A stretch of 37,183 nt of DNA from a virus, in IMG/VR virus record IMGVR_UViG_3300009059_000030, positions 1 to 37,183 of that record; one strand, 5' to 3'. Below, piece by piece: positions 1 through 37,183 of this stretch. Each line of letters opens with the position of its first letter. The stretch's first letter is position 1. The position numbers and the translations under genes were made by a program. The notes below the pieces were generated by a model. The model was given only the letters and a program-made list of their open reading frames with translations. It made no database searches and had not been told where the DNA came from.

Positions 1-128
1 ATAACTATAAATTCGCAATTTTCACTATTATTAATTGCTTTTAGCAAACTAGAAAACGATTTTTCAAAAAAATCTAACCTATCACATGTAATAAGACCAA
101 TGCCTATTTTGTTATTTTTTGTTTGCAT
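1..128 (-). CDS. Glycosyltransferase-like protein, N-terminal fragment (runs off left edge)
   Basis: Reading the minus strand from an ATG at 126-128 gives about 42 codons, open to the window edge, beginning MQTKNNKIGIGLITCDR. The IGIGLIT..R pattern followed by a helix is the usual opening of a GT-A fold family 2 glycosyltransferase, where the first beta strand holds the nucleotide-sugar pocket. The same opening (IGIGIID) starts the next gene upstream, so the two look like tandem paralogs. Its start overlaps the 3' end of that gene by 17 nt, indicating co-transcription. Only the N-terminus is visible, so neither catalytic residues nor substrate can be judged. The reading frame is clear; the family call is moderate. 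Confidence 0.6.
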   Translation of the reverse strand, partial: MQTKNNKIGIGLITCDRLDFFEKSFSSLLKAINNSENCEFIV

Positions 129-882
129 ATTGTTTTTGTAAAGTATCCATAAATTCCAGTAACTCATCTTGAGTTACCCCGACTGGATCATTTTGTGATG
201 GTATATATTTGTGTTGATGATAAAAATAAGCAAAAGATAATTGTAATGATTTTTCGAGTTTATCGTTTTTGACATCCACATCTTGGAAGTTTATTTTTTC
301 TATTTGAGTTGAGGACTCTTCAATATCATTTTGAGAAATGGTTGGGTTATAATGGTTGGGAGGATATACCTTTTCCTTTCTCAATTTTATTATGTATTCC
401 AATACGTCTAAATTTTTACTATTAAAATATCTTTCATCAAAAAATTTAAAGTTTTTAACAATACCGGAATATAAAAAGATAAAATTTGTATTTAAATTTG
501 GACTTAAATTTAGTTCCAAATTATTAGAATCGTCTTCTAATGTTATATTATTATTACCCGGTCCTGTTATAAACCATGTACCAAAGGTATTTGCCAAGTT
601 TATGGTTTTATTAAAAATATCTGAATTTTTGATTGTTACGTTTGAATTAATAATAAAATAGTACTTAAACCCCATTATTCGTAATTGGGTTAATACATAA
701 TTTCTTAATGTAGCAAAGGAAACTTCTGTTGTGTAATGTTTATTTGATTTCGATGTTTTTTTCTTATTGCAAACAACCACAACATTGTCTTTCAATTCAT
801 CAGGAATTGAATTCAAACAATTTTGTAAGTCTAAATCTGAATATACATCTATTATGCCTATACCAATGTCTTTGTTTGTCAT
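112..882 (-). CDS. Glycosyltransferase-like protein lacking a clear DxD motif
   Basis: A 256-residue protein whose N-terminus (IGIGIIDVYSDL, then an NSIPDEL segment) resembles a GT-A family 2 glycosyltransferase. The strand that normally ends in the metal-binding DxD reads YYFIINSNVTI near residue 80, so both acidic positions are replaced by Asn. A later FDERYF segment resembles the FDE element of such enzymes. The C-terminal 50 residues form a helical, charged tail (YFYHQHKYIPSQ). The gene overlaps gp47 upstream by an ATGA junction and the partial paralog downstream by 17 nt, so it sits at the distal end of the recombination operon. It could be a divergent enzyme or a non-catalytic paralog that binds sugar. 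In T4-like phages such enzymes modify DNA or surface glycans; no substrate is evident here. Confidence 0.55.
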   Translation of the reverse strand: MTNKDIGIGIIDVYSDLDLQNCLNSIPDELKDNVVVVCNKKKTSKSNKHYTTEVSFATLRNYVLTQLRIMGFKYYFIINSNVTIKNSDIFNKTINLANTFGTWFITGPGNNNITLEDDSNNLELNLSPNLNTNFIFLYSGIVKNFKFFDERYFNSKNLDVLEYIIKLRKEKVYPPNHYNPTISQNDIEESSTQIEKINFQDVDVKNDKLEKSLQLSFAYFYHQHKYIPSQNDPVGVTQDELLEFMDTLQKQYANKK

Positions 883-1925
883 ATTTTGTTAATGCTGTAA
901 ATTTCTTTAATGTAATCTGTTAATTCTTTTTTGTTTTTTATATCGATATTGTTGATATAACTTTCAATGTCATCCATTATGTTAACATATTCTAATTTTT
1001 TTTCCACTTGATCTGTGTTTATTTTAATATCAGGTTCTTTATAATCCAACCTAAAATTGACAGGTAAATGTTTTTGTATTTTAGAACTGAGTATTGTTAA
1101 TTTATCAGAATCAATATGTGAATCGACCACCAAACTTATGTGATTTTTAGCAATTTTATTCTTTAATTCATCATCAGTATCTTCTCCTGTTAATATTTTA
1201 TTTACAGATAATTTAAAATATTTTGGTGATATATCATTTTCTATAAATTCAAACTCATTTTTATCAATATCGTAGATATATACACCTCTGTCGTCTAATG
1301 TATCTCCAAAGTTTTGTTGATAAGGACTACCCAAATACATTATTTCGCCATTATCGTATTTTCTGTGATCTTTTTTGTGAAAATGACCAGACACGATGGT
1401 TTTTGCTTTTTTAAAAAGATCGTTTGAACTCATACCGTGTTCACACACCTTATAAGTGTTCATATAAAAAGAAACAATTTCAAAATGACCAAAACATACG
1501 TCAGAGTTTGGAATATCTTCAAATTTAGTACCCCATGGAACCAAAACTCCCTTTTTATTTCCCAGTTTAATCTCTTTTGGTTCTTTATCTATTATTTTTA
1601 TATTAGACCAACCATCTAAAAGAGATATAGAGTTTACTAAACTATGATCTTTATAAAAACTATCATGATTACCGGCTAATATATAGATTTGAAAGTCTTT
1701 AAAACAATCAAAGAATTTTTTTGCGGTGTCTAATGTTGCTACCGATATTTCAGATCTATTATGAAATACATCACCACATATAACAATATCATTAATGCCT
1801 TTTTCTAAAAATTTTTTAGAACACCAGTCTGCAAACTCTAGTACTATGTTGTGCCAAACTATACTATCTTGGTTTAATCCTATGTGTATATCTGTGAAAA
1901 GTCCAATTTTACTATCTTTGATCAT
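879..1925 (-). CDS. 47: Recombination endonuclease subunit gp47 (Mre11/SbcD family)
   Basis: A 348-residue calcineurin-type metallophosphoesterase. The Mre11 signature motifs appear in order: D12-x-H14 in FTDIHIG, G51-D52 in ICGDVFHNR, G85-N-H-D88 in LAGNHD, and a late GHFHKKD with two metal-binding histidines. T4 gp47 is 339 residues, so the length fits. With the SMC-like ATPase gp46 it resects DNA ends for recombination-dependent replication; gp46 is not in this window. The gene overlaps gp55 by 14 nt and the downstream glycosyltransferase by 4 nt, placing it in one operon with UvsY, UvsW and gp55. No Shine-Dalgarno precedes the ATG. The assignment is firm. Confidence 0.93.
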   Translation of the reverse strand: MIKDSKIGLFTDIHIGLNQDSIVWHNIVLEFADWCSKKFLEKGINDIVICGDVFHNRSEISVATLDTAKKFFDCFKDFQIYILAGNHDSFYKDHSLVNSISLLDGWSNIKIIDKEPKEIKLGNKKGVLVPWGTKFEDIPNSDVCFGHFEIVSFYMNTYKVCEHGMSSNDLFKKAKTIVSGHFHKKDHRKYDNGEIMYLGSPYQQNFGDTLDDRGVYIYDIDKNEFEFIENDISPKYFKLSVNKILTGEDTDDELKNKIAKNHISLVVDSHIDSDKLTILSSKIQKHLPVNFRLDYKEPDIKINTDQVEKKLEYVNIMDDIESYINNIDIKNKKELTDYIKEIYSINKI

Positions 1926-2535
1926 TACTATATAAATTTTTATTATTTTTGTAAACGTTTTGATTTTCTGCTATTAAAGACAATTCTTCTTGGTATTTCA
2001 AATGAGTTTCATTCAAATGTTTTTCTTTTTTAATTCTATTTCTAAATGCATTAAATGCTATTCGAGTAAAATACGAAAAAGGATTTGTTCCCTTTACTCT
2101 ATCATACTTTTTTGACATTAGTGCTTTAAACATTCTAATTAATGCATCCCCAACCATATCTTCTCTGTAAGTGTAATTAATAAAGTTAGATGCATAGCTC
2201 AATTTGTGAGCAATTTTATTCACCATATCCGCTAAATTGTCACTCAATACACCACTATCATAATAGTGCATTATTTCTTCATCGAATTTTTTAGGCTCAA
2301 CATAAAAATCTTCTTTTTTTGCCCCGTTCTTTTTTCTTTTTTTGGGCATTGCATCATCGAGTGCGATTAAATCTTCTTCTATATCAGCTATTCCGTCTAC
2401 ATTGGCATATATGTCATCATCGTCATCGTCTAATAATGATTCTGTTACATTATTATCATCAGACATGACATCATCGATATCGTCATCGACCAAATCGTCA
2501 ATTAAATCTTCGTTATTGTATATTTTTTTCTTCAT
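1912..2535 (-). CDS. 55: Late-transcription sigma factor gp55, with acidic N-terminal extension
   Basis: A 207-residue protein whose residues from about 85 to 180 match the sigma-70 region 2-like core of T4 gp55. Key segments are YREDMVGDALIRMFKAL and NPFSYFTRIAFNAFRNRIKKEK, the latter being the family hallmark. gp55 directs host RNA polymerase to TATAAATA-type late promoters, many of which are visible in this window. Unusually, residues 1-60 are dominated by Asp and Glu, including a run of six Asp, followed by a basic patch (KKRKKNG). T4 gp55 (185 aa) has no such extension. T4 gp55 ends with a clamp-binding tail (SLDFLYEAND); here the end is NKNLYSNDQR, only faintly similar. It overlaps UvsW by 23 nt and gp47 by 14 nt. 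Confidence 0.88.
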   Translation of the reverse strand: MKKKIYNNEDLIDDLVDDDIDDVMSDDNNVTESLLDDDDDDIYANVDGIADIEEDLIALDDAMPKKRKKNGAKKEDFYVEPKKFDEEIMHYYDSGVLSDNLADMVNKIAHKLSYASNFINYTYREDMVGDALIRMFKALMSKKYDRVKGTNPFSYFTRIAFNAFRNRIKKEKHLNETHLKYQEELSLIAENQNVYKNNKNLYSNDQR

Positions 2536-3934
2536 ATTTAAATTTTTCTGTATCGTAAAGTTTTTTTCGTTCTTTTAAATGCGTTTTTCCATACTTGGTA
2601 TTATCTGATATATCAAATATATTAGCCATTGTTTTGGTTGGGTGTAACCTAAGTGCTCTACCAATAGATTGCATTATTTTTATCTTGGCTTTTCCGGCTG
2701 ATGCAAAAATTATATTATGTAAATTCGGTATATTAATACCGGTACTAAATATTTTAGATATTGCTACTACTATTATATCATTTTTTTCATTCATTAATGA
2801 TCTAATATTTTCACGTTCTTCCATTTCTGTTGAACCTCTGATAAAATAGAAAGGTTTTTTCGTAATTTGTTCTAGTTTAGATACGATATTAATACCATGA
2901 TCGATTCTATCGACCATTATTATAGTATTGTTTTGTAATTTATTAGCCAAATTACATATTATTTCATTCCTTCTATTGTTTTGCAGTAAAAAATCCATTT
3001 CGGATTGATATGCTTCTGCTGGTTTACTAAAATTTAAAGTTATTTTTGGTATATTCCTATGAATAACATTCAAAATTATTATTTTAAAATTAGATATAAA
3101 TTTCTTATTCTTTAAATCTTCGGTTTTTTCTTGATATACGATGGGACCCAACTTTCCAATAATATTCCACTCATCTATAATGGTTGAGGGCATGGTTCCC
3201 GTGAAACCGAATTTAAAAGGAGTTTTAATAAATTTAAAAACACTGTTAATCTCATTATTTTTCTTAATGCAATGACATTCATCAACCATTAATATTTTAA
3301 CATCATCTAAAATAGATAGATCGGTTTTATCGGATAAAAGAATTTGGGTTCCTGCTATAATAGTTGTTGCATCTGGATCTGGTTTGTTGTCACCCGACCA
3401 TTTGGTTACCTTTGTCATTCCATATGATATGAAATCAGCACAAGTTTGTTCCACCAACTGTATGGTTGGTACCGTAACCAACACTAATGCATTTTCGTTT
3501 TTTAAATTCTCTCTCAAAGACTCTATTAATCCTGCCATAATGAGAGTTTTACCACCAGCAGTTGGTATTATCACAACCCCATTACCTTTTTTCAAAGCCT
3601 TTTCGATAGATGTCTCTTGGTGCGACCGATATGTTAGGTCGAATCTTTTTATAATGGGTGAATCAAACCCTAAATTTTTTAATTGTTCAATCTCAACATC
3701 CAATTCCACCTGTATTTGATTTGCTTGTAAAAAAGCAAGAACATTATCTAATAAACCAGAATCACACTTACCTGATGGTGTAATTGCATAGACCCTGGGT
3801 TGAGAAAACCTAGAATTTCTTCTAAATGCTGGATTTGGAGCAGAAAACCTATCACGTATTCGGTTTAATACAGAACTATCACAATTTAATTGTAATTGTT
3901 GTTTTGTTTTATTGGAATACTCGATTTTAACCAT
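2513..3934 (-). CDS. uvsW: Recombination helicase UvsW (SF2)
   Basis: A 473-residue superfamily 2 helicase. Visible motifs are Q-like FDLTYRSHQ (about residue 98), Walker A PTAGGKT (124-130), DECH (218-221), FTGTMP (motif III) and QSIGRALRLHP (motif VI). The N-terminal 90 residues form the small double-stranded-DNA-binding region typical of UvsW rather than a bacterial RecG or RecQ. In T4, UvsW branch-migrates recombination intermediates and unwinds R-loops, switching the phage from origin-dependent to recombination-dependent replication. It lies one base after UvsY and overlaps gp55 by 23 nt. T4 also keeps uvsW and uvsY side by side, which strengthens both calls. Confidence 0.92.
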   Translation of the reverse strand: MVKIEYSNKTKQQLQLNCDSSVLNRIRDRFSAPNPAFRRNSRFSQPRVYAITPSGKCDSGLLDNVLAFLQANQIQVELDVEIEQLKNLGFDSPIIKRFDLTYRSHQETSIEKALKKGNGVVIIPTAGGKTLIMAGLIESLRENLKNENALVLVTVPTIQLVEQTCADFISYGMTKVTKWSGDNKPDPDATTIIAGTQILLSDKTDLSILDDVKILMVDECHCIKKNNEINSVFKFIKTPFKFGFTGTMPSTIIDEWNIIGKLGPIVYQEKTEDLKNKKFISNFKIIILNVIHRNIPKITLNFSKPAEAYQSEMDFLLQNNRRNEIICNLANKLQNNTIIMVDRIDHGINIVSKLEQITKKPFYFIRGSTEMEERENIRSLMNEKNDIIVVAISKIFSTGINIPNLHNIIFASAGKAKIKIMQSIGRALRLHPTKTMANIFDISDNTKYGKTHLKERKKLYDTEKFKYEEKNIQ

Positions 3935-3935
3935 A

Positions 3936-4334
3936 TTATGTTGTTTCGAGTTTTTCCAAATCTACGGCATTTTTGATATCGTAAGTTAATGATCTACATA
4001 TATTTTCAACCTTTTCAAGATATTCAATGATAATTTCGGTTTCTTTTATTTGTTCATCTATTTTTAATATAGAATCCGAACTTTCTATTTTTCTATCTAA
4101 TGCTGCTTTTGGTAAATTGGAAGGTATTCCACTATCTTGTAATGTTTTTAAAACATCTGCTTTTAAATGTTTTTTCTTAGTCTCTAAACTACTTTTAAGT
4201 CTCTTTTGATCTATTAGTCTAGCCACCCACTTATGTTTAATAGCAGGAAGCATTAATTGCTTCTCTAATAGATTAATTCTATCTAAAACTAGATCAGAAT
4301 TAATCTCATGTTTAATTTTTTCAAAAAAATCCAT
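3936..4334 (-). CDS. uvsY: Probable recombination mediator UvsY
   Basis: A 132-residue, highly charged helical protein with no recognisable catalytic motif. T4 UvsY is 137 residues and likewise a helical, Lys-rich hexamer that loads UvsX on gp32-covered ssDNA. The overall plan matches: an acidic N-terminal helix (FFEKIKHEINSDLVLD), a basic central helix (KRLKSSLETKKKHLK) and a C-terminal helix ending in Asp and Glu. The immediate UvsW neighbour (1-nt spacing) is the same as in T4. It is the first gene of the minus-strand operon and diverges from the gene at 4363. The identification rests on size, composition and synteny more than on sequence identity. Confidence 0.65.
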   Translation of the reverse strand: MDFFEKIKHEINSDLVLDRINLLEKQLMLPAIKHKWVARLIDQKRLKSSLETKKKHLKADVLKTLQDSGIPSNLPKAALDRKIESSDSILKIDEQIKETEIIIEYLEKVENICRSLTYDIKNAVDLEKLETT

Positions 4335-4343
4335 AAGTTATAT

Positions 4344-4351
4344 AATAAATA
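4344..4351 (+). promoter_or_regulatory. Late-promoter-like octamer (AATAAATA)
   Basis: It matches the NNTAAATA late-promoter pattern and lies 11 nt before the ATG at 4363. The predicted leader is about 6 nt. Confidence 0.45.
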
Positions 4352-4362
4352 GATTATATACT

Positions 4363-4587
4363 ATGATTAATAAATATCAAGAGCTTGTAAAAAAATTGTT
4401 AGAAAATAATTCAGTGTCTAATGTTATGGGTACTGCGCAAACATCTGTATACAATTCAAATGATCCAGTAAGTAAAGATACATACGAAAAAGGATATAAT
4501 ATAAAACCAACTTTATTAGGTTCTAAAGTTATAAAAAGAAAATTTCCAGAACTATTAACTAAAAAAACAAAAAAAAATAAAAAATGA
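4363..4587 (+). CDS. Small basic protein with a T4 internal-protein-like leader
   Basis: A 74-residue protein of unrecognised family. The N-terminus MINKYQELVKKLLE is an amphipathic helix ending in L12-L13-E14 followed by Asn. That is the form of the T4 capsid-targeting sequence, cleaved by gp21 after [L/I]-x-E. The C-terminus is very basic (LTKKTKKNKK), as expected for a DNA-associated internal head protein. A late-type octamer lies 11 nt upstream, and the gene shares an ATGA overlap with the nuclease-like gene that follows. The reading frame is sound; a role as a packaged internal protein is inference. Confidence 0.7.
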   Translation: MINKYQELVKKLLENNSVSNVMGTAQTSVYNSNDPVSKDTYEKGYNIKPTLLGSKVIKRKFPELLTKKTKKNKK

Positions 4588-5024
4588 TAGATTCTGGACA
4601 TTGGATATTAAGCGAAGGGGTAGTAATAGACGAAACAACATTTGGTTTTTTATATGAAATAACAAATAATATAAACAACAAAAAATATATAGGAAAAAAA
4701 CAATGCATATCCAGAATTAAAAGGAAACCCTTAAAAGGTAAAACTAGAAACCGAATAGATTTTAAAGAATCCGATTGGAAAACATATACTAGTTCTTCAA
4801 ATGATTTAAACGAAGATATAAAAAACCTTGGAAAAGAAAATTTTACCTTTAAAATATTAAGAACATGTAATTCTAAATGGTCATTAGCTTATTTTGAAAT
4901 AAAAGAACAGATTGACAACGATGTTTTGTTGAGAAATGATTATTACAATGGCATAATTAATGTAAGAATTGGAAATGCACCAAAAATAGAGTTGGATATT
5001 TATAAAAATAAAGTAATTATATAG
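4584..5024 (+). CDS. GIY-YIG-like endonuclease domain protein
   Basis: A 146-residue protein. Residues 21-40 read GFLYEITNNINNKKYIGKKQ, where FLY and KYIG are the GIY and YIG halves of a GIY-YIG nuclease core. Further conserved-looking positions follow: W and Y in DWKTYTSSS, the GKENFTFKIL strand, a Glu in AYFEIKEQ (probable metal ligand) and a late Asn in IINVRIG. These elements occur in the order of UvrC and Seg-type nucleases. It has no obvious DNA-binding appendage and is the size of a minimal domain, so it could be a freestanding homing-type nuclease, a head-packaged nuclease or a host-DNA-degrading enzyme. Starts within the previous gene (ATGA). Confidence 0.68.
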   Translation: MIDSGHWILSEGVVIDETTFGFLYEITNNINNKKYIGKKQCISRIKRKPLKGKTRNRIDFKESDWKTYTSSSNDLNEDIKNLGKENFTFKILRTCNSKWSLAYFEIKEQIDNDVLLRNDYYNGIINVRIGNAPKIELDIYKNKVII

Positions 5025-5025
5025 T

Positions 5026-5568
5026 ATGAGTTGTATTTATTGTGATTCCAAATCTTATGGTAAAGGGTGTATTTTCTCACCTACCAACACTCATGTACAC
5101 ATGGATAACCACAGTAAATGTATTTATTGTTCATCTAAGTATGTAGGAAGCGGTTGTTTATACAATCCCTATGGAAAAAACCATGTCAAATCCCCAGAGT
5201 TCACAAACAGAATACAAGAACAAATAAAAAAATCTTCCGTTCTATCTTATTTATACGAAAAAGTTAAAACCTTATCCAATACAACCACGCTATCCCCTCT
5301 CAACAGATTTTACAAAAGACTTTCAGAGATAATTAACAATAGTGGACAACCCTTGTTGGAAGCATTTGAATTGCAAAATAAACCAACGTTTGATAACATA
5401 TCAAAACAACAGTTTATGGAAGCTATTAATGTTAAAAATAAATTAGTTGAACAATACTCCGATATTAACAATACAATCACGAAAGCAAATTTATTTTTAC
5501 CTAGCGAAATAGTGGAAGAAATTTTAATTGATGCTATTATAGATAGCTGTGATAGAACAAAAGATTAA
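5026..5568 (+). CDS. Protein with duplicated Cys/His zinc-type motifs
   Basis: A 180-residue protein of unknown function. Two near-copies of one motif occur in the first 60 residues: CIYCDSKSYGKGCIFSP followed by THVH, and CIYCSSKYVGSGCLYNP followed by KNH. Each has the form CxxC-x(n)-GxGC-x(n)-H, a plausible metal-binding knuckle. The rest is helical with no hallmark (YKRLSEIINNSGQPLLEAF). It starts 1 nt after the GIY-YIG gene and overlaps the next gene by 20 nt, so the four plus-strand genes appear to form one transcription unit. A metal-binding role is inferred from the motifs alone. Confidence 0.7.
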   Translation: MSCIYCDSKSYGKGCIFSPTNTHVHMDNHSKCIYCSSKYVGSGCLYNPYGKNHVKSPEFTNRIQEQIKKSSVLSYLYEKVKTLSNTTTLSPLNRFYKRLSEIINNSGQPLLEAFELQNKPTFDNISKQQFMEAINVKNKLVEQYSDINNTITKANLFLPSEIVEEILIDAIIDSCDRTKD

Positions 5569-6046
5569 AAATTATTTTTCATATTATTTAAAAGAAAACG
5601 TATTAGTTTTTGATATTTCTTGTTATATAGATGAACTGTCTGTTCATGTATTAGATTTTGCGTATGATTGGGATCTTTTTAAAAACGGTTTAATTAAATG
5701 TAGCGACAAGTTAATAAAAGAATTATTACAACGTAAAATAAAATCTGAATTGGAAGATTTTATAAAAGTTTCAAATGAAAACAATTGTAAAATTTTATCA
5801 TATTCATTCGATACAGCAAATGTAAAAGAATGGCATAGTTTTTACGAAGAACCAAATAAAATGACAAAAATGTGTAAAAGTATTTGTAAAAAAAATTTAC
5901 CCAATTTTGTAGAGTTTAAAACTAATAAAAAATTATTTACAAATAAAAAAGGGTCGTTTTTGAATTTTACTTGTATTATACCTTCGGGAGAAGATGAAGA
6001 ATTTTTGTTAAAAAAACTTGACAAATTAAAAAATATTAATAAGTAG
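5549..6046 (+). CDS. Hypothetical protein, GTG start
   Basis: A 165-residue open frame that I do not recognise. The GTG at 5549 is preferred because the next in-frame ATG lies deep inside, at KMTKMC, and would lose most of the protein. It begins IEQKIKNYFSYYLKENVLVF and alternates short strands with charged helices. The middle contains a cluster of Cys residues (MCKSICKK). The C-terminus is Lys-rich. It overlaps the previous gene by 20 nt and is the last gene of the plus-strand unit that starts at 4363, ending before an intergenic stretch with several regulatory-looking elements. Confidence 0.65.
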   Translation: MIEQKIKNYFSYYLKENVLVFDISCYIDELSVHVLDFAYDWDLFKNGLIKCSDKLIKELLQRKIKSELEDFIKVSNENNCKILSYSFDTANVKEWHSFYEEPNKMTKMCKSICKKNLPNFVEFKTNKKLFTNKKGSFLNFTCIIPSGEDEEFLLKKLDKLKNINK

Positions 6047-6097
6047 TTTTGGTATTTCTTTATTATTAGGTAATTTTAAATAAAATTGAAAAACCAG

Positions 6098-6125
6098 TTG
6101 ACATTTTTTTTATAGGTATTATAAT
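6098..6125 (+). promoter_or_regulatory. Consensus sigma-70 promoter (TTGACA, 16 nt, TATAAT)
   Basis: TTGACA at 6098-6103 and TATAAT at 6120-6125 match both bacterial consensus hexamers exactly, with a 16-nt spacer. No plus-strand gene begins downstream. It would read into a hairpin at 6147-6174 and then antisense to the gene at 6178-6426. Confidence 0.5.
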
Positions 6126-6127
6126 TC

Positions 6128-6135
6128 TATTTATA
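6128..6135 (-). promoter_or_regulatory. Perfect late-promoter octamer (TATAAATA) without a gene
   Basis: TATAAATA on the minus strand, matching the T4 late consensus exactly. No start codon lies at the usual short distance. It points antisense into the plus-strand gene ending at 6046. Confidence 0.4.
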
Positions 6136-6146
6136 GAGAGAATAAA

Positions 6147-6174
6147 TTAAGAATATATTAGTAATATTTCTTAA
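6147..6174. terminator. AT-rich hairpin between convergent genes
   Basis: The left arm TTAAGAATATATTA pairs with the right arm TAATATTTCTTAA over 13 bp with one bulged T. It lies 3 nt beyond the stop of the minus-strand gene at 6178 and about 100 nt beyond the plus-strand gene ending at 6046. There is no long U tract, so termination would be weak. Confidence 0.4.
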
Positions 6175-6177
6175 TAT

Positions 6178-6426
6178 TTATGAAGTCTTTTTTAAATTTA
6201 CTAATTCTTTTACCGCATCTTCAAAAGAAAAATTTTGAACCCCCATTACAGATCTTTTATTTTCCTTTGGTTCAGGTGGGCATATACTTCTCATTTTCGC
6301 AAAAACATCTTTTTCTAATTTAACTATGTTCGGATCCCTTTGTATATTTGGCATGTTTCCGCCAACCGATAAATTGGTAATAGCAGTTTTTTTTACTTGC
6401 TTTGAATATATCTCATCTAAATTCAT
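6178..6426 (-). CDS. Small hypothetical protein
   Basis: An 82-residue protein with no recognised family. It starts directly after the endolysin stop (sequence GCATAAATG), so it is translationally linked to the lysis genes. It is mixed-charge, with a central NMPNIQRDPN segment and a C-terminal amphipathic helix (FSFEDAVKELVNLKK). No signal peptide or membrane segment is visible. It may be a lysis accessory or a late structural factor; nothing in the sequence decides. Confidence 0.65.
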   Translation of the reverse strand: MNLDEIYSKQVKKTAITNLSVGGNMPNIQRDPNIVKLEKDVFAKMRSICPPEPKENKRSVMGVQNFSFEDAVKELVNLKKTS

Positions 6427-7035
6427 TTATGCGCAATTTTCTACTAAATTTGCTTCCGCGTCTCGTCTTTCTAGCAAACCATTCATATTTTTCCCTTCCC
6501 ATATCCTCTTCATTTTCCTAATTTGGGCCGCTATTGCCTTATATTCTTTATTTGGTACCAAATCCCTTATTTTGCGCATCTCCAGCCTAGACGGTCCATT
6601 TAGGCTTGTTCCTCGGTTGAATACTATGGACACTATCGCGCCGTATGCATCAGGTGAAAGTTTTTCTAACCCTGGAAAGGTTTTTTCTGCTAATGATGCG
6701 AATTTTTTCCAGGTTACATTGTTAAATATTTCAACAGCGGTTTCCCAAGTTACCGTTATTCCAGCTTGTCTTAATACTTTGGTGTATTCTTTACCGTTTT
6801 GACCGGTTTTTCCACTAGCTTTTTTTATTAAATCTAATTTGTCAGCTGGCAGAAAGTGAAATATTTTTGATAATTCTAATGGAGTATAATATGCACAATC
6901 TATACCTATTCCAATAGTTGGCCCCGATGCACCTTCTGGCCAAGTAAAACGAGAAAGATATTTTTCATAATAGATTTTACCTCCCCCAACTTCATATTTT
7001 AAAATTAATGATAATGCTTTATTTGATGGTTCCAT
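6427..7035 (-). CDS. Endolysin (phage lysozyme / pesticin-like glycosidase)
   Basis: A 202-residue muramidase-like protein. Glu15 in LILKYEVGGGK is in the place of the catalytic Glu. It is followed by GPTIGIGIDCAYY, corresponding to the GYGHT-type active-site strand of phage lysozymes, with Asp at the second position. The C-terminal NGLLERRDAEANL motif is typical of the GH24 and pesticin-like lobe. It would cleave host peptidoglycan at lysis. No signal peptide is present, so export would need a holin, and a two-helix membrane protein is encoded 9 nt upstream. It differs from T4 gene e in sequence. Confidence 0.85.
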   Translation of the reverse strand: MEPSNKALSLILKYEVGGGKIYYEKYLSRFTWPEGASGPTIGIGIDCAYYTPLELSKIFHFLPADKLDLIKKASGKTGQNGKEYTKVLRQAGITVTWETAVEIFNNVTWKKFASLAEKTFPGLEKLSPDAYGAIVSIVFNRGTSLNGPSRLEMRKIRDLVPNKEYKAIAAQIRKMKRIWEGKNMNGLLERRDAEANLVENCA

Positions 7036-7044
7036 GGTATGTGA

Positions 7045-7488
7045 TTAGTTATCAATTGAATAATCTTTTTCTTTTGTGTTTGTGGTAATAACAGTTACTT
7101 CATTTACATCTATTTCTTCTTTAGAAGATATATTTTCGCTTTTATATTCGACGATATTCGAAGAGTTCATACGATAATCTAAAACCGTTTGTACGCCCAA
7201 ATAACTTGCAATAATTACTGCTAATATTTTTATAGTTTCTGTAAAAATAGTAACAAATGCGGGTGTTAAAGTCGGATAATATGCTGTTAAAAACAAAACA
7301 CCTATACTCAGAATATAAAAAAATGTTAGTATAATAACAGAACAAAAAACAACATAGAATTTTTTAGATGACAAGAAATTAATTTTACTTAAATCTTCTT
7401 TATATTTAGGCGGAGTGTTCGGTGGATGACTTCCAGACTGTAACATCGAAGTTGCTGATTTTGCTATGTTTATTAAATTAGGCCACAT
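7045..7488 (-). CDS. Two-helix membrane protein, holin candidate
   Basis: A 147-residue protein with two hydrophobic stretches, about residues 43-70 (VVFCSVIILTFFYILSIGVL) and 79-103 (ETIKILAVIIASYLGVQTVL). They are joined by a short loop and flanked by hydrophilic ends. Its position immediately before the endolysin on the same strand, and its size, fit a class II-like holin. The 25 C-terminal residues are acidic and Ser/Thr-rich. A late-type octamer (AATAAGTA) lies 7 nt before the ATG, consistent with lysis timing. T4's own holin (gene t) has a different, single-span design. The membrane topology is clear; the holin role is inferred from context. Confidence 0.65.
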   Translation of the reverse strand: MWPNLINIAKSATSMLQSGSHPPNTPPKYKEDLSKINFLSSKKFYVVFCSVIILTFFYILSIGVLFLTAYYPTLTPAFVTIFTETIKILAVIIASYLGVQTVLDYRMNSSNIVEYKSENISSKEEIDVNEVTVITTNTKEKDYSIDN

Positions 7489-7495
7489 ATAATAA

Positions 7496-7503
7496 TACTT
7501 ATT
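7496..7503 (-). promoter_or_regulatory. Late-promoter-like octamer (AATAAGTA)
   Basis: Ends 7 nt before the ATG of the holin candidate; predicted leader about 2 nt. Confidence 0.55.
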
Positions 7504-7505
7504 CT

Positions 7506-8006
7506 TTATGTCATTAAAATACCGTCTCTATCTAACTTGAGATTAATCATACCTTGTCCGTTTGTTTTATAATAATATATACAGACTTTATATTGGTTTA
7601 AATCTGGGTTAGGATAAACATCAACCTTAATAACCCGAACTCTAGGTTCATATTTGCGTATTGTGTTTATTATGTTATCACCCAAACTTTTTCCAACAAA
7701 GGAATTTACCGAATCAAACAAATATTCATCTAACGATGCGCCAAATTCTGGATTTAATATTTTTTGACCTTTTTTTGTTGAAAAAATATTATAAAATGAT
7801 GCTCTAATTGCAGCATCATCATGTAAAACCAATATATCATCAGTTGGGACAGCATTTAAACCATCACCGATAGATTTTGACACCGATACATCCAATGCCA
7901 AATCTGTATAAAGATGAGAAGTTTTAATATGTTCAGTTTGCAGATTAAACCCATCTGAATTTCTAATTTTTGGTTTTATTAAATTATCTAGTCGAACTGT
8001 AGCCAT
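7506..8006 (-). CDS. 25: Baseplate wedge protein gp25
   Basis: A 166-residue protein with the gp25/GpW lysozyme-like baseplate fold. The conserved stretch includes HDDAAIRASFYNIFSTKKGQ, then the hallmark LNPEFGASLDEYLFD and a C-terminal strand region (IRKYEPRVRVIKVDVYPNPD). gp25 joins the gp6 and gp53 parts of each wedge and helps anchor the sheath. T4 gp25 is 132 residues; the extra length here is N-terminal. The start is supported by an octamer (CATAAGTA) 10 nt upstream, back-to-back with the promoter of the divergent gene at 8045. Confidence 0.9.
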   Translation of the reverse strand: MATVRLDNLIKPKIRNSDGFNLQTEHIKTSHLYTDLALDVSVSKSIGDGLNAVPTDDILVLHDDAAIRASFYNIFSTKKGQKILNPEFGASLDEYLFDSVNSFVGKSLGDNIINTIRKYEPRVRVIKVDVYPNPDLNQYKVCIYYYKTNGQGMINLKLDRDGILMT

Positions 8007-8016
8007 ATTAGATAAA

Positions 8017-8024
8017 TACTTATG
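8017..8024 (-). promoter_or_regulatory. Late-promoter-like octamer (CATAAGTA)
   Basis: Lies 10 nt before the gp25 start; part of a divergent pair with 8029-8036. Confidence 0.5.
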
Positions 8025-8028
8025 TAAA

Positions 8029-8036
8029 TATAAGTA
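8029..8036 (+). promoter_or_regulatory. Late-promoter-like octamer (TATAAGTA)
   Basis: Ends 8 nt before the ATG at 8045; predicted leader about 3 nt. It differs from the T4 consensus only by G at position 6. Confidence 0.55.
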
Positions 8037-8044
8037 TAATAGTC

Positions 8045-8569
8045 ATGAAAAAATATAACAAATTCGAAAATTTAATAGAATCTGCGTTCACACATTTTTC
8101 TAATGGTGGATTTAGAGAAGGTTCAGCGGTTAAACTAAAAGGTGCATTTTTTAATTCTCCATATTTTCAAAGGCATTATAGTGGACATGCCGGATTTTCT
8201 GAGTGGTTAAAGTCTATGGTCGATCAAGACTATTATTTTTTCATAAAAAGAGTAGTTGGGGGTGGATCAGAACAAAACGTTAAAGATGCCAATACAAACG
8301 AAGGATCGGGTGATGTATTTTTGGTATTGAAATGCGACCCTAGATCGGTATATGCTCCAACCGAAATGTCGGAATTCACTGTCCCAGGGGATTTTGAGAT
8401 AATTGAGGTTTTGGACTTTGGTGTTAATTTACCACCAGTACAAAGCGTTAAAAATAAATACGAACAACCCATTGGCACTAAACCAGAGATTGTTACGGTG
8501 AATATTAACCTTGGTAATCAACCAGAGGATAATTCTCTACCAACAAAAAATATTGCAATTAAACAATAG
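8045..8569 (+). CDS. Probable head or virion protein with an L-x-E leader
   Basis: A 174-residue protein of unknown function. Its start, MKKYNKFENLIESAF, closely resembles T4 internal-protein leaders, with a candidate gp21 site L10-I11-E12 followed by Ser. The middle is beta-rich (SGDVFLVLKCDPRSVYAPTE, then FEIIEVLDFGVNLPP). The C-terminus is extended and polar. A near-consensus late octamer sits 8 nt before the ATG, pointing to late expression. Its 3' end overlaps the convergent clamp-loader gene by 11 nt. A virion role is inferred from leader and promoter, not from a recognised fold. Confidence 0.7.
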   Translation: MKKYNKFENLIESAFTHFSNGGFREGSAVKLKGAFFNSPYFQRHYSGHAGFSEWLKSMVDQDYYFFIKRVVGGGSEQNVKDANTNEGSGDVFLVLKCDPRSVYAPTEMSEFTVPGDFEIIEVLDFGVNLPPVQSVKNKYEQPIGTKPEIVTVNINLGNQPEDNSLPTKNIAIKQ

Positions 8570-9509
8570 TTTTCGATAGAGCTATAACACAACAGAAAAA
8601 ATTGATTTCGTGGTCTAATACTGATGTATCTCGGTATAAATGTTCCCCGATCTCTAGTAATAGTACTTTTTTAACGATTTCATCTATTTTCGATGAAAAT
8701 ATTATATTAAACATATCTCTCATCAAAGATTGATAATCTGATCCAAAATCGAGTTCGTGTGATATAATATATTTTCTTATATCTAAAACCGATTCTTTAA
8801 GAATTAGACTTTTTACGACATTTTGAGCATGTACTACAGTGTTATTGCATGCGGTGGATAGATTTAAAACACCATCAATAGAGAAACGTTGAAGATCATT
8901 GATACAACGTCTCAAATCCAAGTTTCTTTTTTGTAAGAAAATTTTTAATTGCTTTTTGGTATTATCGTCTACTGTGACATTTTCATTTTCCAAAATATAC
9001 AAGCATCTATTATAAGAATCTTCCAATGTCGGTTTCAAATTGAAAATTAAGCACCTAGACTCTAATGGTTCGATCACCTGATTATAATAATTGGCAGTTA
9101 AGATAAATCGAACATTATCCGAATACTCTTCCATCACATTTCTCAAAATACGTTGACCCTCTTTGGTTAACCCATCTGCCTCATCTAAAATAATAACTTT
9201 TATGTTACCATCGATAGACCGTGTTTGGGCAAATGTAGTTACTTTATTTCTAATGGTGTCTACGCCATTTTCGTCCGATGCATTAATGTAAAGGTATTGA
9301 CACTTTAATACATCATTTACAATTATTTTAGCCAGTGTTGTCTTTCCGGTGCCTGGAGTTCCCCATAAGAAAATATGTGGAGTTTTATCATCTAAAACAT
9401 CAAAAAACTTTTTATTGTCAGTATTTAGAATTATATCTGACATCTTCGAGGGTCTATATTTTTCGACCCATAGTGATTTATACTTTAGCATTCCTATATC
9501 ATAGGGCAT
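8559..9509 (-). CDS. 44: Clamp loader ATPase subunit gp44
   Basis: An AAA+ sliding-clamp loader subunit. Motifs in order are EKYRPSKMSD at the N-terminus, Walker A GTPGTGKTT, DEAD (ILDEADGLTKEG), sensor 1 ILTANYYN and the arginine-finger element LESRCLIF. A helical collar follows. It loads the gp45 clamp at primer ends together with gp62, whose candidate is at 28298-28672. I place the start at the ATG at 9509. A longer frame from TTG (9530) would overlap the upstream small gene, and a further ATG at 9491 (MLKYKSLWVEKY) is also possible. T4 gp44 is 319 residues, close to the 316 predicted here. Confidence 0.92.
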   Translation of the reverse strand: MPYDIGMLKYKSLWVEKYRPSKMSDIILNTDNKKFFDVLDDKTPHIFLWGTPGTGKTTLAKIIVNDVLKCQYLYINASDENGVDTIRNKVTTFAQTRSIDGNIKVIILDEADGLTKEGQRILRNVMEEYSDNVRFILTANYYNQVIEPLESRCLIFNLKPTLEDSYNRCLYILENENVTVDDNTKKQLKIFLQKRNLDLRRCINDLQRFSIDGVLNLSTACNNTVVHAQNVVKSLILKESVLDIRKYIISHELDFGSDYQSLMRDMFNIIFSSKIDEIVKKVLLLEIGEHLYRDTSVLDHEINFFCCVIALSKTIV

Positions 9510-9522
9510 GCTTTTTATAAAA

Positions 9523-9690
9523 TCAATCAATAATTAATTGCTTACCTTGAAAATTTCTAGAAACTACTTCTAGCATTTGTGGTTTGGTATTAAATTCATC
9601 AATTGTAGTATCCGACTCCAATTCGGTCAATTCATTATCATCGGAATTGTGGACATCGGTGCAATCATTTGTAATTATTTCAGTATTCAT
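9523..9690 (-). CDS. Small acidic protein upstream of gp44
   Basis: A 55-residue frame read directly on the minus strand, starting MNTEIITNDCTDVHN and ending FQGKQLIID. It is acidic in the first two thirds, with a short basic, hydrophobic end. I recognise no family. Support comes from a full ATG-to-TGA frame filling the gap before gp44 and from a late-type octamer (ACTAAATA) exactly 8 nt before the ATG, the same spacing as at several other genes here. It would be co-transcribed with gp44. Confidence 0.6.
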   Translation of the reverse strand: MNTEIITNDCTDVHNSDDNELTELESDTTIDEFNTKPQMLEVVSRNFQGKQLIID

Positions 9691-9698
9691 ACTAAGTA
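9691..9698 (+). promoter_or_regulatory. Late-promoter-like octamer (ACTAAGTA)
   Basis: Points toward the gene at 9725, with a 26-nt gap, longer than at most sites here. It abuts the opposite-strand octamer at 9699-9706. Confidence 0.4.
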
Positions 9699-9706
9699 TA
9701 TTTAGT
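9699..9706 (-). promoter_or_regulatory. Late-promoter-like octamer (ACTAAATA)
   Basis: Ends 8 nt before the ATG of the 55-residue gene; predicted leader about 3 nt. Confidence 0.5.
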
Positions 9707-9724
9707 ATATCAAACTATAAATCA

Positions 9725-10228
9725 ATGGAAAATAATAACGAAATAGATTCTAACAGTGAAATAGATTCAATAATAGAACAATTAAAGAGTGATTCTGTTC
9801 CATCTACCGTAGTACCAAAGCAATCAAATATTGATGAAGTAACAGATGATAATGTTAATGCATTTGTTTATAAGAAATCCGTTGAGCTTGTTAGTGCAAG
9901 TTTAGGAGCAGTTCAAACAATTAGAGACAGTGTATTGACTGGTGTTGATCCAAAGGAAATAGCTGCTTTATCACAACTTATAAACGCAACAACAAAGGCA
10001 TTAGATACACTTAACCATATAAATATACAAAACAAAAGAAGTAAAACTAATGTGGAAATGAAAAAAATGGAATTAGAGGCAAATAAAATGATAGCATCTA
10101 AGATACCACAAACCACTAATATTCTTATAGCATCTAGGGATGAGATATTAAATGGTTTAAATGGTAAAAAAACATTAAAAAACGACGATGTTATAGATAT
10201 GACATTAGAAGATATTAAAGAAGACTAA
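9725..10228 (+). CDS. 16: Probable small terminase subunit (gp16-like)
   Basis: A 167-residue, mostly helical protein starting at the ATG at 9725; a longer frame upstream would run antisense through the 55-residue gene and is rejected. It has an acidic N-terminus (ENNNEIDSNSEIDSI), a central helical pair (VELVSASLGAVQTIRDSVL, then DPKEIAALSQLINATTKALD) and a charged end (TLEDIKED). T4 gp16 is 164 residues and has the same arrangement of an acidic arm and a central coiled-coil oligomerisation region. gp16 regulates the large terminase gp17 in DNA packaging; gp17 is not in this window. Identification is by architecture, not by a diagnostic motif. Confidence 0.55.
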   Translation: MENNNEIDSNSEIDSIIEQLKSDSVPSTVVPKQSNIDEVTDDNVNAFVYKKSVELVSASLGAVQTIRDSVLTGVDPKEIAALSQLINATTKALDTLNHINIQNKRSKTNVEMKKMELEANKMIASKIPQTTNILIASRDEILNGLNGKKTLKNDDVIDMTLEDIKED

Positions 10229-10231
10229 GTA
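10224..10231 (+). promoter_or_regulatory. Late-promoter-like octamer (ACTAAGTA)
   Basis: Overlaps the stop codon of the previous gene and ends 6 nt before the ATG at 10238; predicted leader about 1 nt. Confidence 0.5.
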
Positions 10232-10237
10232 TATAGT

Positions 10238-10525
10238 ATGAAATTCAACAAAATAGTAAAAAAATTATTAAACGAGGCCCCTATATCAACCTTTGTAACC
10301 AAAGATGGTCAGGTTAAAAATATAGATTTGCATATAACAGACAAATATATGCAAGATTATCAAGGTTTAATAACTCATGTTAAAAACATAATTTCTCAAC
10401 TACAAGACCCTGATACACAGAATAAATTTTTAGAAGATTTGAAATTAAATGAAAGATTTAATTACTTTTTAGATTCTTTTTATAGAAAAAGATTTGAAGA
10501 GTTTTTAAACGATGTAAACGTTTAA
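10238..10525 (+). CDS. Small protein with a T4 internal-protein-like leader
   Basis: A 95-residue protein. Residues 1-14, MKFNKIVKKLLNEA, form an amphipathic basic helix ending L11-N12-E13 followed by Ala, a textbook gp21 cleavage site. The remainder is helical and unrecognised (LITHVKNIISQLQDP, then NYFLDSFYRKRFEEFL). A late octamer ends 6 nt upstream, and a strong terminator follows 27 nt after the stop. The leader closely resembles those of the genes at 4363, 31460 and 32789, whose bodies are unrelated, so it looks like a transferable sorting signal. Confidence 0.72.
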   Translation: MKFNKIVKKLLNEAPISTFVTKDGQVKNIDLHITDKYMQDYQGLITHVKNIISQLQDPDTQNKFLEDLKLNERFNYFLDSFYRKRFEEFLNDVNV

Positions 10526-10552
10526 TTTTTAATTTAAAAAATATAATAAAAA

Positions 10553-10583
10553 ACCCCATTTCTTTCGAAATGGGGTTTTTTTT
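10553..10583. terminator. Strong bidirectional intrinsic terminator
   Basis: A perfect 10-bp stem (ACCCCATTTC with GAAATGGGGT) closes a 4-nt loop, with a run of eight T after it on the plus strand and six A before it (T on the minus strand). On the minus strand the loop reads GAAA, a stable tetraloop. It lies between the convergent gene ends at 10525 and 10608 and serves both. Confidence 0.92.
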
Positions 10584-10607
10584 GAGCTTTCGACCTGTTC
10601 TAACTTA

Positions 10608-12077
10608 TTAGAGATAGATGCGACCTGTGTCAGGAGCAAAGGCATTGCCAAGTCCTTTAACAATAATGATATGATAGTAGAGATTAGCACCGAAGATGTG
10701 ATCTACTACACCATAACGAGTCATAAGACCAACTCTTGGGGAGAAGTCGTTAGGACCAATTGTTCTTTGGATCATGACCGGAATATAAGGACAATAGACG
10801 ATACCAGTGTCATAATATTCAGTTCCTTTGAAACCTAAAAGGGCATATTCTAATGAGTCTGTGCGTTGGCCATCAAGATACTGAGCATCTGTACGAGTAT
10901 CGCGGTATACCGTGAAACGTCCACCGAGAGTACCAACCTTGGCAATGCCAGTAGGTTGAGTATTCACGTTGCCGTTTGTAGGCATCCACTGAAACTCTGG
11001 TAACATCTCAAAGATTGCGCAAACGCGAGGTGTAGCGATAACAAAGTTAGCACTACCACGGCGATTGCGAATTGCGATGCGATTTGCCTCGACAATTACT
11101 TTGCTATAGAAGTCACGATTACGCTCACCTAACCAACGTGCGTCGGCAGATGCTGCGTACCAGAAGCTGTATCCATTTCCTGCACCGGCATTGAGAGCAA
11201 CTTGAACCATACGAATAACCATTTCGCGGTCGATTTCGGCTTGAATTTCATACGACATAGCGTTTGTCAATTCACCATCGATATCAAGACCGTTCATATT
11301 CTTCAAATCTTGCTCAAGTTCAACAGACCAGCGAGCGGCGAGACGGCGTGTGCCAGCCTCGACTGCTGTTTTGGAGAACTCGACAGTAACTTGTGGAATA
11401 TTACCAGTTAATTCGAATTGACTGAGAATAGCTGCAACACCTTTATCGGAGTCAAGGACTTCGAAATCGGCATTTCCTTGAAAAAAGGAAGAGCTAGTAC
11501 CAGTAAATCTAGTATCTAAGTATTGATAGCCTAATTCTTTGCCTTTTCCGGCATCGGGTCCTGATGAATGTTCAGCATAAGAACGGTCAACACCGTCCCT
11601 ACCTGTGGTGGTTTTGCCATTAGCATAACCATCAAGTCCATTAGCACCTAAGCTATCTGCCTCATAGCGGTAACGAAGAGCGAAGGCCAATCCTACGGGT
11701 CCACTCATTGGCTGAACACCAACGATTTCATTAGTGATCAACTCAGGGAATGTACGACGAACCATTGGAATTAAAACCTTTGGTAAGCGTTGATCTCCTG
11801 TTGCATAACGATCTCCTGCGGTAACCGTTCCGGGAGGTGAGTATAAAGCAGTGCCGGGTGAGCCAAAAGCTCCACCAGAACCAGCGGAATTACCGCCTTC
11901 TTCAATACACCATCTTTCTTGGTTTTCCATGAGGATCGCTGTTGTTAAACGTGCATGCTCGTCTTCGATTGGCGCAACCTTATCGGATGTGTAATCGAGA
12001 ACGGGTGCCCATTTCTCAACTAACTGTTGAGCACGTGATCTATCGATGTAGCCTGTGGCTGGATTAACATTTCTCAT
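10608..12077 (-). CDS. 23: Major capsid protein gp23
   Basis: A 489-residue protein matching T4 gp23 across its length. The N-terminal propeptide contains RAQQLVEKWAPVLDY and TTAILMENQERW, corresponding to the T4 prohead-core-binding region. A candidate maturation cleavage follows I58-E59-E60 before a Gly/Ser-rich stretch; T4 cleaves after Glu65. Other recognisable segments are RRTFPELITNEIVGVQPMSG, TRRLAARWSVELEQDLKNMN, and YCPYIPVMIQRTIGPNDF near the end. Codon use looks distinctly richer in G and C than in neighbouring genes, as expected for the most highly expressed virion protein. The gene ends just before a strong terminator. Confidence 0.97.
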   Translation of the reverse strand: MRNVNPATGYIDRSRAQQLVEKWAPVLDYTSDKVAPIEDEHARLTTAILMENQERWCIEEGGNSAGSGGAFGSPGTALYSPPGTVTAGDRYATGDQRLPKVLIPMVRRTFPELITNEIVGVQPMSGPVGLAFALRYRYEADSLGANGLDGYANGKTTTGRDGVDRSYAEHSSGPDAGKGKELGYQYLDTRFTGTSSSFFQGNADFEVLDSDKGVAAILSQFELTGNIPQVTVEFSKTAVEAGTRRLAARWSVELEQDLKNMNGLDIDGELTNAMSYEIQAEIDREMVIRMVQVALNAGAGNGYSFWYAASADARWLGERNRDFYSKVIVEANRIAIRNRRGSANFVIATPRVCAIFEMLPEFQWMPTNGNVNTQPTGIAKVGTLGGRFTVYRDTRTDAQYLDGQRTDSLEYALLGFKGTEYYDTGIVYCPYIPVMIQRTIGPNDFSPRVGLMTRYGVVDHIFGANLYYHIIIVKGLGNAFAPDTGRIYL

Positions 12078-12091
12078 AATTTATTTATTTT

Positions 12092-12099
12092 TATTTACC
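12092..12099 (-). promoter_or_regulatory. Late-promoter-like octamer (GGTAAATA) before gp23
   Basis: Lies 14 nt before the gp23 ATG. A second candidate (AATAAATA, 12082-12089) lies 4 nt before it, so the true site is uncertain. Confidence 0.5.
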
Positions 12100-12153
12100 T
12101 TTCTATGGATATAGAATCAAGAAAAACAGATGCTTTTCTTCAACTGGAAATTT

Positions 12154-13050
12154 TTAGTATCTACTAAGTTCATTAAGATAGTTCGAAACTGGATTATATT
12201 CTTCTGTATTAGATACAGATTCTGTAATCACAGATGGTGTTGCAGGGATTTTTGCATCTCTGCTTAAAGCCTTGTTTTTGGCTTCTTGAACAAGATCGGA
12301 AGATTTTTCTTCTTCTCCACGTTCGAACATCTCAACGACATAACTGAAGTTCTCTTCGATGTAAGAAGAACTTTTGTCGTTCAATAGATTAAAAATGAAT
12401 TCTTTTTTAGCGGATGGCATTCCTTTAGTTTTCTTTTCTAAAAGAACAGCATTTATATTAACTTTGAGTTTTTCGGAAAGCATATGGTTTTCTTTGTATG
12501 CCTCATTTAATTTTTCATTAAGTTCGTCAATTTTTGTTTTACCTTTAGAAACCACCGATTTGACGCTCTCGTTAATATAATCGGAATCAATACCGACCAA
12601 TTCTCTAATTTTATCAAGCTGTTTGCGAGCATATGTATTTTGCACAGCTTCTTCTAATTGTAAATTTGGAACTTTTTTGTCCAAATAAAGATCTAAATAG
12701 TTGCTGATCTCAGAAACCATTTTAGTTGAAAATTTATTAGCTTTTTCGTTGATTGCTTTTCTGTAGAAAGAAACCACATTTTTTAATTTGGATGTGTGGT
12801 TCTCAGTAAGAGCATTTACAACTTTTTGTAATTTATCAGAATGATCAGTATCGATTGCTTCTAAAAGTTTTTTAAGTTTAACCGCATGGTCATCGTCTTG
12901 TTTTGCTAAGACACTTTCAACTTCTAAAGAAACTCTAGCATTTACTTTTTCTTCTACGGCACTTTCAAATGCTTCGGTAATTGCTTTTGCTGTTTCTTCG
13001 TTGATTACACTTTCATCGACTTGTTTTAAGATTTCTGCAAATTTATTCAT
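12154..13050 (-). CDS. 22: Prohead core scaffold gp22
   Basis: A 298-residue, almost entirely helical, charged protein directly upstream of gp23, as in T4. Long heptad-like stretches (DHAVKLKKLLEAIDTDHSDK) and a conserved YRKAINEKANKFSTKMVSEI region fit the T4-family scaffold, which fills the prohead and is digested by gp21. The N-terminus MNKFAEILKQVDESVINEE carries a candidate gp21 site (I16-N17-E18), matching the leader logic of the internal proteins. Further L-x-E and I-x-E sites occur throughout, as expected for a protein destroyed at maturation. A late octamer (GATAAATA) lies 14 nt before the ATG. Confidence 0.88.
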   Translation of the reverse strand: MNKFAEILKQVDESVINEETAKAITEAFESAVEEKVNARVSLEVESVLAKQDDDHAVKLKKLLEAIDTDHSDKLQKVVNALTENHTSKLKNVVSFYRKAINEKANKFSTKMVSEISNYLDLYLDKKVPNLQLEEAVQNTYARKQLDKIRELVGIDSDYINESVKSVVSKGKTKIDELNEKLNEAYKENHMLSEKLKVNINAVLLEKKTKGMPSAKKEFIFNLLNDKSSSYIEENFSYVVEMFERGEEEKSSDLVQEAKNKALSRDAKIPATPSVITESVSNTEEYNPVSNYLNELSRY

Positions 13051-13064
13051 AAAATGTATATTAT

Positions 13065-13072
13065 TATTTATC
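13065..13072 (-). promoter_or_regulatory. Late-promoter-like octamer (GATAAATA)
   Basis: Lies 14 nt before the gp22 ATG; predicted leader about 9 nt. The same GATAAATAATAATA sequence recurs before the gene at 13569. Confidence 0.55.
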
Positions 13073-13092
13073 TTTCGTATGTTACAATTTAA

Positions 13093-13569
13093 TTAAAAAT
13101 TTAAATCGGTTACTTCTTCAAAATTTCCATGATCAGATGCGATCCATACTTTTGGGTAATATTTATTATCATTCATATATTCTTTAACAGATGCTAATGC
13201 TTCATCTTCTGATTTAAAGATACCCAAATGTTTTCCATCTATTTCAGAAACAGATGTACGATTACCTAAATGTCCATGTGGTTGTAAAACAATATCTCCA
13301 CTTTCCGGTTCGTTTGAAACTTCTTCTTCTGTTGAAAAATTTTCATCCGCGTTTGGATCAAAAGTAGAATCATCCACATCATCTAAATATTCTTTAATAA
13401 CTTTTTTCTTTTTTTTATTAGCACAAGGGTTGCAACAATCTTTGTGCATTTTTTTAACTTTTGCTTTTATTTTTTTTTCAATTAAAGTTTCAAGAGTTGA
13501 ATTTGCCGAAGAATAATTCTTTTCGCAAATTTGTGTTATAAACCTAGAGATGTCTTTTCGCAATTCCAT
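13093..13569 (-). CDS. Prohead core-like protein with a C-terminal SDHGN domain
   Basis: A 158-residue two-part protein. Residues 1-45 (MELRKDISRFITQICEKN, then a helix with ETLIEKKIKAKVKKMHK) resemble the short helical core proteins (T4 gp67/68 type) that sit between portal and scaffold genes. A Cys pair (CCNPC), a Lys run and an acidic linker follow. The C-terminal 50 residues (KHLGIFKSEDEALASVKEYM ... VWIASDHGNFEEV) form a compact alpha/beta domain seen, from memory, in other phage proteins, function unknown. Placement between gp21 and gp22 with its own late octamer 10 nt upstream supports a prohead role. The gp67/68 equivalence is tentative. Confidence 0.6.
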   Translation of the reverse strand: MELRKDISRFITQICEKNYSSANSTLETLIEKKIKAKVKKMHKDCCNPCANKKKKKVIKEYLDDVDDSTFDPNADENFSTEEEVSNEPESGDIVLQPHGHLGNRTSVSEIDGKHLGIFKSEDEALASVKEYMNDNKYYPKVWIASDHGNFEEVTDLNF

Positions 13570-13579
13570 AATATATTAT

Positions 13580-13587
13580 TATTTATC
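13580..13587 (-). promoter_or_regulatory. Late-promoter-like octamer (GATAAATA)
   Basis: Lies 10 nt before the ATG at 13569; predicted leader about 5 nt. Confidence 0.55.
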
Positions 13588-13602
13588 TTTGTTATATCGC
13601 AA

Positions 13603-14274
13603 TTAAAGTTTTTTTATTGCATTAATGAATGTAATAAATTGTTCTTTTAAATATTCGTCTCTATTTTTGTTAGGTAATTTCGAAATAGATTTTTCAAATG
13701 TCTCATAAAAAGGTTCAAACTCGCCGCTATCAGAAAGCACCCATTTCTTAGATTCCAAGATACCATTAACGAATGCGGTTGGTACGGAGGGATCAGCAAC
13801 AACATCAATAGCAACCAATCTAAAATCAGAAACAATACCAACGCCTTGTTTATTATTATCAACTCGACCCAATGCTCTAGAAGAGACACCCAACTTAACA
13901 CCGTCCATTATTAATGAACGAACAATCTGTCCCATCGGTGTTGAAAGAATTTTTGATTTGCCTTCAAAAATATCACCGTTTTGTTTTAATTCGGTGACCA
14001 TGTGGCAAGCTCTTTCCAAGTTTACTTCAGGAGAAGATGGGTGATTTAATTCACCAGTTGATCTACTGTTAGAAATCATATCAGAAGTATAACGATTAAC
14101 CTCTTCGACCATTTGTTGTCTTGGATAAATTCTATTATTTCTATTTGGTTTATCTGCCATTAAAAATGGACCCTGTATAAAAAGATTTGATGGAGAATTT
14201 CTATTCTTTTCTTCTACCAAATATTTAAGCTCATAACTTGGCGATTCAACTAATAGATTGTAGGCGTTACTCAT
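13603..14274 (-). CDS. 21: Prohead core protease gp21
   Basis: A 223-residue S78-type serine protease. The catalytic His is in GELNHPSSPEVNLERA (His78), the Ser in LGVSSRALG (Ser131 or 132), and the acidic segment in VAIDVVADPS. These match T4 gp21 and herpesvirus assemblin. It cleaves scaffold, capsid propeptide and internal proteins after [L/I]-x-E. Its own N-terminus, MSNAYNLLVES, has such a site (L8-V9-E10), suggesting self-processing. T4 gp21 is 212 residues. Located three genes before gp23 in transcription order, as expected, with an octamer (TATAAGTA) 13 nt upstream. Confidence 0.93.
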   Translation of the reverse strand: MSNAYNLLVESPSYELKYLVEEKNRNSPSNLFIQGPFLMADKPNRNNRIYPRQQMVEEVNRYTSDMISNSRSTGELNHPSSPEVNLERACHMVTELKQNGDIFEGKSKILSTPMGQIVRSLIMDGVKLGVSSRALGRVDNNKQGVGIVSDFRLVAIDVVADPSVPTAFVNGILESKKWVLSDSGEFEPFYETFEKSISKLPNKNRDEYLKEQFITFINAIKKL

Positions 14275-14287
14275 ATAATATCAATAT

Positions 14288-14295
14288 TACTTATA
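14288..14295 (-). promoter_or_regulatory. Late-promoter-like octamer (TATAAGTA)
   Basis: Lies 13 nt before the gp21 ATG; identical to the octamer at 8029-8036 and lying within the gap before gp4's stop. Confidence 0.5.
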
Positions 14296-14305
14296 CTCCA
14301 CTTGA

Positions 14306-14767
14306 TCATTTTAAATGGTTTTCATTAAAAATTAAAAATAAGTATCCTTTTTTTTCTGCATATTTTCTAGCAGCATCCCATTTTGCGCAATTAATAGCAT
14401 AGTTATACTTTTCATAAAGTATGGTAGATTGTTTCTTTCTATTAGTAATAGTAGGAGGTTTTGTTTGTTTTTCTGGTTTGACTTCTATTAAAACTTTCCG
14501 AGTAGAACTATCTTTCATTTTTATTTCTGCTACCAAATCAACAAAATATCTATGCAAACGACCATCCTTTGGTGATTGGTATGGAACAACCACAGATTCA
14601 GATCCCCAGGTTATAACATTTTGGCTATTGTCTAAATATCTAAATGATAATAGTTCCAACGAACTTCTATATATTACTGGTAATGTTCCTTTATATTTAT
14701 TTGGATTTTTGGGATGGAATATCCCTTGTATGTAATTTTTATTTTTTTTACCTAATGTTTTCATCAA
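14306..14767 (-). CDS. 4: Head completion nuclease gp4
   Basis: A 153-residue protein matching T4 gp4 (150 residues). It has the opening FHPKNPNKYKG, then VIYRSSLELLSFRYLD, the conserved SPKDGRLHRYFVDLVAEI and VLIEVKPEKQTKPP. The Glu near residue 38, Asp77 and the E95-V-K97 triad are the pattern of a TnsA/PD-(D/E)XK nuclease fold. gp4 acts on filled heads before tail joining. It overlaps gp13 by a 4-nt ATGA junction, so the two completion factors are translationally coupled. In T4, gene 4 is far from 13 and 21, so this clustering is a rearrangement. Confidence 0.88.
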   Translation of the reverse strand: MMKTLGKKNKNYIQGIFHPKNPNKYKGTLPVIYRSSLELLSFRYLDNSQNVITWGSESVVVPYQSPKDGRLHRYFVDLVAEIKMKDSSTRKVLIEVKPEKQTKPPTITNRKKQSTILYEKYNYAINCAKWDAARKYAEKKGYLFLIFNENHLK

Positions 14768-15633
14768 CCAATAAAGAAACGAACGGGGTCAGTATCTACG
14801 TAATTACTCATTAATTCTTTTTCCAATTCGTCTTTTTCTTTCAATCCTTGTGACATAACATCTTGGTAATTTACCGTTTGACCTCCAAATAAATTAGTAC
14901 CAGTATACTTTCCTCTAGTGTGACCCATTGCAATTTTTACAAGTGCGCTGGTGTATCTAAAGACCCAAAGTTGAGATACTAAATCTTTAATCGGTTTTTG
15001 CACCTTACATCCCAAAAGACCATAATAAATTACACTATTATTTGGTTCCGGTAATATTTTTAGAATTTGATTATCTGGATTGAATCTAATATAAGGTTTT
15101 AATGCCAATAATTTTTCTCTTGTATCTAACCAATCTTTTAAAACATGCCATGTCACAAGATCATAACCAACATTACCTAAAAGATGTCCGAAATATGCTT
15201 GTTGAGCTATTGTGTGTTCAATTGTAAACAAAGTATTAACACCACTGGAATTGCCTTGTTCTATAGAAAAAACATCTACTACTTTTCTATAATCGTCTAA
15301 ATCAAAATCATAACCTTCTGATGAATTTGGCATTGAGGGATCCGCTGGATTATTCATTTCTGGTGTTATACTAAAGAGTTTATCTATTCGAAGACCAACA
15401 CCTCTTTCATATAAATCAGATCTAAAAATTAAATATTCTTCTGTTACGCCGGAAAATTTAGTAAACCATTCTATTGCAATGTCTATCAATTCATACATCT
15501 GCTCACTACTAATTTCTATTTGTATCAAAGGTTCTCCCAATGTTCTTCTTATTCTTTGGGCTAAATGATCATAGCTTTTAATTTTAGAATTAAAAGTAGT
15601 ACTACCGTGGAATGAGTTTGGTAAAACGGACAT
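14764..15633 (-). CDS. 13: Neck protein, gp13-like
   Basis: A 289-residue protein resembling T4 gp13 (309 residues). The N-terminal region (RIRRTLGEPLIQIEISSEQM followed by LIDIAIEWFTKFSG) matches the gp13 pattern of LG.P..ieit.eQl...i..Al. An internal segment (HVLKDWLDTREKLLALKPYI) and a beta-rich C-terminal half follow. gp13 and gp14 seal the portal vertex and connect head to tail. No gp14 homolog is visible in the window. It is the first gene of the head cassette, with a late octamer (AGTAAATA) 6 nt before the ATG, and is coupled to gp4. Confidence 0.75.
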   Translation of the reverse strand: MSVLPNSFHGSTTFNSKIKSYDHLAQRIRRTLGEPLIQIEISSEQMYELIDIAIEWFTKFSGVTEEYLIFRSDLYERGVGLRIDKLFSITPEMNNPADPSMPNSSEGYDFDLDDYRKVVDVFSIEQGNSSGVNTLFTIEHTIAQQAYFGHLLGNVGYDLVTWHVLKDWLDTREKLLALKPYIRFNPDNQILKILPEPNNSVIYYGLLGCKVQKPIKDLVSQLWVFRYTSALVKIAMGHTRGKYTGTNLFGGQTVNYQDVMSQGLKEKDELEKELMSNYVDTDPVRFFIG

Positions 15634-15639
15634 ATATTA

Positions 15640-15647
15640 TATTTACT
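15640..15647 (-). promoter_or_regulatory. Late-promoter-like octamer (AGTAAATA)
   Basis: Ends 6 nt before the gp13 ATG; predicted leader about 1 nt. Confidence 0.55.
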
Positions 15648-15658
15648 AAAAATTTATT

Positions 15659-15898
15659 TTATTCTGTAACTTCCGCCTCTGATTCTTCACCTTCAACATA
15701 TTCATCAGAAGGCGAAGTCAAACCAAATCTATCTATTTCTTGTTGACATTCTTCCTGAGTCCCTGTAAATAAAATACTCTGTGTAGAGATTGATTTGTTT
15801 GTTTGCTCAAAAAATATAATATTGGTTCCATCATGGACGAGCTTCCATGCATCTGATTCGTCATATGACCAGTTGTTTTCGTTGGGTGAGATTATCAT
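15659..15898 (-). CDS. Small fiber-associated protein
   Basis: A 79-residue protein of no firm family. It has a strand-rich middle (WKLVHDGTNIIFFEQTNKS), then FTGTQEECQQEIDRFGL and an acidic tail. The QEECQQEIDRFGL helix resembles the ends of small proteins that follow tail-fiber genes in many phages and may act in fiber folding. It starts inside the preceding fiber gene (ATGA overlap), so the two are translationally coupled, which fits a dedicated partner. This function is inferred from position only. Confidence 0.6.
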   Translation of the reverse strand: MIISPNENNWSYDESDAWKLVHDGTNIIFFEQTNKSISTQSILFTGTQEECQQEIDRFGLTSPSDEYVEGEESEAEVTE

Positions 15899-16755
15899 GG
15901 TATTGTTACGGAAAGTGTTGAGGTTGCGGAGTTATAAGTCGCTGTTGATCCAACGGGAAGTCCCGTCAAAGTAATAGCTCCATAAGTTTGAGATGTAGTT
16001 CCTTGGAAAAATCTGAAGGTTGTTACGCCAGATGGCGGGGAAACATTAAACGAAACCACCAACGAAAGATTCCCAGATTGAAATGTTGCGGTTGCCGTTG
16101 AAGCTCCATTGGTTTTTCTGGCTCGAATGAACCCAGCCGTGATGGTCGTTGATCCCGTGTAACTCAGCGTTGACGCAGTTAAATCTAAGTATCCATTTCC
16201 CGTTTTGTTTAGGTTTCCGCTCCCTGCAATATTGCCCGTCACTGTTATCGTGGGTGCGCCTGTGGTGCGATATTGCAAAGTAGCTCCAGCGTTTATTATA
16301 AAATTATTCGGCAAAGTTACATTGTTTGGTGTAATAATTTGCGATGCTGTCTGAGCCGTAAACGATCCAGTTCCAAAAGCATTGCCTGACATATAAGTTA
16401 TTGTCCCCAAAGAAGATATTGTTCCACCAGTATAAGTATTGTTGCCGCCGATAGTTATAGCCTGAGAGCCGTTTTTAAAAATCGATCCCGCTCCACTAAT
16501 AACTCCATTGAGCGTGACGATTGATGAAATTATAAGTTGCCCTTGATTAATTATTGTTGGCCCAGTATAGTTAGCTCCTCCCGTTAATGTTAAACCTCCA
16601 ATTCCATTTTTTACAAGACCAATTGTGCCGCCAATTGCATGCGAAATAGTTGTCGCGGAGTAGCACATGAATTGACGAAATGTTGCTGATGTGCTGATTA
16701 TAGCACTAACCACACTTGTACGTACTCTGGCTGAAAGTGATTCTGTGAGCGTCAT
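15895..16755 (-). CDS. Fiber/adhesin protein with autotransporter-type beta repeats
   Basis: A 286-residue Gly/Thr/Ser-rich beta protein. It contains repeats of the form LVKNGIGGLTLTGGANYTG followed by T.I..G.L, then NGSQAITIGGNNTYTGGT and LNKTGNGYLDLTASTLSYTG. This is the pattern of the passenger-associated transport repeat found in bacterial autotransporters. The C-terminus reads as a small beta domain. There is no signal peptide or autotransporter barrel, so the repeats are reused in a cytoplasmically made virion fiber. Base composition looks higher in G and C than flanking genes, suggesting acquisition. It overlaps both neighbours by 4 nt and is probably the distal subunit of the fiber whose base is the gene at 16752. 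Confidence 0.75.
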   Translation of the reverse strand: MTLTESLSARVRTSVVSAIISTSATFRQFMCYSATTISHAIGGTIGLVKNGIGGLTLTGGANYTGPTIINQGQLIISSIVTLNGVISGAGSIFKNGSQAITIGGNNTYTGGTISSLGTITYMSGNAFGTGSFTAQTASQIITPNNVTLPNNFIINAGATLQYRTTGAPTITVTGNIAGSGNLNKTGNGYLDLTASTLSYTGSTTITAGFIRARKTNGASTATATFQSGNLSLVVSFNVSPPSGVTTFRFFQGTTSQTYGAITLTGLPVGSTATYNSATSTLSVTIP

Positions 16756-17753
16756 CCTACGATTATATAAAGAGTATTTACAGCAGGAGTTATTGCATTA
16801 TAACCCGCTTGTGTAATTTGCATCATATTGCTGATCATTGTGGAGTTAGCTACTCCTGTTATGTTTGAAGAAACATATGCCGAACTAGCAGCAAATGTAG
16901 TTTGCCAATTTGCAGAATTTGATCGAACTGTTGTATAGGAAGAATCCCAATTTGCAGAATTTGATCTTACAAGAGTAGTTGCTACTGTATCTCCTGCAAC
17001 TATTCCTGTTAATTTGCTGCCATCACCATAGAATGAACCAGTTGCTGAAAGATCACCTAATATTGTTCCAGTTAATGTGCCTCCACTTAATGGTAAATAT
17101 TCTCCACTTGAAGATGCCCAAGACGCACTCAATGAACCTACAGTAAGATATGTAGATTCCCAATTAGCCGTCAATGCTCTAACCTCGGAATCTGGACCAA
17201 CAACACCAGCAGCAATCACACCCGTTAAATTACTACCATCTCCGTAAAAATAACCTTGAGCACTTATATTATTGACATAAGTGAAATCATTAGCGTGTGA
17301 ACTTAAATTTGAACCAAGGGTAAAAACATTTTCATGTGATATTAAATTATTTTGACCTCCCAAAATAACCGAATAATCCGAATTAAATGATATTTTATTA
17401 TCTAAACCGTTTAATATTGTTGAAAAATCTGAATCAATGTCATTATTTTCACCATTTATTACCGTAGATCCGCCACCATTAACATCGTTATTATATCCCC
17501 CTAAAACATTTGCAAATGCTTCACCTATAGTATTGTTACCATACTGTGTATTAACACCGCTTAAACTTATATCTAATATAAACGGCAAATTACTATCATT
17601 AGAAAATGATTTGATTGTATCGTCAGTAGTTTTTATAAATAATTTACCATCATAAACATTTATGGCAATTTCTCCGGAACTCAACGAAGTAAATGTTGGA
17701 ACTACGCCAGATACGTAATTTTTTTTGTGTAAAATTGTTGAACTGTTAGACAT
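16752..17753 (-). CDS. Tail-fiber protein with conserved N-terminal attachment segment
   Basis: A 333-residue fiber-like protein. The N-terminus (TLSSGEIAINVYDGKLFIKT around residues 25-45) is shared in form with the fiber gene at 20323 (LSGGELAFSEKNNTLYYGS), suggesting a common virion attachment domain. Next comes a stretch of short Gly/Asn repeats like YadA heads (NVLGGYNNDVNG, STILNGLDNKI, VILGGQNNLI), then FYGDGSNLTGV and FYGDGSKLTGI repeats and tandem VRSNSANW units. It is followed with a 4-nt overlap by the autotransporter-repeat fiber. A late octamer (AATAAATA) ends 6 nt before the ATG. Confidence 0.78.
   Translation of the reverse strand: MSNSSTILHKKNYVSGVVPTFTSLSSGEIAINVYDGKLFIKTTDDTIKSFSNDSNLPFILDISLSGVNTQYGNNTIGEAFANVLGGYNNDVNGGGSTVINGENNDIDSDFSTILNGLDNKISFNSDYSVILGGQNNLISHENVFTLGSNLSSHANDFTYVNNISAQGYFYGDGSNLTGVIAAGVVGPDSEVRALTANWESTYLTVGSLSASWASSSGEYLPLSGGTLTGTILGDLSATGSFYGDGSKLTGIVAGDTVATTLVRSNSANWDSSYTTVRSNSANWQTTFAASSAYVSSNITGVANSTMISNMMQITQAGYNAITPAVNTLYIIVG
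16905..16966 (-). repeat. 42-nt tandem duplication inside a fiber gene
   Basis: The 20-nt string CCAATTTGCAGAATTTGATC occurs at 16905-16924 and again at 16947-16966. It encodes two 14-residue VRSNSANW units. Confidence 0.8.
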
Positions 17754-17759
17754 TTATAA

Positions 17760-17767
17760 TATTTATT
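17760..17767 (-). promoter_or_regulatory. Late-promoter-like octamer (AATAAATA)
   Basis: Ends 6 nt before the ATG at 17753; predicted leader about 1 nt. Confidence 0.5.
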
Positions 17768-17787
17768 CTAAAAAAACCTGTAAAATA

Positions 17788-17937
17788 CTAATTTTTATTA
17801 TTAAATTTTTTTAATTGTTTAATAACCGACATTTGTTTTTTATTTAAAACATCTGATTTATAACTTTCGGTTGTATTGTTTGTTTTTTTAATAAAATTTA
17901 TTGAAGCTTTTAAAAATTTTTTAATATTTTTCCACAT
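17788..17937 (-). CDS. Small very basic protein
   Basis: A 49-residue frame read directly from the minus strand: start MWKNIKKFLKASINFI, end KQLKKFNNKN. About one third of the residues are Lys, and the first 18 form an amphipathic helix. The case for a real gene is the perfect late octamer TATAAATA at 17946-17953, 8 nt before the ATG, the same spacing as at 18380. No family is recognised. It could be a DNA-associated internal peptide or a membrane-active peptide; the sequence does not decide. Confidence 0.55.
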   Translation of the reverse strand: MWKNIKKFLKASINFIKKTNNTTESYKSDVLNKKQMSVIKQLKKFNNKN

Positions 17938-17945
17938 GATCTATA

Positions 17946-17953
17946 TATTTATA
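17946..17953 (-). promoter_or_regulatory. Perfect late-promoter octamer (TATAAATA)
   Basis: Exact T4 late consensus, 8 nt before the ATG at 17937; predicted leader about 3 nt. Confidence 0.65.
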
Positions 17954-17984
17954 ATAATAAACATAATTTCCATAAATATATTTA

Positions 17985-18380
17985 TTATTTATGAAAATGT
18001 GCAGATGTAACGTGGCGATCTTCTTGTCTAGCTTCTACTGCTTTTTTTGCAATATCTAATGGATCGTCTATATATGCCCTAACTCTATATGATCCCCAGT
18101 GATCGTATGTCCAAAGTTTATTTTGACCAGTTGGATACATGTATGCAACAATGGCATGGCCGCTTGATTTTTTCTTTTTTGTATTTGTATAATCAAATTG
18201 ATAACCAACAACTTCCGACCAAACATTATACTTTCTTAGACCTTCTCTAAATGCAATTGCAGTGGGTAAACATGCATTTTTCTCTCTTTCCATCCATGCA
18301 TCTGGATTAGAAGGAGTAAAGATCGATGCACATGAAGTTAAAAATGACAAAAATAAAAATATTAATATTCGTTTAAACAT
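17985..18380 (-). CDS. Lipoprotein with a possible Cys-His-Asp hydrolase core
   Basis: A 131-residue protein with a clear lipoprotein signal: FKRILIFLFLSFLTSC, lipobox L14-T-S-C17. The mature part has, in order, Cys37 in KNACLPTAIAFREGL, His75 in SSGHAIVAYMY and Asp93 in LWTYDHWGSY. This order and spacing recall transglutaminase/papain-like proteins, in which a Cys-bearing helix precedes a His strand and an Asp strand. It is therefore predicted to sit in the host envelope. Phage lipoproteins in other systems block superinfection or modify the surface; either could apply. A perfect TATAAATA octamer 8 nt before the ATG indicates late expression. It lies inside the fiber island, next to a sulfotransferase. 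Confidence 0.7.
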   Translation of the reverse strand: MFKRILIFLFLSFLTSCASIFTPSNPDAWMEREKNACLPTAIAFREGLRKYNVWSEVVGYQFDYTNTKKKKSSGHAIVAYMYPTGQNKLWTYDHWGSYRVRAYIDDPLDIAKKAVEARQEDRHVTSAHFHK

Positions 18381-18388
18381 AGTTTATA

Positions 18389-18396
18389 TATTTATA
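18389..18396 (-). promoter_or_regulatory. Perfect late-promoter octamer (TATAAATA)
   Basis: Exact consensus, 8 nt before the lipoprotein ATG; predicted leader about 3 nt. Confidence 0.65.
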
Positions 18397-18417
18397 CGAA
18401 ATTATATTTTTAATCTT

Positions 18418-19218
18418 TTAAAGACTATTAATCCATTTAAAAGACTCATTAATCTTTTCAGAAAAATCTCTTCCGAGTACTTCGTGATAATCCTTTTTCA
18501 ACGGCTCTACTTTGTTTCTAATCTCATGATCTCCATAAGGCCAGCCTAATTCGTGCTCTTTGGTATATTGTTCTACATTATCGAAGTCATGATCGAAAGG
18601 CTCCTCTTCAAGGTATTTCCAAATACTATTCATAGTTCCTTTGGGATTTTTCGTGAGTTCCTCAAAATGAACAAAATGTAATTGGCTTTGATATCTTTTT
18701 ACAGCATCAGAAAGTCTTTCAACAGCAATTCCAAGTGGGGGAATGTTCAACCACCCTTGTGCTCTTTTTTCTACTGTAGTCCAATTTTGTGGAGATTGTT
18801 TTTCAACACCAGTAAAGGGAAAAGGATGTTGACGCCATTTCTTTTCAAATGAAGAAAGAATTCCTCTCATATCTCTTACAGGAACTAGCACCTTTGCATT
18901 AGGCCAGATTGCAAATAGCATATCCAAATGACCAACCCAAGAACGACATTTATCAGCTACTACAGGACGATCTGTCAATCTATTAAAGGCATTTTCACAC
19001 CCTCCTTTGACATAATCATAGAACAATGTTTCCCCGTCTTGAGGATTTGGGATAGTTTTAAATTCTTCTGTAGCAGAAAATTGCCGAGCAATATAACCGA
19101 TTTCATGAAGACCGCTGGTGGCTGTGGAATGAACTCTAGGATTCTGTGCTAGGATATTCATCAAAAGGGTAGAACCTGAACGTGGAAGACCAGAAACGAA
19201 GTGAATAGTTTTTGACAT
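18418..19218 (-). CDS. Sulfotransferase family protein
   Basis: A 266-residue protein with the PAPS-dependent sulfotransferase fold. The 5'-phosphosulfate loop SGLPRSGSTLL is at residues 9-19, and the 3'-phosphate-binding element is VPVRDMRGILSSF near residue 112. A C-terminal LHFVHFEELTKNPKGTM strand-helix is typical of the family. It would move sulfate from PAPS to a hydroxyl or amine on a glycan, small molecule or protein. The substrate is unknown. Surrounded by fiber genes and a lipoprotein, it may decorate fibers or the host surface. It is complete, with no sign of decay. Codon use appears slightly richer in G and C than the replication genes. Confidence 0.88.
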   Translation of the reverse strand: MSKTIHFVSGLPRSGSTLLMNILAQNPRVHSTATSGLHEIGYIARQFSATEEFKTIPNPQDGETLFYDYVKGGCENAFNRLTDRPVVADKCRSWVGHLDMLFAIWPNAKVLVPVRDMRGILSSFEKKWRQHPFPFTGVEKQSPQNWTTVEKRAQGWLNIPPLGIAVERLSDAVKRYQSQLHFVHFEELTKNPKGTMNSIWKYLEEEPFDHDFDNVEQYTKEHELGWPYGDHEIRNKVEPLKKDYHEVLGRDFSEKINESFKWINSL

Positions 19219-19254
19219 ATACTATATTTTATTAAACTTAGTAAAGAAATCAAT

Positions 19255-19290
19255 AAAAAACCTCGAAAGATTTTAGTCTTCCGAGGTTTT
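19255..19290 (-). terminator. Intrinsic terminator
   Basis: A 10-bp stem (CCTCGGAAGA with TCTTTCGAGG, one G-U pair) has a 6-nt loop and is followed on the minus strand by six T. It lies just after the 67-residue gene ending at 19310. Confidence 0.85.
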
Positions 19291-19309
19291 CTTGTTTATT
19301 TAGGTAGGG

Positions 19310-19513
19310 TTAGAGAGCAAATTCGACTACAGAATTGTCTTTCCAGCCAGCGGATTTGCCTTCCTTGCGGAGAGCAACAACTTGTTCGTGTTGTTCTTCT
19401 GTTAAGTGAATTTGAGTTACACCTTTAGGAATGTTATCAGCAGCTTGTTCGGTTTCGAACATGCGATTAATTCTTCCCATTGGTCCTACGAATGCGTGTT
19501 GTTTTTTGTTCAT
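19310..19513 (-). CDS. Small protein downstream of the LRR fiber
   Basis: A 67-residue hydrophilic protein beginning MNKKQHAFVGPMGRINRMF and containing the helix THLTEEQ-type segment IHLTEEQHEQVVALRKEG. It lies 5 nt after the leucine-rich-repeat fiber gene and is followed by its own intrinsic terminator, so the pair forms one short transcription unit. Composition looks higher in G and C than the surroundings. The position suggests a fiber assembly partner or a small head/fiber decoration protein. I recognise no family. Confidence 0.62.
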   Translation of the reverse strand: MNKKQHAFVGPMGRINRMFETEQAADNIPKGVTQIHLTEEQHEQVVALRKEGKSAGWKDNSVVEFAL

Positions 19514-19518
19514 AATTT

Positions 19519-20232
19519 TTATGGTAGATCCTTTATAACTGTTACGTTATTGTTTCCTTGGAATGATAAACCAGTCCCAGCTGTCCAAGTTCCATCCGTT
19601 GCTCTGGCATGAATGGTTAGAGGACTTGCTGTGCTTAGGAATGCAGCATATCCCTCATTAAATGCGGTTTGTTCCATATAACAATTCACAGTAGATAAAT
19701 TAGCATTATAACCAAATGCATAGAATCCGATACTTGTCACAGAATTTGGAATAGTAACTGAGGCGAGTTGGTTACTAGCGAATGCATAGTCTCCAATACT
19801 AGTCACAGAATTTCCAATAGTGACTGATGTAAGTTGGTTCATATAGAATACAAAGTTTCCAATACTAGTCACTGAATTTGGAATAATAACTGAAGTGAGT
19901 GGGTTATTATAGAATGCATTGTTTTCAATACTAGTCACAGAATTTGGAATAGTAACTGAAGTGAGTTGGTTACTCTGGAGTGCATTAGGTGCAATATAAG
20001 AAGCAGAGGAACCAATGTCTACATAACCTGCAATGCCTTGATTTGCTTTCCAACCACTTGGAACATTTCCATTTACAGTAAACAGAACATTTCCTGAACT
20101 GTCATAGATGGTTGTATCAACAGGACTAGTAAAGCCACCACCGCCACCACCACCTCCACCACCCACTGTTCCAGCAGATAGTTTACCAAATATTTTTATG
20201 TTTGCGTTGTTTGATTGTATTAAGTTTGCCAT
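19519..20232 (-). CDS. Fiber protein with BspA-type leucine-rich repeats
   Basis: A 237-residue protein. Residues 1-20 ([15 protein letters not shown]) look like a virion attachment segment, followed by an 11-Gly linker (residues 23-33). A beta segment ([15 protein letters not shown]) precedes four 22-residue leucine-rich repeats of the form [22 protein letters not shown] (residues 90-177). A C-terminal domain ([15 protein letters not shown]) ends the protein. BspA-type repeats mediate surface binding in bacteria and protists, so this is a candidate receptor-binding fiber tip. Repeats vary at the exposed xx and Nx positions while the core is nearly constant, as expected for a binding surface that changes. 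An octamer (ACTAAATA) lies 15 nt before the ATG. Confidence 0.78.
19702..19965 (-). repeat. Four 66-nt tandem repeats encoding leucine-rich repeats
   Basis: Four units of 66 nt share strings such as CACAGAATTTGGAATAGTAA on the plus strand and differ at scattered positions. They encode the 22-residue repeats at residues 90-177. Confidence 0.85.
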
Positions 20233-20247
20233 ATATTTTTTATATAT

Positions 20248-20255
20248 TATTTAGT
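20248..20255 (-). promoter_or_regulatory. Late-promoter-like octamer (ACTAAATA)
   Basis: Lies 15 nt before the LRR fiber ATG and directly beside the terminator of the preceding transcription unit. Confidence 0.45.
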
Positions 20256-20256
20256 T

Positions 20257-20297
20257 TAAAAAAAACTCTAGAACGGGATTGGACCATTCTAGAGTTT
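20257..20297 (-). terminator. Intrinsic terminator after the 480-residue fiber gene
   Basis: An 11-bp perfect stem (AAACTCTAGAA with TTCTAGAGTTT) has a 13-nt loop and is followed by eight T on the minus strand. It lies 26 nt after the fiber stop at 20323. Confidence 0.88.
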
Positions 20298-20322
20298 ATA
20301 TTTTTAGTCTGTTACAAGTTTC

Positions 20323-21765
20323 TTAGAACGATCCTCCATCAATTAGGAAATCGACGAGTTCGGATACACCAGAAGTACCAGTAATAGTACCAGTAACAAC
20401 AGTGTTTCCGCTGATGTTTACATTAGCCGCCAATAAATCAATATCGTTAGTTGAACCGTTTGAATCAATAACAATATTCTGCCCAGGTCCGAGGGGGAGG
20501 CCGGTTGTGGTAATTGTATAATTACCAACAAGATTAGAAGCTGTAATACCATCTAAACCGTAGGTTGTATCCGAAGTTTGTGCATCATTAACAACCTTTA
20601 CACTCGAACCTTCTATTTCTACGTGTGTACCAGTAGTGTTAAGTACAAAGTCAGTCGATTGAACTTGTAATTTATCAACAACTGTGGCGTCAGCATTAAA
20701 TGTAGCTGAACCATCAACAGTTAATGCACCAGCAGCAGAAACGCTAGAAGCGAATGTTGCAGCATTAGTTACATATAATGTTGATCCTAATGTAGTAGCA
20801 CCATCAGCATCAAGCGTACCAGTGAAATCACCGTTTACAGCAAAGATGTTTTGTGATGCAGAGATATTACCAAAGATTGTTAATGCCTCATTTGGAGTTT
20901 CGGTATTAATACCGACCTTACCATCTTCAACATACAATGTTGTATTGGCTCCACCACCATCAACTGACATTCCACCAGCAGCATAAATTGTGCCAGTAGC
21001 AGAAATATTACCAACAACTGTTAATTTTTCATTAGGAGTAGCAGTACCGACACCAACATTACCACCATCTACAATGATAAAAGCGGTTGCGCCATCATCT
21101 TGAAATTCCGCAATGTTAGTTGCACCAGTTTGGTTAACAACTAAAGCAGTTGTAGAACCAGCATTTATAACGCTAAAGGAACTAGTAACCGAGGTTGTTG
21201 TTTCAAGTGTTGATATATCACCAAGAACTGTGAAATCACCAGTAACAGTCAAGTTACCACCAATCTCAACGTTTCCGGATGTATTGATAGTATCAGAACT
21301 AATACCAGTAGAAACAGTTAATCCACCGTTGAGGACAACTGCATCTGATTCAATTTTTTCAACAAAGTATGTATCAACGTGTGATGATAAAGCAGTAGTT
21401 GCTGATCCACCGCTTGCTCCAAGGTCATCAACATATTTTTTAGTTGCTGCGTCTTGGTCGCTTATTGGGTTAAGAACATTTGTTATTAAATTTGAACCAA
21501 GATCAATTACTGAATTTGGTGAAAATGTAACAGCAGATAATGTTGTCAATCCGAGTAATGTTTTATCACCCGAAATTGCTTGTGATAACGTTCTACTTAC
21601 GAATGCTCCATCGCCACCAATTTCTAGTGACCCTGTAGCAGAACCATAATATAGAGTGTTGTTTTTTTCGCTAAAAGCCAACTCACCACCAGATAATACT
21701 GGTAAGGAATCAAGTCCGCTAGAAGCTAACCGACGTTTAATTAATATTGTGTTTATTGTAGACAT
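20323..21765 (-). CDS. Long tail-fiber / structural protein
   Basis: A 480-residue Gly/Thr/Ala/Val-rich repetitive protein. The N-terminal segment (VLSGGELAFSEKNNTLYYGS, residues 23-42) matches the attachment region of the fiber gene at 16752. A classic fiber shaft element NPISDQDAATKKYVDDLGA follows near residue 100. The rest consists of beta-helical style repeats such as GNVGVGTATPNEKLTVVGNI and DGKVGINTETPNEALTIFGN, ending in SGVSELVDFLIDGGSF. Codon use is G/C-shifted like gp23, suggesting high expression. Its promoter octamer lies unusually far upstream (37 nt), and a strong terminator follows. Confidence 0.8.
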   Translation of the reverse strand: MSTINTILIKRRLASSGLDSLPVLSGGELAFSEKNNTLYYGSATGSLEIGGDGAFVSRTLSQAISGDKTLLGLTTLSAVTFSPNSVIDLGSNLITNVLNPISDQDAATKKYVDDLGASGGSATTALSSHVDTYFVEKIESDAVVLNGGLTVSTGISSDTINTSGNVEIGGNLTVTGDFTVLGDISTLETTTSVTSSFSVINAGSTTALVVNQTGATNIAEFQDDGATAFIIVDGGNVGVGTATPNEKLTVVGNISATGTIYAAGGMSVDGGGANTTLYVEDGKVGINTETPNEALTIFGNISASQNIFAVNGDFTGTLDADGATTLGSTLYVTNAATFASSVSAAGALTVDGSATFNADATVVDKLQVQSTDFVLNTTGTHVEIEGSSVKVVNDAQTSDTTYGLDGITASNLVGNYTITTTGLPLGPGQNIVIDSNGSTNDIDLLAANVNISGNTVVTGTITGTSGVSELVDFLIDGGSF

Positions 21766-21780
21766 AGTTTTATTTGAATT

Positions 21781-21810
21781 GCTTTAAAAAATAAAGCAAA
21801 AATACTTATC
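21781..21810 (-). promoter_or_regulatory. Late-promoter-like octamer (GATAAGTA) with leader hairpin
   Basis: GATAAGTA on the minus strand at 21803-21810 lies 37 nt before the ATG at 21765. The leader holds a 6-bp hairpin (GCTTTA with TAAAGC, 21781-21797). It is the longest predicted late leader in the window. Confidence 0.45.
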
Positions 21811-21842
21811 TAAATTATTTCCACATTTGAATAAAATTTTAA

Positions 21843-22175
21843 TCAAAAATATCCCGGATCAATAACACCATTATTGATAAAATCACTAGCACCTTGCCAA
21901 TTTGCTGATAAATTCTGTTGCAAGAAATTAACCTCATCACAAGTCTCTTCCCAACAAGCGGAAAGTTCTTGTAATGTGTTTAATTCGGTTATTTCTGGTG
22001 CATTAAACCATGCTGCTGAATTAGCAATAACATTAGTGGTAACTGAATTAAATAGTTGATAACTAGAACTTAATGTTTGTAATATATTGGCTAATGGTTT
22101 TAATCCCACCCCATCTGCATCTATATATACGGTAATATTATCTGGAGTTTGCATGTTTACTGTTACTGTGTTCAT
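21843..22175 (-). CDS. Small fiber-related protein
   Basis: A 110-residue protein of unknown family, starting 3 nt after the portal stop and so probably co-transcribed with it. It begins with a strand pair (VTVNMQTPDNITVYIDADGV), then a helical region containing VIANSAAWF and LSANWQGAS. These NSAxW/SANW units recall the SNSANW repeats in the fiber gene at 16752, suggesting a structural relationship. Two Cys residues lie in ACWEETCDE. It is likely a fiber or connector component. Confidence 0.6.
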   Translation of the reverse strand: MNTVTVNMQTPDNITVYIDADGVGLKPLANILQTLSSSYQLFNSVTTNVIANSAAWFNAPEITELNTLQELSACWEETCDEVNFLQQNLSANWQGASDFINNGVIDPGYF

Positions 22176-22178
22176 ATA

Positions 22179-23522
22179 TTATACCGGTTGTTCTCCTGTT
22201 TGAATTTCACCCTCTACTGCTCCAACTTCTGGCACCGCATCTGCACCAGCAACTGGAACCTCACCACCAACTGGTGCAGTTTCTCCACCGCCTCCACCAA
22301 ACTCTGGAATAGCCGAACCACCAGATGATGTCATTCCACCACCATCCCCTCCTCCTAAGTTACCAGCCTGTGCAACATTCTCAGCAGCTTCCAGATGTTC
22401 TCTCCAATTTGGACCAGTCTGAGCTATTTGATCCAATTCCCACTTCAATGCCGCATCTTTTCTCAACCATTCCATATTTTCGCTTATTTTTGAATCATTT
22501 AAGTCCAAATAATGACGCATTGCAAAAGTTTTTGAAATTTGATCTTGTGCTGCCATACTTTCAAAATTCTTAATCTTTAATTCCAAATTTTGATTTTGTC
22601 TCAACGCAAAATAACTACTAGGAGGAACAAATTCTAAATCGAAATAAGATTCATGTAATTTATATTCATCCCACCAACCTCTTATTTTTAAATGTGTTAT
22701 GAAAGCATCTTTGAGACCTTTTGCGAATTGATATTGTATTCTCAATATCATTTTAGCAAATCTTAATTCTTCTCTCAGAATTTCCGACCCATCTTTAAAC
22801 GAATCTTCGGGGTTTAATCGTGTTGCTGGCACACCCAATGCATTGTAAAGTTTTGTTACAAAATACATTAAATCCTTTAATTCACCTAGATTTTGTCCAC
22901 CGTTTAACACTTGAACATCTGAACCAGTTTCTCCTGTTCTTTTAGCAAACCAAAATGAATCCAACATAGATTGTGGATCATATATATTACCAGCACTTCC
23001 ACCACCAGCTTGCGGATCATATGTCTTTTTAGACCAATACGACTGCATCAATTGTTTCAAATATGCCTCTGCTTTTGCTGGAGGCATATTACCCACATCG
23101 ATAACAAACTTTAATCTTTCTGGTGCTCTAACCAAACGATAAATAACAATAGCATCTTCGATTAAAGACAATTGTTTATATGCCCTTCTACCTTTTTCGA
23201 TATGTGGTATTCGGATAGACATATCTTCATTCCAAATACCAGAATTTATATATGTTATTTGATTTCCTTCAAATGTTATTAGTTGATGCTGTAAAGAATT
23301 TGTTGCATTAGGATTCGGCATCGGCAAGTTTGGTTGTCCTTGCTGATTATTGGTCATGTTAATTGGTTTTTGGAAAATGAAATTTTGTATAACATTGTTT
23401 TGTATGTTATCATAAATGGGGTTAATCAATTCACCCGGAACATTTAATACCCCTATTATACCCAAATCTTTATTTCTTTCGTGTACGATATTCTCAAAGA
23501 AAATTTCACCTTCGGTTAACAA
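22179..23522 (-). CDS. 20: Portal protein gp20, C-terminal part (same frame, after in-frame TGA)
   Basis: The 447-residue continuation of the T4-family portal. Starting from the TTG at 23522 it reads LTEGEIFFENIVHERNKDLG, IEDAIVIYRLVRAPERLKFV, VGNMPPAKAEAYLKQLM, the hallmark LNPEDSFKDGSEILREELRF and HYLDLNDSKISENMEWL. It ends in a Gly/Pro/Glu-rich tail of about 60 residues. This is the wing, stem and crown of the dodecameric portal through which DNA is packaged. The frame is identical to that of the N-terminal part at 23535-24050, with four sense codons (YCRQ) between the TGA and this TTG. TTG re-initiation without a ribosome site is unlikely to make a useful protein, so readthrough, a sequencing error or true inactivation must be considered. 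Confidence 0.85.
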   Translation of the reverse strand: MLTEGEIFFENIVHERNKDLGIIGVLNVPGELINPIYDNIQNNVIQNFIFQKPINMTNNQQGQPNLPMPNPNATNSLQHQLITFEGNQITYINSGIWNEDMSIRIPHIEKGRRAYKQLSLIEDAIVIYRLVRAPERLKFVIDVGNMPPAKAEAYLKQLMQSYWSKKTYDPQAGGGSAGNIYDPQSMLDSFWFAKRTGETGSDVQVLNGGQNLGELKDLMYFVTKLYNALGVPATRLNPEDSFKDGSEILREELRFAKMILRIQYQFAKGLKDAFITHLKIRGWWDEYKLHESYFDLEFVPPSSYFALRQNQNLELKIKNFESMAAQDQISKTFAMRHYLDLNDSKISENMEWLRKDAALKWELDQIAQTGPNWREHLEAAENVAQAGNLGGGDGGGMTSSGGSAIPEFGGGGGETAPVGGEVPVAGADAVPEVGAVEGEIQTGEQPV

Positions 23523-23534
23523 TTGCCTACAATA

Positions 23535-24050
23535 TCACCAACCTTTATGTTCAATATCAAAACTTTGAATGAATTTATAAAATTCTTTTTCAATTTCTCT
23601 TTTTTCTTCACTATCAATTTTATTGAATCCCGAAAAGGCAATATTTACAACTTTTCCATTTTCATCTTTATTTATAAACTCATCGCATATTGCATCAATA
23701 CAATCAGCAACCTCAGAAAATGCTGCCATTCTTCTATATTCTGACAATCTTCTTATTTTATCGGTATCTATTTGAGCATAGATAAAATTATGATAACCCT
23801 TATCGGTTGACATCAAATTTGGATTATAGTAATCCGAATTGTTTTGATTCATGAACGGTCCGGTAATAACCGATTGTTGCATGACTCTCAATTCGCGTTT
23901 TTTAGATAGTCTATCGAATAATTCGTATTTTGGATTAGTATCACCAACATCTAATGCCTGATCTACATATGGCAATTTAGACAAAATAGAAGATATAAAA
24001 CTTCTCCCATTATCTGATTGTCTATTTGGTTGTGGTAAAATATCAGGCAT
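23535..24050 (-). CDS. 20: Portal protein gp20, N-terminal part ending at an in-frame TGA
   Basis: A 171-residue frame matching the N-terminal wing of T4-like portals. Landmarks are RRLSEYRRMAAFSEVADCID, AICDEFINKDENGKVVNIAF and the helix KREIEKEFYKFIQSF. It stops at TGA (23535-23537) right after FDIEHKGW. Removing that stop gives a continuous gene from 24050 to 22179 of about 623 codons, close to other T4-like portals plus the C-terminal tail. Conserved sequence continues on both sides, so only this codon is disturbed. A late octamer (GATAAATA) lies 15 nt before the ATG. Confidence 0.85.
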   Translation of the reverse strand: MPDILPQPNRQSDNGRSFISSILSKLPYVDQALDVGDTNPKYELFDRLSKKRELRVMQQSVITGPFMNQNNSDYYNPNLMSTDKGYHNFIYAQIDTDKIRRLSEYRRMAAFSEVADCIDAICDEFINKDENGKVVNIAFSGFNKIDSEEKREIEKEFYKFIQSFDIEHKGW

Positions 24051-24065
24051 ATAACTATAATTAAC

Positions 24066-24073
24066 TATTTATC
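24066..24073 (-). promoter_or_regulatory. Late-promoter-like octamer (GATAAATA)
   Basis: Lies 15 nt before the portal ATG; predicted leader about 10 nt. Confidence 0.5.
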
Positions 24074-24091
24074 GCAAAAATCAAATTATAT

Positions 24092-25264
24092 TTATGATAT
24101 ATTTAACCCATATAGACCACAGTCTTTACATTCAAGTCCTAATGCTCCATCATATGTGTATTGTTTAGGTAATTGGTTGTCTTTGGTTAAAATTCCATAC
24201 CCGGCTTCGTTTTCTATTATTACATCTATCAATCCATTTTGGGTTGGAATTTGTGGCATCTCAAACGTTAAATAATTTTCGTTGTATAAAATAAATTCCG
24301 GGACAACAATTCCTCTGAACGATGGATACATATCATCCATTCTGGAAATACCGGAAAATGGTTGATATGTTGTAATTCCCGTAAACATATTTTCATTAGA
24401 TGCACTTAGGTATACATTTCTAATTTCGAAAAAAGATTTTCCATATATTTGAATAGTAGGAAAAATGGTTGCTCCTGGATTATCCGAAATTAATACGGAA
24501 CAAGGTTCAACGATTCTTGGTTGTGGTCTAGCCGACAGTGTTAAATAATCCGTTTGTCTATCATCAATGTCTATTAATATTTCTGAATTATCGTTAATTG
24601 CCGTATAATCCGAATTTATTACATAAATTTTTTTAATGACCTCGTCCATTTTTTTGAACAACCATCCCTTTATAGTAAAAGATGTATCAGCGGTTATTCT
24701 AAATGCTTGACTAGGACCCGCATCGTTTGGGTATTGTAATGCTATACTACCGTTCCACAAAACCTCGGTTCTTATTTCGTATGGCACTATTGAACCGTCC
24801 AAATCGGGAGTTTTCCAGGATATTACTATATATGGATCACAATATGGTGCAAAATTAGATATAAGTTGTTCCATATCATTTTGATATTTTGTTATCAAAG
24901 TCATATTAACACCGATATTAATAGGTATAGGTTGAGGTATATATTTTACGTAATTTGATGGAGTTGGTGTTTTGTTGTAAACAACATTATAACCATCATT
25001 TTTATTAAAAACTCTATTAGCATCTCTTGATATGGATGCTATGCTAACAGCAATTGCCGGAACTGTAATACCACCCGGTGCTGGATTTTGTAAATTATTA
25101 AATATTCTTTGTTTTGGTCCATACACATACTTCACCTTAATATTGTTTAAAGGTAACGATGGATTTTTTTCATTATCATATCTTTTTATAAAGATATCAT
25201 TGAAAGCACCAACGAATTGTTCTAATATCGTCTGAATCTCCCAATAGTATGTATATTTTTTCAC
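24092..25264 (-). CDS. 15: Tail sheath terminator gp15-like, with C-terminal Ig-like extension
   Basis: A 390-residue protein. Residues 1-240 follow the T4 gp15 plan: an opening YYWEIQTILEQFVGAFNDIF, then IKVKYVYGPKQRIF, a PIPINIGVNMTLITKYQNDM segment with FAPYCDPYIV, and a TSFTIKGWLFKK strand. gp15 caps the tail and binds the neck. T4 gp15 is only 272 residues. The extra C-terminal 140 residues (EPCSVLISDNPG, IQIYGKSFFEIRNVYLSA, IDVIIENEAGYGIL) look like an IPT/TIG-type Ig domain ending in a Cys pair (CKDCG). The start is GTG at 25262-25264. It is supported by a late octamer 6 nt upstream and by the lack of any nearby ATG. Confidence 0.75.
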   Translation of the reverse strand: MKKYTYYWEIQTILEQFVGAFNDIFIKRYDNEKNPSLPLNNIKVKYVYGPKQRIFNNLQNPAPGGITVPAIAVSIASISRDANRVFNKNDGYNVVYNKTPTPSNYVKYIPQPIPINIGVNMTLITKYQNDMEQLISNFAPYCDPYIVISWKTPDLDGSIVPYEIRTEVLWNGSIALQYPNDAGPSQAFRITADTSFTIKGWLFKKMDEVIKKIYVINSDYTAINDNSEILIDIDDRQTDYLTLSARPQPRIVEPCSVLISDNPGATIFPTIQIYGKSFFEIRNVYLSASNENMFTGITTYQPFSGISRMDDMYPSFRGIVVPEFILYNENYLTFEMPQIPTQNGLIDVIIENEAGYGILTKDNQLPKQYTYDGALGLECKDCGLYGLNIS

Positions 25265-25270
25265 TATGTA

Positions 25271-25278
25271 TATTTACA
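25271..25278 (-). promoter_or_regulatory. Late-promoter-like octamer (TGTAAATA)
   Basis: Ends 6 nt before the GTG start of the gp15-like gene. The usual spacing supports that unusual start. Confidence 0.5.
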
Positions 25279-25281
25279 TAA

Positions 25282-26943
25282 TTATACAATTCTATCTAAA
25301 AAATGTTTTGGAAGATTGTGTTTTTCTCTCATTATGGCATCCGCAACAACACCATCTAGAATATATGTCATAGAATAATCATCTTTCGATCTGGTACATC
25401 TACCACACATCTGAATTAATTTGTCCAACATTTTCATGGTGTATTGCGTTGGATTTTTCTCAAACATAGTTTTTATTCTTTTAGAACCAAGTGGTAAATA
25501 TGGGGATTTTAAAATTATTTGAAATCTTCCCAAGTCTCCATCTAAACTAACACCAGTATCTAATGATGGGCTAACTAATACTGTAGGTTCACTTGTATTT
25601 TTATGTGTTTCCAAGAGCATTTCATTATTAGTTGCAATATCTCTAAATAAAAACCTCGAATCGTCTCCAATTTTGGTTTTCAATTTATCGGCTATTTGAT
25701 TAGTATGAGTATGAATTAGTCCTTTTTCATTTTTATGTTTTTCTGTAATAGAAATCGCGGCATTTAAAACATGTGGAAGATTTTGTTCCATTGTTTTGTA
25801 TGACAATTTAAACTTTCTACTACAAAGAATCGGGGAACGTTTAGGATCAAACGTAGAATCCATTTCAAAATATTCATAATTTTTAATGCCTAAACTTTTC
25901 GCATATTCTTTATGATTACTAATAGTAGCAGACATCATCAATATCTTATCTGCTCGTTGAAACATATCTTGTGCTATTGGCTTAATATCATATGGACAAA
26001 AAATAACACCGTCACCGTCTCTTTTCTCTGTTAGAAAAGAACACCGTTCCCAATTTTCTACGGTTTCCTTTAATGAATTGTATAGTCTATTTAATTTAGA
26101 CATACGTTGCATGCATTTAAAATAGTTCTTATCACTAATTCCGCTTGGCATATTTGATAATTCTGATTTAACATTATCGAACTCGGATTCTACTTGGAGA
26201 TATATATCCTGTAACCAAGATAATGATGTTTTTTGATCATCTGTAAGAAGTTTTTTAAATTTTATATTCTCCGATAGTAAAGATGTATATTGTAAATTGA
26301 GACTACATTTAGAAACAAGTTCATCCTCCAACCCATTTGCTTCGTCACAAATATAAATTTCCCGTTTCTTTAAAAAATCCGGTAAATTGAAAAATAACCG
26401 GTAATTTAAAATAGGACAATGTGCCGACAATGATGCATTTCTTGCTCTATAATAAGGACAAACATCTGCATCAAAACACTCCTGTTTTTGTTTGGGGGAA
26501 AACATACACGGGGCATTATCTGTTGTGAAGTTATAATCAACCTCACACTGATAATTGTTCTTACCTTTAATGGTTGGAGTATCTGGAAACAGACCCTGAT
26601 ATTGATCCTGTAACGATTTTGTTATAGTAAGAATGAAAGAACTAGAAGATTTAGCATTTAAAAAAGTATCTTCATATAGATATTCATTGTTCTTATTTTT
26701 CTTATAAATCCCATAAGAATTTATAAGACCAATGAGAGTATCATCCATATATGATGATGAATTGCCCACAGTGAGTCCTATATGGCTTTTACCAGAGCCG
26801 GTGGGTAGACAACCAATAACAAATTTTTTACCAGTATTGAAGCACTTTTCTATTTTAGAAAGTGCTTCTTCTTGTTGTTTTCGTGGTTTAGAATTTTCTG
26901 GAAAAAAATCTACTAGTTTATTTTTAATCTCTGAAGTTTTCAA
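25282..26943 (-). CDS. DinG/XPD-like helicase with probable Fe-S cluster
   Basis: A 553-residue superfamily 2 helicase of the XPD/DinG branch. Walker A is LPTGSGKS (46-53), followed by a Cys-rich insertion (Cys133, 146, 156, 162, 176) in the place of the 4Fe-4S domain. A DEAN box (200-203), SATISN (motif III), VSPSLDTGVSLDG and QMCGRCTRSKDD (motif VI, with two extra Cys) follow. Such enzymes are 5'-3' DNA helicases acting on R-loops, D-loops and forked DNA. T4 itself does not encode one; its equivalents are Dda, gp41 and UvsW. The gene is last in a tight operon with a zinc-type protein and clamp-loader gp62. It may partner with UvsW in recombination-driven replication. Confidence 0.88.
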   Translation of the reverse strand: MKTSEIKNKLVDFFPENSKPRKQQEEALSKIEKCFNTGKKFVIGCLPTGSGKSHIGLTVGNSSSYMDDTLIGLINSYGIYKKNKNNEYLYEDTFLNAKSSSSFILTITKSLQDQYQGLFPDTPTIKGKNNYQCEVDYNFTTDNAPCMFSPKQKQECFDADVCPYYRARNASLSAHCPILNYRLFFNLPDFLKKREIYICDEANGLEDELVSKCSLNLQYTSLLSENIKFKKLLTDDQKTSLSWLQDIYLQVESEFDNVKSELSNMPSGISDKNYFKCMQRMSKLNRLYNSLKETVENWERCSFLTEKRDGDGVIFCPYDIKPIAQDMFQRADKILMMSATISNHKEYAKSLGIKNYEYFEMDSTFDPKRSPILCSRKFKLSYKTMEQNLPHVLNAAISITEKHKNEKGLIHTHTNQIADKLKTKIGDDSRFLFRDIATNNEMLLETHKNTSEPTVLVSPSLDTGVSLDGDLGRFQIILKSPYLPLGSKRIKTMFEKNPTQYTMKMLDKLIQMCGRCTRSKDDYSMTYILDGVVADAIMREKHNLPKHFLDRIV

Positions 26944-27178
26944 GACTTCTCACTATATCAACATTTACAACTTTGCGCAAGCAAGAACATGGAGGAAAAC
27001 AATAGTCTTGTTGGTTTCTTCCTCTATTGTGTCTACCGTAGCATTTTTTACAATTGCTGGGAGGGTATTTGGTCAACGGTATTTGACCAACATCTAAAAG
27101 TTTTACATCACTTTCCAGAACATCATAAATAATTCCAGAAAAAACGCTATATACGGGTATTGATTTGTTAGTTTCCAT
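26924..27178 (-). CDS. Small zinc-knuckle-type protein
   Basis: An 84-residue protein. The C-terminal half carries CKKCYGRHNRGRN, then YCFPPCSCLRK, an arrangement of two Cys pairs around a basic, Gly/Arg-rich loop as in DnaJ-like or rubredoxin-like zinc knuckles. The first half is a small beta region (VYSVFSGIIYDVLESDVKLL). It overlaps the helicase by 20 nt and the preceding gene by 11 nt, so it is translationally tied to both. A nucleic-acid or protein adaptor role for the helicase is possible but unproven. Confidence 0.7.
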   Translation of the reverse strand: METNKSIPVYSVFSGIIYDVLESDVKLLDVGQIPLTKYPPSNCKKCYGRHNRGRNQQDYCFPPCSCLRKVVNVDIVRSLENFRD

Positions 27179-27521
27179 CTAAAGATAATATTGTATCCCA
27201 AAATTTATTACCTGCAACTTTTTTTGGATATAAGTTTAAATTAATTTCAATTTCAGGTGCATATTTAGCAAGTGTTTTAATGCGGTAGTCGAAAAATACT
27301 AAATTATCATCTGCATGAATTTCAACACCATATGGTATAGGAATTTCTATCTTTTCTTTTTCTTTTTTTACGGTATTCATAATAAATACTAAAAAGAAAT
27401 TTTTTTGATAAAAAAGAATTAACTTTCCTTTTTTATAAGATTTTTTGCCTATGTCCATTACAATATTTTTTTGCAATAAAAATTTACATGCTTTTTCTAA
27501 TTGAGAACCGTGTATAGTCAT
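27168..27521 (-). CDS. Hypothetical protein
   Basis: A 117-residue protein that I do not recognise. The N-terminal part has a helix and a hairpin with hydrophobic strands (KGKLILFYQKNFFLVFIMNT), a Lys/Glu stretch (VKKEKEKIEIPIPYGVE) and a strand-rich end. It overlaps its neighbours by 1 nt upstream and 11 nt downstream within the helicase operon. An internal ATG at MNTVKKEKEKIEI (residue 48) is a possible alternative start, because the first 45 residues are the least gene-like part. Confidence 0.55.
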   Translation of the reverse strand: MTIHGSQLEKACKFLLQKNIVMDIGKKSYKKGKLILFYQKNFFLVFIMNTVKKEKEKIEIPIPYGVEIHADDNLVFFDYRIKTLAKYAPEIEINLNLYPKKVAGNKFWDTILSLDGN

Positions 27522-27910
27522 TATTTGTTCATAAATGCTCTTTTTTGAGCAGCCGTCATCTTATTTAAAACAAGATCGAAATATCTCCAAAATTCAGCTT
27601 GTTCATTTTTAGATCCCATTTTAAAAACTTTTACCAGTTCACAGCTATTGGCTGGTATGGCTCTCCAGTCTTGCATAAAGATATCCCATACAACAACAAG
27701 ACCTTTAGACTCTGCGTTATATGGGGGTTCGGATGTGGGAGGAACGAAGTTAAGTATATTTTTACCTAATGTTGAATTTAAAACTGCCACATTTAAGGTG
27801 CATAACATTCTTCGGGTTGGTGGTATACGCAGTTTGGTCCTTCGTACAAATTTTACTTCTACGATAGAAGAACTACATAAACTTTTTAATCCTGTTATGC
27901 TTAGTGACAT
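27521..27910 (-). CDS. Sm-like beta-barrel (WYL_2-type) phage protein
   Basis: A 129-residue protein. Its order of elements (LKSLCSSSIVEVKFVRRT, RRMLCTLNVAVL, then GLVVVWDIFMQDWRAIPANS) resembles the short SH3/Sm-like barrel family common in T4-like phages, in which a v.FtK strand is followed by R.m.CTL and vwD...gWR. A C-terminal helical tail (EFWRYFDLVLNKMTAAQKRA) is added here. Function in that family is unknown; regulatory or nucleic-acid binding roles are guessed from the fold. It lies 2 nt downstream of the GroES-like gene and 1 nt overlaps the next. Confidence 0.5.
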   Translation of the reverse strand: MSLSITGLKSLCSSSIVEVKFVRRTKLRIPPTRRMLCTLNVAVLNSTLGKNILNFVPPTSEPPYNAESKGLVVVWDIFMQDWRAIPANSCELVKVFKMGSKNEQAEFWRYFDLVLNKMTAAQKRAFMNK

Positions 27911-27912
27911 TG

Positions 27913-28293
27913 TTAATCAATAGGTGAACATACTCCAAATATTCTGCTCTCATTTAAGAAAACAATATTTTTCAATCCATTTAAATTATTAACCTGAATG
28001 CCTTTGTCATTTGGAAAAATAATATGATCTCCTTGTTTGACTGTTTTACAATTTGGTCCTGCTAGTAAAACCTTAGCCACTCTCCATGCGAAATGCACCG
28101 TATTAATAGGGACCCAAATGCTACCCCTCTTGACCTCGGTACCCGCATCATTAACATCTACATATTGACACATGAGAATATCGTCCAATACTTTGTCTAG
28201 ATGCCAATCTATTAGTTCCAACGAACCTCCCTTGTAGTGTTCCAATTGCACCTTACCGCCAATTAAATCTTCTTGTTCTGGTCTTGTAATCAT
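27913..28293 (-). CDS. GroES/gp31-like co-chaperonin candidate
   Basis: A 126-residue protein. The order of elements fits a 10-kDa chaperonin fold: VLDDILMCQYVDVNDAGTEV, a mobile-loop-like stretch GSIWVPI, then RVAKVLLAGPNCKTVKQGDH (compare the GroES V..VG.G....vkvGD pattern), IIFPNDKGIQVN, and a final FLNESRIFGVC strand. T4 encodes gp31, which replaces host GroES for folding gp23, and many T4-like marine phages encode a GroES. An N-terminal extension of about 25 residues is unusual. The resemblance is by pattern only, and the gene sits beside gp62 rather than with head genes. Confidence 0.5.
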   Translation of the reverse strand: MITRPEQEDLIGGKVQLEHYKGGSLELIDWHLDKVLDDILMCQYVDVNDAGTEVKRGSIWVPINTVHFAWRVAKVLLAGPNCKTVKQGDHIIFPNDKGIQVNNLNGLKNIVFLNESRIFGVCSPID

Positions 28294-28297
28294 ATAT

Positions 28298-28672
28298 TTA
28301 ATTACTATATGTTGTTAAATCCGCAAGTGCTTTTTCTAAAAAAATAATTTCTCTTTTAGAAATTTCCATATTATTTGAAATCATATTAATATCAACTGGT
28401 ATCTCTTGGTTGTTTTGTTTTTTAATATATTTTATATCTCCTTTTTTCTTTGATAAAATTATTTTGTAAAAATTTAAAAACGGAAAATCTAGCAGCTTTA
28501 TCATCCATCTATTAGTTGTAATATTTAGAATGTTTGAATTATCAACATTTGACATAGATATCCATCTATTAAAAATAAATGCAGATACATTTTTATCAGT
28601 TGGTTCTTCTTTATTTTTTTTAAGAACCCAATCTAAATTAAGAAATAAGTTATCAGTCAATGGCTTTTTCAT
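28298..28672 (-). CDS. 62: Clamp loader small subunit gp62-like
   Basis: A 124-residue protein resembling the shortened gp62 of non-enteric T4-like phages. It has LFLNLDWVLKKNKEE, then FIFNRWISMSNVDN (compare the .F.vNR.LS pattern), a long helix, FYKIILSKKKGDIKYIKK and a helical end. gp62 completes the gp44 ring and positions it on primer-template DNA. T4 gp62 is 187 residues and adjacent to gene 44; here the partner gp44 is about 19 kb away. It overlaps the glycosyltransferase gene upstream by 4 nt. Confidence 0.55.
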   Translation of the reverse strand: MKKPLTDNLFLNLDWVLKKNKEEPTDKNVSAFIFNRWISMSNVDNSNILNITTNRWMIKLLDFPFLNFYKIILSKKKGDIKYIKKQNNQEIPVDINMISNNMEISKREIIFLEKALADLTTYSN

Positions 28673-29343
28673 TTATATAATGATTTAAATTTAATTGCGC
28701 TTTCGTGCCATTCTGGAGTATTCATAGAATCTCCCATACCAAAATGGGTAACTTTTATAGGATAAACGCCCATTTTTAATCTATTTGCATTCGCTCTTAA
28801 ACAAAAACTTATATCATAATGATGAAAGCTGAAGTTTTCATCAAATCTAGTATTTGTATCTAAAAGTCTAGATATATTAACACCAATAAACAAACCATCT
28901 AAAATCAAAGCACGAGAGTCTGTATCACCAAAAACCGTAGTCCAACATTTTTTATCTTTGGAATGTGATACTTCACCCACCCAATCGTTTCGTTCCGACA
29001 TAAGATGCCACGCAGACATCGGCGCATTCAGATCGCACTTTTTAGAACCCGCCAACCCAACAATATCATATTTTTCAAATGCTAGTTGTAATTTTTCCTC
29101 AAGAAATAAATCTTCGATTAAAACATCGTCATGGATGAAAATTACGTATTTTTCTCTATTTTCTTCAGTAATAAATGAATTATATACGGAAGGAAGACCT
29201 TGTGTGTTTTGACATTTTACAATACAGTTACGTCGCAAACCAATTTTATCCAAAGACAATGCTAACTGAGAATTTTTATTAAAATCTGTTATATCCTTGG
29301 GTGTGGCTGTGACGATTATATATTCTTTGTTTATTTTGTTCAT
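28669..29343 (-). CDS. Glycosyltransferase family 2-like protein
   Basis: A 224-residue GT-A enzyme of the StrF-like type. The first strand is EYIIVTATPKDITDF. A metal-site motif H-D72-D73 lies in VIFIHDDVLIEDL, followed by ALILDGLFIGVNISRL, FDENFSFHHYDISFCLRAN (catalytic region) and a His-ending strand KVTHFGMGDS. Unlike the left-edge paralog at 112-882, it keeps its acidic metal site and is probably active. The donor and acceptor are unknown; DNA-base or surface glycan modification are both seen in related phages. It is the first gene of the operon leading to gp62, the GroES-like gene and the helicase. Confidence 0.8.
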   Translation of the reverse strand: MNKINKEYIIVTATPKDITDFNKNSQLALSLDKIGLRRNCIVKCQNTQGLPSVYNSFITEENREKYVIFIHDDVLIEDLFLEEKLQLAFEKYDIVGLAGSKKCDLNAPMSAWHLMSERNDWVGEVSHSKDKKCWTTVFGDTDSRALILDGLFIGVNISRLLDTNTRFDENFSFHHYDISFCLRANANRLKMGVYPIKVTHFGMGDSMNTPEWHESAIKFKSLYK

Positions 29344-29362
29344 ATTAAAAGTAAATATTTAA

Positions 29363-29370
29363 GATAAATA
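29363..29370 (+). promoter_or_regulatory. Late-promoter-like octamer (GATAAATA)
   Basis: Ends 7 nt before the ATG at 29378; predicted leader about 2 nt. This supports that start over the internal ATG. Confidence 0.55.
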
Positions 29371-29377
29371 TAGTGTA

Positions 29378-29953
29378 ATGAGTAATTATAAGAAAGTCAA
29401 AAAGAAAAATATGAAAAATACAAAGGCACGTTCGGAAGTAAAAAGAATTTTAAGTTCAAATATCACAAGATTAGATTTGAAAGAAAGTTCAGATGTTCCT
29501 TTTGTTAAAAATTTCTTATATTCATTATTCAAAGAACAAGAAGAAGTTGTCCCCGATGAAAAAACACCAAAAGCACCGGAACAATTCACACCAGAACAAA
29601 ATCAACAAGACCTAGAGGGGTCATTGGATCCAAATACTGACCCATCACAATTTGATGTTGAAGGCGTTTCACCAGATTTGACAGTACAGAATATTGAAAA
29701 AGTATTGGAATGGTCTAAAAAATTGGATGAGTTTGCAATGTTTTTAAATAGCCCCCAAGAAGATTCGTTACATAAAACTCTTGCTGATAATGATAGAGCA
29801 GGTAGCTTGCTCAGAGGTGTTACTAGAAAAGCATCCGATTCTATTACTAGAATTACCGGCGAGATTGAAAAATTGAAAGCGGTTCTTGATACCTATATCA
29901 ATACTGCTCCTAAAAAGTTAAGAGATACCGAACAACTTAAAATGGGAAGTTAG
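29378..29953 (+). CDS. Putative virion protein, unknown family
   Basis: A 191-residue protein. The first 35 residues are strongly basic (NYKKVKKKNMKNTKARSEVK), then LDLKESSDVPFVKNFLYSLF with a possible gp21 site (L-K-E before Ser). Next is a Pro/Gln/Glu-rich linker and a C-terminal helical region (SDSITRITGEIEKLKAVLDT). The late octamer 7 nt upstream indicates late expression. A basic head with an L-x-E site and a helical tail would suit an internal head protein, but no family is recognised. It converges on primase gp61 with a 4-nt overlap. Confidence 0.65.
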   Translation: MSNYKKVKKKNMKNTKARSEVKRILSSNITRLDLKESSDVPFVKNFLYSLFKEQEEVVPDEKTPKAPEQFTPEQNQQDLEGSLDPNTDPSQFDVEGVSPDLTVQNIEKVLEWSKKLDEFAMFLNSPQEDSLHKTLADNDRAGSLLRGVTRKASDSITRITGEIEKLKAVLDTYINTAPKKLRDTEQLKMGS

Positions 29954-30909
29954 AATATATTGTCTAATATAACATTATAGTCTATTTCATCTAACTTTTC
30001 ACTTACTGCTAAATCGTTAAAGTCTTTAAATCTCATATCGGATGACCACATGAAAACGGTTTCTCCTTTTCTAGAGAGTTCTTTTATTTTTTCTTTGGCG
30101 GTTTTGTCAAATAATGGATTATCCAACACCCATATTTTTTTATGAAAAGGAAACTCGTTAAGCTGTTTTCTTTGCAAAGGGTTTAAAGACAATCCAGCGG
30201 CACTTACTGCGTTTTTAACAAACATCGAGTCTATAGGTCCTTCAAAGATGAAAATATAATCTAATAAAGGATCTACCTTATCTATTCCAAAAAGAGATTT
30301 ATCATACCCAACTTTTCCTAAGTATTTTGGGATATCTCCAGATAATGACCTAGTTTGATAAAAAATAACCTTATTGTTTCTATCATAGAATGGTATACAT
30401 AATCTATTTTTATGATAGAAATCTGTGAAGCTTAAATATAAACTACTTGGCCTATTTATAGCAGTAAATAATCTTCTCTTTTCACAATATTCCACCGCAT
30501 TATTAAAATTTTTATTTTTGATGTAAAATTTTCTTTGCACATTATCTATTAAATTGATGGAATCATGTGGTAAACTTGGTAATTCTCTTTTATTACAAGA
30601 TACAGGTTTATTGATAATATTTGTAATATTAAAAGATGTTGTGTTTTCGCGTATTTCGGAATAAACCTCATCTACTGATGAGTCTGATACATCACATATC
30701 CATCTTAAAGCATTCCAAGATTTGGAACAATTAAAACAATAGAAGCTACCACTTTCAGGATAATAATATAAACGCTTTTTGCTACCCCAACTATTACCTT
30801 CCTTACATACCGGACATCCTGCATTGTAGACGTTTTCATATCTACGGTGTTCAGGTTCTCCCGCGTAAGTATAAAACTTATTTAATATGTAAGTTTCTGG
30901 TATAGTCAT
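29950..30909 (-). CDS. 61: DNA primase gp61
   Basis: A 319-residue primase. An N-terminal zinc-binding domain carries Cys32, Cys35, Cys58 and Cys61 (GCPVCKEG and SFYCFNCSKSW). A DnaG-like connecting region (RLCIPFYDRNNKVIFYQTRS) is followed by a TOPRIM segment IFIFEGPIDSMFVKN with the catalytic Glu223 and a WVLDNPLFD acidic site. With helicase gp41 (not seen here) it makes RNA primers for lagging-strand synthesis. T4 gp61 is 342 residues. No late octamer precedes it, fitting early or middle expression. Confidence 0.9.
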   Translation of the reverse strand: MTIPETYILNKFYTYAGEPEHRRYENVYNAGCPVCKEGNSWGSKKRLYYYPESGSFYCFNCSKSWNALRWICDVSDSSVDEVYSEIRENTTSFNITNIINKPVSCNKRELPSLPHDSINLIDNVQRKFYIKNKNFNNAVEYCEKRRLFTAINRPSSLYLSFTDFYHKNRLCIPFYDRNNKVIFYQTRSLSGDIPKYLGKVGYDKSLFGIDKVDPLLDYIFIFEGPIDSMFVKNAVSAAGLSLNPLQRKQLNEFPFHKKIWVLDNPLFDKTAKEKIKELSRKGETVFMWSSDMRFKDFNDLAVSEKLDEIDYNVILDNIF

Positions 30910-30941
30910 ACCAGACTATAATAATATATTTTTATCTATAG

Positions 30942-31460
30942 TCAATTAAAATAACCAGTATCTCGTGACGGTGGCTCGGGTTCGGTATCACCGAAATCAT
31001 ATTCGGTTTCATTATCATCTTCCTTATTATCTTCATCATAACCATCATGGTTTGATTCTACTGAATTTGTATCACCATCAGAGGTATTACCATTTTCTTC
31101 ATTTTCTTCATTTTCTTCATTTTCTTGAAATGATGAAAATGCTTTTCTTTGATTTATGAAAAGTTTAAAGAATTCGTTGGTATTGAACTCTACAGATTTT
31201 TTGTTATCAAAATGATCCTTGAGATTGGTTTCTATAACTTTTTTAATTTTAGAAACCGTGAATTTATTTTCATCATTATCTGATTTTAAAAATTCTAAAA
31301 TTTTTGTATAGATTGGTTTGTTTAAATTATCTTCTGACATTTTACTGATATATTTTTCAATATCATCGAAATCCAAAGAGATTTCTTTATCATGATCAGT
31401 TTTAGGTCTTCCTTCTAAAAGGGTTGTTAGATAATTTTCAAATAGCAAATCGAATTTCAT
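30942..31460 (-). CDS. Acidic-tailed protein with T4 internal-protein-like leader
   Basis: A 172-residue protein. The leader MKFDLLFENYLTTLLEG ends with the candidate gp21 site L14-L15-E16 before Gly. The middle is helical (FDDIEKYISKMSEDN, SKIKKVIETNLKDHF). The last 65 residues are extremely acidic, with a low-complexity ENEENEENEENG run encoded by a 9-nt repeat. A late octamer (TGTAAATA) ends 5 nt before the ATG, the shortest spacing in the window. It resembles scaffold or core proteins in composition. No family is recognised. Confidence 0.7.
   Translation of the reverse strand: MKFDLLFENYLTTLLEGRPKTDHDKEISLDFDDIEKYISKMSEDNLNKPIYTKILEFLKSDNDENKFTVSKIKKVIETNLKDHFDNKKSVEFNTNEFFKLFINQRKAFSSFQENEENEENEENGNTSDGDTNSVESNHDGYDEDNKEDDNETEYDFGDTEPEPPSRDTGYFN
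31091..31126 (-). repeat. Four tandem copies of a 9-nt unit (CATTTTCTT)
   Basis: Perfect four-copy tandem in the plus-strand reading, encoding ENE/EEN units in the acidic tail of the 172-residue gene. Copy number may vary by slippage without changing frame. Confidence 0.9.
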
Positions 31461-31465
31461 ACTAA

Positions 31466-31473
31466 TATTTACA
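31466..31473 (-). promoter_or_regulatory. Late-promoter-like octamer (TGTAAATA)
   Basis: Ends 5 nt before the ATG at 31460; predicted leader is zero nucleotides. Confidence 0.5.
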
Positions 31474-31474
31474 G

Positions 31475-32119
31475 TTAAAATGTCACAGGTACGATATCTG
31501 ATATTAAACTTTGATCTTCGCCGTAATGTTTACCATTCTCTTGTATGTAAAGTTCTGTCATTTTTATTCGTTCTTCTCTGTTACCAAAAATCTCTATCAA
31601 TGCGGGAGAATCATTGGTTGGGAAAATTCTACCATCGCCCCTAATATAAGATTGTTGGAATACTTTAAAAATATTATCAACCTCTTCTCTATAAACAGGA
31701 TCATTATCACGCAAAGAGTTTTCTTCTAGTGGTACTTCTGCTACTTTTGTTAAAGGAAAAAATAGAATGATATCAAACATTGATAAAGTTTCCCTCACTA
31801 TAATTCTTGTTTCGTCTACAAACTTTTCAGATACTTTATCGTTTAAATTTAACCAAGATGAATATGCTAGGTTATCTAAGATGCATCTGTCAAAAATTAC
31901 AAAATCTTTCTTACACGACTCTATTGTTTGATCTATCAAATAATTCAAAATCTTTTTTTGAGATTCTTCTGTTCCATTTTTACTATGTGGAACATTTTCA
32001 TTTTTTATTAAATCTCTATATGAACTACTAGGCGTTTCATACATCGGCCATTTTTTTAAAAAATCTTGTATGTATGTGGTCTTACCTGTACTATGGGTTC
32101 CGATGGTTGCTATTTTCAT
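31475..32119 (-). CDS. P-loop nucleotide kinase-like ATPase (AAA_28/NadR type)
   Basis: A 214-residue P-loop protein. Walker A is GTHSTGKTT at residues 7-15, directly after the first strand. A VIFDRCILDNLAYSS segment resembles the DR-containing substrate strand of deoxynucleoside and NadR-type kinases. Near the end, SLRDNDPVYREEVDNIF resembles a lid helix with Arg residues. These traits fit a small-molecule kinase, perhaps acting on nucleosides or nicotinamide riboside, rather than a helicase. It overlaps the 90-residue gene upstream by 4 nt. The substrate cannot be read from sequence. Confidence 0.78.
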   Translation of the reverse strand: MKIATIGTHSTGKTTYIQDFLKKWPMYETPSSSYRDLIKNENVPHSKNGTEESQKKILNYLIDQTIESCKKDFVIFDRCILDNLAYSSWLNLNDKVSEKFVDETRIIVRETLSMFDIILFFPLTKVAEVPLEENSLRDNDPVYREEVDNIFKVFQQSYIRGDGRIFPTNDSPALIEIFGNREERIKMTELYIQENGKHYGEDQSLISDIVPVTF

Positions 32120-32388
32120 AAAGGTTCGTGATCGTTAATTTCTAATTCTGGAAAATATGACATAATTTCCTCCGTCTGAGTTTCATCAAACCCATATTCA
32201 TTTAATCGTGTAATGTATATTCCTTCAGTTGGTATTTCGGGGTTCTGTAATCGTATCTTCTTAGATAATTCTATCATACTATCAATATCGTCTTTATACC
32301 AATTTGCGCATACATCCACAGAAGATGCAAAAAGCAAAGACTCCAAAATAATTTTTAGTTCTTCTTTAGAAATTTTTAATTCGATCAT
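32116..32388 (-). CDS. Small acidic hypothetical protein
   Basis: A 90-residue, mostly helical, acidic protein (KISKEELKIILESLLFAS, then ETQTEEIMSYFPELEINDHE). No family is recognised. It shares an ATGA overlap with the kinase-like gene and would be co-translated with it. There is no late octamer at the usual spacing, so the pair may belong to an earlier expression class. Confidence 0.62.
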   Translation of the reverse strand: MIELKISKEELKIILESLLFASSVDVCANWYKDDIDSMIELSKKIRLQNPEIPTEGIYITRLNEYGFDETQTEEIMSYFPELEINDHEPL

Positions 32389-32432
32389 ATGTATATATTA
32401 CTATATATATGATAAAAAACAACTTTTATTTT

Positions 32433-32789
32433 TTAAATTTCGCTACTTTTTGGAAAATTTGTTGGAGATTGATCCATAATGTTTATTAAGTCAGATTCCG
32501 CGTCTTTAGGAGACTTATTTATTTTTTGATTTAAATTTGCTATTTCGTTTCTTTTGGTTTCATCGTCGCTAAAGGCCATCAATAATGCCTTTTGAATTAA
32601 AAACAATAAACTTTTATATTTTTCTTCGTCCAAATCTATGGTTTCCTCATTCGGTAAAGCAGTTTCCATTTCATCGGAAACCACGGGTTGTTCTTCGCCT
32701 GATAGCATAGATTCTTCAGGTGCTGGTGCCATATCTTGTTCTGTTAAATATTGTTTTGCTGCTTCGTTGTATATTTGTGAGAATTTCAT
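32433..32789 (-). CDS. Small acidic protein with T4 internal-protein-like leader
   Basis: A 118-residue protein. The leader MKFSQIYNEAAKQYLTEQD is close in form to the T4 internal-protein leader MKTYQEFIAE and contains the candidate site L15-T16-E17. An acidic Pro/Glu-rich segment (PAPEESMLSGEEQP) follows, then a helical region (YKSLLFLIQKALLMAFSDDE). A perfect TATAAATA lies 6 nt before the ATG, giving a predicted 1-nt leader. A role as a packaged core or internal protein is inferred. Confidence 0.72.
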   Translation of the reverse strand: MKFSQIYNEAAKQYLTEQDMAPAPEESMLSGEEQPVVSDEMETALPNEETIDLDEEKYKSLLFLIQKALLMAFSDDETKRNEIANLNQKINKSPKDAESDLINIMDQSPTNFPKSSEI

Positions 32790-32795
32790 TTTATA

Positions 32796-32803
32796 TATTT
32801 ATA
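32796..32803 (-). promoter_or_regulatory. Perfect late-promoter octamer (TATAAATA)
   Basis: Exact consensus, 6 nt before the ATG at 32789; predicted leader about 1 nt. Confidence 0.65.
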
Positions 32804-32831
32804 TTAAAAATTAAACATTTCAAATTATTTC

Positions 32832-32839
32832 GGTAAGTA
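32832..32839 (+). promoter_or_regulatory. Late-promoter-like octamer (GGTAAGTA)
   Basis: Ends 6 nt before the gp6 ATG; predicted leader about 1 nt. Confidence 0.5.
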
Positions 32840-32845
32840 ATATTA

Positions 32846-34651
32846 ATGGACGAGAGTTTTATTTTCAACAAAAATTCATATGTGGCATTTGATGGCACTA
32901 GTTTAAGAGATATAATCATTGATAGATTAAATCGAGGTAATGTATTCACGGATCAAAATTACCAAGGTTCTAATATATCAGCAGTTATAGATATTATTGC
33001 ATATTCCTTTAGTAATCTACTATTTTATTTAAATAAAACATCTTCCGAAAGTTTGTTTTCAGAATCTCAATTATATGAGAACATGAATAGAATAGTTAAA
33101 CTTTTGAACTATAAACCGATTGGTCCACAAGGACAAACATTGCCTGTTAAATTAACGGTAAGCAATTTAGCAGCAGGAAATTACATAATACCAAAATATA
33201 GTTACATAACAGTTGGAACTACAACATATTGTTTCGACGAGGATGTTTCTTTTTCTAAGTTGAGTAATAATGTTCTCGAAAATATAACATTATTAGACAA
33301 CGAAATAACAATGAGAGAAGGTTCTTTTCAAGAGTATCCAATATATTATTCAGGTGGAATAATTAATGAAAAAATCTATCTTTCTGTGGACAGTAAAGTA
33401 ACAGTTGATAATTTTTTCATAGATGTATATGTTAAAAAATATAATACAACGGTTTGGCAAAAATGGACAAAAGTTAATGATTTATTTTTATATAAAGCAA
33501 ATGATATAGTGTATGATGTTAGATATAATGAAAACAAAAGATATGAAATAACTTTTGGCGATGATATAAATGGTAAAAAATTAGAAAAGGGCGATGCCGT
33601 ACAAATTTATTACTTAAAAATAAATCCAAATACTCAAAACATCGGTTCTGGTGCAATACAGCAAACACAAGTAGTTCAATATAATTCATCTAGATATTTT
33701 GAAATATTGGAAGATACCGGTTTAGATACGGGAAATTATCTCAATGCACTAGGTTGTTTAAATGTTAAAATAAGCAACGATTTCCCATCTACTAGTTATT
33801 CACCCGAAGAAAACGTCGATGATATTAGAAAAAATTCACCACAGAGTTTTAAATCTCAAAATAGACTTGTTACAAAATCTGATTATGAAATTTATATACA
33901 AAAGAATTTTAAAAACATAATATCAGATATTAAAATATTGAGCAATGAGGAATATTTAAGACAACATATAAAGTATTTGTATGATAATGGTTTAAAAACA
34001 CCACAAAGCGACACAAAAATATTATACAACCAAATTAAATTTGCAAATAGTTGTAATTTTAATAATCTATATTTATATGTTGTTCCGATTAACGAAGAGC
34101 AGGAATATTTAACAGCTAATCAAAAAGAATTTATTCTTGCTGGTATCAATGAAATTAAAACAATTACCACGCAAATAATACCCATAGATCCAATATATAT
34201 GTATATGGATTTTTATTTGAAATCATCACAAGATGAAAAATTATCATTAAACGATATAAACAAAACAAAAATATTAATCAACAAATCATTCAATACAAGA
34301 AGAGCATCATCGGCAATTGCATTAGAAATAAAACAAATATTTATAGATAATTTTTCAAGACAAAATTCTAAGTTAGGACAAACCATAGACATATATGATT
34401 TAGCAAATAAAATAATAAACATTGATGGGGTAGATAATATAAAAACATATAGATCCGATATAAATTTTACAGCGGATGGTTTATCATTTATAATATGGAA
34501 TCCGACATATCCAGATGTTGATATTTCTGTTTTTAATCAAAATTTAACGGTAGAAAATTTCAAATATCCAATTTTTAATAATATAGATAATATTCTAAAT
34601 AGAATCGAAATAGTAGAAAAAACTAATTCTATAAAAATAGCAGAATTTTAA
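32846..34651 (+). CDS. 6: Baseplate wedge protein gp6 (J-like)
   Basis: A 601-residue protein of the gp6/baseplate J family. Key segments are DFIIDR-type LRDIIIDRLNRGNVFTDQNY, SAVIDIIAYSFSNLLFYLNK with NMNRIVKLLNYKPIGPQGQT, the beta domain with YNENKRYEITFGDDINGKKL, and NRLVTKSDYEIYIQKNFKNI, the J-domain hallmark. The C-terminal half has the alternating helix-strand pattern that forms the inner baseplate ring. T4 gp6 is 660 residues. gp6 dimers clamp gp7 and gp53 and control sheath contraction. The ATG at 32846 is supported by an octamer 6 nt upstream. The next gene begins 6 nt after its stop. Confidence 0.9.
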   Translation: MDESFIFNKNSYVAFDGTSLRDIIIDRLNRGNVFTDQNYQGSNISAVIDIIAYSFSNLLFYLNKTSSESLFSESQLYENMNRIVKLLNYKPIGPQGQTLPVKLTVSNLAAGNYIIPKYSYITVGTTTYCFDEDVSFSKLSNNVLENITLLDNEITMREGSFQEYPIYYSGGIINEKIYLSVDSKVTVDNFFIDVYVKKYNTTVWQKWTKVNDLFLYKANDIVYDVRYNENKRYEITFGDDINGKKLEKGDAVQIYYLKINPNTQNIGSGAIQQTQVVQYNSSRYFEILEDTGLDTGNYLNALGCLNVKISNDFPSTSYSPEENVDDIRKNSPQSFKSQNRLVTKSDYEIYIQKNFKNIISDIKILSNEEYLRQHIKYLYDNGLKTPQSDTKILYNQIKFANSCNFNNLYLYVVPINEEQEYLTANQKEFILAGINEIKTITTQIIPIDPIYMYMDFYLKSSQDEKLSLNDINKTKILINKSFNTRRASSAIALEIKQIFIDNFSRQNSKLGQTIDIYDLANKIINIDGVDNIKTYRSDINFTADGLSFIIWNPTYPDVDISVFNQNLTVENFKYPIFNNIDNILNRIEIVEKTNSIKIAEF

Positions 34652-34657
34652 TATACT

Positions 34658-37183
34658 ATGAGCAGTCTATCAATAGATATAAACATATTAAGTTGTTATA
34701 CAAAAGCTACCAAATTTAAAGTTTCCGTAAATTATCCAAATTTAACTGATTTATTAAAAATAAAATGGTCATTCGGAGACGGTGGCATAATTTACGATAA
34801 AAATTACGTGGAATATAACTATATGATTCCAGGTCAATATGATATCTGGTTATTTGGGTACACCAACACAGATATATTGACAGCGAAACAAACGGTAAGA
34901 GCCGAAAATTATGTAAAAGACTCAATTTTTTTTAAAACTATACCACCACCAGCTTTTGCAGGACACTACAATAGATACCCATTTAGAATACACATAACAA
35001 CAGCAACTGTTAAAGATAATATAGTTGACCTCTATGCTCAATACTCTAGATCATATCAATATCAAGATCCTCAAAATAAATGGTCTTTCTTAAAACCACA
35101 GTGGAGGTTTTTAGATTTGGATGGGAATCAAATTTGGAATATCAAAACAACCGATACCGAATTAAAAATAACAGAAGACGGTGAAGTAGATCAAATATAT
35201 GGTACAACCGTTGGAGTATCTGGATATGCTGATTTTTATTTTGTCGATGATATTTACAATTCAGATTTGGTATTCGATGGTTCTGATTATACCACACTTT
35301 GGGCTAGTTTACAAACAAGTGGTAGAAGAGTATCTAATGACAGTTTCAATGCAGATTTAAGTCTACCGGGGTTTTCTAATACGACATCTAAAGCATATGC
35401 ACCGTACATGGTAAATAAAAGATTACCAGAAAAAATATTAATAACAGAAAACGGCGTTCGACCACATTCTAATCCAAGATGGACGGGTGCTATACAACCA
35501 GTAATAATGAAAGCCGGATTTGATGAATCATATGATGATGATTGGAAAGATGGTAATTCGGTATTAGTATATGAACCACCATTTAGTTTTGCTAAATATT
35601 TTCCATTAGATGCTCCGGATATTTACTTTAATTCAGGTGTCATAAATCTAAGCACAAATTTTATACAAACTCCGGTTTTTAAATGGATAGATGATACAGG
35701 ATATAAAGTAGCAGGATATTATAAAGGTTCTTTCTATGTTGATCCATCAACACCGTATGCATTTAGCACAAATATAACAGCAGCTTTGTGTATGAATGCG
35801 GGAGATACAACGCTGGACTATTTCAATCCACATATATGGTTGCCAAATCCAGAAGCAGGAACGGTTTCGGTTGCTCAATATTACAAAAACAACAATCTAA
35901 CATTTGAACAAATAGCAAACGACAATCTCAGGGTAGCACAAGTAAAAACTTTTGATATGCCGGTTATAGATGAGGTAGATTTCGTAAAAGACCCAATGGC
36001 ACTTTCCGGTATTCATGGTATTTATTCGGTAGCGGCTTTACCAGCACCGAATTACCATGCATGGTTGTGTGATTCAGAAATGAACATGATATATAGAGTA
36101 ACGACAACGGGTACTATATTATGCTCAATAGATATAAATAAAATAATTAAAAATAAAAATTTGGGATATTCTATAGAAGGGGTTCCAAGTCCATCTCATA
36201 TATCATTGGATGGAAATAAAAACATATGGGTAACATTACATGATACTCTTTCCGTTTTAAAATTTGATCCGATTGGAAATTTCTTGCTTGCAACAACTCC
36301 GTTAAATTTAAAAGAAAACGCACCGACCAATACCGCATATAATTGGTTTGTAGAAAATTCGTATTACCCAACGAATATTAATAACTATGATCAACGTTTA
36401 ATAGAACCCACGGGAATAGATACAGACAAAGATAATAACATATGGGTTACATATTCTAATTATTTAAGCGGGTTTGTAATAAAATATAATTCAAATGGAA
36501 ATTTATTAACAACTATAAATTCTCCGGTGTGTTCAACTCCTCAAGAAATTATTACCGATAATGTAGGTAATGTATGGATATGTAATGCAGGAAATATATG
36601 GGGAACAAAGGGATCTATTCAAAAAAGAACATCTAATGGAGTATTGTTAAGTACTTTTGGTGGAATAAATAATCCAAATTATTTAGCATTAGATATATCT
36701 CAAAACATATGGTTTTCTTATGATTTTAATAAAATAGGTTTTATAGAAAACATAAACGGTACAACTCTAACATATACAATATCAGCAAAAACATTATGTG
36801 ATAGTAATTTACCATATGCTGATTATCCAAAATCAAATATATCATTTAGTAATAAATATCCTAGCAACACCCCTTGGTTTGATGATAATTTAAACTCAGA
36901 TGAAACCGCAATAGAAGGTATTGCGTGTGATATGAGAGGGTATCTATATATAATAAATTCTATTGAAAATTCCGTATATGTTTTTGATACTAATAAAAAA
37001 GTATTAATGGATTATTTTAAAATAAATCCGCAAGGATATTTATTCTACCAAGAAGATCAATTAAGTCCAACCAAAATGGATTATTATAAATGGAACAAAT
37101 CATTACAAGCTACTGGTGATTGGACGGGTTTGAGATGGACAAATAAATTAGGTAATGGTTATTTAAAAAATTATTCTACAAAT
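34658..37183 (+). CDS. Large virion protein with PKD-like and beta-propeller domains, in the gp7 position (runs off right edge)
   Basis: An uninterrupted frame of 842 codons from the ATG at 34658 to the edge. Residues 30-70 hold a PKD signature (IKWSFGDGGII, then YMIPGQYDIWLF). The middle is beta-rich. From about residue 500 to 790 come at least five NHL/Vgb-like blade repeats: ISLDGNKNIWVTL, GIDTDKDNNIWVTY, IITDNVGNVWIC, LALDISQNIWFSY and GIACDMRGYLYIIN. Its place right after gp6 is that of T4 gene 7, the 1032-residue wedge protein, so it may be a highly modified gp7 or a replacement. The propeller could bind host glycans or baseplate partners. No late octamer precedes it, so it should be co-transcribed with gp6. 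Confidence 0.75.
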   Translation, partial: MSSLSIDINILSCYTKATKFKVSVNYPNLTDLLKIKWSFGDGGIIYDKNYVEYNYMIPGQYDIWLFGYTNTDILTAKQTVRAENYVKDSIFFKTIPPPAFAGHYNRYPFRIHITTATVKDNIVDLYAQYSRSYQYQDPQNKWSFLKPQWRFLDLDGNQIWNIKTTDTELKITEDGEVDQIYGTTVGVSGYADFYFVDDIYNSDLVFDGSDYTTLWASLQTSGRRVSNDSFNADLSLPGFSNTTSKAYAPYMVNKRLPEKILITENGVRPHSNPRWTGAIQPVIMKAGFDESYDDDWKDGNSVLVYEPPFSFAKYFPLDAPDIYFNSGVINLSTNFIQTPVFKWIDDTGYKVAGYYKGSFYVDPSTPYAFSTNITAALCMNAGDTTLDYFNPHIWLPNPEAGTVSVAQYYKNNNLTFEQIANDNLRVAQVKTFDMPVIDEVDFVKDPMALSGIHGIYSVAALPAPNYHAWLCDSEMNMIYRVTTTGTILCSIDINKIIKNKNLGYSIEGVPSPSHISLDGNKNIWVTLHDTLSVLKFDPIGNFLLATTPLNLKENAPTNTAYNWFVENSYYPTNINNYDQRLIEPTGIDTDKDNNIWVTYSNYLSGFVIKYNSNGNLLTTINSPVCSTPQEIITDNVGNVWICNAGNIWGTKGSIQKRTSNGVLLSTFGGINNPNYLALDISQNIWFSYDFNKIGFIENINGTTLTYTISAKTLCDSNLPYADYPKSNISFSNKYPSNTPWFDDNLNSDETAIEGIACDMRGYLYIINSIENSVYVFDTNKKVLMDYFKINPQGYLFYQEDQLSPTKMDYYKWNKSLQATGDWTGLRWTNKLGNGYLKNYSTN

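What the first reader, a model, noticed from the sequence alone, without database searches (positions are those of the whole stretch)
22179..24050. Portal gene gp20 is whole except for one in-frame TGA
The minus-strand frame from 24050 stops at TGA (23535-23537) after HKGW and continues, in the same frame, as YCRQLLTEGEIFFE, with family-conserved portal sequence on both sides. Nothing else is damaged: the remaining frame is open for about 450 codons and the total length is right for a portal. A dead portal cannot give viable phage, so three explanations remain: a base error, a programmed readthrough or recoding event in a late gene, or a defective genome in the sampled population. A single substitution (for example AGA, CGA or GGA to TGA) would explain it. 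Stop recoding of late genes is established in some other phages, which makes this worth checking rather than dismissing.
Basis: partly seen in the sequence, partly recalled or inferred. Interest (0 to 1): 0.7.

Follow-up and report, generated by a model that had tools for sequence, protein, structure and literature searches.

The report
Private stop codon in phage portal gene
One assembled phage genome carries a single stop codon inside its otherwise intact portal gene, but every related sequence found, including one 99.9% identical, reads through that spot with an ordinary codon, so this is almost certainly a sequence error or a dead variant and not a new kind of recoding.

Summary
The T4-type portal gene (window 24050-22179, minus strand) has one in-frame TGA at 23537-23535 (codon 172 of 623), with portal homology on both sides. 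It is private to this contig. All 73 relatives first aligned have a sense codon there (63 Gly, 6 Ala, 4 Ser). A wider set of 65 distinct contexts again has no stop (46 Gly, 9 Glu, 6 Ala, 4 Ser). The nearest relative (IMGVR_UViG_3300024346_005137, 99.91% identical over 10.1 kb) has glycine. A degenerate DNA scan of IMG/VR found no second TGA version. TGA ends about ten other genes here, several at positions where relatives also stop. No suppressor tRNA was found in the window, and no other gene is interrupted. Readthrough or code change is therefore very unlikely. Seven of the nine differences from the nearest relative fall within 177 bases. The six besides the TGA are synonymous and all match a second strain, L004; five lie in a mosaic segment of at most 48 bases, 35 bases from the TGA. 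This suggests strain-mixed assembly or micro-recombination. Most likely the TGA is a consensus error; next most likely, a real but defective genome. Without raw reads these two cannot be separated.

The parts
22179..24050 (-). T4-type portal protein (gp20-like) reading frame, 623 codons plus terminal TAA, interrupted once
   Evidence: both halves match phrog_213; relatives have uninterrupted frames of 621-640 aa
23535..23537 (-). in-frame TGA, codon 172; sense codon (mostly Gly) in all relatives
23538..24050 (-). N-terminal 171 codons of the portal
22182..23534 (-). C-terminal 451 codons of the portal, under strong purifying selection
23466..23513 (-). maximal extent (48 bases) of a micro-mosaic segment that matches strain L004 instead of the otherwise 99.9% identical strain L002; five synonymous differences (23502, 23499, 23493, 23487, 23478)
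23361..23361 (-). sixth synonymous difference from L002, also matching L004

Best explanation
The TGA is a private single-base difference in this metagenomic contig and most likely a consensus (sequencing or assembly) error in a stretch where reads of at least two closely related phage strains were merged. The phage's real portal gene reads a small residue, glycine in its closest relatives, at codon 172 and is translated normally. Shown: the TGA is unique to this contig among all relatives found, the frame is under purifying selection on both sides, and the neighbouring sequence is a mosaic of two strains. Inferred: that the base arose in sequencing or assembly and not in the phage.
For: All 73 aligned relatives have a sense codon there, as do all 65 distinct contexts in the wider set. 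The 99.91%-identical contig L002/L076 has glycine. Between that contig and the window there are 9 differences in 10,099 bases; 7 fall within 177 bases in the portal, a clustering not reached in 200,000 random placements. Six of those 7 are third-position synonymous changes and the TGA is the only non-silent one. At the 499 sites in the aligned 4.6 kb where L002 and L004 differ, the window sides with L004 at exactly these six. The 33-base segment occurs elsewhere in IMG/VR only in L004. dN/dS against L003 and L004 is 0.022-0.035 before and 0.011-0.016 after the stop, so the downstream part is not decaying. Published benchmarks show that co-existing strains at 97% ANI or more hamper viral assembly (PMC5610896).
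Against: No reads, coverage or second assembly of the same sample could be examined, so a true nonsense mutation in the sampled molecules is not excluded. The TGA itself lies 35 bases outside the nearest L004-like site and is not an L004 allele, so the mosaic does not directly explain it; it only marks the region as unreliable or recombinant.
Confidence: 0.66

Rival explanations
1. A real nonsense mutation: the sampled population held defective phage genomes (replicated by complementation in co-infection, or freshly mutated, or produced around a micro-recombination event), and the contig reports one of them.
For: The rest of the gene is intact, and the nearby mosaic could be natural micro-recombination. 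A recent single substitution leaves no decay, as observed.
Against: A lethal allele in the only portal gene should stay rare, and a consensus normally reports the majority allele (general knowledge). The near-identical strain is intact.
Confidence: 0.3
2. Programmed readthrough or late-gene stop recoding of TGA, as in phages with suppressor tRNAs, so that the full-length portal is made only late.
For: The portal is a late structural gene and the frame continues for 451 codons. Such recoding is known in other phages (summarised in PMC10746230).
Against: No relative has a stop at the codon and a degenerate scan for the TGA version found none. No tRNA in the window; no suppressor tRNA among the 17 tRNAs of a 226-kb relative, and no tRNA at all in a 114-kb relative. 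Downstream RNA folding is ordinary, z = -0.97. It is the only such stop in the window.
Confidence: 0.02
3. Reassigned code in which TGA is glycine (NCBI code 25, as in Gracilibacteria/Absconditabacteria and some of their phages) or tryptophan (code 4).
For: The relatives' residue at the site is mostly glycine, as code 25 would give.
Against: Clearly code-25 phages are dense in in-frame TGAs (PMC10746230); here there is one. About ten other genes end at TGA, and several of these end at the same place in relatives with TAA or TAG (for example 14764-15633: 28 TAA, 4 TGA; 21843-22175: 8 TAA, 2 TAG, 2 TGA), so TGA terminates. The near-identical contig uses a standard glycine codon. Tryptophan is never seen at the position.
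Confidence: 0.01

Closest known systems
T4-type portal protein gp20 (phrog_213; PDB 3JA7, 6UZC)
   Same: Both halves match the family; the profile of intact relatives matches gp20 structures at E about 1e-38.
   Different: Interrupted once by TGA in this contig only; under 60% identical to any portal in the phage records searched.
Consensus errors and strain mosaics in metagenome-assembled viral genomes
   Same: Single private substitution with an intact frame around it, near a strain-switch segment; strain heterogeneity is a documented assembly problem (PMC5610896).
   Different: No difference seen, but the defining test (reads) could not be run.
Stop-recoding phages (crAss-like phages; code-25 phages of Gracilibacteria)
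   Same: In-frame stop in a late structural gene; the residue in relatives is glycine, as code 25 would give.
   Different: One stop instead of many, TGA used as terminator, no suppressor tRNA found, no conservation of the stop.

Membership tests
T4-type portal protein (gp20) | sequence match to the family over most of its length | tested here: met
   phrog_213 profile 21-132 and 135-499 of 528; gp20 structures matched
T4-type portal protein (gp20) | one uninterrupted reading frame | tested here: not met
   internal TGA at 23537-23535, whereas relatives have open frames of 621-640 aa with no stop inside
Stop-recoding phage | several in-frame stops of one kind in conserved genes | tested here: not met
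   only one in the window
Stop-recoding phage | recoded codon not used as terminator | tested here: not met
   TGA ends about ten other genes, several with the end conserved in relatives
Stop-recoding phage | suppressor tRNA encoded | tested here: inconclusive
   none in the window nor in 114-kb and 226-kb relatives, but the window is a fragment of a larger genome
Programmed readthrough | stop codon conserved in relatives | tested here: not met
   0 of 73 relatives, 0 of 65 distinct contexts; scan for other TGA versions empty
Programmed readthrough | stimulatory RNA structure downstream | tested here: not met
   106-nt fold z-score -0.97
Consensus or assembly error | reads carry a sense codon at the site | not testable with these tools
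   no reads available

The most novel reading that the evidence does not exclude
A single, newly arisen TGA in a late structural gene is tolerated by host-dependent readthrough in this one strain, giving enough full-length portal for viable virions.
Probability: 0.02. Interest if true: 0.45.

Novelty: not a real feature. Interest (0 to 1): 0.08.

Why it matters
As a biological feature it probably does not. It shows that a lone in-frame stop in a metagenomic phage contig should be checked against near-identical contigs before recoding is proposed. It also shows that clustered synonymous differences next to such a stop can flag a strain-mixed or recombinant consensus.

Tried and rejected
Code 25 (TGA = Gly) looked tempting because relatives have glycine; rejected on conserved TGA/TAA gene ends and a single occurrence. 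Suppressor tRNA search: none found. RNA structure after the TGA: ordinary. Selenocysteine: not supported, since the relatives' residue is Gly/Ala/Ser/Glu and never Cys. A second copy of the TGA allele in IMG/VR: none. A species-genome scan with a degenerate pattern over the site: no match. A paper search on oxidation-type sequencing artefacts returned nothing, so the fact that the change is the only C-to-A (plus strand) difference is not used as evidence. A split portal made by restart at TTG 23522 was considered and rejected: no relative has that arrangement.

Full report
Observation. The minus-strand frame from ATG 24050 to TAA 22179 encodes 623 codons with one internal stop, TGA at 23537-23535, codon 172. 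The two sides match adjacent parts of the T4-type portal family phrog_213 (profile 21-132 and 135-499). A stop-to-stop scan of all six frames found no other TGA separating two long open stretches.

Relatives. The C-terminal 451 residues found 74 distinct related loci in IMG/VR. At codon 172, 73 alignable relatives carry Gly (63), Ala (6) or Ser (4), and none a stop. After adding 80 loci found with the N-terminal half (many are the same contigs), 65 distinct sequence contexts give Gly 46, Glu 9, Ala 6, Ser 4 and no stop. The only internal-stop alignments ran past the real gene end in L174 and L175. Eleven relatives checked in their own records have open frames of 621-640 aa with no stop inside. 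Degenerate DNA scans found no other contig with TGA at the site, no second near-identical copy besides contig IMGVR_UViG_3300024346_005137, no match in species genomes and no near-identical phage record. In gp20 structures the equivalent stretch aligns only weakly (10.5 bits); the aligned residue there is Asp, so the position is not invariant across the wider family, but it is a sense codon throughout.

The nearest relative and the mosaic. Contig L002/L076 is 99.91% identical to the window over 10,099 bases, with 9 differences. Seven of the nine lie within 177 bases, 23361-23537; none of 200,000 random placements clustered so tightly. The TGA is one. The other six are third-position synonymous changes. 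In the aligned 4.6 kb, L002 and L004 differ at 499 sites; the window sides with L004 at exactly those six. Five of the six fall in one segment bounded by L002-like sites at 23514 and 23465, so at most 48 bases long. The 33-base core of that segment occurs in IMG/VR only in L004. A segment this short can come from an assembler switching between strains in a conserved region or from natural recombination; the data here do not decide. The TGA lies 35 bases outside the nearest L004-like site and is not an L004 allele.

Selection. Against L003 and L004 the dN/dS is 0.022 and 0.035 before the stop and 0.011 and 0.016 after it. The downstream half has not decayed, so the stop is either very recent or not real.

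Recoding tests. TGA ends about ten other genes in the window. Several of these end at the same place in relatives with other stops, for example 14764-15633 (28 TAA, 4 TGA) and 21843-22175 (8 TAA, 2 TAG, 2 TGA). TGA is therefore a terminator here, which argues against code 25 and code 4. That test mattered because glycine is both the relatives' usual residue and the code-25 meaning of TGA; clearly code-25 phages are dense in in-frame TGAs (PMC10746230). No tRNA was found in the window or in a 114-kb relative, and none of the 17 tRNAs of a 226-kb relative is a suppressor. The window is a fragment, so a suppressor elsewhere in this phage is not strictly excluded. RNA folding downstream is ordinary (z -0.97).

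Mechanism and verdict. The best-supported account is a private nonsense base in a metagenomic consensus built from, or recombined between, closely related strains. Consensus error is put at about 0.66, a real defective genome at 0.30, readthrough at 0.02 and code change at 0.01; these are judgements, not computed values. Viral assembly is known to suffer when strains at 97% ANI or more co-exist (PMC5610896). The first two accounts can be separated only by reads, which could not be examined.

Noticed in passing
23466-23513 and 23361: Micro-mosaic: five clustered plus one isolated synonymous differences from the 99.9% identical contig L002, all matching strain L004. A marker of strain mixing in the assembly or of micro-recombination.
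   Followed up: yes
8559-9530: The listed ORF (TTG start, 323 aa) is probably too long at its 5' end: two relatives have a stop upstream of the conserved ...KYRPSK start region. The WVEKYRP motif suggests a clamp-loader subunit (recognised from memory, not tested).
   Followed up: partly
20323-21765: 480-aa frame near the portal with no PHROGs match but 20 related loci.
   Followed up: no
19519-20232 and 4377-4601: Frames with no match in any locus fetched here.
   Followed up: no
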